Positions 1 through 64,000 of a stretch of 64,000 nucleotides of DNA are shown here, piece by piece; within the stretch, counting starts at the first letter, position 1, and every line of letters begins with the position of its first letter. The position numbers and the translations under genes are program-made. A model generated the notes under the pieces. It was not told the DNA's origin. It worked only from the letters and a program-made list of their open reading frames with translations, and made no database searches. Source of the stretch: Thiobacillus denitrificans (GTDB lineage: Bacteria; Pseudomonadota; Gammaproteobacteria; Burkholderiales; Thiobacillaceae); the NCBI GenBank assembly GCA_020723405.1, contig DYIY01000012.1, positions 1 to 64,000 on the forward strand, written 5' to 3'.

Positions 1-455
1 GCACAGGCGATCTGAAAACCGTCCTCGTGCAGGGCCGCCAGCCGGGCCAGGGCGGCGGCGGGGTCGAAATCACCGCCCGGCGGCGGGACGAACTCGATGG
101 CCAGGTTGCGCCGGGGCAGTTCGCCGATGCGCGGGTGGACCAGACCGGCCGGCCCCAGGGGCAGGAAGGCCAGGCGCCGTTCCAGCAGGATGTCCAGGTG
201 GCCATTGGCGAAATGGTCGATGAGGACGCCGTCGAAGAACTTGCGGGTGGCGCCATGCCAGGCATGGCCCTGGTGGGAAGCGGGAGTTTCGATGCCGAAG
301 GCGTAGGCGCTGGCTTGGCCGTCCCGATCCAGCAGGGCCTCACGGCGCAGGAAGGGCGGCGGGGGCGGCGGATCGGTGGGCGCTGTCGCGGCGGGTTCTG
401 GCGAGGCAGCTTCCCGGGCCCGGTTTCCGAACAGTCCGGCCAACCATTTCAGCAT
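1..455 (-). CDS. EAL/HDOD-type signalling protein, N-terminal part (runs off the window)
   Basis: The reading frame opens at an ATG complementary to 453-455 and stays open to the window edge, so only about 151 residues are seen. After a short hydrophobic N-terminus and a proline-rich linker (about residues 22-35) comes FLRREALLDRDGQASAYAF, which resembles the opening strand of YuxH-type EAL-HDOD proteins (R-x-P-I-x-D ... YE), followed by a degenerate EAL-like stretch (NLAIEFVPP). Known members lack c-di-GMP hydrolysis and act as signalling scaffolds. It lies 39 nt downstream of the secreted protein gene on the same strand and may be its last operon member. The HDOD half is not visible, so the family call is tentative. 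Confidence 0.5.
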   Translation of the reverse strand, partial: MLKWLAGLFGNRAREAASPEPAATAPTDPPPPPPFLRREALLDRDGQASAYAFGIETPASHQGHAWHGATRKFFDGVLIDHFANGHLDILLERRLAFLPLGPAGLVHPRIGELPRRNLAIEFVPPPGGDFDPAAALARLAALHEDGFQIAC

Positions 456-494
456 GTTCGCGTTCCTGTGCGGCCCCGGTTGCCCGGCAGTGCG

Positions 495-1268
495 CTACTG
501 GCGCACCACCCGGTAGCCCCGGGGAATCTCGAACACTTCATCCTTCACCAGATCGGTGGTGTAGCGTTCGTAGGTGACGGCGATATGGCTGGCCATCTTG
601 CGCGACAGTTCGGCCATGCGCCCGCTGCCCTGGTAGCGGGTGTCCACGTCCACGGCGCAGAGCAGGCCCAGGGGCGCCAGGCGGCGCACCACTTCGCTCA
701 TGCCCTTGGCCTGGCTGGGCGACTTCTTGGCCAGTACGGGGATGCCCATGAAGAAATCGGGTTCCTGAGCGGCCTTCACGAAGGCGGCGGTTTCCGTCTG
801 CTCGGGAGAGTTCTTGGCCAGCCAGATGGTGCCCTCCAGTTCGAAGCTCACCTTCTCCCCGGCCACTTCGGCGGGCATGGCGGCCAGCAGCTTGAATTCC
901 TGGCAGTTCCAGCCCTGGAGCTGATGGCGGCGGCCGGTGGGGTTGAGATCCAGCTTCAGGTCCTTGCTGGCGAAACGGGCATCGGCATCCTGATTCAAGG
1001 CGGACATGGCGAAGATACTGGCCAGACGCTGGGAATGATCAACGATGGTGATCTCCCGGGTGGCCAGATCGTAAAGATGGGTGTAGGCCTTGCCCCGGTC
1101 GATGAGGTCCCGGCGCAATTTGGTCTTGCGCAGCCAGAGACCCTCCTGCCCCACCCCCTGCATGCCCATGGCCAGCACGGTACTGCGTCCTGACAGGCTC
1201 AGGTCGGCATGGGCCGACGGGGCCGACAGCAGGAACAGACAGATCAGGGCCGATAGGGTTTGCTTCAT
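495..1268 (-). CDS. Secreted protein of unknown function paired with an RND exporter
   Basis: 257 residues with a clear Sec signal peptide (MKQTLSALICLFLLSAPSAHA, cleaved near residue 21). The mature part has alternating beta-strand character and a central stretch about a lipid- or metal-free carrier type (GRRHQLQGWNCQEFKL), loosely reminiscent of LolA/DUF4412-like periplasmic proteins, but I do not recognise the family with certainty. Its ATG overlaps the stop of the upstream MMPL exporter by 4 nt, so translation is probably coupled and the product is likely a periplasmic partner of that exporter. Single internal cysteine pairs suggest no disulfide-rich fold. Function remains inference from context. 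Confidence 0.6.
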   Translation of the reverse strand: MKQTLSALICLFLLSAPSAHADLSLSGRSTVLAMGMQGVGQEGLWLRKTKLRRDLIDRGKAYTHLYDLATREITIVDHSQRLASIFAMSALNQDADARFASKDLKLDLNPTGRRHQLQGWNCQEFKLLAAMPAEVAGEKVSFELEGTIWLAKNSPEQTETAAFVKAAQEPDFFMGIPVLAKKSPSQAKGMSEVVRRLAPLGLLCAVDVDTRYQGSGRMAELSRKMASHIAVTYERYTTDLVKDEVFEIPRGYRVVRQ

Positions 1269-3538
1269 GGATTCTCCGAGTGGGGCCGGGGAACATCCTG
1301 CTCCTCACCCAGATTGAAGCGGCGGTAGAGGGCCAGCAGGGGCTTGGGGGCCCACCAGTTGAGGCGCCCCAGAAGGCGCAGGCTGGCGGGCACCAGCAAC
1401 ATGCGTACCAGGGTGGCATCGACCAGCACGGAAAGCAACAGGCCCAGGCCCATGGCCTTCATGAACACCACCTCGCCCATGGCGAAGGCCCCCAGGACGA
1501 TGCCGATGAGCAGGGCGGCGCTGGTGATGATGGGCCCGCTTTTCTGGATGCCGGCGGCCACGGCCTGGAAATTGTCCTGGGTGCGCACGCAGATTTCCTT
1601 GATGCGCGACAGGAGGAAGACCTCATAGTCGATGGACAGTCCGAAAGCGGCGGCAAAGATGAGCACCAGGATGGTCCCGTCCATGCTGCCCTGGGGGGTG
1701 AAATTCATCCATTCCGAAAAATGGCCGAACTGGAACACCCAGACCAGGGCGCCGAAGGTGGCCGACAGGGACAGCAGATTGGTGAGTACCGCCTTGAGGG
1801 GGATCAGCACGCTGCCCAGCATGAAGAAGAGCAGCACGAAGATGACGCAGACGATGGCCAGCACCGTCCAGGGCACCCAGGCGGCCAGGGTTTCCAGGTA
1901 ATCCAGGTGAAAGGCCGGGAAGCCCCCCACGTGCACCTCGACCAGGCCCTCGGGCAGGGGGATGGCGCGCAGACGCCCCACCAGTTCCCGGGCCGCCTCA
2001 CTCACCGGCGGCGGCGTGTAATCCACGAACATCAGGGCATGGTCTTCCCGGGCGTAGGTGGCCAGGGTCTCCCCGGCCAGGGGGAACTGTTCCGGATAGG
2101 CATAGAGCAACTGGTAATCGGCCAGCGTCATGTTGGCGTCCACGCTCACCAGGCCCTGGACCCGGGTGACGCCCGGAGTGGCCTGGATGGCCCGGGTCAG
2201 GGCGTCCAGGCCGGCCAGGCTGGCCTCCCCCTCCACCGGCCCCCGGGTGCGGACCACCACCACCAGAGGGCTCAAATCCGCCTGGCGGAAACGGGTTTCC
2301 AGGATTTCCTGGACCTGGCGGCTTTCCGCGCTGATCGGCAGGGTGCGGCTGTCGGCCGGACCGATGTCCATGCGCAATACCGGCAGACCCATGGTGACCA
2401 GCAACAGCAGGGTGGTGAACAACACCCACCAGGGATAGCGCATGACGAAATGACTGAAGCGATACCAGCGCCCGCCTTCCAGGCTGCGTTCCCGACGGCG
2501 GCGCTGGATGGGCAGGGACAGGCTGTTCACCCGGCGGCCCAGCAGGGCCAGCAGGGCCGGCAGGAGGACGATGGAGGTGAGCATGGCGGCGGCCACCGAC
2601 AGGCTGCCGGCCAGCCCCATGTTCTGGAAGAAGCGCTGGGGCAGCATGAGCAGGCAAAGCAGGCTGGCCGCCACGGTGAGCCCGCTGAAAGCCACGGTGC
2701 GGCCGGCGGTGGCCAGGGTGCGGCGCAGGCTATCCCCCTCGCTCTGCCCCGCCGCCAACTCCTCCCGATAGCGGGAAACGATGAACAGGGCATAGTCGAT
2801 GGCCAGGCCCAGGCCCAGCATGGAGACCACGTTGGCGGCATAGACGCTCACGTCCAGCACCTGGGTGAACAGCTTCAGGCAGGCCATGGACAGGATGATG
2901 GTCACGCCCCCCACCACCAGGGGCAGCATGGCCGCCACCAGGGAACCGAACACCCAGATCAGCAGCAGGGCCAGGGCGGCGAAGCTGGCCAACTCGGCAT
3001 GCCAGATGTCCTGGGCCAACTGGTCGCGGATGTCCACGTAGGTGGCCAGTTCGCCGCCCATGAGCACGTCCAGGCGCTGGGAATGCACCTGCTCCCGGAG
3101 CCGGCGGAAGGCGCCGATGCCCTCGTCCCCGCCCCGGTCCAGTTGCACCACGGCATAGCTCAGGGTCCCGTCCACGCTGCGCATGCGTTCCACCGCATTG
3201 CCGTGGTAGCTGGTCACGCTGTTCACGTCGGGGTTGCGGGAGATGCCGGCCAGCACGTCTTCCACCGCCGCCCGGTAGGCGGGACTGTCCACGTTGCCCA
3301 GGGCCGGATCCCGGGGACGGAAGAGGAGGAACACGGGCGTCTCGTCCCGATCCATCTTGTCGCGCAGCAGGCGCACCGACTCGGCCGAGCCGCTGCCCGG
3401 CACGTCCCAGCCCGGCGACAGGGTGAGACGCTGCATCACGTCCAGGTTGTAGAGGGCGCCGAGCAATACCAGGAACAGGCCCACCAGAACAATGCGCAGG
3501 GGATGCCGTCCGGTCAGGGCGCCGAGGAAGGGGAACAT
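1265..3538 (-). CDS. MMPL-type RND superfamily exporter
   Basis: 757 residues, the usual length for the MMPL/HpnN-type branch of the RND superfamily. The N-terminus has one membrane segment (residues about 12-30), then a large periplasmic loop, a five-helix block around 170-340 including the conserved GLGLAIDYALFIVSRYREE signature, a second loop, and a matching C-terminal block with AAAFGLSIDYEVFLLSRIKE. The duplicated 1+5 arrangement and the G-x-D-Y motifs (proton relay aspartates) identify the family. Such pumps move lipids or hydrophobic molecules using the proton gradient; the substrate cannot be read. The next gene overlaps by 4 nt and encodes a secreted protein, suggesting a two-part export unit. 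Confidence 0.88.
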   Translation of the reverse strand: MFPFLGALTGRHPLRIVLVGLFLVLLGALYNLDVMQRLTLSPGWDVPGSGSAESVRLLRDKMDRDETPVFLLFRPRDPALGNVDSPAYRAAVEDVLAGISRNPDVNSVTSYHGNAVERMRSVDGTLSYAVVQLDRGGDEGIGAFRRLREQVHSQRLDVLMGGELATYVDIRDQLAQDIWHAELASFAALALLLIWVFGSLVAAMLPLVVGGVTIILSMACLKLFTQVLDVSVYAANVVSMLGLGLAIDYALFIVSRYREELAAGQSEGDSLRRTLATAGRTVAFSGLTVAASLLCLLMLPQRFFQNMGLAGSLSVAAAMLTSIVLLPALLALLGRRVNSLSLPIQRRRRERSLEGGRWYRFSHFVMRYPWWVLFTTLLLLVTMGLPVLRMDIGPADSRTLPISAESRQVQEILETRFRQADLSPLVVVVRTRGPVEGEASLAGLDALTRAIQATPGVTRVQGLVSVDANMTLADYQLLYAYPEQFPLAGETLATYAREDHALMFVDYTPPPVSEAARELVGRLRAIPLPEGLVEVHVGGFPAFHLDYLETLAAWVPWTVLAIVCVIFVLLFFMLGSVLIPLKAVLTNLLSLSATFGALVWVFQFGHFSEWMNFTPQGSMDGTILVLIFAAAFGLSIDYEVFLLSRIKEICVRTQDNFQAVAAGIQKSGPIITSAALLIGIVLGAFAMGEVVFMKAMGLGLLLSVLVDATLVRMLLVPASLRLLGRLNWWAPKPLLALYRRFNLGEEQDVPRPHSENP

Positions 3539-3551
3539 GAAATGGGAGGAT

Positions 3552-3573
3552 TGGCCTGAGCGATCAGGCCAAG
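3552..3573 (-). terminator. Stem-loop between antiporter and exporter genes
   Basis: A perfect 9-bp stem (TTGGCCTGA/TCAGGCCAA) with a GCGA loop sits 44 nt past the stop of the antiporter gene and just before the exporter start. No U-run follows, so it is a weak or processing-type terminator at best; it may also lie in the exporter mRNA leader. Confidence 0.4.
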
Positions 3574-3616
3574 GTTAACACCTAAGCCGGCCAACCGCTT
3601 GCCGGCCCGCCCCGAC

Positions 3617-4984
3617 TCAATGGGCCGGCTGGTCCAGGGCCGCAGGCGCCGCCCCGCCGCCCCGTGGCTCCTTGTGGGGCTCGTGGGGATGCCACCCCAC
3701 CAGGGCCAGCATGATGAAGAAGCCGATCACATAGGCCAGGGCCACGTGCCAGCCCGCCTTAAGCCAGGCGCCCACCGACTTGGCCTCGGGGAACAGGTTG
3801 GACACGGCCACCCCGGCGGAGGAACCGAACCAGATCATGGAACCGCCGAAACCCACGGCGTAGGCCAGCACGCCCCAGTCGTAGCCCCCCTGGGTGAGGG
3901 CCAGGGCGGTGAGGGGGATGTTGTCGAACACGGCGGAGACGAAGCCCAGGCCGAAGGCGGTCTCCCATGAGGCGGGGGGCAGCTTCTCCACCGGCATCAT
4001 GGAGGCGCACAGCACCAGGGAAAGCAGGAAAACGCTGCCCTTGAAGGCGTCCGGCAACAGGCCCCACTCGGGCTTGCGCCAGGCGGCCAGGGCAAAGATC
4101 ACCACCCACACCGCGACGCCCAGGAAGGGGAAGGCGTCGGACACCTCCGGGAAATGGGTGTTCACCACGATGTTGGTCCCCATGGCCCCCACCAGGATGG
4201 CTACCACGATGCCCACGTAGGCCCAGTCCACCCGGGCTTCCAGGGTGGCGTCCTTCTGGATGGGGGCATAGCCCTGCTGCTGGCGGGCGGCGATGACGCC
4301 GAAGATGAGCAGGGCCGGTATGGCGGCGGCGTAGGCATGGACCACGTCCAGGGGGGCCACCCCGTCAATCCACATCATGGTGGTGGTGGTGTCGCCGACC
4401 ACGGAACCGGAGCCCCCGGCGTTGGAGGCGGCGACGATGGCCGCCAGGTAACCGATGTGCACCCGGCGGTGGAACACGCTGGCCGCCACGGTGCCGCCGA
4501 TGAGGGCGGCGGCGATGTTGTCCAGGAAGGAGGACATGATGAACACCATGACCAGCAGGGCGAAGCCCCCCTTCCAGTCGTCCGGCAGATAGCGGGGCAG
4601 AATGTGGGGGATGCCGCTGTCCTCGAAATAGCGGGCCAGGATGGCGAAGCCCAGGAGCAGCCCCAGCAGGTTGGCGATGGTGACCCATTCGTGGAGCAGG
4701 TGTCCGCCCAGGCCGGCCAGGCCGGCCACCCCGTGGAAGTCGCTGAAGCCCAGCTTGTAGAGGGCGATCGTGGCAAGGCCCGTGAGGGCCACCTGGAGGG
4801 TGTGATGGTGGAACAGGGCCACTCCCAGCAGGGTCAGGGCAAAGAGAATGAAGTCCAGGGGAATGCCGAAAACTTCGGGACTGGCGGAGGCCAGAGCGGC
4901 CCCGGAAAAAAGGCTCAGGGCTGGGAAGAGCACAGCGGCGGCCCACAGGCGGCCGCCGCAGCGGGCTGTTGTTTTCATGACCAT
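3617..4984 (-). CDS. nhaD: NhaD-type Na+/H+ antiporter (ArsB/NhaD superfamily)
   Basis: 455 residues, with an N-terminal hydrophobic leader and about 11-12 membrane segments spread to the C-terminus. Diagnostic stretches for the ion-transporter superfamily include SSFLDNIAAALIGG and FVSAVFDNIPLTALAL, the paired D-N-x-A/P re-entrant motifs, and a G-rich NAGGSGSVVGDTTTTMMW segment with possible ion ligands. The family exchanges Na+ for H+ across the inner membrane; NhaD members are common in beta- and gammaproteobacteria. The ATG at 4984 is followed by a second ATG two codons on. It is divergent from the universal stress protein gene. Substrate specificity (Na+, Li+) is inferred from the family only. 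Confidence 0.82.
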   Translation of the reverse strand: MVMKTTARCGGRLWAAAVLFPALSLFSGAALASASPEVFGIPLDFILFALTLLGVALFHHHTLQVALTGLATIALYKLGFSDFHGVAGLAGLGGHLLHEWVTIANLLGLLLGFAILARYFEDSGIPHILPRYLPDDWKGGFALLVMVFIMSSFLDNIAAALIGGTVAASVFHRRVHIGYLAAIVAASNAGGSGSVVGDTTTTMMWIDGVAPLDVVHAYAAAIPALLIFGVIAARQQQGYAPIQKDATLEARVDWAYVGIVVAILVGAMGTNIVVNTHFPEVSDAFPFLGVAVWVVIFALAAWRKPEWGLLPDAFKGSVFLLSLVLCASMMPVEKLPPASWETAFGLGFVSAVFDNIPLTALALTQGGYDWGVLAYAVGFGGSMIWFGSSAGVAVSNLFPEAKSVGAWLKAGWHVALAYVIGFFIMLALVGWHPHEPHKEPRGGGAAPAALDQPAH

Positions 4985-5115
4985 GGCTTGCTAGGGGATA
5001 TGGCGTTATATTGCGCCGCATCACGGATTCTGTCACCCCTGGCCGGCCAGGCAGGCCCATTTCCTCCCCCGGGCCTGCGAAAATGCGCCAGCGCCACACC
5101 CCACGAGGAGACCCC

Positions 5116-5541
5116 ATGCAGAAAGTGCTCATCCCCATCGATGGATCCCCCGGCTCGGAACGGGCCGTGCGCCACGTGGTGGCCCTGGGCTGCCTGTCCT
5201 GTCCCCTGGACGTGCATCTGCTGCACGTGCAGCCCCCGGTGAGCGGCTGGGAAGTGAAGCATTTCCTGCGCGACACCGAGATCGAATCCATGCAGGCCGC
5301 CCTGGCCGAAGAAGCCACCCAGGCGGCCCGGACCATCCTGGACGAAGCCAAGCTCACCTACACCCTGCACCACGAAGTGGGCGAAGTGGCGGAAACCATC
5401 GCCGCCTTCTCGGAGAAATGCGGTTGTGACCAGATCGTCATGGGCACCCGGGGCATGGGCTCCCTGGAAGGCCTGCTGCTGGGCTCCATCTCCACCAAAG
5501 TGCTGCATCTGGTGAAGGTGCCGGTCACCCTGGTCAAGTAA
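5116..5541 (+). CDS. Universal stress protein UspA family
   Basis: 141 residues. The start at 5116 is chosen because a GAGGAGA ribosome site lies 5-12 nt before it and the product then begins with the family's first strand (MQKVLIPIDGSPGSERAV). The ATP-binding type signature G-x2-G-x9-G-S is visible as GTRGMGSLEGLLLGSISTKV near residues 113-132, so it belongs to the nucleotide-binding branch. Such proteins are induced by starvation, redox or membrane stress and are cytoplasmic. It is monocistronic or co-transcribed with the HDOD gene that begins 16 nt later, and is divergent from the antiporter. Confidence 0.88.
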   Translation: MQKVLIPIDGSPGSERAVRHVVALGCLSCPLDVHLLHVQPPVSGWEVKHFLRDTEIESMQAALAEEATQAARTILDEAKLTYTLHHEVGEVAETIAAFSEKCGCDQIVMGTRGMGSLEGLLLGSISTKVLHLVKVPVTLVK

Positions 5542-5557
5542 GCGGAAACGGCATCCC

Positions 5558-6397
5558 GTGGTGGATGAGCAGCGCGACGAGCGCCTGATCCAGGCGGTGC
5601 TCAGCAGCGGGGTGCGCATCCCGCCCATGCCCGGCGTATTGGCCGGGCTCAACGCGTTGCTGGCCGACCCGGATGCCGGTCCGGCGGAACTGGCCCATCT
5701 GGTGGCCAGGGACGGCGCCATCTCCGGCGCCCTGTTCCGCCTGGTGGCCTCCCCCGTGTTCGGCCTGCGGGCCAAGGTGGAAACCGTGGAAAAGGCCATC
5801 GTCATGCTGGGCATGCGCAATGCCGCCGCCGTGGTGCGCAGCGAATCCCTGCGCAAGGCCTTCCAGGTGCCGGATCAGGCCCGGGCCCTGGAAGCCATCT
5901 GGAACCGGGGCACGGCGGTGGCCGACCTGTCGGTGCTGGCCCTGAAGACCGGCCACGTCAAGCGCATCCCCCACGATGCCGCCTACACCCTGGGCACCTT
6001 CCACGACTGCGGCCTGGCCTTGCTGTGCAAACGCGAACCCGCCTACGCCCGGGCCCTTTCCGAACCCGGCCCCTGGCCCGACATCCCGGCCCTGGACCGG
6101 GCCCATCAGACCGACCACACCCTCATCGGCCAGATGGTGGCCCGCAACTGGCTGCTGCCCGAGGACGTGACCCAGGCCATCCGGGTCCACCACGTGCTGT
6201 CCTGGGAGGACCTGGACGAGCCGACCCAGCGCCTGTGCGCCCTGCTCAATTTCGCCTGCCACCTGCACAACCGGCAAAGCGGTGCCGCCGATGACGAATG
6301 GGAAAACGGCTGGCAGGCGGAAACCGCCCGCCGCTTGTTCCTCACCGCCGCCGACCTGGAGGACTGGGAAAACGAAGTGGCCGCCCTGGCGGTCTGA
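5558..6397 (+). CDS. HDOD domain protein
   Basis: 279 residues starting at GTG 5558 (a second GTG follows at 5561; no strong ribosome site decides between them). The HDOD fold covers about residues 10-205: IPPMPGVLAGLNALLADPDAG, the HLVARDGAISGALFRLV segment, and a degenerate HD-like helix near DCGLALLCKREP. Unlike true HD-GYP enzymes it lacks the full metal-binding set, so a regulatory, non-catalytic role is expected; HDOD proteins usually feed into motility, stress or c-di-GMP circuits. It lies 16 nt after the stress protein and its stop abuts, without spacer, the stop of the convergent cytochrome gene at 6398. Confidence 0.82.
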   Translation: MVDEQRDERLIQAVLSSGVRIPPMPGVLAGLNALLADPDAGPAELAHLVARDGAISGALFRLVASPVFGLRAKVETVEKAIVMLGMRNAAAVVRSESLRKAFQVPDQARALEAIWNRGTAVADLSVLALKTGHVKRIPHDAAYTLGTFHDCGLALLCKREPAYARALSEPGPWPDIPALDRAHQTDHTLIGQMVARNWLLPEDVTQAIRVHHVLSWEDLDEPTQRLCALLNFACHLHNRQSGAADDEWENGWQAETARRLFLTAADLEDWENEVAALAV

Positions 6398-7096
6398 TCA
6401 GGGCCTTGCCGGCAGGGTCAGGCGGGACATGTAGTCGCTCACCGCCGCCACGTCGGCGTCGCTGTAGCCCCTGAGGACCTTGACCATCTCCGGGCTGGCG
6501 TTGCGGCGGCCCTGGTCACGGCTTTCCCGGGTCTCCCGCAACAGGTAGTCGTAATGCTGGTGGGCCACCAGGGGATGGAAGCGCTTGTTGTCGCCCTCCC
6601 CGTTGCGCCCATGGCAACCGGCGCAATCCTTGTCGTAGAGGGCCTTGCCCCGCTCCAGGGCGGTGCCGTCGCCCTTGCCGTTGCCGGCCGGGGGCGGCAG
6701 GGTCTTGAGATAGGCGGCGATGTCCGCCAGTTCTTCCACGCTGACGATCCACTCCCCGGAAAAAGGGAACATCTTCGGGTTGTCCCGCCGGCCGGCGCGG
6801 ATGTCCATCATCTGCTTGAGCACCACGGAAGGATGCTGGCCGGCCAATTGCGGATAGACCTCGCCGGCCTGGCCCGTGCCGTCGGGCAGGTGGCAGCCCC
6901 GGCAGATCTTGTAGGCCACCTTGCCGCGCCGGGCGCTGGCCTTGTACGCCAGGGCCCGGTTCAGGTCCGGGTCGGGGGTGTTCCAGGCATAGCCGGGGCT
7001 TTCGATGCCCTTGGCCCGGGGCTGTTTCTCGGTGGCCCCCGCGATGCCGGGGAAGAAGAGGCAGGCCAGGGCGAGGCTGATGAGGGTGCGGGTCAT
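6398..7096 (-). CDS. Diheme c-type cytochrome (c4-like)
   Basis: 232 residues with a signal peptide (MTRTLISLALACLFFPGIAGA), directing it to the periplasm. Two heme motifs are present, CRGCH at about 65-69 and CAGCH at about 158-162, in two similar halves of about 90 residues, each followed by a Y-P-x-L-A-G-Q type segment typical of cytochrome c4. Expected role: soluble or membrane-associated electron carrier between the quinol/sulfur-oxidising systems and terminal oxidases such as the cbb3 enzyme encoded at 43513-46769. It is the second gene after another c4-type cytochrome, separated by 17 nt, and both probably share one transcript. Confidence 0.88.
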   Translation of the reverse strand: MTRTLISLALACLFFPGIAGATEKQPRAKGIESPGYAWNTPDPDLNRALAYKASARRGKVAYKICRGCHLPDGTGQAGEVYPQLAGQHPSVVLKQMMDIRAGRRDNPKMFPFSGEWIVSVEELADIAAYLKTLPPPAGNGKGDGTALERGKALYDKDCAGCHGRNGEGDNKRFHPLVAHQHYDYLLRETRESRDQGRRNASPEMVKVLRGYSDADVAAVSDYMSRLTLPARP

Positions 7097-7113
7097 GTCG
7101 ATTCCTAAAATGC

Positions 7114-7731
7114 TCAGGGCAGGCTGGCCATGTATTCGGCAACGGCCTTGGTTTCTTCAGGGGTCATCCGTTCAGCGATGGTCTGCATGACCTTGGTGCC
7201 GTTGCCCCGCTTGCCGCTGGCATAGAGGCGGAACTGGTCCAGGGCGTAATCCACGTTCTGGCCGGCCACCCGGGGAAATTTCCCGTCGCCGCCACCGCCC
7301 TCCTCGTGGCAGCCGTCACAGGCCGGGATGCCGCTCTTGGCATTGCCCTTCAGGTAAAGGGCCTTGCCCAGAGGCAACAGACCGGCGTCCCCCACCGTGC
7401 CCGGGGTTGCCTTCTGGGAGGCATAGAAGGCCGCCAGGTTGGCCAGATCCTCCTCGTTGAGGGAACTGACGATGGGCACCATCACTTCGCTGCTGCGCTT
7501 GCCGCTCTTGTAGTCCTTCAACTCCCGCAACAGATACACGGCCTGCTGACCCGCCAGCTTGGGAAAGGCGGGCACCAGGCTGTTACCGTCTTCCCCATGG
7601 CATGAGGCACACAGATTGGCGGCCAGACCCACCGCCTTGGCGGCGTCACCGGCCTGGGCAGAAGCGGCAAGGAAAAACAGGGCGAGGAACGGGGCAAAGC
7701 GACTGGTGGGTCCCGGGTGGTCTGGGTTCAT
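7114..7731 (-). CDS. Diheme cytochrome c4
   Basis: 205 residues from the ATG at 7731; the open frame extends upstream but that part has no signal peptide and is not credible. With this start a signal sequence ends at AASAQAGDA (about residue 27). Heme motifs are CASCH (41-45) and CDGCH (138-142), with the c4-type FPKLAGQQAVYLLRELKDY and FPRVAGQNVDYALDQFRLY segments after each. It is a periplasmic two-heme electron carrier. It heads a two-gene cytochrome unit with the gene at 6398. An FNR-like site at 7822-7835 lies about 97 nt upstream of its start, which would fit induction at low oxygen. Confidence 0.9.
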   Translation of the reverse strand: MNPDHPGPTSRFAPFLALFFLAASAQAGDAAKAVGLAANLCASCHGEDGNSLVPAFPKLAGQQAVYLLRELKDYKSGKRSSEVMVPIVSSLNEEDLANLAAFYASQKATPGTVGDAGLLPLGKALYLKGNAKSGIPACDGCHEEGGGGDGKFPRVAGQNVDYALDQFRLYASGKRGNGTKVMQTIAERMTPEETKAVAEYMASLP

Positions 7732-7821
7732 GGTTTCTCTGGCGGGTATGTATTGAGCGAGTAGGATACCCAGCCCCAGCCCCGCCTGGGGAGGGGCACC
7801 GTGGACCCGATCACTGCAAAC

Positions 7822-7835
7822 TTGACGGCCATCAA
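7822..7835 (-). promoter_or_regulatory. FNR/ANR-like binding site upstream of the cytochrome pair
   Basis: TTGACGGCCATCAA matches the FNR consensus TTGAT-N4-ATCAA at nine of ten defined positions. It sits in the divergent region between the c4 cytochrome (start 7731) and nfeD (start 7938). A TATCCT hexamer near 7758-7763 could be the minus-strand -10. Direction of control is inferred from the function of the cytochromes. Confidence 0.45.
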
Positions 7836-7937
7836 GAAAACCCGGCCCTGCCGGATCCTCAGGTCTCGGGCACAATACCCCCTGGTCCGGCAAGTCCGTG
7901 GCCGAACGACCCCGACCTTCTCTCCAGGGAGTCCTGC

Positions 7938-8381
7938 ATGGAATTGGCATGGTGGCATTGGGTGGCCCTGGGCCTGCTCTTGATCGGCGCGGAACTGCTC
8001 CTGCCCGCCTTCTACCTCATCTGGTTCGGCCTGGGCGCCCTGCTCACCGGCCTGCTGGTGGCCCTGCTTCCCCTGGATTTCACTGCCCAGCTCATCCTCT
8101 GGAGCCTGGCTTCGGTGACCATGGTGGCCGTCTGGCTCAAATACTTCCGCAACCCCGACCGCACCGCCGCCGGCCAGGCCAAGGAAGGGGCCCTGGGCGT
8201 GGTGGGCCTCATCACCCGGGAAGTGGGCGACCTGGGCCAGGGCCCGGGCGAAATCCTCTTCCAGCGCCCGGTGCTGGGCTCGGACCGCTGGCCCGTGGTA
8301 GCCGACCAGCCCATCCCCGCCGGCGCCCGGGCCAGGGTCACCGACGTCCTGGGCCAGACCCTCAAAGTCGAGAAAACCTGA
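7938..8381 (+). CDS. NfeD-family membrane protein
   Basis: 147 residues. The start at 7938 has CAGGGAG eight nt upstream. Two or three membrane helices occupy residues 1-75 (WWHWVALGLLLIGAELLLP, then LLTGLLVALLP and LILWSLASVTMVAVWL), followed by a C-terminal OB-fold-like soluble domain (GVVGLITREVGDLGQGPGE to ARVTDVLGQTLKVEKT). NfeD proteins pair with stomatin/SPFH proteins and are thought to organise membrane microdomains or influence proteolysis. The stomatin-like gene begins 34 nt downstream with its own AAAGGAG site, so the two form the classic nfeD-SPFH pair. Confidence 0.88.
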   Translation: MELAWWHWVALGLLLIGAELLLPAFYLIWFGLGALLTGLLVALLPLDFTAQLILWSLASVTMVAVWLKYFRNPDRTAAGQAKEGALGVVGLITREVGDLGQGPGEILFQRPVLGSDRWPVVADQPIPAGARARVTDVLGQTLKVEKT

Positions 8382-8415
8382 CCCCCTCCCATCCCCCATC
8401 CCCAAAGGAGCCACC

Positions 8416-9267
8416 ATGGGCGGCGAAATCGTTTCCATCGCATTGATCCTCTTCCTCTTCCTCACCCTCTGGAAGGGTGTGCGCATCGTGCCTCAGGGGG
8501 AGGAGTGGGTGGTGGAAAGACTGGGCAAATACCTCAACACCCTCATGCCCGGCCTGCACGTGCTGGTGCCCTACGTGGACAACGTGGCCTACAAGGTCAC
8601 CACCAAGGACCTGATCCTGGACATCCCCCAGCAGGAGGTCATCACCCGGGACAACGCGGTGCTCATCACCAACGCCATCGCCTTCGTCAAGGTCACCGAC
8701 ACCCAGAGCGCGGTCTACGGGGTGACCAACTTCCAGATGGCGGTCATGAACCTGGTGCAGACCTCCCTGCGCGCCATCATCGGCGACATGGACCTGGACC
8801 AGGCCCTGTCCAGCCGGGACCAGATCAAGGCCCGTTTGAAGGACTCCATCGCCGACGACGTGGCCGACTGGGGCCTGACCCTGAAGTCCGTGGAAATCCA
8901 GGACATCAAGCCTTCCATGACCATGCAGAAGTCCATGGAAATGCAGGCCGCCGCCGAACGGGAACGCAAGGCCACGGTGACCCGGGCCGAAGGGGACAAG
9001 CAGGCCGCCATTCTGGAAGCCGAAGCCCGCCTTGAATCGGCCAAGCGGGACGCGGAAGCCCAGGTGCGCCTGGCCAACGCCAGTGCCGAAGCCATCAAGC
9101 TCATCACCGCCGCAGTGCCGGATCGGGAACTGCCCGCCCTCTACCTGCTGGGCGAAAAATACGTGGCCGCCCTGAAGGAATTGGCCAATGGCCAGGGCAG
9201 CCGCACCGTGGTGTTGCCAGGGGACCTGATGAAATCCCTGGAGGGGCTGCTGGGCAGTCGTCGCTGA
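8416..9267 (+). CDS. SPFH/stomatin-type membrane protein (QmcA-like)
   Basis: 283 residues with one N-terminal membrane helix (ISIALILFLFLTL region), an SPFH domain from about 20 to 190 (GVRIVPQGEEWVVERLGKY, IIGDMDLDQALSSRDQIK), and a coiled-coil, charged stretch (AAAERERKATVTRAEGDKQ) typical of stomatins. It forms oligomeric membrane scaffolds. It follows nfeD on the same strand and is preceded by an AAAGGAG ribosome site. Regulation is not evident; the gene downstream has its own promoter. Confidence 0.92.
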   Translation: MGGEIVSIALILFLFLTLWKGVRIVPQGEEWVVERLGKYLNTLMPGLHVLVPYVDNVAYKVTTKDLILDIPQQEVITRDNAVLITNAIAFVKVTDTQSAVYGVTNFQMAVMNLVQTSLRAIIGDMDLDQALSSRDQIKARLKDSIADDVADWGLTLKSVEIQDIKPSMTMQKSMEMQAAAERERKATVTRAEGDKQAAILEAEARLESAKRDAEAQVRLANASAEAIKLITAAVPDRELPALYLLGEKYVAALKELANGQGSRTVVLPGDLMKSLEGLLGSRR

Positions 9268-9345
9268 CGCCATGAGTCAAACTGATGGGCCTATCAACCC
9301 TTTGTTAAAGTGCCGTCTAAAGATTTAGCCTCAAGCACCGATATT

Positions 9346-9354
9346 TGCTACATT
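9346..9354 (+). promoter_or_regulatory. Extended -10 promoter for the PBP7-like gene
   Basis: TGCTACATT (TGn-TACATT) forms an extended -10 element 26 nt before the ATG at 9380, with TTAGCC at 9325-9330 as a poor -35. It argues against the alternative TTG start at 9353, which would lie inside the promoter. Confidence 0.4.
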
Positions 9355-9379
9355 GCGGACAACCACCCAGCCCTGTCCC

Positions 9380-10531
9380 ATGCTTGATCGACTGAAGAAA
9401 CCCTTATTGCTTCTGGCCCTGTCGGCCTTCGTGGCCACGCCCCTGATGGGCGTGCCGCAGGTGGCGTCTGCCGGTCAGGAAAAGTCTTCATCGAAGAAGA
9501 GCGCCGCCAAGACGGCGGGCAAGAGCAAGAAATCCCATCTGCGGGCCGGCAAGACCAAGAAATCCCATCTGCGCACGGGCAAAACCAAAAAGCAGTACCT
9601 GCGCAGCGGCAAGACCAGGAAGCAATACCTGCGTGTCCAGCAACCCGACACCCCCTTGCGGGCCATGAACCTGCAATCCGCCGAAGCCCTGGTGGGCGGG
9701 GATCTGGCCCTGCGTTCCGCCGCCGCCCTGGTGGTGGATCAGAAGAGCGGGACGTCCCTCTACGCCAAGAATGTGGACGTGCCCACCCCCATCGCCTCCA
9801 TCACCAAGCTGATGACCGCCATGGTGACCCTGGACGCGGGCCTGGATCTGGATGAGGAAATCACCATTTCCAACGAGGATCTGGATCGCCTGAAGGGCAC
9901 CGGTTCCCGTCTGTCCCTGGGCACCCGCCTGACCCGGGGGGAATTGCTGCACCTGGCCCTCATCGCCTCGGAAAACCGGGCGGCCGCCGCCCTCACCCGG
10001 GCCTATCCCGGCGGTCGCGACGCCTTCGTGGCGGCCATGAACGCCAAGGCCCGGCAGATCGGCATGCGGCATGCCAGCTTCGTGGACGGCACGGGCCTCA
10101 ACAGCCGCAACCAGGCCACCGCCGCCGATCTGGTGAAGATGGTGGACGCTGCCTACCGCTACCCCATCATCCGGGAAATCTCCAGCACCGGCAGTTACGA
10201 CGTGTCGGTGCCGGGCCGCAAGGTGGTGCGGGTGAAGGAAAAGGGCAAGGTCCGCCGGGTCACCCGGGACGTGCAAAAGCACATCGCCTTCCACAACACC
10301 AATGCCCTGACCCGCAGCAAGGACTGGGACATCGGCGTCTCCAAGACCGGCTACATCAACGAGGCCGGCCACTGCCTGGTGATGCAGGCCCAGATCGCCG
10401 AACAGAAGGTCATCATCGTGCTCCTGGATTCCTGGGGAAAATTCAGCCGCATCGGCGACGCCCAGCGCATCAAGCAGTGGCTGGAAAGGGACAGCCAGGT
10501 AGCCAGCCGGGCCCACCGGGATTCCGCCTGA
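9380..10531 (+). CDS. pbpG: D-alanyl-D-alanine endopeptidase, PBP7-like
   Basis: 383 residues from ATG 9380. A signal peptide (KKPLLLLALSAFVATPLMG) sends it to the periplasm. Residues about 47-86 form four 10-residue lysine/arginine-rich repeats (GKTKKSHLR type). The S11 peptidase domain follows with all catalytic motifs: S140-I-T-K143, S197-E-N199 and K322-T-G. The enzyme cleaves D-Ala-meso-DAP crosslinks in peptidoglycan (endopeptidase) or trims D-Ala. The cationic repeat linker is unusual and may bind wall polymers. The gene is monocistronic, with an extended -10 promoter close to the start. Confidence 0.88.
   Translation: MLDRLKKPLLLLALSAFVATPLMGVPQVASAGQEKSSSKKSAAKTAGKSKKSHLRAGKTKKSHLRTGKTKKQYLRSGKTRKQYLRVQQPDTPLRAMNLQSAEALVGGDLALRSAAALVVDQKSGTSLYAKNVDVPTPIASITKLMTAMVTLDAGLDLDEEITISNEDLDRLKGTGSRLSLGTRLTRGELLHLALIASENRAAAALTRAYPGGRDAFVAAMNAKARQIGMRHASFVDGTGLNSRNQATAADLVKMVDAAYRYPIIREISSTGSYDVSVPGRKVVRVKEKGKVRRVTRDVQKHIAFHNTNALTRSKDWDIGVSKTGYINEAGHCLVMQAQIAEQKVIIVLLDSWGKFSRIGDAQRIKQWLERDSQVASRAHRDSA
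9518..9637 (+). repeat. Four 30-bp tandem repeats coding a basic linker
   Basis: Four in-frame copies start at GGC 9518, 9548, 9578 and 9608. Copies 1 and 2 encode GK(S/T)KKSHLR, copies 3 and 4 GKT(K/R)KQYLR, so the array looks like two successive duplications. It lies between the signal peptide and the catalytic domain of the PBP7-like protein. Confidence 0.9.
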
Positions 10532-10858
10532 GCCCTACCCCACCCCCCTGAAAACGGCCTTTGGGCCAGGCAGTTCATGGGGGACCGCACTGTGGTGCGG
10601 TCCGCTGTTCTCACCACCCCGTACGGACGTGACTGGGCATTGGGTAGGATGTGGTGAGGTACGAACCGCATCGTGGTTGTAAGTGTGATCGCCGGAACTC
10701 TGACATCCTCGCCGCAAGTCCCACCAGCCCTGCTTCCGCCCAGGGAGCACCCCAGCGGAATGTGCAAGCGCAGGCCCATGGGTCTCTGTCTGCAAAACGG
10801 ACCATGCCCCCTGCTCCCTTCGCTCCGACAGACGCCCCTCGAACAACCCGCCCCCGTG
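10532..10858. other. Gene-free stretch between endopeptidase and lipoprotein genes
   Basis: No credible gene is seen in these 327 nt. It holds a perfect 9-bp stem-loop at 10582-10603 (GGACCGCAC, TGTG loop, GTGCGGTCC) that may end the upstream transcript although no T-run follows. The rest shows no clear promoter consensus; frames open on both strands look like high-GC noise with no homology-bearing motif. Confidence 0.6.
10582..10603 (+). terminator. Stem-loop after the PBP7-like gene
   Basis: Perfect 9-bp inverted repeat with a 4-nt loop, 50 nt past the stop at 10531. It lacks a poly-T tail, so intrinsic termination is uncertain. Confidence 0.4.
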
Positions 10859-10867
10859 ATGCGTGAC

Positions 10868-11479
10868 ATGCACACTCATTCCCGCCCCCCGTTTCTTGCC
10901 ATACCCTTCGCCCTGAGCCGCTCGGCCATCCTGCTCCTCCCCTTGCTGGTCACCGCCTGCGCCGTGGACAGGCCGCTGACCTCGGCCGCCGAACCGACCG
11001 GGGCCGGAGCCAAGTCCGGGCAGCAGATCACCGAGATCGCCAGTACGCCCCTGAGCGACCTCAACCTGGTGCGGACAAGGATTCCGCCGGCGCTCCTGGC
11101 GGCCCAGAAGAACCCCTACGGTGCGCCCGCCGGCGCGGGCTGCACGGGCCTGGCGGAGGAATTGAAGGCGCTGGACGGGGCTCTGGGCGCGGACCTGGAC
11201 GCCCCCCTGGACCCCGATGACCCGGGCCTCGCCCAGCGGGGCGCCGCCTTCGTCGGCGACGCGGCCTGGGGAGCGGTGCGGGGCGCGGCGGAGGGGGTGA
11301 TGCCCTTCCGTGCCTGGGTGCGCAAGCTGACCGGGGCGGAGAAGCATGCCCGGACTGTGGCCGCCGCCATCTCCGCCGGGGTGGTGCGGCGGGCTTATCT
11401 CAAGGGGTTGGGCCAGGCGGCGGGCTGCGAACCGCCAGCGGCACCGCGCCGGCGGGAAGCTGAAGCGGCCAAGCCCTGA
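10868..11479 (+). CDS. Putative lipoprotein of unknown function
   Basis: 203 residues from ATG 10868 (an in-frame ATG at 10859 would add three residues). A hydrophobic leader ends in a lipobox-like L-V-T-A-C near residue 33, so the product is probably a lipid-anchored envelope protein. The mature region has one further cysteine pair candidate (C near the GAGCTGLAEELKALDG stretch and C near the C-terminus, AAGCEPPA) and a glycine/alanine-rich segment, AWGAVRGAAEGVMPFRAWVRKLTG, that could be an amphipathic helix. I do not recognise the family. The gene converges on the DsrE-like gene with only 7 nt between stops. Confidence 0.6.
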   Translation: MHTHSRPPFLAIPFALSRSAILLLPLLVTACAVDRPLTSAAEPTGAGAKSGQQITEIASTPLSDLNLVRTRIPPALLAAQKNPYGAPAGAGCTGLAEELKALDGALGADLDAPLDPDDPGLAQRGAAFVGDAAWGAVRGAAEGVMPFRAWVRKLTGAEKHARTVAAAISAGVVRRAYLKGLGQAAGCEPPAAPRRREAEAAKP

Positions 11480-11486
11480 GCGGGGC

Positions 11487-11912
11487 TCAGGGGCGCAGGT
11501 AGGCGTAGCCCTGCTGTTGCTTCTTCATGATTTCCACCACCCCGGAGGGCACGTAGCCCACGGGGGCCAGCATGTCTTCCTTGTTGAGCTTCTGCTTGCG
11601 CATGGTGTTCTGGCAGGCCATGACGGCAATGCCCGCCTCGCTGGCTTCCTGGACCCGGTTGCCCACCTCTGAATCGGCCTTGAGCATGTTGATGCCCGGA
11701 CCGAAGGCCACGATCTCCACATCGATGTTCTCCTTGCCCAGGTCCTTTTGCAGGTTGCTGGCGTTGTTCAACACCAGGTTCCATTTGGCGGGATCGCTTT
11801 CGCTGACCTGGACCACCACCTTGGCCTTGTCCGCGGCCTGGGCAGGCAGTTGGCTGGTCAGCAGGATCAGGCCGGTCAGGGCAGAGGCCAGAAGGCCACG
11901 GGGGGTGTGCAT
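11487..11912 (-). CDS. Secreted DsrE-like protein
   Basis: 141 residues starting at ATG 11912 behind a GAGGAGACG ribosome site. A signal peptide (LTGLILLTSQLPAQAA) indicates a periplasmic location. The mature part resembles the DsrE/DsrF-like fold: VVVQVSESDPAKWNLVLNNA, then a beta-strand with DVEIVAFGPGI and a conserved-position cysteine at residue 100 (AVMACQNTM). Cytoplasmic DsrE proteins relay sulfane sulfur on such a cysteine; a periplasmic variant in a sulfur oxidiser is plausibly a sulfur-binding or redox protein, but its role is unproven. No operon partner is adjacent. Confidence 0.75.
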   Translation of the reverse strand: MHTPRGLLASALTGLILLTSQLPAQAADKAKVVVQVSESDPAKWNLVLNNASNLQKDLGKENIDVEIVAFGPGINMLKADSEVGNRVQEASEAGIAVMACQNTMRKQKLNKEDMLAPVGYVPSGVVEIMKKQQQGYAYLRP

Positions 11913-12021
11913 GTTCGTCTCCTCGTTGATTGCATGGATCGGTTTGGAAACCAGCAAGGGCTGGCCAGGATAGGACGGCCGGGCAGCGGATTTATTCCAG
12001 ACGGGCTCCGGTAACGATTGG

Positions 12022-12073
12022 TTACAACCCCACACAGGCCGGACACGGCTCCCTTACAGGCGCTGCCTAGACT
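12022..12073 (+). promoter_or_regulatory. Promoter with TTACA direct repeats (copy 1)
   Basis: TTACA occurs at 12022-12026 and 12054-12058 (32 bp apart, three helical turns) with ACACA/ACAC triplets between at about 11-bp phase. A TAGACT -10-like hexamer follows at 12068-12073. The same layout precedes the paralogue at 18484. The pattern resembles direct-repeat sites of OmpR-type response regulators. Confidence 0.5.
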
Positions 12074-12127
12074 GCCCAGCACCGACACAGCAAACACAGG
12101 TGTCGGCAACGTGACCAAGGAGTCAAC

Positions 12128-12622
12128 ATGAACACCACTCGCATCGCCAAAATCCTGGGCCTGGCCGCCCTGTCCTCCCTGTCCCTCCTGTCCGGCGCCA
12201 GCCAGGCGGATGGCTGGGGCTTTTACGTGAACAACGGCTTCCCCCCGGCGCCGGCCTTCATGCCCCCGCCCCCCATGGGCAAGCCCGGCGCCTGGTGCCC
12301 GCCCCAGGTGGCTCCCCGGGTGGCCTATCAGCCGGTGAACGCCGCCCAGGCCGATCAACGCGAGCGCATCTTCCAGGGCATCCGGTCCGGCCAACTGACC
12401 CAAAGGGAAGCGGAGGAACTGTTCCGCGACCAGCGCAAGATCGACAAGGTGGAACAACGCTACCTGGCCGACGGCCGCCTCACCCGGGGGGAATGGGCGG
12501 ACCTGAACGACCGCCTGCGGGAATCCTCCCGGGAGATCTACGAGGAGAAGCACGACCGGGATCGCTACGGCCAGCACTACGGCCATGGCCGGGATCACGG
12601 CCACCCGTGGGGCTGGTATTGA
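12128..12622 (+). CDS. Small secreted helical protein with GxLTxxE motifs (paralogue A)
   Basis: 164 residues, start supported by AAGGAG six nt upstream. Signal peptide to about residue 27 (LSLLSGASQA). A proline-rich segment (FPPAPAFMPPPPMG) precedes a helical core, RIFQGIRSGQLTQREAEELF and [19 protein letters not shown], with two GxLTxxE-type turns reminiscent of degenerate EF-hands, then a tail rich in histidine and aspartate (HDRDRYGQHYGHGRDHGHP) that could bind metal. The core is clearly homologous to the product of 18484-18981. This is a widespread but, to my knowledge, uncharacterised proteobacterial type. A response-regulator-like promoter lies upstream. Confidence 0.75.
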   Translation: MNTTRIAKILGLAALSSLSLLSGASQADGWGFYVNNGFPPAPAFMPPPPMGKPGAWCPPQVAPRVAYQPVNAAQADQRERIFQGIRSGQLTQREAEELFRDQRKIDKVEQRYLADGRLTRGEWADLNDRLRESSREIYEEKHDRDRYGQHYGHGRDHGHPWGWY

Positions 12623-12655
12623 GGCTCCATCCCGGATGGGGACGGGGAGCCCGGC

Positions 12656-13465
12656 TCAGGGCTCCGGACGGCAGGCGTGCAGGACCGCCAACAGGTCAGC
12701 CCTGGCGAAGTCCCCGCCCCGGCAGGTTGCCAGGGCCGCGAGCAACCGCCTGGCGGCCGGGCTGCCCAGCCCGTCCCCCCCTGGGAGCCGGGGGCCCCCA
12801 TGCCCGGACCGGTTGAGGTCCGGCCGGATCAGGCCGGCCAGCACCCTTTCCGGGTCGGCCACGGCCAGGTCGCAATGGCGGGCCAGGTCTTCAATGACCC
12901 GGCTGCCCCGCCGGAACCAGTCCTCGTAATGGACGACGTGGCAATCGGCCCGGGTATGCCACAGGGCCTCCCAGGTCCGGCGCAGCCACACCGCCTCGGC
13001 CGTCCCGGCGTCCACCCCGTAGGCGGCCATGAAGGAGCGGATCACGCTGTCCGGTTGCCGCAGGGCCAGCAGGTAGCGGGGCGCCAGGTCCCGCGCCGCG
13101 AACAGTTCCTGCCAGAGGGGCAGGAAGGGAGCGGTGCGGGGGTCCTTGAAGCCCCACAGCCCGGTTGCCCGGGCCAGCCGGTCGTCCAGCAGGGCCCCCA
13201 GGTCCCGGGCCGCTTCCCGGGTGGCCGGATGGTCCAGCCAGTCCGTCGGCAACGGGTGGAAAGGCCAGGCCCCCAGGCTGCGCATCAGGTCGGCCTGGCG
13301 GCGGACGAGGGCGGCGTCCTCGTAGAAGCCCTCCGGATTGTCCGGCCGGGCCGCGATGAGCTGCTCGGACACGGCCATGCCCAGGCCGGCCAGGGCTTGC
13401 ATGAGCAGGGAGGTGCCGCTGCGGCCGGAACCCAGGACGACGACCAGGGGGCGGGGTGAATTCAT
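12656..13465 (-). CDS. Sulfotransferase-family protein
   Basis: 269 residues from ATG 13465. Residues 8-20 (VVVLGSGRSGTSL) form the PAPS 5'-phosphosulfate-binding loop of sulfotransferases, and a later R-x-P-D-S-V-I-R-S-F segment (LRQPDSVIRSFMAAYG) matches the 3'-phosphate-binding motif. Expected reaction: transfer of sulfate from PAPS to a hydroxyl of a sugar, lipid or small molecule. A TACAAT -10-like hexamer on the minus strand at 13475-13480 ends only nine nt before the start, implying an almost leaderless mRNA. It is divergent from the TPP enzyme and probably part of the same cassette. Confidence 0.8.
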   Translation of the reverse strand: MNSPRPLVVVLGSGRSGTSLLMQALAGLGMAVSEQLIAARPDNPEGFYEDAALVRRQADLMRSLGAWPFHPLPTDWLDHPATREAARDLGALLDDRLARATGLWGFKDPRTAPFLPLWQELFAARDLAPRYLLALRQPDSVIRSFMAAYGVDAGTAEAVWLRRTWEALWHTRADCHVVHYEDWFRRGSRVIEDLARHCDLAVADPERVLAGLIRPDLNRSGHGGPRLPGGDGLGSPAARRLLAALATCRGGDFARADLLAVLHACRPEP

Positions 13466-13474
13466 GATCGCGGC

Positions 13475-13480
13475 ATTGTA
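13475..13480 (-). promoter_or_regulatory. -10-like element of the sulfotransferase gene
   Basis: TACAAT on the minus strand ends nine nt before the ATG at 13465, predicting a very short or absent 5' leader. No convincing -35 is seen. Confidence 0.35.
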
Positions 13481-13607
13481 GGGGAGCCGGCCGGGGAATC
13501 CTGCCGTCCGAGCCCTGCACGCATTCCGTTGGGGCCCGTCTTGTGCTCCAATTCCCTCCTTTTCGGCGTCCGCCGGCGCGGCTGTTTTCCGGTTCCGCGC
13601 CCCTGTC

Positions 13608-15263
13608 ATGAAAATCACCGTCAGCGAACTGATCGTCCGTTATCTGGAGCGGCTCGGCGTGCACGTCCTCTTCGGCATGCCGGGGGCCCACGTATTGCCG
13701 ATCTACGATCGCCTGCACGGTTCGGCGGTGAAGAGCGTGCTGGTCAAGCACGAACAGGGCGCGGCCTTCATGGCCGGGGGCTATGCCCGGGTGTCCCACC
13801 GGGTGGCGGCCTGCATCGCCACTGCCGGTCCCGGCGCCACCAATCTCGTTACCGGCATCGCCAACGCCCACGCGGAACGCCTGCCGGTGCTGGTGATCAC
13901 CGGCGAGACCTCCACCTACATCTTCGGCAAGGGAGGGCTCCAGGAGAGCTCAGGGGAGGGAGGCGCCATCGACCAGTGCGCCCTGTTCGCCGGCATCACC
14001 CGTTACCGGAAACTCATCGAGCGCACCGACTATCTGGGCCAGGTGCTCAATCGGGCCGCCCAGGCCCTGCTGGGCCCCGACCCGGGCCCCGTGTTGCTGT
14101 CCATTCCCTTCAACGTGCAGAAGGAACTGGTGGACGCAACCCTCCTGGACCAAGTGCACATCCCCCACCCGTCCGCCCCGATGCCCGTTGCCGCCGGCCC
14201 GCTCCCGGAATTGGCCCGCCTCATCCGCGAGGCCCGCTATCCGGTACTGGTAGCGGGTTATGGGTGCATCCGTGCGGGCGCCCGGGGCGAAGTGACCCGC
14301 CTGGCCGAAGCCCTGAACATCCCGGTGGCCACCAGCCTGAAGGGCAAGGGCGTGGTGCCGGAAGGTTCGCCCCTGTCCCTGGGCTGTCTGGGCGTCACCT
14401 CCAGCGGTGAGGCCTACCGCTATATCGTGGAGCAGGCGGACCTGCTGGTCTTCCTGGGGGCCGGTTTCAACGAGCGCACCAGCTACCTGTGGGACGAACG
14501 GCTCCTGGCCGGCAAGCGCATCGCCCAGGTGGACCGGGACGCCGCCCAACTGGGCAAGGTGTTCCAGCCGGACGTGGCCGTTCACGGCGACATCCGCGAC
14601 GTGGCGGGGGAACTCCTGGACCGGCTGGCCGACTGTCCGGCCAAGGACCTGGACCGCCTGGCCGCCCACCGCCTGGCCGCGCCCGAGCCCGCCCGGGGCG
14701 GTGAACGGGAGCGCTTCCGGCTCATGGAAGCCTTCTTCGTCCACCTGGCCCGGCGCTTCCCCGAGGATGCCCTGATCTTCGACGACAACATCGTCTTCGC
14801 CCAGAGCTTCCTGGACGTGTCCCACGCCAATCACTATTTCCCCAATTCCGGCATCTCCTCCCTGGGCCATGCCATTCCCGCCGCCATCGGCGCCCGCTTC
14901 TTCCTGCCCGAGGCCCCCACCTTCGCCATCCTGGGGGACGGGGGCTTCCAGATGTGCTGCATGGAGTTGATGACCGCCGTGAACTACGGCATTCCCCTCA
15001 ACACCGTGGTCATCAACAACGGCAGCATGAGCCTGATCCGCAAGAACCAGTTCCAGCTCTATGGCGAGCGCTACATCGACTGCGATTTCGTCAACCCGGA
15101 CTTCGCCCTGCTGGCCGCGGCCTTCGGCATCCGCCACCACCGGATCGGCAGCGAGGCCGACCTGGACACCCTGTTCGCCCAGGCCGACCTGCAAGGTGGC
15201 CAGAACCTCATCGAGATCCTCCTGGACAAGCATGTCTTCCCCAGCTACCTCTCGGCACGCTGA
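13608..15263 (+). CDS. Thiamine-diphosphate-dependent enzyme, acetolactate-synthase-like
   Basis: 551 residues with the three-domain layout of the ThDP decarboxylase/AHAS family: pyrimidine-binding N-domain with the catalytic glutamate E49 (VLVKHEQGAAFMAGGYAR), a central domain, and a C-terminal pyrophosphate-binding domain with G443-D-G445 followed by NTVVINNGS about 30 residues on. It therefore should bind ThDP-Mg and decarboxylate a 2-keto acid, ligating the two-carbon unit to an acceptor. No regulatory small subunit (ilvN) is nearby and the context (GT-like, CapK-like, sulfotransferase genes) argues against branched-chain amino acid synthesis. The next gene overlaps its end by 32 nt. Substrate unknown. 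Confidence 0.82.
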   Translation: MKITVSELIVRYLERLGVHVLFGMPGAHVLPIYDRLHGSAVKSVLVKHEQGAAFMAGGYARVSHRVAACIATAGPGATNLVTGIANAHAERLPVLVITGETSTYIFGKGGLQESSGEGGAIDQCALFAGITRYRKLIERTDYLGQVLNRAAQALLGPDPGPVLLSIPFNVQKELVDATLLDQVHIPHPSAPMPVAAGPLPELARLIREARYPVLVAGYGCIRAGARGEVTRLAEALNIPVATSLKGKGVVPEGSPLSLGCLGVTSSGEAYRYIVEQADLLVFLGAGFNERTSYLWDERLLAGKRIAQVDRDAAQLGKVFQPDVAVHGDIRDVAGELLDRLADCPAKDLDRLAAHRLAAPEPARGGERERFRLMEAFFVHLARRFPEDALIFDDNIVFAQSFLDVSHANHYFPNSGISSLGHAIPAAIGARFFLPEAPTFAILGDGGFQMCCMELMTAVNYGIPLNTVVINNGSMSLIRKNQFQLYGERYIDCDFVNPDFALLAAAFGIRHHRIGSEADLDTLFAQADLQGGQNLIEILLDKHVFPSYLSAR

Positions 15264-17046
15264 AGCCGGCTCCCCGGCCCTGGTGGCCCAGCGCCAGACC
15301 ATCGCCCGCCTTGAAGCCGCCCTCTGGGAGGGTGGCTTCAACGAAAAGCACCTGCCCGCCTACCAGGCTGCCTGGCGGCACCTGGAAAACCTCATGGCCG
15401 CCACCGGAAACCCCGACCCGCGCCACGGCTTCTTGCTGGTGATTCCCGTGGCCGACAGCCCCCGGCACCTGGCCACCTGCCTGGACAGCCTGCTCGCCCT
15501 GTGCGAGGCCTACGGCTATGGCGGCCGCACGGCAGCCGGCCAATGGCGCAAGCTGTCCGTGCTGCTGGCCGACGACTCCGCCGAGGCCGCCGCCCTGGCC
15601 CGCCACCGGGCCCTGGCGGATGACTACCGGGCCCGGGGCCTGCGCATCCATTACTTCGGCCCCGGGGAGCAGATGGCCCTGCTGGACGGCCTGGCCCACC
15701 TGGACCTGACCCCCGTGGTGGGCCACCACGCCCGCCCCGGCTTCGGCCACAAGGGCCAGGCCATGATGCGCAACATCGCCTATCTGCAGGTGGCGGCCAT
15801 GGCCGAGGCGGAGAGCCGGGCCCTGGGCGGCCCCCTGCTCTGCTACACCCTGGATGCGGACCAGACCTTCCAGGTGAAGGTGGCCACGGCGGCCGGGGAC
15901 GCCCAGGTGGCGGCCCTGAGCTTCTTCCACCAGATGGACGCCATCTTCCAGGACGCCTCGGTCCGGGTCCTCACCGGCAAGGTGGTGGGAGATCCCCCCG
16001 TGTCCCCGGCGGTGATGGCCGGCAACTTCCTGGACGACGTGCTCGCCTTCCTGGCTGAGATGGCCCACACCGAAGCGGGCCTGCCCTATCCCCGCCACAT
16101 CGCCAGCACCCGGGGATCGGGAGAGGCCGCCTACCACGACATGGCCGACCTGTTCGGCTTCAGGGCCGGGGGCGAGACCTACCGCTTCCGCTGCGGGCTG
16201 GCGGGGGAACCGGACAACGCCGCCTGCTTCGCCGACTTCGCCCGCCGCCTGAACCGCTTCTTCCACGGCGAGCATCCCACCCGGGTCACCTACTACCGCC
16301 ACGAGGACGCCCTGGCCTCCCTGGCCCCGGCCCGCACCGTCTATACCGGCAACTACGTGTTCCGCCCGGACGCCCTGGACTGGTTCATCCCCTACGCCCC
16401 CCTGCGCCTGCGCATGTCGGGCCCCACCATGGGCCGCCTCCTGAAGGCGGAGCTGGGGGACGGCTTCGTCGCCGCCAACCTGCCCATGCTGCACCGGCGC
16501 ACCCTGGACGACACCGGCCAGTCGGAATTCCGCCCCGGCGTGGTGGACCGGGACGCCCTGGTGGATCTGTCGGACGAGTTCGAACGCCAGTTCCACGGCG
16601 ACGTGCTGCTGTTCGCCATGGAACGGCTCACCGCCCGGGGCTACCCGGCCAGCCCCCTGGAAGAAGCCACCGTCCGGACCGTGCTGGCTGACACCCGGGC
16701 CGACATGGCCCGCCGCTACCGGGACAAGCAGGCCGCCATGCTGGCCCGCCTGGCCCGCCTGGACAGCGTGTTGGATGACCCGGGCCACTGGTGGAACCAG
16801 AACGGGCAACATCGGGAAGCCGTGGCCCGCTTCCGCACCTTCGCCGACAACCTGGCGCGCAATTTCGGCCCCCGGGCCCTGGCCCAGGCCCTCCTGGACG
16901 ATCCCCAACGGCTGGCCACCTGGCAGGCCCGGCAAATGGACGCCATCCTGAACCTGCCCCGCCACCGCCAGACCTGGCGCCAGGCCCTGGCCCGGCTGAC
17001 TCCCCCTCCCGGCGGAAAGGTGGTGGAAGGCGGGACTCTGGTCTAG
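15232..17046 (+). CDS. GT2-like glycosyltransferase-type protein, large and unusual
   Basis: 604 residues if translation starts at ATG 15232, inside the TPP gene; no clear ribosome site is visible and a GTG near 15283 is an alternative. About residues 65-110 (GFLLVIPVADSPRHLATCL ... KLSVLLADDSAE) resemble the first strands of a GT-A fold, and YTLDADQTFQVKV near residue 208 supplies a D-x-D motif for metal-nucleotide-sugar binding. The remainder, including a helical C-terminal region of about 150 residues, matches nothing I recognise. Encoded between a ThDP enzyme and a CapK-like protein, it probably modifies a shared product. Family assignment is tentative. Confidence 0.6.
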   Translation: MSSPATSRHAEAGSPALVAQRQTIARLEAALWEGGFNEKHLPAYQAAWRHLENLMAATGNPDPRHGFLLVIPVADSPRHLATCLDSLLALCEAYGYGGRTAAGQWRKLSVLLADDSAEAAALARHRALADDYRARGLRIHYFGPGEQMALLDGLAHLDLTPVVGHHARPGFGHKGQAMMRNIAYLQVAAMAEAESRALGGPLLCYTLDADQTFQVKVATAAGDAQVAALSFFHQMDAIFQDASVRVLTGKVVGDPPVSPAVMAGNFLDDVLAFLAEMAHTEAGLPYPRHIASTRGSGEAAYHDMADLFGFRAGGETYRFRCGLAGEPDNAACFADFARRLNRFFHGEHPTRVTYYRHEDALASLAPARTVYTGNYVFRPDALDWFIPYAPLRLRMSGPTMGRLLKAELGDGFVAANLPMLHRRTLDDTGQSEFRPGVVDRDALVDLSDEFERQFHGDVLLFAMERLTARGYPASPLEEATVRTVLADTRADMARRYRDKQAAMLARLARLDSVLDDPGHWWNQNGQHREAVARFRTFADNLARNFGPRALAQALLDDPQRLATWQARQMDAILNLPRHRQTWRQALARLTPPPGGKVVEGGTLV

Positions 17047-17062
17047 GCCCCCGTCCCGGCCC

Positions 17063-18343
17063 ATGATCTTCCCCCTGCGCCACGGCCTCCATCGCCTGCG
17101 CTATCCGGAGCGCTACGCCCAGCTCGACCGCCTGCTGGCCAACCAGTCCCTCGGGCCCGTTACCCTGGCACGACAGCAACGGGAAGCCCTGGCCGCCATC
17201 GCCCACCACGCCCGGACCCGGGTCCCCTACTACGCCCGGCGCCTGGCCGACTGGGACGGCAACCCCGCCACCCTGCCCATCCTCACCAAGGAGGACGTGC
17301 GCACCCACCTGGACGACCTGCTGGACCGCGACGCCGATCGGACCCGGGTGGGCCTGGGCCACACCGGCGGCTCCACCGGCCAGCCCCTGGCCTTCTGGTA
17401 CGACCAGGCCAAGCACGAACTCATGCGCGCCGGCATGATGCGCGGCTTCATGATGTCCGGCTGGCGGCCGGGCCAGAAGGTGCTCTACCTGTGGGGCGCC
17501 CGCCAGGACACGGGGAAGGGCGGCGTCTTCGCCAACCGCCTGACGGATCTGCTCGCCGGGGAACGCACCGTGGCCGCCACGGCCTACAGCGACGCCCTGC
17601 TGGATCAGTGGATCCAGCTGATCCGCCGCTGGCGTCCCACCCTGCTCTACGGTTACGCCTCGGCCCTCCACGAACTGGCCCGGAGGATCCTGGAACGGAA
17701 GCAGACCCTGCCTACCAGCCTCATAGGCGCCTACTCCACCGCCGAAATGCTCCTGGAGGACCGGCGCAGCCTCATGGAGCGGGCCTTCGGCTGCAAGGTC
17801 TTCAACCAGTACGGCTGCCGGGAAGTGCCCAACATCGCCTGGGAATGCCGCCATGGCGGCATGCACGTCATGGCCGATCTGGTCCACCTGGAAGCGGTGC
17901 CCACGGACGGGGAGGATCGGCTCCTGGTCACTTCCCTGACGAACCGGCTCATGCCTTTCATCCGCTATGAACTGGGAGACGCAGGCCGTCTGCTGGAAGG
18001 TGCCTGTCCCTGCGGGTCGCCCTTCCCCCGCATGGAGATGGGCCTGTGCCGTCACAACGATTTGATCCGCACCCCCGGGGGGAAAACGGTCCATCCGGCA
18101 GTGTTCAATCGTCTGCTGTACGGGCTTACCCAGGTCCGCCAATACCAGTGGCGCCAAGTGGCCCCGGACCGGATGGCCCTGGATCTCCTCTGCCCCGCTC
18201 CCCTGGCCCCCGAGCAGGTGGCCGCGCTGGAGCGGGCGCTGGGGGCCCAGGTGGACCAGGCCATGGCGCTGGAGATCCATTACCCCGCCGCCATCGCGGC
18301 CACCGCTTCCGGCAAGCAGCGCTACATCATCGGCCTGGGGTGA
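17063..18343 (+). CDS. CapK/PaaK-like adenylate-forming protein
   Basis: 426 residues. The GHTGGSTGQPLAFWYD segment near residue 100 is the phosphate-binding loop of phenylacetate-CoA ligase-type enzymes; GAYSTAEMLLEDRRSLMERA and the FNQYGCREVPNIAWEC stretch correspond to the adenine-binding region, and LMPFIRYELGDAG to the conserved Y-x-x-G-D motif. CapK-type members act in capsule or lipid biosynthesis rather than phenylacetate breakdown. It begins 16 nt after the GT-like gene on the same strand. The likely role is activation of a carboxylate as acyl-AMP; substrate and acceptor are unknown. Confidence 0.8.
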   Translation: MIFPLRHGLHRLRYPERYAQLDRLLANQSLGPVTLARQQREALAAIAHHARTRVPYYARRLADWDGNPATLPILTKEDVRTHLDDLLDRDADRTRVGLGHTGGSTGQPLAFWYDQAKHELMRAGMMRGFMMSGWRPGQKVLYLWGARQDTGKGGVFANRLTDLLAGERTVAATAYSDALLDQWIQLIRRWRPTLLYGYASALHELARRILERKQTLPTSLIGAYSTAEMLLEDRRSLMERAFGCKVFNQYGCREVPNIAWECRHGGMHVMADLVHLEAVPTDGEDRLLVTSLTNRLMPFIRYELGDAGRLLEGACPCGSPFPRMEMGLCRHNDLIRTPGGKTVHPAVFNRLLYGLTQVRQYQWRQVAPDRMALDLLCPAPLAPEQVAALERALGAQVDQAMALEIHYPAAIAATASGKQRYIIGLG

Positions 18344-18371
18344 CCGCGCCGCCCGCTCCGGAAACACCTGC

Positions 18372-18424
18372 TTACATCTTCACAACAGACAGCCAACAAG
18401 GCGCTTACAGCCGGCCCCTAGAGT
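18372..18424 (+). promoter_or_regulatory. Promoter with TTACA direct repeats (copy 2)
   Basis: TTACA at 18372-18376 and 18405-18409 (33 bp apart), ACAACA/CCAACA between them, and a TAGAGT -10-like hexamer at 18419-18424. The order and spacing match the promoter of the paralogue at 12128, one nucleotide longer. Confidence 0.5.
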
Positions 18425-18483
18425 GGGAAGCGTCCGCTGACGAACAGATCAAGGCGGCTCTCAACCCAAACTGGAGTGAAATG

Positions 18484-18981
18484 ATGAACATCGCCAAAAA
18501 CGTAAAAACCCTGTGTGTCCTCAGCCTTGCCACCCTGGGGCTCCATGCCGGCGCCAGCCTGGCCGATTTCGATGGGCACCGGGACGGATTCCGTGGCAAC
18601 CCCTATCTGCAAGGCCCAGCTCCCACCCAGTTCGACGGCGCCTTCAAACAGCAGATCGCCCAGTTGGATGCCCGCCTTGACGAGCAACTGCAGCGGATCC
18701 TGGATGGCATGGAGAACGGCCGGGTGACCATGCTCGAGGCCATCCACCTGTTGCAGGAGCACCAGGCCATCAATGCCCTGGAGCGCAAGTACCTGCGCGA
18801 CGGGCGTCTCGGCCCCTACGAGCTGGCCGACCTGGATCGGCGCATGGACGTGGCCAGCCAGCACATCCGCTGGGAAAAGCGTGACGCGGACCGGGCTGGG
18901 CTGAAGAGCTCCTATGAAGGGCGCTTCGCAGGTCCCTTTGCGGGTCCCTTCCCTGGTCCCTTCGAGGGCGGTCGTCGCTGA
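18484..18981 (+). CDS. Small secreted helical protein with GxLTxxE-like motifs (paralogue B)
   Basis: 165 residues from ATG 18484, preferred over ATG 18481 because GGAG then sits seven nt upstream. Signal peptide to about residue 25 (LATLGLHAGASLA). The core, RILDGMENGRVTMLEAIHLL and YLRDGRLGPYELADLDRRM, aligns with the product of 12128-12622, including the QxxI-xxxE spacing and the HIRWEKRDADR end. The tail differs: three GPF repeats (GPFAGPFPGPF) replace the histidine-rich tail. It shares the TTACA promoter type with its paralogue, so both are probably co-regulated. Envelope stress or metal sensing is possible but not shown. Confidence 0.75.
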   Translation: MNIAKNVKTLCVLSLATLGLHAGASLADFDGHRDGFRGNPYLQGPAPTQFDGAFKQQIAQLDARLDEQLQRILDGMENGRVTMLEAIHLLQEHQAINALERKYLRDGRLGPYELADLDRRMDVASQHIRWEKRDADRAGLKSSYEGRFAGPFAGPFPGPFEGGRR

Positions 18982-18997
18982 TCCACACTCCCGCAAA

Positions 18998-19031
18998 AGC
19001 AGCGAGGCCGCCCCTGGGCGGCCTCGCTGCT
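18998..19031. terminator. Bidirectional terminator between paralogue B and the YkgJ-like gene
   Basis: A perfect 15-bp stem (AGCAGCGAGGCCGCC and its complement) with a CCTG loop, preceded by AAA and followed by TTCGG. It lies between convergent genes ending at 18981 and 19053 and should stop transcription from both sides. Confidence 0.75.
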
Positions 19032-19052
19032 TCGGCACGCGGGGAACGCGGA

Positions 19053-20003
19053 TCAGCCGCAGTCCTTGCTGCCGCAGCTCAGATCACCAGGCCGGCCGGG
19101 GTCGGCGTATTTCTCGTCTTCCAGCCGCTCCCGGTCTTGCTCGTATTCGGCGCGGATCTTCTCCGCCCGGGACTTGAGCCGCTCCATGCGGGCTTCATAG
19201 GCGCCGGGCTGCTCTTCCAGGAAGCGCTCGCCGAACAGGGCGTGCTTGAGGAAGCTGTAGCCGAAGTCCAGCAGGGCCTCGTCATCGGCCACCAGGACGG
19301 CCATGACATCCATGGGCACGTCGTAGGTCTTGTTGAAGGACTCGCTGATGACGAAGGCGCGGAAGCGGTCCACGTCGTAGCTGGCCATGAAGAAGAGTTG
19401 GTTGGAGACGGCCGGGGGCTTGCCGATGGCCGGTCCGGCGGATTTCTTCTTCAGCACCAGTTGCCGCCAGCCCCGGCCCTTCTCGTCGTAGACGTCCACG
19501 CCCTGTTCCTGGCGGTACTCGTCGATGGTCAGGGAACGGGGTTCCCGGTGCCCCAGGCAGTGCTTTTCTTCCACCAGGGCATAGGAGGTGCGATCCGTAT
19601 ATTCGTCCTGGTTGCGCAGGGAGAGCAGGGCCACGGGATAGTAGCGGCAGGCGGTGGGGCGATCCTCATAGACGCCGCAGCCCTCGGGCTTCATGAAACG
19701 GCAGGCGGTGCCGCCTTCCACGGCGCGGAACTTGACCCCGGGTGTGCCGTCCTGGTCCATCTCGTAGGGCACCGTGTATTCCTTGAGAAAGTCGCCGGAG
19801 GACAGGCCCAGGCGGTTCTTCAGGCGCAGGATGTCATAGGGGGTGAGGGTGATGTCGATGTTGGAGCAACAGGCATTCCAGCAGCCCACGTCCCGATGGC
19901 AGCGGAACTGGATGACCTTGTCCCCGGACAGCATGTTGGGGGTGACGGGGCTGAGCTCGAAGGGCGCATCCTCGGCCAGGTTCTTGAATTGGGAGTCGTC
20001 CAT
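19053..20003 (-). CDS. YkgJ-family cysteine-cluster protein
   Basis: 316 residues; start preceded by CGAGGTG. The N-terminal third carries the YkgJ/CxxxCxxC-type signature: CHRDVGCWNACCSNIDI near residues 34-50, CRFMKPEGCGVYEDRPTACR near 110-130, eight cysteines in all, expected to hold a zinc or iron-sulfur ion. The C-terminal half is helical and charged (RMERLKSRAEKIRAEYEQDR) with a Cys-containing end (SCGSKDCG). It lies 140 nt downstream of aprA on the same strand but beyond an intrinsic terminator, so it probably has partial read-through or its own promoter. A role in handling APS reductase cofactors or redox state is inference only. Confidence 0.75.
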   Translation of the reverse strand: MDDSQFKNLAEDAPFELSPVTPNMLSGDKVIQFRCHRDVGCWNACCSNIDITLTPYDILRLKNRLGLSSGDFLKEYTVPYEMDQDGTPGVKFRAVEGGTACRFMKPEGCGVYEDRPTACRYYPVALLSLRNQDEYTDRTSYALVEEKHCLGHREPRSLTIDEYRQEQGVDVYDEKGRGWRQLVLKKKSAGPAIGKPPAVSNQLFFMASYDVDRFRAFVISESFNKTYDVPMDVMAVLVADDEALLDFGYSFLKHALFGERFLEEQPGAYEARMERLKSRAEKIRAEYEQDRERLEDEKYADPGRPGDLSCGSKDCG

Positions 20004-20093
20004 GGCGGCACCTCGATGATTTGACAGGCAATGTTAGATGGGGGCGGAACGGGCATTCGCAAGGTGGGCCTTGGGAATGGCGGCTCCGGAATG

Positions 20094-20124
20094 AAAAAAC
20101 CGGACGCCTTGTGGGCGTCCGGTT
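20094..20124 (-). terminator. Intrinsic terminator of the sat-aprBA operon
   Basis: On the minus strand a 10-bp GC-rich stem (ACCGGACGCC/GGCGTCCGGT, loop of five) is followed by TTTTTTC. It lies 20 nt past the aprA stop, a typical intrinsic terminator. Confidence 0.85.
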
Positions 20125-20143
20125 CTTCCGGCAAGGCGACCGC

Positions 20144-22171
20144 TTAGTGGGCGGCGGGCTTGAACAGCTTGGACTTGTCCACCAGGTCCACGTGGCGACG
20201 CTTGAAGTTCGTCCACTTCTTGGTGTTCTTGTCGTAGATGGAGTTGCCGAAGACCTTCCAGTTCTCTTCGTCCACGAAGTTCTTGTCGGTCCGGTAGTAG
20301 AAACCGGGATAACGAGACTCTTCACGGAACTGGATGTGCTTCATGTGGGCTTCGGCCGTCAGGATGCGGTGGTAGTTTTCCCAGGCACGCAGCAGTTCAT
20401 GCAGATCCTTGGCGCGCATCTTCATGGCGTCTTCTTTCAGCATTTCCAGCTTCTGCTCGGCGACTTCCAGCATCTTGTCGTTGGTGTTGTAGTAGGTGGC
20501 CACACCGGCAACGTACTCGTCCATGATCTTCTGCAGACGGAATTGCAGCATCTTGGGGGTGATGTAGTTGGGGTTGACGTCGATGGCCGTGGTGTAGTCC
20601 TTGAACTCCAGGTAGGTACGGACCGGACGGTAGATCTCTTCGACCAGGGCGTCGACGGGGGTGTCGAGCTCGACCTTCAGATCCTTGTTGTCCAGGCAGT
20701 ACTTGACCATGGCACGGGCGGCCAGACGGCCTTCGGTGTGGGAACCGGAGGAGAACTTGTGGCCGGAAGCGCCAACGCCGTCACCGGCGGTGAACAGGCC
20801 GTTCACGGTGGTCATGCCACGATAGCCCCAGCTCCAGCCACGGGGCAGGTGAGCCGGCACGCCGTCGATCTCGGGATCGGCAGCGGTGGGGGCGCCCACG
20901 TCGGTAGGACCGGACACCCAGATGCCGCAGCAGCCGGAGTGGGAACCCAGCAGGTAGGGCTCGGTGGGCATCAGCTCGGAGTTCTTCTTCTCGGGCTCGA
21001 CGTTCTCACCCACCCAGATGCCGCACTGGCCGACGCACATGTCCAGGAAGTCTTCCCAGGCTTCGGCTTCCAGGTGCTTCACCTCGCGGGGGGACAGGGT
21101 CTTGGCCAGGTTGCCCAGGGCGGTGACGGTGTCCATCCAGATCGGGCCACGGCCTTCCTTCATTTCCTTCAGCATAACGTGGTTACGCAGGCAGGAAGCG
21201 GGAACGGCGGCTTGGCCGTAGGGGGGGTACTGGTCCAGCATGGCCTTGTTCTTGGCCAGGTAGTCTTCGCCGTAGCCGTTGGTGGCCTTGGCCTTGAACA
21301 GCAGGAACCAGGCACCGACCGGGCCGTAGCCGTCCTTGAAGCGGCAGGGCACGAAGCGGTTTTCCATCATGGTCAGCTCGGCGCCGGCTTCGGCAGCCAT
21401 GGAGTAGGTGGAGCCGGAGTTCCACACGGGGTACCAGGCGCGGCCGGTACCTTCACCCACGGAGCGGGGACGGAAGATGTTCACGCAACCACCGGCGGCC
21501 AGCAGGATGGTCTTGGCCTTGTACACGAACAGCTTGTGCTCGCGGGTGGAGAAGCCGACGGCACCGGCGATGCGGTTCTTGTCGGCGGCGTCGTTCACCA
21601 GCTTGACGATGAACACGCGCTCCTGGATGCGGTCCATGCCCAGGGCCTTCTTGGCGGCTTCAGCGACGATCCACTTGTAGGATTCGCCGTTGATCATGAT
21701 CTGCCACTTGCCGGAACGCACGGGCTTGCCGCCGTCCTTCAGGGAGGGCAGGCCTTCGCCGATGGCGGCGGCGCCGTCGTGACGCTCGCCGTTGGCGTCG
21801 GTCTTCCAAATGGGCAGGCCCCACTCTTCGAACAGGTGCACGGAGTCGTCAACGTTGCGGCCCACGTCGTAGGCCAGGTCGTCACGGGTGATGCCCATCA
21901 GGTCGTTGGAGACCATGCGGGCGTAGTCGGCGGGGTCCTGAGCGTCGCCGATGTAGGTGTTGATGGCGGACAGGCCCTGGGCCACGGCGCCGGAGCGGTC
22001 CATGGCGGCCTTGTCGACCAGCTTGATCTTCAGGTCCACGCCGGCTTCGGCCTTGGCGACCTCGGCCCAGCGCATGACTTCATAGGCGGCGCCGCAGCAG
22101 GCCATGCCACCACCGATCAGCAGGATGTCGACTTCTTCCTGGATGACGTCGGGATTTCCAAATTCAGCCAT
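20144..22171 (-). CDS. aprA: Adenylylsulfate (APS) reductase, alpha subunit
   Basis: 675 residues, full length for AprA. The N-terminal FAD-binding motif is visible (DILLIGGGMACCGAAYEVMRW, residues 15-34 region), with further flavin-domain stretches (KTILLAAGGCVNIF, GLFTAGDGVGASGHKFSSG). In sulfur oxidisers the enzyme works in reverse, condensing sulfite with AMP to APS and delivering electrons to the membrane via AprB and a Qmo or AprM partner. It follows aprB by 19 nt. Neither aprM nor qmoABC lies in this window. Whether the lineage is oxidative rather than reductive is inferred from the oxygen-respiring gene content. Confidence 0.95.
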   Translation of the reverse strand: MAEFGNPDVIQEEVDILLIGGGMACCGAAYEVMRWAEVAKAEAGVDLKIKLVDKAAMDRSGAVAQGLSAINTYIGDAQDPADYARMVSNDLMGITRDDLAYDVGRNVDDSVHLFEEWGLPIWKTDANGERHDGAAAIGEGLPSLKDGGKPVRSGKWQIMINGESYKWIVAEAAKKALGMDRIQERVFIVKLVNDAADKNRIAGAVGFSTREHKLFVYKAKTILLAAGGCVNIFRPRSVGEGTGRAWYPVWNSGSTYSMAAEAGAELTMMENRFVPCRFKDGYGPVGAWFLLFKAKATNGYGEDYLAKNKAMLDQYPPYGQAAVPASCLRNHVMLKEMKEGRGPIWMDTVTALGNLAKTLSPREVKHLEAEAWEDFLDMCVGQCGIWVGENVEPEKKNSELMPTEPYLLGSHSGCCGIWVSGPTDVGAPTAADPEIDGVPAHLPRGWSWGYRGMTTVNGLFTAGDGVGASGHKFSSGSHTEGRLAARAMVKYCLDNKDLKVELDTPVDALVEEIYRPVRTYLEFKDYTTAIDVNPNYITPKMLQFRLQKIMDEYVAGVATYYNTNDKMLEVAEQKLEMLKEDAMKMRAKDLHELLRAWENYHRILTAEAHMKHIQFREESRYPGFYYRTDKNFVDEENWKVFGNSIYDKNTKKWTNFKRRHVDLVDKSKLFKPAAH

Positions 22172-22190
22172 TTCTCTTACCTCTTTTCGA

Positions 22191-22664
22191 TTACTTGCGG
22201 ATCAGTTCGGCGGGGTTGCCGGCGCGGAAACCGCCCATCACACCAGCGGTGAAGTTGCCCACGGCCTGAATGTCGGCCAGGGTGGGCACGGGCTTGCCAC
22301 CGAACGGGTCGATGGAGCCTTCCGGGGTGGTACGGATGGGGAACTTGAAGCGCTTCAGCACGCCGTTGCGGAACTTGATGGTCCACATGATGGAGTCGGA
22401 GCCGCGCAGGGGCTGCACGGAACCGCCCAGAGGCACCACGTCGGCGTAGTGGCGGGCTTCGATGGCCTGCTGGGGGCAGATCTTCACGCAGGAATAGCAT
22501 TCCCAGCACTGCTCGGGTTCCTGGTTGAAGGACTTCATGGCGTGGCCGGTCTCGGAACCATCGCGGTCCAGTTTCATCAGGTCGTGCGGGCAGATGTACA
22601 TGCAGGCGGTCTTGTCTTGACCCTTGCAACCGTCGCACTTGTCGGTACGGACGAAGGTAGGCAT
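22191..22664 (-). CDS. aprB: APS reductase, beta subunit
   Basis: 157 residues with two [4Fe-4S] sets: C10, C13, C21, C25 and C53, C56, C59, C63 (the second in EQCWECYSCVKICPQQAIEA). It passes electrons between the AprA flavin and the membrane. The C-terminal tail that wraps AprA in known structures is present. It lies 19 nt ahead of aprA and 234 nt after sat; the intervening region holds a repeat element but no gene. An AGGAGTG ribosome site precedes the ATG at 22664. Confidence 0.95.
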   Translation of the reverse strand: MPTFVRTDKCDGCKGQDKTACMYICPHDLMKLDRDGSETGHAMKSFNQEPEQCWECYSCVKICPQQAIEARHYADVVPLGGSVQPLRGSDSIMWTIKFRNGVLKRFKFPIRTTPEGSIDPFGGKPVPTLADIQAVGNFTAGVMGGFRAGNPAELIRK

Positions 22665-22797
22665 TCAAACACTCCTTGTTAGCTAACAATCCGCGCTCTT
22701 CACGCGGCCCATTCAGTAAATCCGAGCCCCACCTTGGCCGGGGGGCGTATCGCGAATCCGCTTCCGGCGGGCTCGGGGTCCTAAATTCTCTTGAGCG

Positions 22798-22888
22798 GGT
22801 AGTCGGTGGTCGGTAGTCGGTAGCTTGAATTTCCGCGCCAAGGGCGCGCATGAAAAAGCTACTGACTACCAACTACTCTCTACCGACT
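22798..22888. repeat. Heptamer-based inverted repeat (REP-like) between sat and aprB
   Basis: Left arm 22798-22826 and right arm 22856-22888 are built of GGTAGTC-type heptamers and form an imperfect long hairpin, the right arm having one extra unit; the loop holds a smaller CGCGCC/GGCGCG stem. The element looks like a dispersed repeat rather than a gene. Confidence 0.6.
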
Positions 22889-22898
22889 GCATTCCGCC

Positions 22899-24116
22899 TC
22901 AAGCGGCGGAATGCCCCTTCAGTTCCACCTTGACGTTCTGCTCGGCGGTGAGGCCCTGGTAGTATTTCTTCAGCACGGCGGCGACTTCGGGACGGCTGAA
23001 CTCCACGGGCAGGTCCTGGCCTTCGGAGAGCATGGCGCGGACCTTGGTGCCGGACAGCAGGATGCGGTCATCCTTGGTGTGGGGGCAGGTACGCTGGGAG
23101 GCCATGCCGCCGCACTTGTTGCACCAGAAGGTCCAGTCGATGTTCATGTTCTTGGTTTCCAGGGCGCCGGCGGGGATCTCGTCGAAGATCTTCTGGGCGT
23201 CGAAGGGGCCGTAGTAGTCACCCACGCCGGCGTGGTCCCGGCCCACGATCAGGTGGGAGCAGCCATAGTTCTGGCGGAACAGGGCGTGCAGCAGGGCTTC
23301 GCGGGGACCGGCATAACGCATGTCCAGGGGGTAGCCGGCCTGGATCACGGTGTTGGGGGCGAAGTAGTTGTCGATCAGGGTGGCGATGGCCTCGGAGCGC
23401 ACTTCGGCGGGAATGTCGCCCGGCTTCAGGGCGCCCAGCAGGGAGTGGACCAGCACGCCGTCCATGGTCTCGATGGCGATCTTGGCCAGATATTCGTGGG
23501 AGCGGTGCATGGGGTTGCGGGTCTGGAAGGCAGCCACGCGGGTCCAGCCCATTTGCTTGAACTTGGCGCGGGTCTCGGCGGGGGTCATGAACTGGTCGCC
23601 GTACTTTTCCTTGAAGCCGCCGTCGGACAGGACCTTGACCGGGCCGGCCAGGTTGATGGGTCCCTGGTCCATGACCATCTTGACGCCGGGGTGGGCCAGA
23701 TCGGTGGTCTTGTAGACCATCATGCACTCGTGGCCCTTGTCGATGCCGTAGATCTCGGTGACCTTCATGGTGCCCATGATCTCGCCGGTCTCGCTGCTCA
23801 CCAGGGCCACGTCCTGGCCCAGGGTCAGGGTCTGGGCGGTCTGGGTGTCGGTGGAGAGGGTGACGGGGATGGGCCAGAACAGGCCGTTGGCCATCTTGTA
23901 GCCGTCGCACACGCCCTGCCAGTCGCCGTGGGTCATGAACCCTTCCAGGGGGGTGAAGCCGCCAATGCCCATCATGATCAGGTCGCCGGTCTCCCGGGAG
24001 GACATCTTGATCTTGGTGAGGCTCTGGGCGCGGGCCAGTTCAGCGTCGCGGGCGGCGCCTTCGAGCAGCAGAGGCTTCAGTTCGTCTCCGCCGTGGGGGT
24101 TCACCAGTCGGGTCAT
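22899..24116 (-). CDS. sat: Sulfate adenylyltransferase (ATP sulfurylase)
   Basis: 405 residues, the normal length of the homo-oligomeric dissimilatory enzyme. Active-site motifs are present: [17 protein letters not shown] (H-x-x-H) and [13 protein letters not shown], plus a zinc-like C-x2-C...C pattern (WCNKCGG...CPH). In sulfur oxidation it makes ATP from APS and pyrophosphate, releasing sulfate, and so completes the pathway begun by AprBA. It is the first gene of the sat-aprB-aprA unit. The upstream 24117-24333 region carries AT-rich sequence and TGATTAG/CTAATCA half-sites suitable for promoter and regulator binding. Confidence 0.96.
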
Positions 24117-24333
24117 GGGGGGCTCCTAGGGACGTGTTGATTAGAATAGGCTGATAAGCCGAATGGGCCGCGAGAATAGCACCCGCCACCCCCCCTCACT
24201 AATCAGACTTATTTCTTTGCAAATAAATTTTTTTTGGGCTTGGACCCCGGTTTCCCCGACCCGGCCCAGCCCGCTGGAGACGGACCCGGTCCGCCGCTAC
24301 AATGGCCCGGTTTTTCGGAGATCGATATCCATA
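24117..24333. promoter_or_regulatory. Divergent control region of sat and a lipoprotein gene
   Basis: Contains an AT-rich tract (AAATAAATTTTTTTT, 24221-24235 region) unlike its GC-rich surroundings, inverted half-sites TGATTAG near 24139 and CTAATCA near 24200, a minus-strand TATTCT, and a plus-strand TACAAT at 24298-24303 serving the lipoprotein gene. Assignment of the sat promoter is tentative. Confidence 0.4.
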
Positions 24334-25050
24334 ATGCGCCCCCTGAGCCTGCTCCTCCCGCTCCTGCTGTCCCTGTTCGCCGGTTGTGCAAACCAGGAAA
24401 TCCAGCGCAAGGACGGCACCAGTTCCGCCCGAACCTTCACCTTGTCCAGTCTGGCCAAGAGCGACGTGGACATCATCACCGAACTCAATCAGCGGGAGAT
24501 CCACAAAAGCCTGCGCCTGATCGCCGAAAAGCTTTACCGGCGCAACCCCAGCGAGTACCGCAAGACGGGCTTCGAGAGCCCGGAGGCCGCCACCGAACGC
24601 ATCTTTGAACATCTGGCCAACTGGCCCGAGTCCCCCCTGGCCAAATTGAACTGGGAGGACAATTTCAAGCTGGCCTTCCAGGACGCCTATGGCGGCGACC
24701 GGGTCTATGCCTTCATGACCGCCCTGACCACCATGGTCATGGCCTCCTACAACCATAAGACGGCCTTCTTCCTGCCCGACGAAGTCTCCGCCCAGAAGCT
24801 GTACAACAGTGCCCGCAACATCGAAACGGCGGTGTGGAAGCTGTCCAACGCCCGTTACGGCGGCACGGGTGGGCGCATGTTGATCAGCAACAGCATGGAC
24901 GGGGAGGTGCAGAACCTGTCCTTCGAACGGGAGTTCGGCAAGCTCATCGCCCAGCAGGACCTGCTGGCGCTCATCATGGAGGACCGGGGCAATCGTTCCA
25001 TCAGCCGGGTCTTCCAGAACGCCGCCTCCTTCGCCTTCCTGCCCATCTGA
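24334..25050 (+). CDS. Putative lipoprotein of unknown function
   Basis: 238 residues from ATG 24334, with a leader MRPLSLLLPLLLSLFAGC ending in a lipobox (LFAGC, cysteine at 18). The mature part is helical with a conserved-looking DVDIITELNQREIHKSLRLI and a hydrophobic helix (YAFMTALTTMVMASYNH) near residues 130-146 that may enter the membrane or pack internally. I do not recognise the family beyond a general impression of occurrence in betaproteobacteria. It precedes the DUF6499-like gene by 7 nt and is divergent from sat, without obvious functional tie to sulfur metabolism. Confidence 0.65.
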   Translation: MRPLSLLLPLLLSLFAGCANQEIQRKDGTSSARTFTLSSLAKSDVDIITELNQREIHKSLRLIAEKLYRRNPSEYRKTGFESPEAATERIFEHLANWPESPLAKLNWEDNFKLAFQDAYGGDRVYAFMTALTTMVMASYNHKTAFFLPDEVSAQKLYNSARNIETAVWKLSNARYGGTGGRMLISNSMDGEVQNLSFEREFGKLIAQQDLLALIMEDRGNRSISRVFQNAASFAFLPI

Positions 25051-25057
25051 TGACCTG

Positions 25058-25777
25058 ATGGACTGGCGCCGGGCCGAGGACTACGCCTTTGCGGCAGACC
25101 TGGACGCCGCTGGCTGGGCTTGGCAGTTCCTGCGCCGCTGTCCGGAATACCGGGCCGACCATGCCTGGTTCATCGCCACCTGGCGGGCCCTGGAGACGGA
25201 CTATGGCACACCGCCGACCCGGGATTACTTCCACTGGAAACAGGACCCCCGGGCCTGGCGGACCCAGGCCGGATTGGCCGGGTGCAGCCTGGAGGCCTGC
25301 CCCGGCGAGGGAGACCAGGTGCTCATCGAATGCTGGATGGGGGAAAAATGGGGCTTCCGCAAGTTCCCCCCCGATCCGGCCGAGGATTTCCCCCCGGACC
25401 TGACCTGGCGGCACATCCCCATTCCCATGCCCCCCCTGGCCAACGATGCATTTCCCGCCCTGGCGGCCGGCCAGGTGGCCCTGGCCTTCGATCTGGAGCT
25501 ACCCCTGGGCCCCCAGTTGGAGGCGGCCCGCCAGGAACTGGCCCGCCAGCGCCACGCCCTGACCCGGGCCGGCCACCCGCCGTTCCATCCGGGCCACGCC
25601 GCCCCTCGCTGGACCCGCTGGCTGCGGTTGCTGGACGCATTGGCGGCGGGGGCGGAACCGGAAACCGCCGGCCAGGTCATGAACATGGCGGACCCGGTTG
25701 CCGAAGCATCGGCGGCCCGGCGTATGGGCTGTCATGATTACCGCCGCATACTGCGGCTCATCGAACAAACCAGTTGA
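25058..25777 (+). CDS. DUF6499/DUF2285-like protein
   Basis: 239 residues. The start of the protein ([19 protein letters not shown] then [16 protein letters not shown]) matches the transcriptional-regulator-like DUF6499 type, and the C-terminal [20 protein letters not shown] with RRILRLI echoes the DUF2285 helical domain. These domains usually occur in conjugative elements beside a helix-turn-helix protein. No other element genes are seen here. The next gene starts 14 nt after its stop. A regulatory role is inference. Confidence 0.6.
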
Positions 25778-25791
25778 TCAAGGAGAGCGAC

Positions 25792-26580
25792 ATGGCCATG
25801 GACGTCATCGACTACGACATCTTCGGCGACGACATGCAGTACGTGGAAATCGAACTGGACCCGGGTGAGGCGGCCATCGGCGAGGCCGGCATGATGATGT
25901 TCATGCAGGACGGGGTGGAAATGGAGACGGTGTTCGGCGACGGTTCCGCCAGCCAGTCCGGGCTCTTGGGTAAGCTCATGGGTGCGGGCAAGCGCCTGCT
26001 TACCGGCGAATCCCTGTTCACCACGGTCTTCGTCAACCAGGGCCAGGGCAAGAAACGGGTGGCCTTCGCCGCCCCTTTCCCGGGCAAGATCGTGCCGGTG
26101 GACCTGAGCCAGATCGGCGGCACCCTCATCTGCCAGAAGGACGCCTTCCTCTGCGCCGCCAAGGGTGTGAGCCTGGGGCTGGCCTTCCAGCGCCGGTTGG
26201 GAGCGGGTTTCTTCGGCGGCGAGGGTTTCATCCTGCAAAAACTGGAGGGGGATGGCATGGCCTTCTTCCATGCCGGCGGCACCATCGCCGAAAAGACCCT
26301 GGCCCCCGGGGAAGTGCTGCGGGTGGATACCGGCTGCCTGGCCGCCCTGCAACCCTCGGTGGATTACGACATCCAGTACGTGGGCAAGATCAAGACCGCC
26401 CTGTTCGGTGGTGAGGGCTTGTTCTACGCCAAGCTCACCGGCCCGGGCAAGGTCTGGTTGCAGACCCTGCCCCTGTCCCGCCTGGCCAACCGCATCATCG
26501 CCGCCGCACCCAGCCTGGGCGGGAAGCAGTCCGGGGAGGGCTCGGTGCTGGGCGGCCTGCTGGACGGCGACAACAGTTGA
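25792..26580 (+). CDS. AIM24/TIGR00266-family protein
   Basis: 262 residues from ATG 25792, chosen for the AGGAG six nt upstream (the frame is open from 25774). The beta-rich sequence with repeated GEA/GGEGLF segments ([58 protein letters not shown]) matches the AIM24 beta-helix family, often annotated TIGR00266. Function in bacteria is unknown; eukaryotic AIM24 relates to mitochondrial membrane organisation. It is probably co-transcribed with the two genes before it. Confidence 0.85.
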
Positions 26581-26775
26581 GGTCACAGCCCTGTAACAGT
26601 GGCGTCCCATCATCCTGGAAACGGCAGTTGGACGCGCCAGCGGGCGCGTAGCGGGCTCGCCTGACGGGTGACCGTTTCGAAGGGGCGCCATCAATATCCA
26701 TGAGGCACATCAAAGGAACATGAGCGGTCAACTGCGGTTTCTAGGATCATGGCCGTTTTGTCGGGAGAACCAGGC
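26581..26775 (+). other. Intergenic region with a short hairpin
   Basis: Between the AIM24-like and SixA-like genes. It holds the imperfect stem ACGCGCC/GGCGCGT at 26632-26649 and a CTGTAACAG palindrome near 26591. No gene or clear promoter was seen. Confidence 0.4.
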
Positions 26776-27234
26776 ATGGATTTGATCCTCTGGCGTCACG
26801 CGGATGCCCGGGACGGGGAGCCGGACATGGACCGGGCCTTGACCAACAAGGGCGAACGCCAGGCCGGCATCATGGCGGAATGGCTGCTGCCCCGCCTGAC
26901 CAGGGATACCCGCATTCTGGCCAGCCCCGCCGTGCGCACCCGCCAGACCGCCGATGCGCTGGGCCTGGAGTACGAAGTGGTCGGGGAAATCGCCCCCGGG
27001 GCCGATGGCGTCCACGTGCTGGCCGCCGCCGGCTGGCCCGACGCCTCCGGCACGGTGCTGGTGGTGGGCCACCAGCCCACCCTGGGTGAAGCCGCCAGTC
27101 TGTTGTTGTTCGGTGAGGCCCGGCCCCTGAGCCTCAAAAAGGCCGGGGTGCTGTGGCTGACCAACCGGGTCAGGGGCAGCCAGCCCCAGACCATCCTCAA
27201 GGCGGCCATGACGGTGGAGATGCTGGGGGGTTAA
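26776..27234 (+). CDS. sixA: SixA-type phosphohistidine phosphatase
   Basis: 152 residues from ATG 26776. The RHG-type catalytic motif is LWRHADA with the nucleophilic histidine at position 8; a second histidine lies in VVVGHQPTLGEA near residue 100, as in SixA. The enzyme removes phosphate from phosphohistidine of His-containing phosphotransfer domains, so it may damp two-component or PTS signalling, possibly of the chemotaxis or FlrBC systems nearby. The stop overlaps the stop of the convergent EAL-HDOD gene by three nt. Confidence 0.85.
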   Translation: MDLILWRHADARDGEPDMDRALTNKGERQAGIMAEWLLPRLTRDTRILASPAVRTRQTADALGLEYEVVGEIAPGADGVHVLAAAGWPDASGTVLVVGHQPTLGEAASLLLFGEARPLSLKKAGVLWLTNRVRGSQPQTILKAAMTVEMLGG

Positions 27235-28448
27235 TCCAAGCCGAGTTGTTCCACCCAGGCCAGGGCCTGGAGGTGGGCTTCGCTCACCTGCTGGGGTGCC
27301 AGCATGAGGGACAGGGCCAGGTCTTCCAGTTGCTTCTCGTCGCCGCTTTCCACGGCTTCCACCAGGGATAGGAAGGGACCGTAGATCCCGGAACGGTCGA
27401 GCAGGGCGTCGGCCAGCTTGTCGGTGATCACCACCCGCTCCAGCACTTCCTCCATGGGCATTTCCAGGAAGGCGGGCAACAGGGAGAAGACGCCGACGAT
27501 GAACAGGTTGTCCTGATCGGACCGGGCCAGCACGTGCTTGCCCAGGAGTTCGCAGAGGCGGCCCCGGGTGATGGCGGTGCGGGACAGGGTGGGCGAGGTG
27601 GGGGAGTTGCCCGCCGTCACCAACAGCAGGGTCAGCCAGCGGTAGAGGGGCTGCATGCCCAGGATGCTCACCGCGTGGCGGATGGACTGGACCTCGCAGG
27701 ACAGGCCGAAACCGGCCGAGTTGATGTAGCGCAGCAGCTTGAAGGTCAGTGCCACGTCCTTCTTGAACAGGGCTTCCAGGTCCTTCACCTCGGCGTTGTT
27801 GCGCACCTTCTCCAGGAGTTGCAGCACCGTGGCGTGGTTGGGGTTGATGATCTTGGCAACCAGGTTTTCCGGCCGGGCGAAGTAATAGCCCTGGAAGAAG
27901 TCGAAACCCAGGTCCCGGCAATGTCGGAACTGCTCCAGGGTCTCCACCTTCTCTGCCACCAGTTTCACCGGATAGCGGCGGATTTGCTTGACCATGCGCG
28001 CCAATTCGGCAGGGCTGTGGGCCAGGACGTCCAGTTTCACGTAGTTGGCCAGGGGCAGCAGGGATTCCGATTCCGGCATGTAGTGGAAGTCGTCCAGGGC
28101 GAAGCGGTAGCCCGCCGTTTTGAGCTCCTGCATGCGCGCCAGTATCTCCGGGGTGACCTGGACGGTCTCCAGCACTTCGATGACCACGTTCTCATGGGGC
28201 AGCAAGGTGGAGAAGCTGGACATGAGCATGGACACTTCCATGTTCACGAAGGCCAGCTTGCCCTTCAGCAGCCATTCCGTGCCCATGTTGAAGAGGGTGT
28301 TGGAGATGACGGTGATGCCGGCGTCCACGTCGGATTCGACCCGGGCCGTCTGGGCGTGGGCGGAATGCCGGAACAGGAGTTCATAGGCCACCAGTTGGTG
28401 GCGCACGTCTACGATGGGCTGGCGGGCGATGAAGGCGTCGTTGCTCAT
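27231..28448 (-). CDS. EAL-HDOD (YuxH-type) signalling protein
   Basis: 405 residues. The N-terminal half is a degenerate EAL domain (FIARQPIVDVRHQLVAYELLF; the glutamate-alanine-leucine signature is replaced, for example NMEVSMLM), the C-terminal half an HDOD domain (about 200-395: VKDLEALFKKDVALTFKLLR, then the IRHAVSILGMQPLYRWLTLL helix). It should not hydrolyse c-di-GMP; homologues such as CdgJ influence motility. It is downstream of cheA on the same strand, separated by 61 nt with a strong hairpin, so it may be a weakly coupled member of the chemotaxis operon. Confidence 0.88.
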   Translation of the reverse strand: MSNDAFIARQPIVDVRHQLVAYELLFRHSAHAQTARVESDVDAGITVISNTLFNMGTEWLLKGKLAFVNMEVSMLMSSFSTLLPHENVVIEVLETVQVTPEILARMQELKTAGYRFALDDFHYMPESESLLPLANYVKLDVLAHSPAELARMVKQIRRYPVKLVAEKVETLEQFRHCRDLGFDFFQGYYFARPENLVAKIINPNHATVLQLLEKVRNNAEVKDLEALFKKDVALTFKLLRYINSAGFGLSCEVQSIRHAVSILGMQPLYRWLTLLLVTAGNSPTSPTLSRTAITRGRLCELLGKHVLARSDQDNLFIVGVFSLLPAFLEMPMEEVLERVVITDKLADALLDRSGIYGPFLSLVEAVESGDEKQLEDLALSLMLAPQQVSEAHLQALAWVEQLGLD

Positions 28449-28472
28449 GGAAACCGGGACGGGGCGGGATGA

Positions 28473-28499
28473 CCGGCCGGCGGCGGACAGGCCGGCCGG
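28473..28499 (-). terminator. GC-rich stem-loop between cheA and the EAL-HDOD gene
   Basis: CCGGCCGGC at 28473-28481 pairs with GCCGGCCGG at 28491-28499 around a 9-nt loop, just past the cheA stop. No T-run follows; it may attenuate rather than end transcription. Confidence 0.4.
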
Positions 28500-28509
28500 C
28501 CGGCGGGGA

Positions 28510-30441
28510 TCAGGGATGGGTGAACAGGCGGGAGGGCGTGTCGGCCTTCATGTCCCCCAGCAGTTCCTCCATGTCCAGCACCAGGACGATGGAGCCGTCG
28601 CCCGACAGGGTGGCGCCGGCAATGCCCCGGGGTTTGATGTCCGACAGGGGCTTGATGACCACGTCGTCGCGCCCCACGAAACCGTCCACCGCCATGATGA
28701 AGGTGCTGTCCGAGGCATGCATGAGCACGCCGAAACCCGGCGACCGCTGGCCCTCCCAGCCGATGAGGGTGGCCAGACTGCGCACCGGCAGGACTTCATC
28801 CCGCACCACCATGGTGGCCCGGCCGGACACCCGCTGCACCTCGTCGGGCTTGATGGGAATGATCTCCCGCACCATGGACAGGGGCACGGCGAAGGACTGG
28901 TTGTTGAGGCGCACCACCAGCACCGGCAGGATGGCCAGGGTAAGGGGCAGGGAGATGGTGAAGGTGGAGCCCTGGCCGGGCAGGGAGATCACGTCGATCT
29001 TGCCGTTGAGGCGGGAAATGTTGGTCTTCACCACGTCCATGCCCACGCCCCGGCCGGAGACGTTGGAGATCTGGTCCTTGGTGGAGAAGCCGGGCAGGAA
29101 GATGAGGTGCAGGGACTGCCGGTCGTCCAGGCCGTTGGCTGTCTCCACGTCCAGAATGCCCTTTTCCACCGCCTTGCGGCGGATCACGTCGGGGCGCATG
29201 CCCTTGCCGTCGTCGGAAATCTCGATGTAGATGTGGTCCCCCACCTGGCTGGCGGACAGGGTGACGATGGCCTTGGCCGGCTTGTTGGCGGCTTTGCGCT
29301 CCTCGGGGGTTTCGATGCCGTGGTCCACGGCGTTGCGCACCAGGTGGACCAGGGGATCGTTCAGATCCTCGATCATGGTCTTGTCCAGCTCGGTCTCCTC
29401 GCCGGACAGCACCAGTTCCACGTCCTTGCCCAGTTGCCGGGCCAGGTCCCGGGCCAGCCGGGGATACTTCTGGAACAGGCGGCCGATGGGCTGCATGCGG
29501 GTCTTCATCACCGCGTTCTGCAGGTCCGACACCAGCAGGTCCAGCTGGCTCACCGCCGTGTCCAGGGCCTTCAGGGTCTCCTGGTCGTTGCGGCCGTGGA
29601 TGATCTGGGTCTTCAGGTTGGCGATGCGGTTCTTGGTGAGGCCGATCTCCCCGGACAGGTTGAGCACCTGGTCCAGCCGGGCCGTGTCGATGCGGATGGT
29701 GGTTTCCTTCTGCAGGGACTGGGGCGGGGCGGCGTTGCCGGATTGGGGTGCCCGGGAAGGGGTAGGCAGATCCTGGACCGGGGCGGGATGAGAGGCTGCC
29801 GCTGGGGGGGGTGCGGGCGTCGGTTCGGGAGCGGACGGGGCCACCGCCACCGGGGCGGGCGCCGGTGCGGCGGCCGGCTGGGGAATGGGGGCACCGGTGA
29901 GCACGGCATGCAGTACGTCCCAGTTGATGTCATCCTCCCCCGCCGAGGGGGCGGTGGGCGCTGCCGCCACGGGTTCGGGCGGCGTCGGCAGCGGCGCCGC
30001 GGCCGGGGCGGCCGGGGCGGCAGGTGCGGGCGCCGCCTTGCCCAACGGACGCCCGGCCAGGGCATCTTCCAGGCCGACGATGATGTGGGGATCGGCGGGC
30101 TGGGGTTGGACGCTCTGGGACAGGGCACCGAACATGTCGCGCACCGAGGCGGTGGCGGCCAGGATGATGTCCATCAGCTCGGCGGACAGGTGCAGTTCGG
30201 CGTTGCGCAGCTTGTCGAACAGGTTCTCGGTGCGGTGGCAGAGGCTGACCAGGTTCTCCACGTTGAGGAAGCCGGCACCGCCCTTGATGGTGTGGAAGCC
30301 GCGGAAGATGTCGTTGAGCAACTCCCGGTCCTCGGGCCGCTTCTCCAGCTCCACCAGCTTGTTGTCCACCTGGGACAGCAGTTCTCCCGCTTCCAGGAGG
30401 AAATCCTGGAGCAGTTCTTCCATTCCGGCAAAGTCGCTCAT
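28510..30441 (-). CDS. cheA: Chemotaxis histidine kinase CheA
   Basis: 643 residues from ATG 30441 with GGAGAGG upstream. Domain order: HPt with the phosphorylated H50 (GFHTIKGGAGF), a long proline/alanine linker (about 130-270), dimerisation helices, an HATPase domain (LVHLVRNAVDHGIE; DDGKGMRPDVI; GRGVGMDVVKTNI), and a CheW-like regulatory domain to the end. It phosphorylates CheY and CheV from receptor signals. P2 (CheY-binding) appears shortened, replaced by low-complexity linker. It is the last gene of cheV-cheV-cheY-cheZ-cheA; no cheW, cheR, cheB or receptor gene lies in the window. Confidence 0.95.
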   Translation of the reverse strand: MSDFAGMEELLQDFLLEAGELLSQVDNKLVELEKRPEDRELLNDIFRGFHTIKGGAGFLNVENLVSLCHRTENLFDKLRNAELHLSAELMDIILAATASVRDMFGALSQSVQPQPADPHIIVGLEDALAGRPLGKAAPAPAAPAAPAAAPLPTPPEPVAAAPTAPSAGEDDINWDVLHAVLTGAPIPQPAAAPAPAPVAVAPSAPEPTPAPPPAAASHPAPVQDLPTPSRAPQSGNAAPPQSLQKETTIRIDTARLDQVLNLSGEIGLTKNRIANLKTQIIHGRNDQETLKALDTAVSQLDLLVSDLQNAVMKTRMQPIGRLFQKYPRLARDLARQLGKDVELVLSGEETELDKTMIEDLNDPLVHLVRNAVDHGIETPEERKAANKPAKAIVTLSASQVGDHIYIEISDDGKGMRPDVIRRKAVEKGILDVETANGLDDRQSLHLIFLPGFSTKDQISNVSGRGVGMDVVKTNISRLNGKIDVISLPGQGSTFTISLPLTLAILPVLVVRLNNQSFAVPLSMVREIIPIKPDEVQRVSGRATMVVRDEVLPVRSLATLIGWEGQRSPGFGVLMHASDSTFIMAVDGFVGRDDVVIKPLSDIKPRGIAGATLSGDGSIVLVLDMEELLGDMKADTPSRLFTHP

Positions 30442-30498
30442 ATGCCTCTCCTCAGGCGGGAGGGCGGCCACTCTGGTCCGCCCGGCCACCCGCAATCG

Positions 30499-31287
30499 TT
30501 AAAAGCCCAGGCTTTCCAGCAGGTCGTCCACCTGTTCCTGGCTGGTCACCACGTCACTGCGTCCGCTCGTGTTGACCACCGGACCGTTGAGCAGGCCGGG
30601 ATCCACGGACTGGCGTTTCTCCTCGGGGGTGGTCTCGATCAACAGGGCCAGCAACTGGCTTTCCAGGCTCTGGGCCGCCTCCAGCACTTTCTTGATCACC
30701 TGGCCGGTGAGATCCTGGAAATCCTGGGCCATGATGATTTCCATCAACTGGGCCTTGGTGGCATCGCTGTGTTCCGGCACCTGGGCCAGGAAGGATCGGG
30801 TGTCGCGGACCAGGTCCTTGAACTCGGCCACGCCCAGTTGTTTTTCGAACAGCTTGTCCCATTTGCCGGACAGGTCCCGAGCCGTGCCCCCCATCTGCGC
30901 CTGGATGGGCTTGGCGATCTCGGCGGCGTTGAGGGTCCGCTCGGCAGCCTGGGCGGTCATGGCGGCGATGTAGTTCAGCCGGTCACGGTTGTCGGGCAAC
31001 TGGTTGGCCACTTTTTCCAGGGTCTTGTCGTAACCCAGTTCCCGCAACAGGTTGTGCAGGCCCCGGGTCATCTGCCCCAGCCGGGCGAACACCCGTTCTC
31101 CGCTGGCCCCACCTTCTTCGCCACCCTCGCCCTGGCTTACCGCCCGGGCAATGCTGTCGAACAGGTTCTCCAGTTCCGGCGTGTCGCTGGTGGGTGAAGC
31201 CGCCGGCTCGGGCTTGGTGGGCTCCGGGGGCGGGGTAAAGGCGATGCTGTCGAACAAGGCTTCCAGTTCGGGGGAGTCGCCGCTCAT
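30499..31287 (-). CDS. cheZ: Chemotaxis phosphatase CheZ
   Basis: 262 residues, long for CheZ but with the key helix: AQDFQDLTGQVIKKVLEAAQ (the D/Q active-site pair that completes the CheY-P active site). N-terminal residues are a repeated acidic/proline segment (ALFDSIA...NLFDSIA), two copies about 35 residues apart. The C-terminal FxxxLGF-type tail (DDLLESLGF) likely binds CheY-P. It accelerates dephosphorylation of CheY-P. It sits between cheY and cheA in the operon with an AAGGAG ribosome site. Confidence 0.9.
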   Translation of the reverse strand: MSGDSPELEALFDSIAFTPPPEPTKPEPAASPTSDTPELENLFDSIARAVSQGEGGEEGGASGERVFARLGQMTRGLHNLLRELGYDKTLEKVANQLPDNRDRLNYIAAMTAQAAERTLNAAEIAKPIQAQMGGTARDLSGKWDKLFEKQLGVAEFKDLVRDTRSFLAQVPEHSDATKAQLMEIIMAQDFQDLTGQVIKKVLEAAQSLESQLLALLIETTPEEKRQSVDPGLLNGPVVNTSGRSDVVTSQEQVDDLLESLGF

Positions 31288-31318
31288 CGTTGCTCCTTGC
31301 TGTAGGGGGTCGCCCGGC

Positions 31319-31711
31319 TCACATCCCGTACTTCTCGAAGATCTTGCCCATCTTTTCTTCGAGGGTGGCGGCGGTGAACGGCTTGACGATATAGCCCGAG
31401 GCGCCGTTCTGGGCGGCCTCGATGATGTTTTCCTTCTTGGCCTCGGCAGTGATCATGAGCACGGGCAGGTGCTTCAAGGTGGGATCGGCGCGGATGGCCT
31501 TGAGCAACTCGATGCCGGTCATCACCGGCATGTTCCAGTCGGTGACGACGAACTGGAAGTTGCCGCCCCCCTTGAGTTTCTGCAGGGCGGCGGAGCCATC
31601 CTCAGCCTCATCCACGTTGGTGTAGCCCAGTTCCTTGAGCAGGTTGCGCACAATGCGCCGCATGGTGGAGAAATCGTCCACCACCAGAAATTTCAGGTTC
31701 TTGTCGGCCAT
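31319..31711 (-). CDS. cheY: Chemotaxis response regulator CheY
   Basis: 130 residues, a single receiver domain. The phosphorylation site is D58 ([10 protein letters not shown]), with acidic pocket D12-D13, T88 and K110 all present. Phospho-CheY binds the flagellar switch (FliM) to reverse rotation. It is the third gene of the che operon behind the sigma-28-like promoter; the flagellar genes whose output it controls start on the opposite strand at 33774. Confidence 0.97.
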
Positions 31712-31763
31712 CCTAGGTCCTCTTCATCCGCGTTGCCCCGGCATTGTAATGAGCATCGGCCCC

Positions 31764-32702
31764 CTAGCGCTTGAGGAAGGCAAGAACGGTATCGGCCAGC
31801 ACCGCCGGATCGAACTTGGCCACGTAGGCGTCCACGCCCACTTTCTGGCCCATGGTGCGGTTCGCTTCGGAGGACAGGGAGGAATGCATGACCACGGGGA
31901 TGCCCTCGAAGCGGTTGTCCGACTTGATGTTGCGGGTGAGCACGTAGCCGTCCATCTCGGGCATTTCCGCATCCACCAGGATGAGCTGGATGTGGTTGCG
32001 CAGGGGGACCCGCTCCGACGTGGCCCGATTGGCCATGTTGGCAAGCTTTTCCCAGGCCTCCAGACCGTCGTTGGCCTGGATGTACTTGATGCCCAGCTTG
32101 TCCATGACGGAGACGATTTCCTTCCGCGCCACCGAGGAATCGTCGGCGAAGAAGATGGTGGCCTCCCGGCCCGCTTCCATCTGCGGCAGCACGGGCATGG
32201 CCTTCTCGCCCAGCACTTCCACCAGCACCCGTTCCACGTCCAGGATGGACACCAGGCGGCCGTCCTCCAGTTCGGTGATGGCGGTGATCATGCCGTCCTG
32301 GCCGGCCAGCATGTTTTCCGGCGGCTTCACCTTGTCCCAGTCCACCCGGATGATGCGGTCCACGTCCTGGACCAGGAAACCCTGGGTGTGGCGGGAGAAC
32401 TCGGTGACGATCATGGTGGCGCCGATGCCCGGCGGAGCGCCTTCCAGCTTGATGAAACGGGCCAGGGAGATCACCGGGATGATGCTGCCGCGCAGGGAGA
32501 TCACCCCTTCGACCCCGGCCGGCATGTTCGGCGTCATGGTGATGGGTGGGGTGGGCGAGACTTCCCGCACCTTGAACACGTTGATGCCGAAGGTCTCGTG
32601 GGTGCCCAGGGAGAACAGCAGCAGTTCCATCTTGTTGGAGCCCGCCAGTTTGGTGCGGGCATCCACGGCTTCCAGGAGCTTGTTGGGTTCCAGCGGATTC
32701 AT
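31764..32702 (-). CDS. cheV: CheV chemotaxis coupling protein (copy 2)
   Basis: 312 residues: CheW-like domain (about 20-165, LLLFSLGTHETFGINVFKVREV) plus receiver domain (about 180-310) with its phospho-acceptor in VDAEMPEMDGY. CheV links receptors to CheA and can be adjusted by phosphorylation. It is 15 nt downstream of a second cheV, with which it shares a clear ancestor (same VREV..., ILYADDSSVARK/IFFADDSSVARKE pattern), indicating a tandem duplication within one operon. Confidence 0.95.
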   Translation of the reverse strand: MNPLEPNKLLEAVDARTKLAGSNKMELLLFSLGTHETFGINVFKVREVSPTPPITMTPNMPAGVEGVISLRGSIIPVISLARFIKLEGAPPGIGATMIVTEFSRHTQGFLVQDVDRIIRVDWDKVKPPENMLAGQDGMITAITELEDGRLVSILDVERVLVEVLGEKAMPVLPQMEAGREATIFFADDSSVARKEIVSVMDKLGIKYIQANDGLEAWEKLANMANRATSERVPLRNHIQLILVDAEMPEMDGYVLTRNIKSDNRFEGIPVVMHSSLSSEANRTMGQKVGVDAYVAKFDPAVLADTVLAFLKR

Positions 32703-32717
32703 GAGTTTCCGTTCCCC

Positions 32718-33659
32718 TTACTTGAGCAGGCGGTTCAACACTTCGGCCAGGCGGTGGGGCTCGAACTTGGGCACGTATTCATCCACCCCTACGGACAGTC
32801 CCAGTTGCCGGTTGGCGTCCGAGGACAGGGAGGAATGCATGAGCACGGGGATGCCGGCGAAGCGCGGGTCCGATTTGACGTTCTTGGTGAGCACGTAGCC
32901 ATCCATCTCGGGCATTTCCACGTCGGTGAGCACCAGTTGCACGTAGTCCATGACCGGGCGGCCGGCAATGTCCGCCTGGGCGGCGATCTTTTGCAGTTCC
33001 TCCCAACCCTGGCGGCCATTGATGGCACTGATGCCGTTCACGCTCAGGGCCTCCAGGGTGCGTTCGATCTGCTTGCGCGCCACCGAGGAGTCGTCCGCAT
33101 AGAGAATGGTCCGGTTGGGCTTGTTGAGCGGGGTCAGGGTGGCAAACAGATGGCTGTCGTCCACCTGGGCCGTGTCGGCGAGAATCTTCTCCACGTCCAG
33201 CATCATCACCAGACGGCCATCCTTGAGTTCGGTGACGGCGGTGACCATGCCCCCCATGCGGGCGGTGAGCATGCTGGGCGGAACTTTCATCTCGGCCCAG
33301 TCCAGACGCAGGATGGTGTCCACCTCACCCACCAGGAATCCCTGGGTGTGGCCGTTGTACTCGGTGACGATCATGATGGACGGAGGCGCGTCGGTGGCGA
33401 TGCCGATGTATTTCGCCAGATCCACCACCGGCACCAGCACGCCGCGCAGGCTGACCATGCCCTCCACGGCGGAGGGCATGTCGGGGGCCCGGGTGATCTG
33501 GGGGATGCGCATGACTTCACGCACCTTGAAGACGTTGATGCCGAAGGTTTCCTTGCGGCTGGTGTTGACGTCCATGCCCAGCGTGAATAGCAGGATCTCC
33601 AGCTTGTTCGCACCGGCGAGCTTGGTGCGCGCGTCGATGCGTCTCAACAGATCGGACAT
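32718..33659 (-). CDS. cheV: CheV chemotaxis coupling protein (copy 1)
   Basis: 313 residues from ATG 33659 (GAGGTGG upstream). CheW-like domain followed by a receiver domain (VLTDVEMPEMDGYVLTKN). It heads the chemotaxis operon and lies directly after the sigma-28-like promoter at 33717-33744. Paralogue of the next gene; two CheV copies probably couple different receptor sets. The end of the CheW domain contains VNTSRKETFGINVF, a short insertion absent in copy 2. Confidence 0.95.
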   Translation of the reverse strand: MSDLLRRIDARTKLAGANKLEILLFTLGMDVNTSRKETFGINVFKVREVMRIPQITRAPDMPSAVEGMVSLRGVLVPVVDLAKYIGIATDAPPSIMIVTEYNGHTQGFLVGEVDTILRLDWAEMKVPPSMLTARMGGMVTAVTELKDGRLVMMLDVEKILADTAQVDDSHLFATLTPLNKPNRTILYADDSSVARKQIERTLEALSVNGISAINGRQGWEELQKIAAQADIAGRPVMDYVQLVLTDVEMPEMDGYVLTKNVKSDPRFAGIPVLMHSSLSSDANRQLGLSVGVDEYVPKFEPHRLAEVLNRLLK

Positions 33660-33716
33660 GTCCACCTCGAATGGTCGTGCGGCCGCATAGCACATGCCGC
33701 TGGGTCGGTCAGGCCA

Positions 33717-33744
33717 TCATCGGCCCAAGCCGGGGAAAACTTTA
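33717..33744 (-). promoter_or_regulatory. Sigma-28 (FliA)-like promoter of the che operon
   Basis: On the minus strand TAAAGTTT is followed after 12 nt by GCCGATGA, close to the flagellar consensus TAAAGTTT-N11-GCCGATAA (one nt longer, one mismatch). It lies 58 nt before the first cheV start and points into it. Confidence 0.7.
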
Positions 33745-33773
33745 GTCTCCCCTTAGTTTAATATCCTGACCCC

Positions 33774-34623
33774 ATGTCCGTACCGCCCGCCCTGCCCTCC
33801 AAGTCCGCCGAAGACGACGAACTGCGCCAGGCCTTCGCCCTGTTCAGCGAGACTTCGGAAAAGCTGGCGGGCACCTATCTGGAACTCCAGGCCCAGGTGG
33901 CCCGGCTGACCAGCGAACTGGCCGATGCCAACGGCGAACTGGCCCGCCGTGAGCGGCTCTCCGCCCTGGGGGAGATGGCCGCCCAGGTGGCCCATCAGTT
34001 GCGTACGCCCCTGGCCGCCGCCCTGCTCTATACCGGCCATCTGGCCCGCCCCCAACTGGCCGACGCGGATCGCATACGCTTCGCGGAGAAAACCCTGTCC
34101 CGGCTGCGCTATCTGGAACGCCTCATCCAGGACATGCTGCTGTTCGTGAAGGGGGCCCGGCTCAGCGAAGCCACGTTTCCCCTGGCGCCCCTCATGGAAG
34201 AACTGCTCCAGACCCTGGAACCCCATGCCCAGGCCCGCCAGGTGGCACTGAACCTGGAACACCCCGCCGAGGCCATGGCCCTGTGGGGCGACCGGCAGGC
34301 CATCGCCGGGGCCCTCATCAATCTGCTGGAAAACGCCATCCAGGCCAGCCCGGCCGGCGGCCGGGTATCCCTGACCGTCGGCGGCTTGGGCAGCCCCTTT
34401 GCTGCCTTCCGGGTGGAAGACAGCGGCCCAGGCATTGCCGAAACAGCCCGGGAGCGCTTGTTCGAGCCCTTCTTCACCACCCGGGGCGAAGGCAGCGGCC
34501 TGGGCCTGGCCATCGTCCGACAGGTGGCGGAAGCCCATGGCGGCTGGGTGGAAGCCGCGCCCCGGGAAGAGGGCGGCAGCCGCTTCACCCTCTATCTGCC
34601 CTTTACGGAAAGGGAGCGGGAGC

Positions 34624-34631
<8 letters not shown>
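33774..34631 (+). CDS. flrB: Flagellar sensor kinase FlrB/FleS-type
   Basis: 285 residues, soluble (no membrane segment). A coiled-coil start (LELQAQVARLTSELADAN) leads to HisKA with H74 (QVAHQLRTPLA) and an HATPase domain (LINLLENAIQASPAGG; DSGPGIAETARERLFEPFF; GLGLAIVRQVAEAHGG). It should autophosphorylate and feed the sigma-54 regulator FlrC. The start is preceded by an AT-rich TTTAATAT region. The stop overlaps flrC by 8 nt, and fliE-fliI follow. Confidence 0.88.
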
Positions 34632-35973
<1,342 letters not shown>

Positions 35974-35994
35974 TCAGTGTCAGGAGGCAAGGCG

Positions 35995-36303
35995 ATGAGC
36001 AATATCGATCAAATGGTCAACCAGCTTCGCGCCGTCGCGGCGCAAGCGTCGAGCTCGTCCGCGCCTCAGGAAGCGGGTGGTCAGGATTTCGCCGCCCTGC
36101 TCAAGTCCGCCGTGGCCGAAGTCAACAGCGCCCAGATGGACGCCAAGCAGCTCACCCGCCAGTTCGAGGCGGGGGATCCCGATGTCAACCTCCAGGACGT
36201 GGTGCTCTCGTTGCAAAAGGCCAGCCTGTCCTTCCAGACCATGGTGCAGGTCCGCAACAAACTGGTTTCCGCTTACCAGGAAATCATGAACATGCAGGTC
36301 TGA
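35995..36303 (+). CDS. fliE: Flagellar hook-basal body protein FliE
   Basis: 102 residues from ATG 35995, with AGGAGG eight nt upstream. Helical ends carry the family sequences (DPDVNLQDVVLSLQKASLSF and VRNKLVSAYQEIMNMQV). FliE joins the MS ring to the rod and is exported early. It starts the fliEFGHI series; a TATAAT at 35970-35975 lies in the end of flrC and might add a housekeeping promoter. Confidence 0.96.
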   Translation: MSNIDQMVNQLRAVAAQASSSSAPQEAGGQDFAALLKSAVAEVNSAQMDAKQLTRQFEAGDPDVNLQDVVLSLQKASLSFQTMVQVRNKLVSAYQEIMNMQV

Positions 36304-36320
36304 TCAGGCACGGTTGACGG

Positions 36321-37988
36321 ATGGCCCTGCAGCCCCAGCAGCTTTTCTCCAACTTCGCCCACCGCTTCAACGAGCTTCCCGCCTCCCGGAAGATGGGGTT
36401 GGCGGCGGCCCTGGCGGCGTCCATCGCCCTCATCGTGGGTCTGTTCCTCTGGTCCAGCACGCCGGATTACCGGGTGCTTTTCTCCAATCTGTCGGAGAAG
36501 GACGCCGGCTCGGTCACCGCCACCCTCCAGCAACTGAACGTGCCCTACAAGACCGAGGCGGGGGGTACCCTGCTGGTCCCCGGCGACCAGGTCTACGACC
36601 TGCGCTTCAAACTGGCCGCCCAGGGTCTGCCCAAGGGCGGCGGCGTGGGGTTCGAACTGATGGACACGCCGCGCCTGGGCATGACCCAGTTCCAGGAACA
36701 ACTGGCCTTCCAGCGGGGCCTGGAGGGGGAACTGGCGCGCACCATCATGTCCCTGGCGCCGGTGGAATCGGCCCGGGTGCACCTGGCCATCCCCAAGCCA
36801 TCCGTCTTCATCCGCGACAAACAGGCCCCTTCCGCCTCGGTGCTGGTCAATCTGCACCCCGGCCGGGCCCTGGATCCGGGCCAGGTGCAGTCCATCGTGC
36901 ACATCGTGGCCAGCAGCGTCCCTGAGCTGTCACCCAACAACGTGACGGTGGTGGACCAGACGGGCAACCTGTTCACGGCCAAGCAGGACAGCGCCGCCCT
37001 GCGCGGCCTGGACGCCAGCCAGCTGGACTTCGTGCGGCAGATGGAAAACTACTACGCGCAACGCATCGAGGCCATCGTCGAACCCATCGTCGGCAAGGAA
37101 AACGTCAAAGCCGAGGTGCGGGCCGACCTGGACTTCTCCGAATCGGAAGCCACCAGCGAAACCTTCCGGCCCAACCCCACCCCCGATGCCCAGGCCATAC
37201 GCAGCCAGCAGAGCGTGGAGGACGTGAACGGCGGCGGCAACCAGGCCCAGGGGGTTCCCGGGGCCCTGAGCAACCAGCCGCCGGGCCCCGCCACGGCCCC
37301 CCTGAACGCCCCGGCCGGCGCCAACGCCGGCCCTAATGGCGCAGGCCAGGCCGTAGGCACGGGCAATGCGGGCTCCAGCCGCAAGGAAAGCACGGTCAAT
37401 TTCGAACTGGACAAAACCATCCGCCACACCAAGGAGCCCCTGGGCCGCATCAAGCGCCTGTCGGTGGCGGTGGTGGTCAATTACAAGGCCGCCGCCCCTG
37501 CCGCCGAAGGCCAGCCGGAGGGCAAACCCACCCCCCTCAACGCCCAGGAACTGGAGCAGATCAACAATCTGGTCCGGGAAGCCATGGGCTTCAGTCAGCA
37601 GCGGGGTGACACGGTGAACGTGGTGAACGCCGCTTTCACCGAAACCAAGACGGAAATCGACATCCCCCTGTGGAAAGACCCTGACAACGTATCCATGGCC
37701 AAATCGGCCCTGAAGAACATCATCGTCTTCGGTCTGGCCTTCTATCTGGTCTTCGGCGTCCTGCGTCCCCTGCTGCGGGATCTGGTCAAGCCCCCGGAAC
37801 ATGGCCCGGCCCTTGCAGGCGCCGGTGTCCACGGTGGAATCGGTGGCGAGTTGGGTGAAGGCGGCGAGGGCCAGGAACCCGGCAAGGCCGACCAGTACGG
37901 CGACGCTCTCTCCAAGGTGAAGGAGTTCACCAAGGCCAATCCCAAGGTGACCGCCGACATCGTCAAGGAATGGATGAACAAGGAATGA
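36321..37988 (+). CDS. fliF: Flagellar MS-ring protein FliF
   Basis: 555 residues. Two membrane helices flank the periplasmic ring-building motifs: near 27-45 (LAAALAASIALIVGLFLW) and about 450-470 (NIIVFGLAFYLVFGVL). The YscJ/FliF ring domains lie between them; a low-complexity Pro/Ala/Gly stretch (about 300-350, GPATAPLNAPAGANAGPN) is longer than in enteric FliF. The cytoplasmic C-tail binds FliG. Its stop overlaps fliG by 4 nt. Confidence 0.96.
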   Translation: MALQPQQLFSNFAHRFNELPASRKMGLAAALAASIALIVGLFLWSSTPDYRVLFSNLSEKDAGSVTATLQQLNVPYKTEAGGTLLVPGDQVYDLRFKLAAQGLPKGGGVGFELMDTPRLGMTQFQEQLAFQRGLEGELARTIMSLAPVESARVHLAIPKPSVFIRDKQAPSASVLVNLHPGRALDPGQVQSIVHIVASSVPELSPNNVTVVDQTGNLFTAKQDSAALRGLDASQLDFVRQMENYYAQRIEAIVEPIVGKENVKAEVRADLDFSESEATSETFRPNPTPDAQAIRSQQSVEDVNGGGNQAQGVPGALSNQPPGPATAPLNAPAGANAGPNGAGQAVGTGNAGSSRKESTVNFELDKTIRHTKEPLGRIKRLSVAVVVNYKAAAPAAEGQPEGKPTPLNAQELEQINNLVREAMGFSQQRGDTVNVVNAAFTETKTEIDIPLWKDPDNVSMAKSALKNIIVFGLAFYLVFGVLRPLLRDLVKPPEHGPALAGAGVHGGIGGELGEGGEGQEPGKADQYGDALSKVKEFTKANPKVTADIVKEWMNKE

Positions 37989-38983
37989 GCGACACCAGCG
38001 TCAACGAGTGCGCCATTCTCATGCTGGCCTTGGGCAGCGAGGAGGCGGCCGAGGTCTTCAAGTACCTGGGGCCCAAGGAAGTCCAGAAACTTGGCACGGC
38101 CATGACCAACATCGGCAACGTGAGCCGGGATCAGATCCAGACGGTGCTGCATTCCTTCATCGGTGAGACCGAGGGCCGGGTGAGCCTGGCCGATTCCGAT
38201 GAATACATCCGCTCGGTGCTCAAGAAGGCCCTGGGTGACGACAAGGCCGCCCACCTCATCGACCGCATCCTGCAAGGCAACGAGAGCGCCGGCATCGAAA
38301 GCCTGAAGTGGCTGGACTCGGCAAGCGTGGCGGAAATGATCCGCAACGAGCACCCCCAGATCATCGCCACCATCATGGTGCACCTGGAACGGGATCACGC
38401 CAGCGAAATCCTCAACCTGCTGCCCGAACGCCTGCGCAACGACGTCATGATCCGCATCGCCACCCTGGAGGGCGTCCAGCCCATGGCCATGCGGGAGTTG
38501 AACGAGGTGCTGACCCAGTTGCTGTCCGGCGGCGAGATCACCAAGAAGAGCTCCCTGGGCGGGGTCAAGGCGGCAGCGGACATCCTCAACTACATGGGCG
38601 GGGCCATCGAAGCCTCGGTGCTGGCCAACATCCGCGAACACGACGCCGAACTGGCCCAGAAGATCCAGGATCAGATGTTCACCTTCGACAACATCCTGGA
38701 TCTGGACGACCGTTCGGTGCAGCTCCTGCTCCGGGAGGTCCAATCGGAAACCCTCATCATCGCCCTCAAGGGCACCAGCCAGGAACTCAAGGACCTCATC
38801 TTCAAGAACATGTCCAGCCGGGCCGCCGAGGCCCTCAAGGAGGACCTGGAAGCCAAGGGTCCGGTGCGTCTTTCCGAAGTGGAGGCCGAACAGAAGGAGA
38901 TCCTCAAGGTGGTGCGCAAACTGGTGGACGAAGGCCAGATCGTGCTGGGCGGCAAAGGTGGCGAAGAGGGCCTGGTGGAATGA
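37985..38983 (+). CDS. fliG: Flagellar motor switch protein FliG
   Basis: 332 residues from ATG 37985 (overlap with fliF). Three armadillo-like domains; the middle carries EHPQIIATIMVHLERDHA, the C-terminal charged torque helix LDDRSVQLLLREVQSETLI has the conserved charge pattern that interacts with the MotA stator. FliG forms the rotor ring and responds to CheY-P through FliM. Followed after 23 nt by fliH. Confidence 0.96.
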   Translation: MSDTSVNECAILMLALGSEEAAEVFKYLGPKEVQKLGTAMTNIGNVSRDQIQTVLHSFIGETEGRVSLADSDEYIRSVLKKALGDDKAAHLIDRILQGNESAGIESLKWLDSASVAEMIRNEHPQIIATIMVHLERDHASEILNLLPERLRNDVMIRIATLEGVQPMAMRELNEVLTQLLSGGEITKKSSLGGVKAAADILNYMGGAIEASVLANIREHDAELAQKIQDQMFTFDNILDLDDRSVQLLLREVQSETLIIALKGTSQELKDLIFKNMSSRAAEALKEDLEAKGPVRLSEVEAEQKEILKVVRKLVDEGQIVLGGKGGEEGLVE

Positions 38984-39006
38984 CCTGGGCAAAGGCGGCC
39001 TGAACC

Positions 39007-39678
39007 ATGTCCCGGGTGATCCCCAAGGAACAGCTCACCGCCTACCAGCGCTGGGAACTGGCCGCATTCGACGGCGACCCGCACAACGGGCCCGCCCGGC
39101 AAACCGCCGAACCGCCCCAGGAACCCGTGGAAAAGATGGCCCTGCCCACCGCCGAGGATCTGGAACGTCTGCATCAGGAAGCCTGGCGGGAAGGCCATGA
39201 CCTGGGCAAGGCCGAAGGCTACCAGGCCGGCCTCGCCGAAGGCCGCCAGGACGCCGCAGAACAAACCCGCCGTCTGCGCGCCCTGGCCGATTTGCTGGAA
39301 GGGGGCCGTCTGCGCCAGGACGAAGCCCTGGCCAGGGAAACCCTGGCCCTGGCCCTGGTGGTGGCCCAACAGGTGGTGCGCCGGGCCTTCATGGTCCAGC
39401 CCGAATTGTTGCTTGATGGCATCCGCGAGGCCCTCCTGTCACTGCCCGCCCTGAACGGCCACCACAAGATCATCGTCCATCCCGACCACGTGGAGATGGT
39501 CCAGACCTGGCTGGGCCATGAACACGGCCACCTGTCCTGGAAGGTGCTGGCCGACCCCAGGCTGGAGCCGGGCGCTTTCAGGTTCGAAAGTGCCTACAGC
39601 GAACTGGACGGTACCCTGACCACCCGCTGGCAGGAAATCGCCGAATGCCTGGGGGCTGACGGCAAATGGCTGAGCTGA
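39007..39678 (+). CDS. fliH: Flagellar export apparatus regulator FliH
   Basis: 223 residues. N-terminal half contains the G/A-rich repeat helix typical of FliH ([20 protein letters not shown], with G-x3-G spacing) and the C-terminal half the dimer and ATPase-binding region ([35 protein letters not shown]). It binds and restrains the FliI ATPase. The stop overlaps fliI by 13 nt. Confidence 0.9.
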
Positions 39679-41075
39679 GCCCTGCCGAACCGGTCATCAC
39701 CTATCTGCGCGACTGCCAGGAAGCGGTCACCCAGATGTCTCCCTGGAAGGTCACCGGCCGCCTCACCCGGGTGGCGGGTCTCATCATGGAGGCCTCCGGC
39801 CTGAAGCTGGCCACCGGCGTCTCCTGCCGGGTCAACATGCCCGGCGGCCAACAGGTGGATGCGGAAGTCGTGGGTTTCTCCGGTGAGCGTCTTTATCTCA
39901 TGCCGGCCACAGACATCTACGGCCTGGGCCCTGGCGCCACGGTGGAGACGGCTGCCTCCACCTGTGGTTTCGACCCGCCCCGGGTCCATCGCACGTATGC
40001 CCCCCGGCGGCGCATCGAGGATCGTATCCGCCAGGTGGCCGTGGGCAGCGAACTGCTCGGCCGGGTGATCGATGGGGCCGGGCGCCCCCTGGATCGGCTC
40101 GGCCCCCTGGAGACCAGCCGGCGTGCACCGCTCTATTCGCGGCCCTTCAATCCCATGGAGCGGGAACCCATCAAGGATGTCCTGGATGTGGGCGTACGCA
40201 GCATCAACGCCCTGCTCACGGTGGGCCGGGGCCAACGCATGGGCTTGTTTGCCGGCAGCGGCGTGGGCAAATCCATGCTGCTGGGCATGATGGCCCGCTA
40301 CACCGAAGCCGACGTGGTGGTGGTGGGGCTCATCGGCGAACGGGGCCGGGAGGTGAAGGACTTCATCGAGAACATCCTGGGCGAGGCGGGCTTACGCCGG
40401 GCCGCCGTGGTGGCCGCCCCGGCTGACTCCCCCCCCTTGCTGCGCCTGCACGGCGCGGCCTATGCCACGGCCATCGCCGAACATTTCCGCGATCAGGGGC
40501 TGCACGTCCTGCTCATCATGGATTCCCTCACCCGCTTCGCCCAGGCCCAGCGGGAGATCGCCCTGGCCGTGGGGGAGCCCCCCGCCACCAAGGGATACCC
40601 CCCTTCGGTATTCGCCAAACTGCCGCAACTGGTGGAACGGGCCGGCAACGGACGCAGGGAGGGAGGCTCCATCACGGCCTTCTACACCGTGCTCATGGAA
40701 GGGGACGACCAGCAGGATCCGGTGGCCGACGCAGCCCGTGCCATCCTGGACGGCCACGTGGTGCTGTCCCGGCAACTGGCCGACCAAGGCCATTACCCGG
40801 CCATCGACATCGAGGCGTCCATCTCCCGGGCCATCACCGAGTTGCTGAGCAAGGACAAACTGGACAAGGTGCGGCGCTTTCGCGCTTTGTACGCCCGCTA
40901 TCAACGCAGCCGGGACTTGATCACCATCGGCGCCTACGCCAAGGGCAACGACCCCCAACTGGATGAAGCCATCGCCCTCTACCCGCGCATGGAACAGTTC
41001 CTGGTCCAGGACTTTCTGCGCAAGGAAGACTATCCGGCCAGCCGGGTGCAATTGGACGCGCTGCTGCCTGGCTGA
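39666..41075 (+). CDS. fliI: Flagellum-specific ATPase FliI
   Basis: 469 residues with Walker [12 protein letters not shown] near residue 192-202, Walker [19 protein letters not shown] and the arginine-containing C-terminal domain; it belongs to the F1-beta-like export ATPases. It powers delivery of flagellar substrates with FliH. The flagellar series stops here: no fliJ or fliK follows, and the next plus-strand genes do not exist before the cbb3 locus on the other strand. Absence of fliJ next to fliI is unusual for betaproteobacteria. Confidence 0.96.
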
Positions 41076-41211
41076 ACTCCCGCCCCCCTGGGTTTGTCAC
41101 GCATCCCGTGCAGGCTGCGCAGTCCGGACTGACCTGGATGCACCCCGGTCAACCCGGTAAATAATCGTGAACCGGCCCGGCACAGGGCCGAGCGGTTCCC
41201 GTGCAGCGAGA

Positions 41212-41346
41212 TCAGCGATCCCCTTCGTGGGCCTTTTTGGAAATCTTGGCCCACATGAACAGTCCCATGGCGATGATGAAGCCGATGGTGAAGAGGCTCA
41301 GCAAGCCGATATCGGTATTGAAGAGCTCATGCATCACAACGTCCAT
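41212..41346 (-). CDS. DUF3149-like single-span micro-protein
   Basis: 44 residues, too short for most gene finders: one membrane segment (about residues 13-32, LLSLFTIGFIIAMGLFMWAK) after a short hydrophilic start and a basic tail. An AAGGAG site lies 8 nt before the ATG. It closely resembles the short DUF3149 proteins found beside cbb3 oxidase genes. It is 20 nt downstream of ccoH and probably the last gene of the cco transcript. Role: possibly a small assembly or subunit factor; unproven. Confidence 0.6.
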   Translation of the reverse strand: MDVVMHELFNTDIGLLSLFTIGFIIAMGLFMWAKISKKAHEGDR

Positions 41347-41366
41347 TTGCGTACTCCTTTCAGCCC

Positions 41367-41912
41367 TTACGGGTGGGTTGATGAATGGGACGACTTGGCA
41401 ACGAGGGGGATGCCCCCGGCGGACACAACCCCCTCGCCGGCAATACGCCAGGCTTTATCTTCGTTTTCCAGCACGTATTCCCGCCGCCCCGACAGGCCCT
41501 CCGGCAGGGCGGCGGCATACATACCGTCCATACCGTTCAGAACCAGGGTTTGGTCCAGCTCGGTACGGGTTGGATGGATGATGGTCAGGCGCACCTGGGC
41601 GGGCATGGGTGCCAGGGCACCGCGCAGGTGCAGTTTCAGGCCATTGCCGTCAACCCTGAGCTCCGCAGCGATGCCCAGTTCTCCGGCCCGCAGATCAGCG
41701 GGCGTGCGGGCCTCCACCACGGTCATGCCCTGCTTGTCCGGCTGGTCGTTGACCAGGCTGTCCGGATCGTGGGCGGCGATGAACACCGTCGAGATGCCGG
41801 CCACCACCGCCAGAGCCGGCAGGCCGGCGATGAGCCAGACCATGGGCTCCTTCCACCAGGCACGCTGGGGGGGGGTTTGGGATAGACCGTCAGGATTCAC
41901 GAGGGCGCTCAT
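41367..41912 (-). CDS. ccoH: FixH/CcoH-type cbb3 maturation protein
   Basis: 181 residues from ATG 41912, longer than typical FixH. One N-terminal membrane helix (MVWLIAGLPALAVVAGIS, about 23-41) and a periplasmic domain with beta strands (MTVVEARTPADLRAGELGIA). It is thought to help assemble the CcoNOP complex. The start overlaps the ccoG stop by 4 nt, so translation is coupled to ccoG. Confidence 0.85.
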   Translation of the reverse strand: MSALVNPDGLSQTPPQRAWWKEPMVWLIAGLPALAVVAGISTVFIAAHDPDSLVNDQPDKQGMTVVEARTPADLRAGELGIAAELRVDGNGLKLHLRGALAPMPAQVRLTIIHPTRTELDQTLVLNGMDGMYAAALPEGLSGRREYVLENEDKAWRIAGEGVVSAGGIPLVAKSSHSSTHP

Positions 41913-43333
41913 TTCAGGAAGCTGGATTTGGCTTCTCGCACGATGTCCTGGGCATCTTCGGCCTGGATCGTGAAGAAAACGGGTTGGCTGGGCTTGCTGA
42001 GCTTGAGCCGGTCGGCCCGCAGGACCACATTCAGTTCCACGGTGCCCAGGGCCGGGATCTGGGCACTGGTGCCGGTGGTCACGGCCAGGCCCTCGATGCC
42101 CTTGGCAGAGATGGCATAGCGGTGGGGCTGGCCATCCATGTTGATGATCTGCAGGCGATAGAGGTTTTCGATCTGGCCGTTCTCCACCTCCCTGGACAGG
42201 GTCAGGCGATCCCGGATCACGTCCACCCGCAGGGGGATGCGGTTGGCCAGGGTGTACAGGAAGGCCACGATGATCCCCGACAGCACCACGGTGTAGAACA
42301 GGGTGCGGGGGCGCATGGTGTGCTTGAGGATGTCCTTGTCCGCGTAGTTGCCGTCCACGGCATTCTGGGTGGAATAGCGGATCAGGCCCTTGGGATAGCC
42401 CATCTTGTCCATGACCTGGTCGCAGGCGTCGATGCAGGCGGCACAACCGATGCACATGTATTGCAGACCGTTGCGGATGTCGATGCCGGTGGGACAGACC
42501 TGGACGCAGATGCCGCAGTCCACGCAGTCCCCCAGGCCCTGGGCCTTGTAGTCGGCGCCCTTCTTGCGCTGGCCCCGGGATTCACCGCGCTTGTAGTCGT
42601 AGGTGATGATCAGGGTATCCTGGTCGAACATCACGCTCTGGAAGCGGGCGTAGGGGCACATGTACTTGCACACCTGCTCGCGCATGAAGCCGGCGAAGCC
42701 CCAGGTGGCGAAGCCGTAGAAGAATATCCAGAAGGTTTCCCAGGGGCCCAGGTTCCAGGTCAGGAACGATTCGCCCAACACGGTGATGGGGGTGAAATAG
42801 CCCACGAAGGTGAAGCCCGTCCACAGGGAGAGCAGGACCCAGGCCACGTGTTTGCCGCCCCGGCGGAGGATCTTCTCGCCATGCCAGGGGGCATCGTTGA
42901 GTTTTTTCTGCTTGATGTGGTCCCCTTCGAACCAACGCTCCACCCAGGTGAATAGCAGGGTGTAGACGGTTTGGGGACAGGCATAGCCGCACCACAGGCG
43001 ACCAGCCACGGCGGTGAACAGGAACAGGGACAGGGCGGAGATGATCAGCAGGGCGGCCAGCCAGACGAAATCCTGGGGCCAGAACACCAGGTCGAACAGG
43101 TAGAACTTGCGCCCCCCCAGGTCGAACAGGACGGCCTGACGGTCATTCCAGCCCAGCCAGGGCAGGCCGTAGAAGATGATCTGGGTGAACAGGACCAGGC
43201 CGACACGCCAATAGTTGAAGATGCCCGAGACGGCTCGGGGATAAATCTTCTGGTGCACTTCGTAGAGGGACTTCTCCATCTCTCCGGAAGCGTTTTTGAT
43301 GATGGGTATTTCAGGGGGCTTCTGGGCGGCCAT
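41909..43333 (-). CDS. ccoG: Cytochrome oxidase accessory protein CcoG
   Basis: 474 residues, with about five membrane helices in the N-terminal half and a cytoplasmic ferredoxin-like pair of [4Fe-4S] sets (CGICVQVCPTGIDI and CIGCAACIDACD) near residues 270-300. The N-terminal CPQT at about 125 is the copper-reducing type motif of RdxA/CcoG, which reduces Cu(II) for CcoI. It follows ccoP after a 179-nt region with two hairpins and is overlapped by ccoH. Confidence 0.93.
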   Translation of the reverse strand: MAAQKPPEIPIIKNASGEMEKSLYEVHQKIYPRAVSGIFNYWRVGLVLFTQIIFYGLPWLGWNDRQAVLFDLGGRKFYLFDLVFWPQDFVWLAALLIISALSLFLFTAVAGRLWCGYACPQTVYTLLFTWVERWFEGDHIKQKKLNDAPWHGEKILRRGGKHVAWVLLSLWTGFTFVGYFTPITVLGESFLTWNLGPWETFWIFFYGFATWGFAGFMREQVCKYMCPYARFQSVMFDQDTLIITYDYKRGESRGQRKKGADYKAQGLGDCVDCGICVQVCPTGIDIRNGLQYMCIGCAACIDACDQVMDKMGYPKGLIRYSTQNAVDGNYADKDILKHTMRPRTLFYTVVLSGIIVAFLYTLANRIPLRVDVIRDRLTLSREVENGQIENLYRLQIINMDGQPHRYAISAKGIEGLAVTTGTSAQIPALGTVELNVVLRADRLKLSKPSQPVFFTIQAEDAQDIVREAKSSFLK

Positions 43334-43442
43334 CTGAGCTCTCTTCTAGGTTCCGAGGTTGACTGGATCCAGCGCTGGGGCGACTGGCGGTGCTGGGTTT
43401 CGCAGGTAGGGCGAACATGCATTTCAGCCTGGACTCGGAAGC

Positions 43443-43499
43443 CAGTCCACTCCCCCAAGGGGGAATGGACTGGGTTCCGAAGCCGGCCCGCGGGCCGGC
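43443..43499. promoter_or_regulatory. Two hairpins in the ccoP-ccoG interval
   Basis: A 13-14 bp near-perfect inverted repeat (43443-43456 with 43459-43472, one G-T pair) and, 10 nt on, a perfect 18-bp palindrome GCCGGCCCGCGGGCCGGC at 43482-43499. Together they could end or attenuate transcription between ccoP and ccoG or stabilise the ccoNOQP message. Confidence 0.45.
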
Positions 43500-43512
43500 A
43501 TCGACTGCTTGC

Positions 43513-44514
43513 TTACTGCGCTGCGGCAGGCGCGGCCGGCGCGGCTTCAGCCGGCACGGCTTCCGCCACGGGAGCGGGTTCCATCACGGGGGCGGGCTTG
43601 ACGCCGCCACCCAGACCCCACACGTAGGCGGTCAGCAGATGCACCTTGGCTTCACCCAGGGCTTCCAGTTGGGCAGGCATGCCCCCCTTGCGGCCCTTGA
43701 CGATGCTTTCGGTGATGGCATCCACGCTGCCGCCGTACTGCCAGGCGTCGTCGGTCAGATCGGGGAAGCCGGCGGCAGCCATGCCCTTGCCGTTCTCACC
43801 GTGACAGCCGGCACAGGCTGCGTACTTGGCCTGACCAGCGGCCGCCATGGCGGCATCGTGCTGTTTGCCACCCAGGGACAGGACGTAGTTGGCGATCTCC
43901 CTGGCGCTCTGCTCGTCACCTGCCAGGCCACCGGGCATTTCGCCCACGCGGCCACCGGCAATGCTGGCCTTGATGTCGTCGGGGGTGCCGCCGAACAGCC
44001 AGCTGGCATCGGTCAGGTCGGGGAAGCCCTTGCCGCCCTGGCCGGAGGAACCATGGCACTGGGAGCAGTAGGTGAGGAACAGGTGCTGGCCCATTTCCTT
44101 GGCCTTGGGATCAGCGGCCACGGCCATCAGATCCTGGCCCATGAAGGGCTGGAACACCTTGTTGAACTCGGCATCCACCCGATCCTTCTCGGCTTTGTAG
44201 GCATCGGCGGAGGACCAGTTCCACACGCCGGCGAACTTGCCCACGCCGGGGTAGAGGATCAGGTAGGCGATGCTGAAGAAGATCAGGCCGTAGAACAGCC
44301 ACATCCACCAACGGGGCAGGGGGTTGTTGAACTCCTGCAGGTCGCCATCCCAGGCGTGGTGCATCAGTTCCGCCTGCTCGCCGGGGGCGAGCTTCTGGGT
44401 GGTCTGGCTGTTGAGGATCCAGAGGGAGAACAAAATCCCCAGGATGGTGATCGCAGCGATGTAGTAGTGCCAAAAATCGCTGACGAAGTCGGGAACCGCG
44501 TATCCAGCAATCAT
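43513..44514 (-). CDS. ccoP: cbb3 oxidase diheme subunit CcoP
   Basis: 333 residues. Two membrane helices at the N-terminus (about 15-35 and 70-90), then two c-heme motifs, CSQCH (150-154) and CAGCH (234-238), in repeated cytochrome domains. It carries electrons from c-type donors to CcoO. The last residues are an alanine/proline/valine tail. The gene follows ccoQ closely. Confidence 0.95.
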   Translation of the reverse strand: MIAGYAVPDFVSDFWHYYIAAITILGILFSLWILNSQTTQKLAPGEQAELMHHAWDGDLQEFNNPLPRWWMWLFYGLIFFSIAYLILYPGVGKFAGVWNWSSADAYKAEKDRVDAEFNKVFQPFMGQDLMAVAADPKAKEMGQHLFLTYCSQCHGSSGQGGKGFPDLTDASWLFGGTPDDIKASIAGGRVGEMPGGLAGDEQSAREIANYVLSLGGKQHDAAMAAAGQAKYAACAGCHGENGKGMAAAGFPDLTDDAWQYGGSVDAITESIVKGRKGGMPAQLEALGEAKVHLLTAYVWGLGGGVKPAPVMEPAPVAEAVPAEAAPAAPAAAQ

Positions 44515-44527
44515 GTGAATCTCCTAT

Positions 44528-44689
44528 TCAGTCCGGCTTGCGGGCTTCATCGGCATCTTCCCGGAAGGGAAGGTGGGCGGCGTCCTCGAACTTCTGCTTG
44601 TTGCCCTTGTGGAAAGCCCACCAGACGATGGCAACGAAAACCAGGAACGAGAGCACGGTCATCACCGAGCCGATGAAGCCAGCGTCCAT
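44528..44689 (-). CDS. ccoQ: cbb3 oxidase small subunit CcoQ
   Basis: 53 residues, absent from most gene calls because of length. One membrane helix (GSVMTVLSFLVFVAIVWWAF, about 7-26) and a charged tail (KQKFEDAAHLPF), the standard CcoQ pattern. The ATG lies one nt after the ccoO stop and the stop 13 nt before ccoP, so position and size support the call. Confidence 0.85.
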   Translation of the reverse strand: MDAGFIGSVMTVLSFLVFVAIVWWAFHKGNKQKFEDAAHLPFREDADEARKPD

Positions 44690-44690
44690 G

Positions 44691-45302
44691 TCAGTTGGCC
44701 TTGGGAGCGGAAGTACCGAGCACCTGCAGATAGGCGATCAGGGCATCCATCTCGGTCTTGCCTTCCAGCATCTTGGGCGCTTCGGCGATCTCCTCTTCGG
44801 TGTAGCCGTGGCCCACCACGTTGAGGGTCCGCATCTTGCCCTGGATGTTGGCGGCGTCGGCCGCTGCGTCGGCCAGCCAGGGATAGGCAGGCATGTTGGA
44901 CTCGGGCACCACGTCCCGGGGATTCATCATGTGGGTGTAATGCCAGTCGTCGGAGTAACGACCTCCCACCCGATGCAGGTCGGGACCGGTCCGCTTGGAA
45001 CCCCACTGGAAGGGGCGGTCGTAGACGAACTCGCCGGCCACGGAGAAGTGGCCATAGCGTTCGGTCTCGGCGCGGAACGGACGCACCATCTGGGAATGGC
45101 AGGTGTAGCAGCCTTCCCGGACGTAGATGTCGCGACCCGTCAGTTGCAGAGCGTTGTAGGGCTTCAGGCCCGGCACCGCCTCGGTGGTGGACTTCTGGAA
45201 GAACAGGGGCACGATCTGGACCAGACCACCCACCGAGACGGCCAGGAAGGTCAGCACCAGGAGCAAGCCGATGTTCTTTTCAAGCGTCTTGTGCGTAAAC
45301 AT
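44691..45302 (-). CDS. ccoO: cbb3 oxidase monoheme subunit CcoO
   Basis: 203 residues. One N-terminal membrane helix (about 11-33) and a single heme motif CYTCH at 65-69 ([15 protein letters not shown], a hallmark of CcoO). It passes electrons from CcoP to CcoN. It follows ccoN by 18 nt with a GGAGA ribosome site and is followed immediately by ccoQ. Confidence 0.96.
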
Positions 45303-45320
45303 TCGATGTCTCCTTGTCCG

Positions 45321-46769
45321 TTAGGCGGCGACGGCCTGGGGAATGCGGGCGTCGTTGACGGCCTTCCCGGCGGCGACGGTCTTCCACACGTTGTAAGCCA
45401 TGAGCAGCATGCCGGCGAAGAACATGGTGCCGCCGATCAGACGGATGGTGTAGAAGGGATACATCGCGTTCACGGACTGGGCGAAGCTGTAGGTCAGGGT
45501 GCCGTCCGCGTTGGTGGCACGCCACATCAGACCCTGGGCCACACCCGCGATCCACAGGGCGGCGATGTACAGCACGACGCCGATGGTGGACCACCAGAAG
45601 TGCACGTTGATCAGCCGGGTGCTGTACATCTCCTCGCGGCCGAACAGCCGGGGGATCAGGTAGTACAGGGAGCCGATGGAGATCATGGCCACCCAGCCCA
45701 GGGCGCCGGAGTGGACGTGACCGATGGTCCATTCGGTGTAGTGGGACAGGGCGTTCACCGTCTTCACGGACATCATCGGACCTTCGAAGGTGGACATGCC
45801 GTAGAAGGACAGGGCGGTGATCAGGAACTTCAGGATGGGGTCGGTGCGCAGCTTATGCCAGGCGCCGGACAGGGTCATGATGCCGTTCATCATGCCGCCC
45901 CAGGACGGCGCGATCAGCATCAGGGAGAACACCATGCCCAGGGATTGGGCCCAGTCGGGCAGGGCGGTGTAGAGCAGGTGGTGGGGACCGGCCCACATGT
46001 AGATGAAGTTCAGGGCCCAGAAGTGCACGATGGACAGCCGGTAGGAGAAGATGGGCCGGCCGGCCTGCTTGGGCACGAAGTAATACATCATGCCCAGGAA
46101 GGCGGTGGTCAGGAAGAAGCCCACGGCGTTGTGGCCGTACCACCACTGGACCATGGCGTCATGGACACCGGCGTAAGCGGAGTAGGACTTCCACCAGGCC
46201 ACGCCGCCACCCAGGATCCAGGGCAGTTCCGCACTGTTCACCAGGTGCAGGATGGCGATGGTGATGATGTAGGCGCCGAAGAACCAGTTGGCCACGTAGA
46301 TGTGCTGGGTCTTGCGGATGATGACGGTACCGATGAACAGCACGGCATAGGCCACCCAGACCACGGTGATCAACAGATCGATGGGCCATTCCAGTTCGGC
46401 GTATTCCTTGCCGGTGGTCACGCCCAGGGGCAGGGACACGGCGGCCAGGACGATGATCAGTTGCCATCCCCAGAACACGAAGGAGGCCAGCGCGTCGGAG
46501 AGCAGGCGAACCTGACAAGTACGCTGGACGATGAACAGGGAAGTGGCGAACAGGGCACAACCACCGAACGCGAAGATCACCGCGTTGGTGTGCAGGGGGC
46601 GGATACGCCCGTAGGAAAGGTAGGGAGCCAGAGGTCCCAGGGCTTCGGTCAAAGCAGGCCAGATGAGCTGAGCGGACAGGATCACGCCCACCAGCATCCC
46701 GACAATCCCCCACACCACCGTCATGATGGCGAATTGTCGGACGACCTTGTAGTTGTATGTAGCTTCCAT
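45321..46769 (-). CDS. ccoN: cbb3 oxidase catalytic subunit CcoN
   Basis: 482 residues with twelve membrane segments. Heme-copper ligands appear in [19 protein letters not shown] and [14 protein letters not shown] type stretches, and the family [10 protein letters not shown]-like segment is present. The enzyme reduces oxygen to water with high affinity, so it works at low oxygen. AGGAGA precedes the start. An FNR-like site at 46855-46868 lies 86-99 nt upstream, inside the end of ccoS. Confidence 0.97.
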
Positions 46770-46854
46770 ACGGGTCTCCTATGCACTTGAGGCTGGGTTG
46801 GTTGAACTTACTTACGAACGACAAAAAAACGACATTCAAATCCTAAATAGTCAC

Positions 46855-46868
46855 TTGATCCATGTCAA
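46855..46868 (-). promoter_or_regulatory. FNR/ANR-type site upstream of ccoN
   Basis: TTGATCCATGTCAA matches TTGAT-N4-ATCAA at nine of ten positions. Its centre is 92 nt before the ccoN ATG and its right part overlaps the stop codon of ccoS. Anaerobic or low-oxygen activation of ccoNOQP is the expected role. Confidence 0.7.
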
Positions 46869-47062
46869 TCGACATTGTTATCTGATTTTATCCGGCCCCC
46901 CGTATCCCGGGGGCCCGGTTCCAGGTCGTCGTCCATGAGGATGCGGTGGGCCGGCCCTTCCATGTCCTCGAACTGCCCGCTTCTCACGGCCCACAGGAAC
47001 ACGCCGGCAATGGCGGCCACGAACACGAGACTGAGCGGTATCAATAAATAGAGGATGTCCAT
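46865..47062 (-). CDS. ccoS: cbb3 assembly protein CcoS
   Basis: 65 residues. One membrane helix at the N-terminus (LLIPLSLVFVAAIAGVFLWAV) followed by a conserved-type F-E-D-x-x-G-P-A-x-x-I-L segment (QFEDMEGPAHRILMDD). CcoS is needed for cofactor insertion into cbb3. It lies between ccoI and ccoN; its stop codon overlaps the FNR-type site. Confidence 0.9.
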   Translation of the reverse strand: MDILYLLIPLSLVFVAAIAGVFLWAVRSGQFEDMEGPAHRILMDDDLEPGPRDTGGRIKSDNNVD

Positions 47063-47125
47063 TGATCTCTTTTATGCGCGGCCGGATGGTATTTCCGAAC
47101 CAACCGACTGCGCAATCAATATATC

Positions 47126-49555
47126 TTATGACCTGTTCAGGCCGGAAAGCCGCATGGCGTTGAGCACCACCAGCAAGGAGGATAGGGACATGCCGATGCC
47201 AGCCAGCCAGGGGGTCACGTAACCCAGGGCGGCGGCGGGAATGGCCAGGGCATTGTAGAGGACCGACCAGGAGAGATTCTGACGGATCACCGTCTGGGTG
47301 CGGCGGGCCATGCGCACCCCGTCGGCCAGGCGGCCGATCTCGCTGGACAGCAGCACCATGTCCGCCGCCGCCTGGGCCGCTTCCGCCCCCTGGTCCACGG
47401 CGATGGACACCTGGGCCTGGGCCAGCACCGGGGCGTCGTTCACCCCGTCGCCGGTCATGGCCACGATGGCACCCCCCTGCTGCAACGCCCGCACGGCGGC
47501 CAGCTTGTCTTCCGGCAGCATGGCGCCCCGGGCGTCGGCGATGCCCAGGTCGGCGGCCAGGGCGGCCACGTTCTCCGCCCGGTCGCCGGAGAACAGGTGC
47601 AGGGTCACCCCCAGTTCCTGCAACTCCGCCACCAGTTGCCGGGCCTGCTCCCGGGGGGCGTCCCCCAGGCCGAACCAGGCCAGCACGCCCGCGTCGTCGG
47701 CCAGGCCCACCACCGTGACGCCGCCGGGGAAACGGCCGGCGGGGGGCTGGGCCGCGACGAACTCGGGGGCCCCCAGGCGATAGGACGCGCCCGACACCCG
47801 CCCTTCGACGCCCTTGCCCGGCAGGTAGCGCAGTTCGTCCGCCGCCAGGGCAGGTCCCTCCTCGCTGTCCCGCAGGGCCATGGCCACAGGATGGGTGGCG
47901 CCCTGCTCCAGGGCCCGGGCCAGGGCCAGGGCCTGCCCCCGATCCCCCCGCTCCACCACCACGTCCAGCAGGCGGAATTCCCCGGTGGTCAGGGTCCCCG
48001 TCTTGTCGAAAACGAAATCCGTGGCGTGGGCCAGGGTCTCCAGGGCGTGCCCCCGGGTGGACAGGAGCCCCATGCGGGTGAGCCGGCCCAGGGCGGCGGT
48101 GAGGGCCGCCGGGGTGGCCAGGGACAAGGCACAGGGGCAGGACACCACCAGTACGGAAACCGTGATCCAGAAGGCCCGGGAGGGGTCCACCGCATACCAG
48201 AGGGCGGCCACCGCCCCCGCCACCAGCAGCAGGGCCAGCACGAACCAGGCCGCCACCCGGTCGGCCAGTTGGGCCAGCCGCGGCTTTTCCGCCAGGGCCC
48301 GGTCCAGCAGGCGGACGATGCCGGACAGCACCGTGTCCGAGCCCACCTTCTCCACCTTCACCACCAGGGGGCTTTCCAAGTTGAGGGTGCCGCCGATGAC
48401 CGGGCTGCCCGGGTGCTTGGCCACCGGGTGGGATTCGCCGGTGAGCAGGGATTCGTCCACGCTGGACCGCCCCTCGGCCACCGCCCCGTCGGCAGGGAAG
48501 CTCTCGCCGGGGCCCACCATGACGTGCTCGCCGGGGGCCAGCTTCACCGCCGCCACGGTCTCCTCCCGACGGTCCGCCGGATAGCCAGGCAGGCGCAGGG
48601 CGGCGGCGGGGATCAGCTTCACCAGGCTTTCCGCCGCCTCGGCGGAACGCTTGCGGGCACTCATTTCCAGGAAGCGGCCGGTGAGCAGGAAGAAGACGAA
48701 CATGGTCACCGAGTCGAAATACACCTCCTCGCTGCCGATGAAACTGCCGTACACGCTGGCCGCATAGGCCGCCCCCACCCCCAGGGCCACGGGCACGTCC
48801 ATGCCGGCCCGCCGCAACTTCAGGTCCCGCCAGGCCCCCTGGAAGAAGGGCCAGGCGGAATAGAACACCACCGGGGTGGTGAGGATCATGCTGGCGAAGC
48901 GCATGAGGGCCTCGATGTCCCGGGCCATGGTTCCTTCCCGGGCCAGATAGACGGGCACGGCGTACATCATCACCTGCATCATGCCCAGGCCGGCAATGGC
49001 CAGCCGGCGGATGGCCGTCTCCCGCTCCTTGCGGAACAGCTCCTCCTGGCGGCTGGTGTCGAAGGGATAGGCGTGGTAGCCGATGTCCTGGATGCTTTTC
49101 AGGATGTCCGACAGGCGGATGCGGCTTTCGTCCCAGCGCACCCGGGCCCGCCGGGTGGAGAAGTTGATGTCCGCCGCCAGCACGCCGGGCAACTGGTGCA
49201 GGTGCCGCTCGTTCAGCCAGACGCAGGCGGCGCAGACGATGCCCTCCAGGATCAGGCTCGCCTCCCGCATCTCGCCGTCGCTCTTGACGAAACTGGTCTG
49301 CACTTCCGCCAGATCGTAGAGCTGGAGATTCTTCAGTTCCTCCAGGGCGGCTTCCGGCGTCTTGGGCAGGTCGGTGCGCAGCCGGTAGTAATCGGCGTTG
49401 CCCGAGTCGATGATGGTCTGGGCCACCGCCTCACAGCCCCGGCAGCAGGCCTGTTTCGACTCACCCCCATAGACGATGCGGTAAGGAGACCCTTTGGGAA
49501 CGGGCTCGCCGCAGTGGAAGCAGGGGTTTTGTTGTATCTCTTGGGCTGGGTTCAT
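47126..49555 (-). CDS. ccoI: Copper-exporting P1B-type ATPase CcoI
   Basis: 809 residues from ATG 49555; the frame is open further upstream but that part has no domain content. The N-terminus has a heavy-metal-binding domain (CFHCGEPVPKG and CCRGCEAV), then a HMA domain (GIVCAACVWL), membrane helices, the CPC transport motif (VVSCPCALSLATPAALTA), the phosphorylation site DKTGTLT and a hinge GDGVNDAPVLAQA. It supplies copper to the cbb3 oxidase. ccoS follows after 63 nt. Confidence 0.95.
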   Translation of the reverse strand: MNPAQEIQQNPCFHCGEPVPKGSPYRIVYGGESKQACCRGCEAVAQTIIDSGNADYYRLRTDLPKTPEAALEELKNLQLYDLAEVQTSFVKSDGEMREASLILEGIVCAACVWLNERHLHQLPGVLAADINFSTRRARVRWDESRIRLSDILKSIQDIGYHAYPFDTSRQEELFRKERETAIRRLAIAGLGMMQVMMYAVPVYLAREGTMARDIEALMRFASMILTTPVVFYSAWPFFQGAWRDLKLRRAGMDVPVALGVGAAYAASVYGSFIGSEEVYFDSVTMFVFFLLTGRFLEMSARKRSAEAAESLVKLIPAAALRLPGYPADRREETVAAVKLAPGEHVMVGPGESFPADGAVAEGRSSVDESLLTGESHPVAKHPGSPVIGGTLNLESPLVVKVEKVGSDTVLSGIVRLLDRALAEKPRLAQLADRVAAWFVLALLLVAGAVAALWYAVDPSRAFWITVSVLVVSCPCALSLATPAALTAALGRLTRMGLLSTRGHALETLAHATDFVFDKTGTLTTGEFRLLDVVVERGDRGQALALARALEQGATHPVAMALRDSEEGPALAADELRYLPGKGVEGRVSGASYRLGAPEFVAAQPPAGRFPGGVTVVGLADDAGVLAWFGLGDAPREQARQLVAELQELGVTLHLFSGDRAENVAALAADLGIADARGAMLPEDKLAAVRALQQGGAIVAMTGDGVNDAPVLAQAQVSIAVDQGAEAAQAAADMVLLSSEIGRLADGVRMARRTQTVIRQNLSWSVLYNALAIPAAALGYVTPWLAGIGMSLSSLLVVLNAMRLSGLNRS

Positions 49556-49566
49556 GGACCGGGATT

Positions 49567-50349
49567 CTACCCGCCCCCCACCAGGCGATTGGCCAGGGCG
49601 GCGAACTCCGCCACGCTGAGGGTCTCGCCGCGCCGGCCCGGGTCGATGCCCAGTTCGGCGAACAGGGCATCGTCCACCCGGCCCTTCAGGGTGTTGCGCA
49701 GGGTCTTGCGCCGCTGCCCGAAGGCCCGGGCCACCACGTCGGCGAACACGGCGCCGTCCCGGTAGGGCACCCCCTCGGCCGGCAGAGGCGTCAGGCGCAC
49801 GATGGCCGAATCGACCTTGGGCGGCGGGCGGAAGGCCCCCGGCGGCACGACGAACAGTTTCTCCACCCGGAAGCGGGCCTGGAGCATGACCGACAGGCGC
49901 CCGTAATCCGGCGTGGCGGGCTCGGCCGCCATGCGGTCCACCACTTCCTTCTGCAACATGAAGCACATGTCGCGGATGGACGCCGCCGAATCCGCCAGAT
50001 GGAAGAGCAGGGGCGAGGAGATGTTGTAGGGCAGGTTGCCCACCACCCGCAGATCCGGCCCCAGATCAGCGAAGGGGAAACGCAGGGCGTCGGCCTGGTG
50101 GATGACCAGCCGCTCGGGGGGAAATTCGGCGGACAGGCGGGCCACCATGTCCCGGTCCACTTCCACCACGTCCAGGCGGCCCAGCACCCCCAGCAGAGGA
50201 CGGGTCAGGGCGCCCGGGCCCGGGCCGATCTCCACCATGCGCTCCCCCGCCGCCGGGCGGATGGCCGCCACGATGCGGCCGATGTAGTGGCCGTCAACCA
50301 GGAAGTGCTGGCCCAGGGACTTCTTGGCCTGGGGAAGGGCCAGGCTCAT
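49567..50349 (-). CDS. rsmA: 16S rRNA dimethyladenosine transferase RsmA
   Basis: 260 residues from ATG 50349. Motifs of the KsgA family: KKSLGQHFL start, SAM-binding [14 protein letters not shown], and the catalytic [14 protein letters not shown]. It dimethylates two adenosines of helix 45 in 16S rRNA. The start overlaps the pdxA stop by 4 nt, the common pdxA-ksgA pairing. Confidence 0.97.
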
Positions 50350-51329
50350 GAGCGCGCCTCCGCCCGGCAATGGGCCATGGTCCGCGCCGTCGCCAGGGCC
50401 ACGCCCAGGCTCCCCGCATCGGCCCGGCCGGTGCCGGCCAGGTCCAGGGCCGTGCCGTGGTCCACCGAGGTACGGATGAAGGGCAGGCCCAGGGTGATGT
50501 TCACCCCCTCGCCGAAGCTGGCGTGCTTGAGCACCGGCAGGCCCTGGTCGTGGTACATGGCCAGCACCGCGTCGGCCCGGTCCAGCAGGCGGCGCTGGAA
50601 CAGGGTGTCGGCCGGCAGGGGGCCGGCCAGGTCCATGCCGGCGCCGCGCAAGCAGGCCAGCACCGGCTCGATGACCTCCAGTTCCTCCCGGCCCAGGTGG
50701 CCGCCCTCCCCCGCATGGGGATTCAGGCCCGCCACCAGGATGCGCGGCCGGGCCCGGCCGAAATCCCGGACCAGTCCGGCGTGGAGAATGGTCAGCACCT
50801 CCGTCAGGCCGTCTCGGGTGATGGCGTCGGCCACCTCACGCAGGGGCAGGTGGGTGGTGGCCAGGGCCACCCGCATGCCGCCGCCGGCCAGCATCATCAC
50901 CACCCGGGGCGTGTGGCTCAGTTCGGCCAGGAATTCCGTGTGGCCGGTGAAGGCCACCCCGGCGTCGTTGATGACGCCCTTGTGCACCGGCCCCGTGACC
51001 AGGCCGGCGAACTCCCCGGACAGGCAGCCTTCCGCCGCCCGCCGCAGGGTCTCCAGCACGTAGGCGCCGTTGCCCGGGTCCAGGCGTCCGGCCTGCACCG
51101 GCCGGGGGGCGGCCATGTGCAGCAGGCTCAGGGGCGCCGGCTGGTCCGGCTGGTAGGCCGGCAGGGCCCAGGCAAGCCCCAGCGCCCTGGCCCGGTCCTC
51201 CAGCACGACCCGGTCGCCCAGCAGGACGACGGGTTCCGTGCCGGCCCGGGCCGAGGAAACCAGGGTGGCGGCCAGATCGGGACCGATGCCGGCGGGCTCG
51301 CCGACGGTGAGGACCAGGGGTCGTGTCAT
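50346..51329 (-). CDS. pdxA: 4-hydroxythreonine-4-phosphate dehydrogenase
   Basis: 327 residues from ATG 51329. PdxA signatures include [10 protein letters not shown], the [20 protein letters not shown] region with metal-binding histidine and [12 protein letters not shown]. It oxidises 4-phosphohydroxy-L-threonine in pyridoxal 5'-phosphate synthesis. Coupled to rsmA by a 4-nt overlap, and downstream of a terminator that follows the YccA-like gene. Confidence 0.96.
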
Positions 51330-51348
51330 GGTGTTGGAAAAAGAAAAA

Positions 51349-51370
51349 AGGGGCGGCTCGCGCCGCCCCT
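51349..51370 (-). terminator. Intrinsic terminator after the BI-1/YccA gene
   Basis: Stem AGGGGCGGC/GCCGCCCCT with a TCGC loop, followed on the minus strand by a T-rich run (the complement of 51341-51348). It lies 18 nt past the stop at 51388. Confidence 0.85.
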
Positions 51371-51387
51371 GTTCTGTCAGGGAACGA

Positions 51388-52083
51388 TCAGTCCCGCTCG
51401 CCCATGAAGGCGCCCAGCAGATGCAGCAGGCTGGTGAACAGGTTGTAGAGGGACACGTACAGCCCCACGGTGGCCAGCACGTAGTTGGTCTCGCCACCGT
51501 TCACGATCTCGCTGGTCTGCCAGAGGATCATGCCGCACATCAGCACGGCGAACATGGCGGACACCGTCAGGGCCAGAGCCGGCAGGGGGTAACCCACCAT
51601 GGCCGCCACCAGGGAGACGATGCCGGCGATGAAGGCCACCAGCACGCCGATGCCCAGGAAGCCGGCCATGAAACTGAAGTCCTTGCGGGTCATCAGCACG
51701 TAGCCGGACAGGCCGAAGAAGGCCAGCGCGGTGATGCCCAGGGCCAGCATGACGATCTCGGCGCCGTTGGCCAGGCCCAGGTAATGGTTGAGCACCGGGC
51801 CCAGACCGAAGCCCAGCAGGCCGGTCACGCCGAACACCACGCCGATGCCGGCGCCGGAATTGGCGGTGCGGGGCACCACGAACCAGAGCAGGCCCATGGC
51901 CACCAGGCTGGCCACCAGGCTCATGAAGTAGGGCACGTTCAGGGCCATGGACAGCCCGGCCATGGCGGCGCTGAACAACAGGGTCATGGACAGGAGCATG
52001 TAGGTATTGCGCAGGACCTTGCTGGTCTCCTCAACGGCAACGGCGCCGTCCATACGCGCCACATTCTCGAATCGGGTTTGCAT
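51388..52083 (-). CDS. BI-1/YccA-family membrane protein
   Basis: 231 residues from ATG 52083, with seven membrane helices and the UPF0005 pattern ([16 protein letters not shown] at the start, [20 protein letters not shown], ending [13 protein letters not shown]). Homologues interact with FtsH or carry calcium-leak activity. Its own terminator follows. No operon partner. Confidence 0.9.
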
Positions 52084-52194
52084 CGTGGAATCTCCACAGC
52101 GGTTGAAAACGACCTTAAGACTAAGGGCGATGGGAAAGAGTTTCAATGGCCCGGGAGAAAGTGTCGCAAACTGGCGACGCCCGGACCGGCTCCT

Positions 52195-52200
52195 GTAGAA
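52195..52200 (+). promoter_or_regulatory. -10 element of lysC
   Basis: TGTAGAAT (extended TGn plus TAGAAT at 52196-52201) lies about 29 nt before the lysC ATG, with TGGCGA near 52172 as a poor -35. Confidence 0.4.
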
Positions 52201-52229
52201 TGCCGCTTTTTCGTGCACCGAACCCAATC

Positions 52230-53459
52230 ATGGCGCTAATTGTTCAGAAGTACGGCGGCACCTCGGTGGGCTCCATCGATCGCATCCGCAACGTGGCGGA
52301 GCGGGTCGCCAAGTTCAAGATGCTGGGCCATCAGGTGGTGGTGGTGGTCTCCGCCATGTCCGGCGAGACCAACCGGCTCATCGCCCTGGCCAAGGAAATC
52401 CAGAAGGAACCGGACCCCCGGGAAATGGACGTGCTGGTCTCCACCGGCGAGCAGGTCACCATCGCCCTGCTGGCCATGGCCCTCAAGGATCTGGGCCTCA
52501 AGGCCAAGAGCTACACCGGCGCCCAGGTGCGCATCGTCACCGACGACGCCCACACCAAGGCCCGCATCCTCTCCATCGACGAAGACAACCTGCGCGGCGA
52601 CCTGGACAGCGGCCACGTGGTCGTGGTGGCGGGATTCCAGGGGGTGGACGAGAACGGCAACATCACCACCCTGGGCCGGGGCGGTTCCGACACCACGGGC
52701 GTGGCCCTGGCCGCCGCCCTCAAGGCCGACGAATGCCAGATCTACACCGATGTGGACGGGGTCTACACCACCGACCCGCGCATCGTCCCCGAGGCCCGGC
52801 GCCTGCTCACCATCACCTTCGAGGAAATGCTGGAACTGGCCAGCCTGGGCTCCAAGGTCCTGCAGATCCGCTCGGTGGAATTCGCCGGCAAGTACAAAGT
52901 CAAGTTGCGGGTGCTCTCCAGCTTCCAGGAGGAAGGCGAAGGCACCCTGATCACCTTCGAGGAAGACAGCATGGAACAACCCATCATCTCCGGCATCGCC
53001 TTCAACCGCGATGAAGCCAAACTCACCGTCCAGGGTGTGCCCGACAAGCCTGGCGTCGCCGCCCACATCCTGGGCCCCATCGCCGACGCCAACATCGACG
53101 TGGACATGATCGTGCAGAACGTGGGGGCCAACAACACCACCGACTTCACCTTCACCGTGCACCGCAACGAGTACAAGAAGGCCATGGAAGTCCTCAACGC
53201 GGTCAAGGAACAGATCGGCGCCCGGGAAGTCACCGGCGACGACAAGATCGCCAAAGTCTCCCTGGTGGGCATGGGCATGCGCACCCACGCCGGCGTGGCG
53301 AGCAAGATGTTCCGCACCCTGGCCGCCGAGAACATCAATCTGCAGATGATCTCCACCTCGGAAATCAAAATCTCCGTGGTGGTGGAAGACAAGTACATGG
53401 AACTGGCCGTGCGGGCCCTGCACCAGGCCTTCGACCTGGACAAGGCCCCCGACGCGTAA
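52230..53459 (+). CDS. lysC: Aspartokinase
   Basis: 409 residues from ATG 52230. Kinase domain start [20 protein letters not shown], substrate loop [17 protein letters not shown], and two C-terminal ACT domains ([20 protein letters not shown] and [19 protein letters not shown]). It phosphorylates L-aspartate, the first step to lysine, threonine and methionine, and is feedback-regulated through ACT domains. An intrinsic terminator follows. Confidence 0.97.
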
Positions 53460-53470
53460 TCCCCTTGTCG

Positions 53471-53499
53471 TTGCTTTAAGCAGGCCGCGCGGGTATCCT
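53471..53499 (+). promoter_or_regulatory. Promoter of tRNA-Ser overlapping the lysC terminator
   Basis: TTGCTT (53471-53476) and TATCCT (53494-53499) are 17 nt apart. The -10 lies in the loop of the lysC terminator hairpin. Confidence 0.4.
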
Positions 53500-53513
53500 T
53501 GCGCGGCTTTTTT
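53484..53513 (+). terminator. Intrinsic terminator of lysC
   Basis: Stem GCCGCGC/GCGCGGC with a 10-nt loop followed by TTTTTT, 24 nt past the lysC stop. Confidence 0.8.
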
Positions 53514-53534
53514 CCGCCCCGGCGGAACCCATCT

Positions 53535-53627
53535 GGAGACGTGGCCGAGAGGTCGAAGGCACTCCCCTGCTAAGGGAGCATGCGGTCAAAAACTGCATCA
53601 AGGGTTCGAATCCCTTCGTCTCCGCCA
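53535..53627 (+). tRNA. tRNA-Ser (anticodon GCT)
   Basis: 93 nt with acceptor arms GGAGACG/CGTCTCC, encoded CCA, a long variable arm of serine tRNAs, and anticodon GCT (CCCCT-GCT-AAGGG) reading AGC and AGU. Confidence 0.95.
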
Positions 53628-53640
53628 AATCCTGAACATC

Positions 53641-53668
53641 TTGCCAAGTGGCGGGAGTTCTATATAAT
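53641..53668 (+). promoter_or_regulatory. Sigma-70 promoter of tRNA-Arg
   Basis: TTGCCA (53641-53646) and TATAAT (53663-53668) with a 16-nt spacer, followed by a GC-rich discriminator (CGCGCC), the arrangement of growth-rate-controlled stable RNA genes. Confidence 0.75.
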
Positions 53669-53682
53669 TCGCGCCTCTTTAC

Positions 53683-53759
53683 GCGCTCGTAGCTCAGTTG
53701 GATAGAGTACCTGGCTACGAACCAGGGGGTCGTGGGTTCGAATCCTGCCGGGCGCGCCA
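53683..53759 (+). tRNA. tRNA-Arg (anticodon ACG)
   Basis: 77 nt, acceptor GCGCTCG/CGGGCGC (one G-T), anticodon ACG in CCTGG-CTACGAA-CCAGG, D-arm GCTCAGTTGGATAGAG, T-arm GGTTCGAATCC and encoded CCA. Confidence 0.96.
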
Positions 53760-53767
53760 AGTATCAC

Positions 53768-53796
53768 AAGGGCTTGCGGAAACGCAGGCCCTTTTC
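53768..53796 (+). terminator. Intrinsic terminator after tRNA-Arg
   Basis: 11-bp stem AAGGGCTTGCG/CGCAGGCCCTT with a GAAA tetraloop and a T-rich tail (TTCGTTTTC), nine nt past the tRNA end. Confidence 0.85.
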
Positions 53797-53864
53797 GTTT
53801 TCGCTCATCGGAATCTCACCCCTCCTGGTCTCCGCCCGGTGGCCGTTTGCGCGTCTCGCCCGCC

Positions 53865-54410
53865 TCAGCCCCCCGGGCCGTCGAACCTCAGAACCTGGCA
53901 ATGGTCCACCGGGATGCGCCACATGTGGGCCGGGTCCAGGCCACCCATGCAGCCGGCCACGGCTTGCAGCACTTCGTGATGGGTCACCACCAGGATGGCG
54001 GGCAGGTCCAACTGGCGGACCTCCGCCAGGAAAGCCTGCACCCGCGCCACCATCTCCATGTACGACTCGCCCCCGGGGGCCTTCCAGGAGAAGGGATCGG
54101 GGGCGCTGCCCATGGTGTCCAGGTAACGGGTCACCGGCAAGCCCTCGAAACCACTGTTGCGGTCGTCCAGGCGGGCATCGACCCGTATCTCGGCGCCATG
54201 GCGGGCGTTGACGATTTGCGCGGTCTCCCGGGCCCGGAGCAGGCGCGAGACGTAAACCCGCCGGATGGGCAAGGAATGCAAGCGATCGGCGGCGGCCTCT
54301 GCCTGGCGGCGCCCGGTGGACGTCAGCCCCACCGGCACGGCGGGGTCCGCATTGCACAACCCCTTCAGGTTGTACTCGGATTCGCCGTGGCGCAGGAAGA
54401 GCAGTTTCAC
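53865..54410 (-). CDS. Histidine-phosphatase-family protein
   Basis: 181 residues from GTG 54410 (GTGA overlap with the fhcC stop at 54407, so coupling decides this start). RHG motif LFLRHGESEYN, with histidine at residue 8, and the second histidine near HHEVLQAVAG. Phosphoglycerate-mutase-like, broad phosphatase activity on small phosphoesters. Being the last gene of fhcBADC, it may act in H4MPT or methanofuran cofactor assembly, for example on a phosphorylated precursor; this is inference. Confidence 0.8.
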   Translation of the reverse strand: MKLLFLRHGESEYNLKGLCNADPAVPVGLTSTGRRQAEAAADRLHSLPIRRVYVSRLLRARETAQIVNARHGAEIRVDARLDDRNSGFEGLPVTRYLDTMGSAPDPFSWKAPGGESYMEMVARVQAFLAEVRQLDLPAILVVTHHEVLQAVAGCMGGLDPAHMWRIPVDHCQVLRFDGPGG

Positions 54411-55207
54411 GCCGGCACCAGGACCTCGCCCTTGCCGCCAAAGGCCAGATCCCCCACATAGCGGCGGACCCGGGTGCCGGTGGGCAGGACGCTGGGCAGG
54501 ATCCCTTCGGCGTGGCGGCCCAGCAGGCCCAGGTAGGTCAGCTCGACCGGGCCCGCGTCGTTGAAGGTGGCTGGCAGATGGAGCGGCGGCCGGCCCAGCA
54601 CCAGGGTGCCCCGGCGCAGGCCGAAGCCGGCCAGGGCGCCACACCCGCCGGCAACCACCAGGGTGCCGGCCAACAGGCGGCTGCCACAGTATTCGCCGGC
54701 CTGGCCCCGGATCAGGATGAGGCCCCGGCGCATGCGATCCCCGGCCCGGGCGCCGACGCTGCCGGCCACCGCCACCACGCCGCCGGCCATGCCGGTCCGC
54801 TCACCGATGGGTGCCGCCCCCAGCCAATCGCCCACGTTGCCGGCGACATGGATCGTCCCGCCGCGCATGGCGCTGGCCAGAAAGTCCCCCGCGTCCCCGC
54901 CCAGCAGCAGTTGGCCGCCGCTCATGGCCCGCCCGGCGCCATCGCCGGCAGGGCCTTCGACGATCAAGCGGCCCCTGCCCAGCCCGGCACCCAGGTTGTC
55001 CAGGCAGGCCCGGTCACACTGGATGAGCAGCGTATCCGGGTCGCCGCCTTCCACCTCGAACAGTTCCCCCAGGGCCACCCGGCGCCCGTCATGCTCCAGG
55101 GACAGGGTGGAGATGGCCGCCGGGGCGAGCCCGGCCAGGGTGTCCGGCAGGATGCCGGCCAGATCCACCCGGCCGGGAACGCCCTCACGCAAAGTCAGGG
55201 TGGTCAT
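54407..55207 (-). CDS. fhcC: Formyltransferase/hydrolase complex subunit C
   Basis: 266 residues. The repeated G-G-x-L-x-V/I-x-G motifs (GGQLLLGGDAGDFLASAM, GGTIHVAGNVGDWLGAA, GTLVVAGGCGALAGFG) form the right-handed beta-helix of FwdC/GltB-alpha-like proteins. It is a scaffold of the Fhc complex that converts formyl-H4MPT to formate via formyl-methanofuran. Start overlaps fhcD by 4 nt. Confidence 0.93.
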   Translation of the reverse strand: MTTLTLREGVPGRVDLAGILPDTLAGLAPAAISTLSLEHDGRRVALGELFEVEGGDPDTLLIQCDRACLDNLGAGLGRGRLIVEGPAGDGAGRAMSGGQLLLGGDAGDFLASAMRGGTIHVAGNVGDWLGAAPIGERTGMAGGVVAVAGSVGARAGDRMRRGLILIRGQAGEYCGSRLLAGTLVVAGGCGALAGFGLRRGTLVLGRPPLHLPATFNDAGPVELTYLGLLGRHAEGILPSVLPTGTRVRRYVGDLAFGGKGEVLVPA

Positions 55208-56100
55208 GCCAATAACTCCCGCAAGCGGTAGTGGAACTGCCCCAGCTTGCCGCCGTAGTTGCCCGCCGACAGGCGCACGATGCCGCCCGCCGCGCCCACG
55301 GCGCAGACCGCGTGCAGACCCGCCAGCATCGCCGCCTTCATGCTTGCGTCATCCAGCGCGTCGATGACGATCTCCAGCACCGCCTCCACCTCAGGGCCCA
55401 GCTCGCTGTTGGACACGCCGCGCAGGGTGGGACAGAAGGCGTCGTTGGTGGAGGCGGGCAGCGTCTTGTACCTGGACCCCACCTTGGAGCCGGAACGCAC
55501 CACGCCGCCGGGGAAAGGGGTGATGGCCCCGGGCACCCGGGCGACGGCCGCCACCGCCGCCTCGCAGGCCGCCAGGGCCTGGCCCCGGGAGCGGGCCAGC
55601 ACCAGGAAGTTGCCGCCGCCGATGGCGCGCAGCAGGCCGCTGCTTTCCTCCGCCAGGAACTCCCCGTCCATGACCGGAATGCGCCAGTAGCGCCGGCCGG
55701 CCAGCACCTTGGACATCTGCCAGCCGTCGCCGAAGTAACGCAGGTTCTTGCCCAGGGGTAAGCGCTCCTCCCCGTCACTGCCGGCGAACACGGCGGTACC
55801 GGGGCAGGTGAGCACGCATTGGCCGACCCGGCGTTCGAGCTGTTTGGCCAGTTCCTTGGTGGACACGGCGAACAGCAGGCCCGCCACACCGGGGCGGCCG
55901 TCGGGGGTCTCCTCGGTGGCCAGCTCCCGTTCGATGCCCGCCTCGCAGCCGCAGGCGATGACCGAGGTGGCGAAGCCGAAGGCGGCGGTGGCGGCGTGCC
56001 TGGCCCAGGTCATCGAGTCGGCCGTGATGAGGATGCGGGTGGCCTTCATGCCGAAGGCCTCGGCATAGGTGTCGTCGATGGCGACGCCGTTGAGGATCAT
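55204..56100 (-). CDS. fhcD: Formylmethanofuran:H4MPT formyltransferase
   Basis: 298 residues, the Ftr family length. Signature segments include LNGVAIDDTYAEAFGMKATR at the start, TADSMTWARHAATAAFGFAT and SGSKVGSRYKTLPASTNDAF. It moves the formyl group between H4MPT and methanofuran. It lies 181 nt after fhcA, unusually far for this operon, because a repeat element is inserted between. Confidence 0.95.
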   Translation of the reverse strand: MILNGVAIDDTYAEAFGMKATRILITADSMTWARHAATAAFGFATSVIACGCEAGIERELATEETPDGRPGVAGLLFAVSTKELAKQLERRVGQCVLTCPGTAVFAGSDGEERLPLGKNLRYFGDGWQMSKVLAGRRYWRIPVMDGEFLAEESSGLLRAIGGGNFLVLARSRGQALAACEAAVAAVARVPGAITPFPGGVVRSGSKVGSRYKTLPASTNDAFCPTLRGVSNSELGPEVEAVLEIVIDALDDASMKAAMLAGLHAVCAVGAAGGIVRLSAGNYGGKLGQFHYRLRELLA

Positions 56101-56201
56101 GATGCGGCAGCTCCGAAGAGGGTCCAGGCGGTGGATTCAAAGGCAGCGGGAACGCCCCCAGCCCCCCTATTCCAAAGGCGGGAGCAGGCGCGGTGGTCTG
56201 C

Positions 56202-56250
56202 ATGGGGGCTCCCCCCTTTGCACAAAGGGGGGTTCAACCCCGGCCCCCAT
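56202..56250. repeat. Palindromic repeat element inside the fhc operon
   Basis: Core CCCCCCTTT (56211-56219), GCAC loop, AAAGGGGGG (56224-56232), with outer ATGGGGGC (56202-56209) and GCCCCCAT (56243-56250) arms. It resembles REP-type elements common in betaproteobacterial intergenic regions. It lies in the 180-nt gap between fhcA and fhcD. Confidence 0.6.
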
Positions 56251-56281
56251 AGCGCCAGGCCCTGCATACCCCAGCCCGCCA

Positions 56282-57958
56282 TCACGCCTGCCTCCCGCAC
56301 TTGTGGGGGATCAGCTTGCTCGCCCCACAGGCGCAGATCTCGTCGTCGCCGATCTTCATGTGTTCCATTTTCACCGTCATGTAGCGGTCGAAATACTCCC
56401 TGAGGGGTTGCTCGATGGCTTTGTCGTATTCGGGTTTCAATGCGTGCAGGGCGCCGTTCACCACCTTCACCACCCGGCCGTCGCGCACGATGAGTTCACC
56501 GTCCTTGAACACGTATTCCGGCTTGGCGAACATGGCCTCCCGGTCCGCCTCATCCCGGTAGACCACCACGTCGGCCCAGGCTCCCGGACCCAGATGGCCC
56601 CGGTCCGCCAGACCCAGGGAGCGGGCCGGACCGGCCCGGGTCATGATGGCGATCTCGTACAGGCTGTATTCCCGGGCCAGGCTGCGCAACTGACTGTGGG
56701 CCGCCGCCTCGGCATGAATCTCGTCCAGCTTGCCGTTGCGGAAGTCCCGGTCCATGAGCAGGCGGATCAGGTGGGGATAGCTGGTGAAGGGGGCGCCGTT
56801 GGGATGGTCGGTGGTGAGGAAGAGGCGCCAGGGATCGGAGACGCGCAGGAACAGTTCCAGGCCGATGGCCCATTGCAGGGCGTTGACGAAGTTCTTGTCC
56901 CGGTAGCGGAACGGCACCACGCCGCAGCCGGCGTCGCACTCGATGTCCATCACCACCCACTTGTCCGGACTGGCATGGCGGTGGTTGCGGTGCTGGCCCA
57001 TGGTATCGCCGGAGGCGGTGACGGTCTGGCCGAACAGGATCTGCCCCACGTCGGCCGACACGTTCGCCATGCGGTTGATGGCAGCGGCGATGCGCTCCGC
57101 TTCGGAAGAGAACCTGCGCGCCCCTTCCGTGCCGTAGCTGTGGAACTGGATGTGGGTCAGATGGATGGGCAGACCCTCGGCGGCAGCCATGGTGGCCAGG
57201 GTGGTGTCGGCGTTGCCGGGGATGCCCAGGTTGCTGGCGTGCACGTGCAGGGGATGGGCCACCCCCAGGTCGTGCACGGCCCGGGCCAGGGCCTGGATGA
57301 CCTGGCGGGGGGTGACGCCGTAATGGGGATGGGCCTCGTCCAGGTCCAGGTTGCGGGCGTTGAACTTGAAGGCGGAAATACCGCCCGGATTCACCACCTT
57401 GATGGCCATGGCCTGGGTGGCGTCCAGGGTCCAGCCCACGTAATCGTTGATGAGGCGCTGGTCGGCGCCGGAGGAGAGCAGGCGCAGGAAGAAATCGTCG
57501 TTGCCCAGCATGGCATAGGCACCCTTGTCCACCATGGGAATGTCGCCCATCTCCAGGTGGGCATGGCGGGCATTGGCGGGCAGCATGGCCGGCTCGAAAC
57601 AGGCCGTGTAGCCCATCTCGGCATACCGGTAGCCGGTGGTCCAGGTGGCCGGCGCCGCATGGCCGCAGCCCCCGTGCAGATGGCCGCCCCCGTGCAGATC
57701 CCGGGCCGGCACCGGGTCGCCCCGGTGGTCCTCGGGCAACAGCATGCGGGCGATGTTCATCTTGCCGCCGCCGATGTGGGTATGCAGGTCGATGGCGCCG
57801 GCCATCACCACCCGGCCGGTGACATCGATTTCCCCATCGATCACCCCGTCGGGCCCGGGCGGGGCGACGATGCGTCCCCCCTCCAGATAAAGATCGCCAA
57901 CCTGGCCGTCGATAGCCCGGGCAGGGTCATAGAGGCGTCCGCCCTTAAGCCGCAGCAT
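56282..57958 (-). CDS. fhcA: Formylmethanofuran hydrolase subunit A
   Basis: 558 residues from ATG 57958. Amidohydrolase fold with the metal-binding HTHIGGGKMNIARM near residues 53-67, later histidines (VHASNLGIPGNADTTLA; LTHIQFHSYG) and D-G-P/H-x-D segments (LTTDHPNGAPFTSY). It hydrolyses formyl-methanofuran to formate; in methylotrophs the reaction needs no molybdenum. The start overlaps fhcB by 14 nt. The C-terminal CACGASKLIPHKC is a short Cys-containing tail. Confidence 0.95.
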   Translation of the reverse strand: MLRLKGGRLYDPARAIDGQVGDLYLEGGRIVAPPGPDGVIDGEIDVTGRVVMAGAIDLHTHIGGGKMNIARMLLPEDHRGDPVPARDLHGGGHLHGGCGHAAPATWTTGYRYAEMGYTACFEPAMLPANARHAHLEMGDIPMVDKGAYAMLGNDDFFLRLLSSGADQRLINDYVGWTLDATQAMAIKVVNPGGISAFKFNARNLDLDEAHPHYGVTPRQVIQALARAVHDLGVAHPLHVHASNLGIPGNADTTLATMAAAEGLPIHLTHIQFHSYGTEGARRFSSEAERIAAAINRMANVSADVGQILFGQTVTASGDTMGQHRNHRHASPDKWVVMDIECDAGCGVVPFRYRDKNFVNALQWAIGLELFLRVSDPWRLFLTTDHPNGAPFTSYPHLIRLLMDRDFRNGKLDEIHAEAAAHSQLRSLAREYSLYEIAIMTRAGPARSLGLADRGHLGPGAWADVVVYRDEADREAMFAKPEYVFKDGELIVRDGRVVKVVNGALHALKPEYDKAIEQPLREYFDRYMTVKMEHMKIGDDEICACGASKLIPHKCGRQA

Positions 57959-59201
57959 GATCCAGCGCCTCTGTGATGGTTGTGAGGATGGGGGCCACGC
58001 CGGGCAGATCGCAGGCCAGCGGCGCGGCCAGGGGGAGGGCGACGATGCCGTCCATGCGGTGCAGATACCCTGCCCTCTGCACGCCGGGCACGGCCACGGG
58101 AATGAACACCTCCGGCGCCGTCGCCAATTCCATGTCGGCCCGGCCCAGCACGATGACGGGACAATCCGCCGCCGGGGGCAGGCGGGCCGGATCGAGGGCG
58201 GAAATCCACAGCAGGGCATCCACCTCGCCCCGGGCCAGCAGGCGTTCAGCGGCGAAGCCGATGGGATCGTAGCGGGGGCCGCTGGCGGTGAGGGCGGTGC
58301 GCAGGGGATAACCGGTCTGCCAGGCGCAGACCTGGGCGGCGGAGGTGCCGCCATCGTTGCCGCCCAGGGGCAGACCGGCCCAGCGGGTGTCCCGGTTCAG
58401 ATCCTTCAGCAGATCCACCAGGGCCGCCACGGTCAGATCCGCCTGGGGAAAATCCAGCTCCGCCGCATTCCACACCAGCACCCCGTAACGGGCTCCGCGC
58501 AAGGCATCGAGCAAGGCCTCGATGCGCTCACCCGGCACGCCCGCCACAGGGTCACGGTCCGCCCGCCTGCCGGCCAGGCGGGCGCGCAGGACCCCGGCCA
58601 GTTCGGCGAGCCCTTCCCGGGGACAGGGGATGACCAGGTCCCCGCCTAGCTCCTCCGGCAAGGCTTCCGACGGGGGGAGCAGGGCCAGGATGCGCCGCCG
58701 GGCGGGACCGAATTGGGACGCACCGGTCAACAGGCGTTCGCGGAAACGGGGAAAGGCACTGGCGTCGGTGCCGGCAAACAGGATCACGTCGGCCCGGTTG
58801 CGCACTTCCGACAGGGTGGTGGTCATCCAGCCACCGTCCTGAAAAGCCAGGGTGTTGCGAAACTGGGCGGCGCCGTGCATGTGCTCCAGCACGCCCGCCA
58901 CCCGTTCCGCCAGGGCGATGGCGGCCCGCTGGCCAGCCACGTCGCAGCCCAGGCCACCGATCAGCGGCCGGCGGGCGGCGGCCAGCAGGCCGGCAGCGGC
59001 GGCGATGGCCACCTCCGGCGCAACGGCCAGACCCCGGACCCGGGCCTGGCCCTGGCCGGGGACATCGAACAGCCCCGCGGCACGGGCACACCCGGCGGAC
59101 GTGATCCGGGCGTGGCCGGCGACGACAGCCACCTCCAGATCATCACAGAGCAGACCACAGAAAGGACAGGGAATGGGGGACACGGAAAGGGAAGGGTTCA
59201 T
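57945..59201 (-). CDS. fhcB: Formylmethanofuran complex subunit B
   Basis: 418 residues if translation begins at ATG 59201 (other in-frame ATGs lie at 59219 and 59213). The start shows CPFCGLLCDD, a cysteine motif inherited from FwdB, where it held a [4Fe-4S]; in methylotrophs the subunit is a remnant without molybdopterin. Segments GGLGCDVAGQ and GTDASAFPRFR resemble FwdB. The ATG overlaps the stop of an upstream mini-ORF (ATGA), so its translation may be coupled to it. First gene of fhcBADC. Confidence 0.93.
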   Translation of the reverse strand: MNPSLSVSPIPCPFCGLLCDDLEVAVVAGHARITSAGCARAAGLFDVPGQGQARVRGLAVAPEVAIAAAAGLLAAARRPLIGGLGCDVAGQRAAIALAERVAGVLEHMHGAAQFRNTLAFQDGGWMTTTLSEVRNRADVILFAGTDASAFPRFRERLLTGASQFGPARRRILALLPPSEALPEELGGDLVIPCPREGLAELAGVLRARLAGRRADRDPVAGVPGERIEALLDALRGARYGVLVWNAAELDFPQADLTVAALVDLLKDLNRDTRWAGLPLGGNDGGTSAAQVCAWQTGYPLRTALTASGPRYDPIGFAAERLLARGEVDALLWISALDPARLPPAADCPVIVLGRADMELATAPEVFIPVAVPGVQRAGYLHRMDGIVALPLAAPLACDLPGVAPILTTITEALDHAAA

Positions 59202-59230
59202 GGCAAGAGGCATCCACATGCAGGGATCAT
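59198..59230 (-). CDS. Possible leader mini-cistron MIPACGCLLP before fhcB
   Basis: AAGGAGAGG, seven nt before ATG 59230, is the only good ribosome site upstream of fhcB, yet that ATG is out of the fhcB frame. It encodes ten residues, two of them cysteines, and its stop overlaps the fhcB ATG in ATGA. This is the layout of a translationally coupled leader. It could also be coincidence. Confidence 0.35.
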   Translation of the reverse strand: MIPACGCLLP

Positions 59231-59455
59231 GCCACCTCTCCTTGCAGCACAGACCAGCCCTGCCGGGCAGCGGCCCCGGCCCGGGCCCACCTGGCCCGGA
59301 GCCTGCGCCAGGGCCCCATTCCACTGTCACGGCCCTGGCACAAGCCCCGTGACACAGTGTCACGGACGGCCTCGCCACGCCAGGCTAGTCGCTTGATTGG
59401 CAAGGAGATTCGTCCATGGCATGGGGCTTGCTAATGGTCCGGCTCAAGCCCAACG
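59231..59455. promoter_or_regulatory. Divergent control region of the two H4MPT gene sets
   Basis: Between fhcB (minus) and the RFAP-synthase-like gene (plus). It contains the palindrome at 59347-59365 and a half-site TGTCACGG at 59325-59332. No -10/-35 pair matches the consensus well on either strand. Confidence 0.5.
59347..59365. promoter_or_regulatory. Perfect palindromic operator candidate
   Basis: CCGTGACACAGTGTCACGG is a 9+1+9 perfect inverted repeat, with an isolated TGTCACGG half-site 15 nt upstream of it. Its size and symmetry suit a dimeric repressor or activator controlling both divergent H4MPT operons. Confidence 0.55.
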
Positions 59456-60463
59456 ATGCCTACAACAACCATGCCACTGGCCCTCTCCCAAAGCGTCACC
59501 GTCCATGCACCGGCACGGCTGCACATGGGGTTTCTCGACCTCAACGGCAGCCTGGGCCGGCGCTTTGGCAGCCTGGGCCTGGCCCTGGACGAGCTGGCGG
59601 TGCGGGTCACCGCCCACCCGGGCAGCGGGGTCACCGCCCAGGGCCCCCAGGCCGGCCGGGCCGCCGACTTCTGCCGCCGGACCCTGACCGCCCTGGGCCT
59701 GGAAGCGGGCGCCCATATCCAAGTGGAGACGGCCATTCCCGATCATGCCGGCCTGGGCTCCGGCACCCAGCTCGCCCTGGCCGTGGGCACCGCCGTATCC
59801 CGCCTGCACGGCATCGACTGGCCGGCCCGGGACATCGCCCGGACCCTGGGCCGGGGCGGCCGGTCCGGCATCGGCCTGGGCCTGTTCGGCCAGGGCGGCT
59901 TCCTGGTGGATGGCGGCCGGCGCGCCGACCAGGACGAGCCCCCCACCGCCATTGCCCGCCTGGAATACCCTGCCGCCTGGCGCCTGATCCTGGTATTCGA
60001 CCCCGCCTTCCAGGGCCTCCACGGCGAGGGGGAGAAACAGGCTTTCGCCGCCCTGCCGAAATTCTCCGAGGAAAGTGCCGGCCGGCTCTGCCGGCTGGCC
60101 CTCATGGGCGCCCTGCCCGCCCTGGTGGAACGGGACATCCGCGCCTTCGGCACCGCCGTCAGCAACATCCAGGCCCTGGTGGGCGACCACTTCGCCCCCG
60201 CCCAGGGCGGCCGCTATGCCAGCCCCCGGGTCGGCCGCGCCCTGGCCTGGCTGCACGGGCGGGGGGCTGCCGGCATCGGCCAGAGTTCCTGGGGTCCCAC
60301 CGGCTTCGCCCTGGTGGATTCACAGGTCGCAGCCCACGGCCTGGCCCGGGCCGCCCGCCTGGAACTGGCCGGCGAAGGGCTGCAATTCATGGTCTGCACC
60401 GCCCGCAACCGGGGCGCCGACATCCACGTCGCGCGGCACCCGGCCCGGGCCCTGGCGGTGTGA
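59456..60463 (+). CDS. RFAP-synthase-like protein (methanopterin biosynthesis)
   Basis: 335 residues from ATG 59456 (in-frame TAA at 59432 bars anything earlier; ATG 59471 is an alternative). GHMP-type phosphate-binding loop AIPDHAGLGSGTQLALAVG near residue 97 and the RSGIGLGLFGQGGFLVDGG segment identify beta-ribofuranosylaminobenzene 5'-phosphate synthase, which joins PRPP and p-aminobenzoate-type substrate in the first committed step toward methanopterin. An AAGGAG site at 59402 faces out-of-frame ATGs, so the true translation start is uncertain. Confidence 0.88.
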   Translation: MPTTTMPLALSQSVTVHAPARLHMGFLDLNGSLGRRFGSLGLALDELAVRVTAHPGSGVTAQGPQAGRAADFCRRTLTALGLEAGAHIQVETAIPDHAGLGSGTQLALAVGTAVSRLHGIDWPARDIARTLGRGGRSGIGLGLFGQGGFLVDGGRRADQDEPPTAIARLEYPAAWRLILVFDPAFQGLHGEGEKQAFAALPKFSEESAGRLCRLALMGALPALVERDIRAFGTAVSNIQALVGDHFAPAQGGRYASPRVGRALAWLHGRGAAGIGQSSWGPTGFALVDSQVAAHGLARAARLELAGEGLQFMVCTARNRGADIHVARHPARALAV

Positions 60464-60487
60464 CCCCCGAGACATCACGGACCCCCC

Positions 60488-61390
60488 ATGGAAAAACCCT
60501 ATCTGCTGCACTTCGCCACCCCCGCCGCCCGGGTCAGCCCCTTCGACGTGAACATGGCCTACGACGCCGGCTGGAACGCGGTGATCCCCTATGCCGGCGT
60601 GACCCTGGAGGACATGGCCGGCTTCACCCAGGACGCCATCTTCTCCCGGGGTCCCAAGGGTGCCAGACGCACCGGCATCTTCATCGGCGGCCGTGACGCC
60701 CTGCTCGCCCTGGACATGCTGGAAGCAGCCAGCCAGGCCATGGTGCCGCCTTTCCAGGTCTCGGTCTGCGCCGACCCCAGCGGCGCCTTCACCACGGCGG
60801 CAGCCCTGGTGGCCAAGGTGGAACAGGTCCTGGCCCGGGTCCACGGCCAGACCCTGGAAGGACGCACGCTGACCCTGTTCGGCGGCACCGGCCCGGTGGG
60901 CATGATGGCGGCGCTGCTGGCCGCCCGGGCCGGCGCCCGGGTGACCCTGCCCGGCCACGATGGCCTGGAGCGCGCCCAACAGGCCGTGGATGCCCTGAAC
61001 GCCCGCTTCGGGCTGGATCTGCTGCCGGCCGACGCCAGCAGCACGGCCAGACGCCAGGCCCTGGTGGCGGACAGCGAGGTGCTGCTGGCCACCGCCAAGG
61101 CCGGGGTGCGGGTGGTGGACGCCGCCGACCTGGCCCAGGCCACCCGCCTCAAGGTGGCCGCGGACCTGAACGCCGTACCCCCCTCCGGGGTGGAAGGCCT
61201 GGCCCCCCTGGACGACGGCGCCCCCCTGGCCGCCGCCTCGGGCCAGGCCGTGGGGGTGGGCCCCCTGGCGGTGGGCAACCTGAAATACCGGGTCCAGCAG
61301 GACCTGCTGCGCGCCATGATCGAGGCCGACAGCCCCCTGCTCCTGGGTTTCGCCGAATGTTTCGCCCAGGCCCGCCGTCATGTCGCCTGA
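60488..61390 (+). CDS. mtdB: Methylene-H4MPT dehydrogenase
   Basis: 300 residues. The Rossmann-type motif LFGGTGPVGMMAALLAARAGA near residue 130 binds NAD(P). It resembles MtdB, which oxidises methylene-H4MPT to methenyl-H4MPT in methylotrophs and many other proteobacteria. Begins 24 nt after the RFAP-synthase-like gene; its end overlaps the following ATP-grasp gene by 11 nt. Confidence 0.95.
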   Translation: MEKPYLLHFATPAARVSPFDVNMAYDAGWNAVIPYAGVTLEDMAGFTQDAIFSRGPKGARRTGIFIGGRDALLALDMLEAASQAMVPPFQVSVCADPSGAFTTAAALVAKVEQVLARVHGQTLEGRTLTLFGGTGPVGMMAALLAARAGARVTLPGHDGLERAQQAVDALNARFGLDLLPADASSTARRQALVADSEVLLATAKAGVRVVDAADLAQATRLKVAADLNAVPPSGVEGLAPLDDGAPLAAASGQAVGVGPLAVGNLKYRVQQDLLRAMIEADSPLLLGFAECFAQARRHVA

Positions 61391-62543
61391 CGCCTTCCTG
61401 GTGGCCTCCCTGTCGGCCCGGGGCCTGGCCCGGGCGGCAACCCGGGCCGGCCGCCAGGTGGTAGGCCTGGACGCCTATGCCGACCAGGACAGCCGGGCCC
61501 TGGCCAGCCACTGGGGCCGGGTCCCCCTGGCCAGTCCCTGGCGCTTCGACCCCGGGGCCCTGGAACAGGCGGCCCGGACCCTGTGTCCGCCCGAGCGCTG
61601 TCTGGGCCTGGTGTATGGTTCCGGCTTCGAGGCGGACCCGGCCGCTCTGGCCCGCCTGGCCCGGGGCCGGGCCCTGTGGGGCAACGACCCCGGGGTGCTG
61701 CTGCACTGTGCCGATCCCGGCCGCTTCTTCCCCCTGCTGGACGAACTGGGCATCCCCCACCCCCCGACCCGCCTCACCCCGCCGTCCAGGCGCAGCGGTT
61801 GGCTGGCCAAGCGGGCGGGAGCCTGCGGCGGCCTGCACGTATCCCGGGCGACGGATGTGCCGGCAGCCGAAGCGGCCGCCGCCCCTCATTATTACCAACG
61901 CCAGGTCCCCGGCCCGGTCTGTTCCCTGCTGTTCCTGGCCGATGGCCGGGACGTGCTGCCCATCGGCTTCAACCAGGCCCTGCCAGCACCCCCCGAGGCC
62001 CCCTCCCCCTGGGCCTATGCCGGGGCCGTACGCCTGGCCGGCTGCCCTGCCGGACGGGGCGAGGCGGTCGCCGCCGCCGCCCGGGCCCTGACCCGGGCCC
62101 TGGGCCTGCGGGGCCTGAACGGCCTGGATTTCATCCCCGGCCAGCGGGGCTGGAAGCTCCTGGAACTCAATCCCCGGCCCACGGCCAGCGTGGAGCTGTG
62201 GGACGTGGCCCCCATGCCCCCCCTGTTCGACCTGCACCTGGAAGCCTGCCGGGGCCGGCTGCCCGGCCACCTGGAACGGCCCGCCGGCGGCCTGGCCAGC
62301 GCCGTGGCCTATGCCGGCGACGGGCTGCGCATCCCCGGAGATTTCCGTTGGCCCGGCTGGTGTGCCGACCAGACCATCCCCGGCTCCCGGGTTTCCGCCG
62401 GGACCCCCCTCTGCACCGTGCTGGCCCAGGGCAATGACAGCCAGGCGGCCGCCTGCCGGGCGGTGGATCTGCGCCGGGACATCCTGCACCGGCTGCGGCC
62501 CCATCCCCACCCGGCAAGCGCCCCCAGGGAGGCCACCCCATGA
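61380..62543 (+). CDS. ATP-grasp protein of the H4MPT cluster
   Basis: 387 residues. ATP-grasp features: N-terminal Rossmann-like start (FLVASLSARGLARAATRAG), a lysine in the GWLAKRAGACGG loop as phosphate-binding segment, and GLDFIPGQRGWKLLELNPRP with metal-binding E-x-N. It probably ligates a carboxylate to an amine or amino acid in cofactor synthesis, as ATP-grasp genes of methylotroph H4MPT clusters are thought to do. Overlaps mtdB by 11 nt and mch by 4 nt. Confidence 0.8.
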   Translation: MSPDAFLVASLSARGLARAATRAGRQVVGLDAYADQDSRALASHWGRVPLASPWRFDPGALEQAARTLCPPERCLGLVYGSGFEADPAALARLARGRALWGNDPGVLLHCADPGRFFPLLDELGIPHPPTRLTPPSRRSGWLAKRAGACGGLHVSRATDVPAAEAAAAPHYYQRQVPGPVCSLLFLADGRDVLPIGFNQALPAPPEAPSPWAYAGAVRLAGCPAGRGEAVAAAARALTRALGLRGLNGLDFIPGQRGWKLLELNPRPTASVELWDVAPMPPLFDLHLEACRGRLPGHLERPAGGLASAVAYAGDGLRIPGDFRWPGWCADQTIPGSRVSAGTPLCTVLAQGNDSQAAACRAVDLRRDILHRLRPHPHPASAPREATP

Positions 62544-63511
62544 ACCCGTCCAGCCTGCCCAGCATCAACCGTCTGGCCGAGCCCCTGCTGACCGACCTGG
62601 TGATGGGCGCCCGGGAACTGCGCCTGGCCGTCTTTCGCCAAGACAGCGGCGTGCGCCTGGTGGACGCCGGCATCCAGGCGGCCGGCGGCATCGAGGCGGG
62701 CCGGCGCATCGCCGAGATCTGCCTGGGGGGCCTGGGCCGGGTGGCGGTGCTGCCCGCCGGCAGCCAGACCGACTGGCCCTGGGAACTGGCTGTGTCCACC
62801 GCCCAACCGGTGCTGGCCTGCCTGGGCAGCCAGTACGCCGGCTGGAGCCTGGCCCACGGCGAGGGCAAGGAGGCCTTCTTCGCCCTGGGTTCCGGGCCGG
62901 GGCGGGCCCTGGCCCGCAAGGAGGAGTTGTTCGCCGAACTGGATTACCGGGACCAGGCCGACAGCGCCTGCCTGGTGCTGGAGACCGACCGGATACCCCC
63001 GCCCCCCTTGCAGGAACGCATCGCCGAGGCCTGCCGGGTCACACCGGACCGGCTCACCCTGATCCTCACGCCCACCCGCAGTCTGGCCGGTTCCGTGCAG
63101 GTGGTGGCCCGGGTCCTGGAAGTGGCCCTGCACAAGGCCCATTACCTGGGCTTTCCCCTGGCCCACATCGTGGACGGCCTGGGCAGCGCCCCCCTCTGCC
63201 CCCCCTCGCCGGACTTCCTCACCGCCATGGGCCGGACCAACGACGCCATCCTGTTCGGCGGACGGGTCCACCTGTTCGTCAGCGGCACGGAGGAAGCTGC
63301 CCGGGATCTGGCCCAGCGCCTGCCCAGCGCAGCCTCCAAGGACTACGGCCAGCCCTTCGCCCAGGTGTTCAAGGCTGCGGGCCACGACTTCTACAAGATC
63401 GACCCCCTGCTCTTCGCCCCGGCCCGGGTGACGGTGACCAGCCTGGACACCGGGCGCAGCTTCCACGCGGGGCAGATCAATAGCGAACTGCTGCAAAGGT
63501 CATTCGCATGA
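62540..63511 (+). CDS. mch: Methenyl-H4MPT cyclohydrolase
   Basis: 323 residues, Mch family length. Conserved-looking segments include GIEAGRRIAEICLGGLGRVA, PVLACLGSQYAGWSL and AFFALGSGPGRALARKEELF. It hydrolyses methenyl-H4MPT to formyl-H4MPT, the step between MtdB and Fhc. Overlaps both neighbours by 4 nt (ATGA), showing tight coupling. Confidence 0.96.
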   Translation: MNPSSLPSINRLAEPLLTDLVMGARELRLAVFRQDSGVRLVDAGIQAAGGIEAGRRIAEICLGGLGRVAVLPAGSQTDWPWELAVSTAQPVLACLGSQYAGWSLAHGEGKEAFFALGSGPGRALARKEELFAELDYRDQADSACLVLETDRIPPPPLQERIAEACRVTPDRLTLILTPTRSLAGSVQVVARVLEVALHKAHYLGFPLAHIVDGLGSAPLCPPSPDFLTAMGRTNDAILFGGRVHLFVSGTEEAARDLAQRLPSAASKDYGQPFAQVFKAAGHDFYKIDPLLFAPARVTVTSLDTGRSFHAGQINSELLQRSFA

Positions 63512-64000
63512 ACGGCCGCATCGCCCTGTTCACCGACGACCCGGGCTGGCACGGAGAGCGCCTGGCCCGGGCCTTCGCCCGGCGCGGCTACCAGGCCCGG
63601 CCCGTGGCCCTGGCCGACTGCCGGGTGGACCTGGAAGCCGGCGGCGTCGTCATTCCCGGCTTCGAGGATGGTCTTCCGGACGCCGCCTTCGTGCGCGGTG
63701 TGTCGGGCGGCAGCCTGGAGCAGGTGGTGCTGCGCCTGGATTTCCTGCACGTCCTGCCGGCCCTGGGGGTGCCCGTGTACAACCCGGCCCGGGCCATCGA
63801 AAAGAGCGTGGACAAAGCCATGACCAGCCTGCTGCTGAAGCTGGCCGGCGTGCCGACCCCGGCCACCTGGGCCATGGAATCGGAAGCCCAGGCCCGCAGC
63901 CTGCTCATGGGGGAATGCGCCCGGGGCCAGGAACTGGTGCTGAAGCCCCTGTTCGGTTCCCAGGGCAAGGGCCTGCGCCGCCTGGCCAGCCCCGCCGATC
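63508..64000 (+). CDS. RimK-like ATP-grasp protein, N-terminal part (runs off the window)
   Basis: At least 164 residues, open to the edge. Start ATG 63508 overlaps mch by 4 nt. Sequence RIALFTDDPGWHGERLARAF then AIEKSVDKAMTSLLLKLAGV and VLKPLFGSQGKGLRRL match the RimK/MptN-type glutamate ligase fold (substrate-binding and ATP-loop). In methylotrophs the homologue sits in the same H4MPT cluster and may add glutamate to methanofuran or methanopterin. Incomplete. Confidence 0.85.
   Translation, partial: MNGRIALFTDDPGWHGERLARAFARRGYQARPVALADCRVDLEAGGVVIPGFEDGLPDAAFVRGVSGGSLEQVVLRLDFLHVLPALGVPVYNPARAIEKSVDKAMTSLLLKLAGVPTPATWAMESEAQARSLLMGECARGQELVLKPLFGSQGKGLRRLASPAD

Follow-up and report, generated by a model that had tools for sequence, protein, structure and literature searches.

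Four enzyme genes lie between two small paralogous genes in a 64,000-nucleotide stretch of Thiobacillus denitrificans DNA (further referred to as the window), and the question is whether they form one biosynthetic cassette and what it would make. The original prediction was that a sulfotransferase, an AHAS-like ThDP enzyme, a GT2-like protein and a CapK/PaaK-like enzyme jointly produce and sulfate a surface or secreted compound. All six genes are present where they had been placed. The small genes are P0005 (12128–12622, plus strand) and its paralogue P0006 (18481–18981, plus strand, with the start at 18481 or 18484). Between them lie P0001, encoding a PAPS-type sulfotransferase (12656–13465, minus strand), P0002, encoding an AHAS-related ThDP enzyme (13608–15263, plus strand), P0003, encoding a protein with a predicted GT-A fold and a DxD motif (15232–17046, plus strand), and P0004, encoding a PaaK/CapK-like adenylate-forming ligase (17063–18343, plus strand). 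P0001 is on the minus strand and divergent from P0002-P0003-P0004, so the four enzyme genes do not make up a single transcription unit. Farther downstream on the minus strand are the gene of a CxxCxxCC (YkgJ-type) protein (19053–20003, PF03692) and, adjoining it, genes spanning 20144–24116 that we take from their translations to be aprA (20144–22171), aprB (22191–22664) and sat (22899–24116), that is, APS reductase and ATP sulfurylase.

We compared the locus with 100 stretches fetched around P0003 homologues (mean length 14.4 kb; they include one duplicate pair, L123 = L185). In 98 of them P0003 is immediately preceded by a P0002 homologue in the same orientation. In the window the P0003 start codon, ATG at 15232, is inside the ThDP gene, with GTG at 15283 as the alternative. 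The overlap, which had been noted from the sequence, is real: in 51 of 99 rows (the window and 98 loci, with the same duplicate pair) an in-frame ATG has its first base 32 nt ahead of where the ThDP stop codon ends, and 39 of the remaining 48 rows have an ATG between −40 and +30. Codon usage was uninformative as to the overlapping ATG. Open frames longer than 1000 aa in G032, G041 and G059, and of 959 aa in G046, raised the idea of a ThDP-P0003 fusion; it was rejected, as the genes are in different frames in L067 (= G032) and L069 (= G041), both checked by coordinates. The real unit is a closely coupled, widely conserved pair of P0002 and P0003, not the four-gene set. The predicted conserved co-occurrence holds in part: P0003 is found with the ThDP enzyme and a third enzyme far beyond this genome, but all four genes are found together only in the window and in the four of 100 loci nearest to it on the tree (L080, L081, L082, L153), the same four that have a P0001 homologue.

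The third slot is exchangeable. It is occupied by a P0004-type ligase in 51 of the 100 loci, by a sulfotransferase-like protein in 34 (28 of type STFc3 and six of type STFc2), and by none of these in 15; two of these types never occur together in one locus. The ligases were counted by tblastn, because protein clusters c21 and c43 run antisense over the ligase gene. On the ThDP tree (95 rows, FastTree, local supports only) there are at least nine changes among the third-slot states. Outside the loci nearest to the window the slot holds either a sulfotransferase-like protein or a ligase, and never both. P0001 itself is a sulfotransferase as predicted, matching PF13469 (Sulfotransfer_3) with 34.3 bits against the cut-off of 27, and is like the PAPS sulfotransferases with the SULT/TPST fold. 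STFc3 is less clear-cut: the protein has only about 178 aa, one homologue scores 16.2 bits, below the same Pfam cut-off, and the five structure models disagree (mean pLDDT from 87.9 to 63.0). The first Foldseek match of its model is SULT7A1 (E 2.1e-5, rmsd 5.6), but shikimate kinases fit about equally, with one close behind (E 5.1e-5). For the CapK/PaaK-like P0004 the PDB relatives are chains named phenylacetate-CoA ligase (E from 1e-21 to 1e-9), and its NCBIfam and Pfam scores are all under the cut-offs.

The distribution of the pair was then compared with that of dsrA, called present at E ≤ 1e-40. Outside the window's own family, all ten P0003 carriers in the order-level sample and all 22 in the class-level sample have dsrA, which is present in 17 of 82 and 117 of 368 genomes of these samples, respectively; no dsrA-negative carrier was found there in either sample. 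The hypergeometric p values are 9e-9 (order) and 2.6e-12 (class), and from 1e-7 to 7e-7 when counted by family assuming 150–168 families, all of them inflated by genome relatedness. One class-level match, G338, is a broken fragment. Within the window's family, its own genome aside, 10 of 105 P0003-positive genomes have no dsrA match at 1e-40, and each of these ten is at most 91% complete. The core pair is found almost only in bacteria with the Dsr sulfur-oxidation machinery. P0003 is not needed for Dsr, since only 22 of the 117 dsrA-positive genomes of the class sample carry it. The carriers belong to many families of the class and, judging by record titles, include free-living bacteria and animal symbionts. 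Dsr-type sulfur metabolism, the strongest link found, had no place in the original interpretation. A second sulfur gene, aprA, lies within 11 of the 100 fetched stretches, where two different arrangements occur, and in all 11 it is adjoined by a homologue of the CxxCxxCC protein. As a trait separating P0003 carriers from other dsrA-positive genomes aprA is unsupported (21 of 22 with P0003 vs 45 of 58 without it, p 0.097).

The explanation that we favor, with slightly better than even confidence, is that the locus encodes a biosynthetic module in which two core enzymes are fixed and the third can be exchanged. Its product would be a tailored sugar-derived small molecule that takes part in Dsr-type sulfur oxidation or accompanies it. 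P0003 would handle an NDP-sugar, either transferring or isomerizing it. P0002, using a pyruvate-like donor, would make or break a carbon–carbon bond on that sugar or on its acceptor. Tailoring by the third enzyme would follow, through acyl-adenylation where it is of the P0004 type and through PAPS-dependent sulfation where it is of the sulfotransferase type.

P0002 contains three TPP domains, and all 88 aligned rows of its family (full-length, without stops, the window included) retain the catalytic Glu together with the Asp in the GDG-type ThDP motif. Its top NCBIfam match is acolac_lg, which invites the reading that it serves branched amino acid synthesis as an acetohydroxyacid synthase and has unrelated neighbors. 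The score of 351.8 bits, however, does not reach the curated cut-off of 538, and P0002 is conserved together with P0003. We take F109, K159, M250, R276 and W464 to be the acceptor-site residues in AHAS II numbering. In the same 88 rows the F109 position is always L, K159 is replaced by Y (60), F (26), H (1) or C (1), M250 by V (85) or I (3), R276 by G (69), S (13) or A (6), and W464 by N (85) or T (2), with one gap. The genome's own IlvB has all five residues. The ilvB-ilvN-ilvC genes of this genome are elsewhere, at C42, where ilvB is followed by an ORF that from its translation is presumably ilvN. No ilvN-like ORF was found at the P0002 locus, in agreement with the predicted lack of a small subunit. 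P0002 shares with IlvB the ThDP-enzyme domains and the catalytic Glu; given the separate ilvB-ilvN-ilvC and the replaced acceptor-site residues, its sequence and context identify it as something other than housekeeping IlvB, and the amino-acid reading is very improbable. Among the PDB matches listed, the nearest solved relative is the ThDP enzyme BbmA (288 bits); another solved ThDP enzyme, CsmA, matches at 186 bits, and its function is described in PMC12395478 and PMC13307353. The reaction type proposed for P0002 would be, by analogy, that of the YerE-like carboligases, ThDP carboligation on an NDP-sugar (PMC12247030). No YerE-named chain occurs among the PDB matches listed (60 of 161), so that these show no close kinship with YerE.

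Scanned alone, P0003 matches nothing in Pfam at E 0.1 or in NCBIfam at E 0.01. Of 22 family members, two touch Glycos_transf_2 (best E 0.058), the window's protein not among them. Three of the 22, each scanned separately, also touch DUF6271 (best E 0.002), and single members touch SnoaL_2 (E 0.0013) and DUF6586 (E 0.0036). A search of its sequence against PDB chains gave no meaningful match, and hmmsearch with its profile yielded only two weak polyphosphate kinase matches (best E 0.29). Structure prediction, suggested originally as a check, gave a GT-A fold with pLDDT 85.7, and the matches that Foldseek and VIA-align list for this model are mostly glycosyltransferases, presumably of the GT-A class. 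"GT2-like" is apt only as to the resemblance of the fold. The best structural match is MtdL, a GT75 NDP-pyranose mutase (Z 17.2, 3.1 A, 295 of 371 residues aligned), assigned to GT-A in PMC9937993; the first row other than MtdL has Z 15.1 (3.3 A, 206 aligned). This ranking suggests a narrower form of the favored explanation, compatible with it, in which P0003 would be a ring mutase of the GT75/MtdL kind, metal-dependent and acting on NDP-sugars, and would supply a furanose sugar nucleotide for P0002 to branch. The residues D207 and D209 (the DxD motif), H420 and R422, numbered by the translation from 15235, are invariant in the 22 members and parallel the DDD motif and His287-x-Arg289 of MtdL (PMC9937993). 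On the other hand, P0003 is far longer than MtdL (about 600 vs about 375 aa), the sequences do not match, and no counterpart of Arg159, the catalytic, autoglycosylated residue of MtdL, could be placed. Moreover, a C-terminal metal-binding His is a general feature of GT-A enzymes. We consider the ring mutase unlikely.

A rival explanation is that the sugar made by the module is built into a surface glycan (LPS, capsule or EPS), and that the module follows sulfur oxidizers through habitat or ancestry and not through sulfur chemistry. Glycan loci often contain sulfotransferases and CapK-like ligases, and the predicted GT-A fold of P0003 would suit such a role. YerE-type ThDP enzymes do make branched LPS sugars, according to PMC12247030. 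Against this, no exporter, flippase or polymerase was recognized among the examined representatives of the clusters recurring in at least 10 of a set made up of 80 loci and the window, a cluster of about 930-aa proteins being judged from a part of one member; no sign of a surface or secreted product was found. The linkage to aprA also argues against a glycan role, as does the absence of P0003, in both samples, from dsrA-negative genomes outside the window's family. We regard this role as possible but rather unlikely.

The bracket proteins had been expected to be a homologous pair with the same promoter architecture, and they are. P0005, which by eye has a signal-peptide-like N-terminus, and P0006 align with E 1.4e-15 and 37% identity, and no further relatives were found in the genome below E 0.2. 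The promoter-like element TTACAGNCGNNNCCTAGA precedes P0005 at 12054–12071 (plus strand), with a second TTACA 32 bp further upstream, at 12022, and occurs again at 18405–18422 (plus strand), with a second TTACA at 18372. With at most one mismatch it is found in exactly these two places in the 4.15-Mb genome, and with at most two mismatches, twice in the window vs 0.14 expected. It is retained without mismatches before the P0005 homologue in L080 and L153. The two genes are probably co-regulated with each other. As regular partners of the cassette they fail: a bracket homologue is near it in only two of 100 loci, 21 of which have less than 4.2 kb upstream of P0003, so that a homologue could be missed there. 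P0005 and P0006 are a separate pair flanking the cassette in the window's lineage, outside the conserved module.

A search of titles and beginnings of abstracts in the open-licence PMC literature revealed no published account of this gene set, which is no proof of absence. The boldest form of the small-product explanation, which we consider quite improbable, is that the core pair makes a new cofactor or sulfur carrier, sugar-based and of low molecular weight, that would move or hold reduced sulfur in a subset of Dsr oxidizers and be acylated or sulfated depending on the lineage. For P0003, whose family has no model in Pfam or NCBIfam, the analysis provides a predicted fold and a biological setting. 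If an acyl-activating ligase and sulfotransferase-like proteins replace each other at one position, different versions of a single product are to be expected. A gene pair that follows dsr across many families gives a handle on a poorly understood part of microbial sulfur oxidation.

The window lies on contig C41 of a 4.15-Mb genome assembled in 42 contigs, whose relatives, where named below class, include Hydrogenophilales and Thiobacillus. From left to right it carries the genes for the small secreted-type protein P0005 (+), the sulfotransferase P0001 (−), the AHAS-like ThDP enzyme P0002 (+), the GT-A-fold protein P0003 (+), the PaaK/CapK-like ligase P0004 (+) and P0006 (+), a paralog of P0005. 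P0001 and P0002 are divergent, with starts at 13465 and 13608. To the right of P0006, on the minus strand, follow a CxxCxxCC protein and genes which we take to be aprA-aprB-sat. A DsrE-family protein (PF02635; 11487–11912, minus strand) adjoins P0005; by eye, its N-terminus resembles a signal peptide.

Counting the window’s own genome, 116 of 199 relatives carry P0003. When the species genome collection was searched with a profile built from 22 P0003 proteins, 315 related stretches were matched; the top 80 (L080–L159) came from Thiobacillus, Sulfuricella, Sulfurisoma, Sulfuriferula, Sulfurimicrobium, Thiodiazotropha and Thiolapillus, among others, and from Escarpia and Lamellibrachia endosymbionts. 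Adding 20 class-level stretches gave a set of 100 loci, all chosen by P0003 (L123 and L185 are duplicates). In 98 of them P0002 lies immediately 5’ of P0003 in the same orientation; it was not found in the other two (L195 and L200). The predicted overlap of the P0003 start with the ThDP gene was confirmed: an in-frame P0003 ATG is situated 32 nt before the ThDP gene end in 51 of 99 rows, and 39 of the remaining 48 have an ATG between −40 and +30. The finding at this locus is real, and the ThDP/GT-A core is more general than the original prediction held.

P0002 is not a simple IlvB. Its best NCBIfam score is far under the cut-off, and presumed ilvB-ilvN-ilvC genes are located at C42 of the same genome. 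The catalytic Glu and the GDG Asp are invariant across 88 aligned full-length family members, whereas the five positions of the AHAS II acceptor site are replaced in the same 88; the genome’s own IlvB keeps the AHAS residues. The closest solved relative of P0002 is BbmA. The predicted structure of P0003 is good (pLDDT 85.7, pTM 0.87). Glycosyltransferases prevail among the 50 Foldseek matches listed, with low whole-chain TM-scores. Structural re-alignment of the model places MtdL, a GT75 NDP-pyranose mutase, at the top (Z 17.2, 3.1 Å, 295/371), above chondroitin polymerase (Z 15.1, 3.3 Å, 206); the fold that the model shares with MtdL does not equal a common function.

The third gene is exchangeable. 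Within 2.6 kb of P0003, 51 of the 100 loci contain a P0004-type ligase, 28 the small sulfotransferase-like protein STFc3 (178 aa), and six a second such protein, STFc2, on the opposite strand; no locus has two types together. None of the three occurs in 15 loci, five of which stop at most 1.4 kb from P0003. On a FastTree tree of 95 ThDP proteins the third-slot label changes at least nine times, gains and losses being indistinguishable. An initial set, 40 stretches taken from relatives, had STFc2 in 14 loci. Against PF13469 (cut-off 27 bits), STFc2 scores slightly below the cut-off (25.8) and an STFc3 homologue 16.2. For the best STFc3 model (pLDDT 87.9; 63.0 to 81.6 for the four poorer ones), Foldseek lists SULT7A1 first, with shikimate kinases close after. 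A class-I-methyltransferase-like gene recurs near STFc3-type loci, with matches in 17 of the 100 loci (L134, L136, L137, L138, L148, L150, L154 and L158 among them). In 20 other class-level genomes, P0004 occupies the slot in G461 (45% identity), distant relatives (25–33%) lie away from it in four, and no relative was found at E 1e−20 in 15.

The original prediction treated four enzymes as a unit. Using a home-made profile of six sulfotransferases, we found sulfotransferase and ligase together only in L080, L081, L082, L153 and the window. Since Sulfotransfer_3 matches 18 stretches of the window genome (e.g. on C10, C34, C36 and C37), many for one bacterium, a lone sulfotransferase beside the core pair is weak evidence. 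The four-gene set with its bracket is local to the window’s clade and less general than proposed.

P0005 and P0006 are each other’s sole significant match in the genome. The element TTACAGNCGNNNCCTAGA occurs across the genome only upstream of their two genes (regions 12022–12071 and 18372–18422, including a second TTACA 32–33 bp upstream, in steps of about 11 bp), and is kept without mismatches before a homologue of 36% identity in both L080 and L153. The shared promoter architecture of the bracket was supported; the pair is placed outside the conserved module because a homologue is near P0003 in just two of the 100 loci (21 stretches are too short upstream). The TTACA spacing resembles a putative OmpR/PhoB-type site, and the element is a candidate two-component regulator site for these small secreted proteins.

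The distribution of P0003 was compared with that of dsrA matches (E ≤ 1e−40), which do not separate oxidative from reductive types; the lineages counted, here and for apr, are related and hence not independent. Among 82 order-level genomes outside the window’s family, 17 have dsrA and 10 have P0003, all ten with dsrA. Among 368 class-sample genomes besides the own one, dsrA is present in 117 and P0003 in 22 (in G338 as a broken fragment only), again all with dsrA. These 22 represent 14 families, all within the 59 dsrA-containing families (family labels typed by hand). In the window’s own family 105 other genomes carry P0003; dsrA was not matched at 1e−40 in ten of them, all at most 91% complete. 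In the phylum sample P0003 is found in three of 398 genomes: the own one, another from its family and a third from its order.

For aprA, tested in 80 of the 117 dsrA-containing genomes, no clear difference was observed between P0003 carriers (21/22) and non-carriers (45/58; p 0.097). It lies inside the fetched stretch (mean length 14.4 kb) in 11 of the 100 loci, about 0.5 being expected for 3-Mb genomes; nine have it downstream in the opposite orientation and two upstream in the same orientation. A CxxCxxCC (YkgJ-type) homologue adjoins aprA in all 11 (L080, L082, L115, L118, L132, L151–L153, L190–L192; window copy at 19053–20003). This protein may have a role in APS reductase function or maturation. 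The ThDP/GT-A core itself is tied to dsr.
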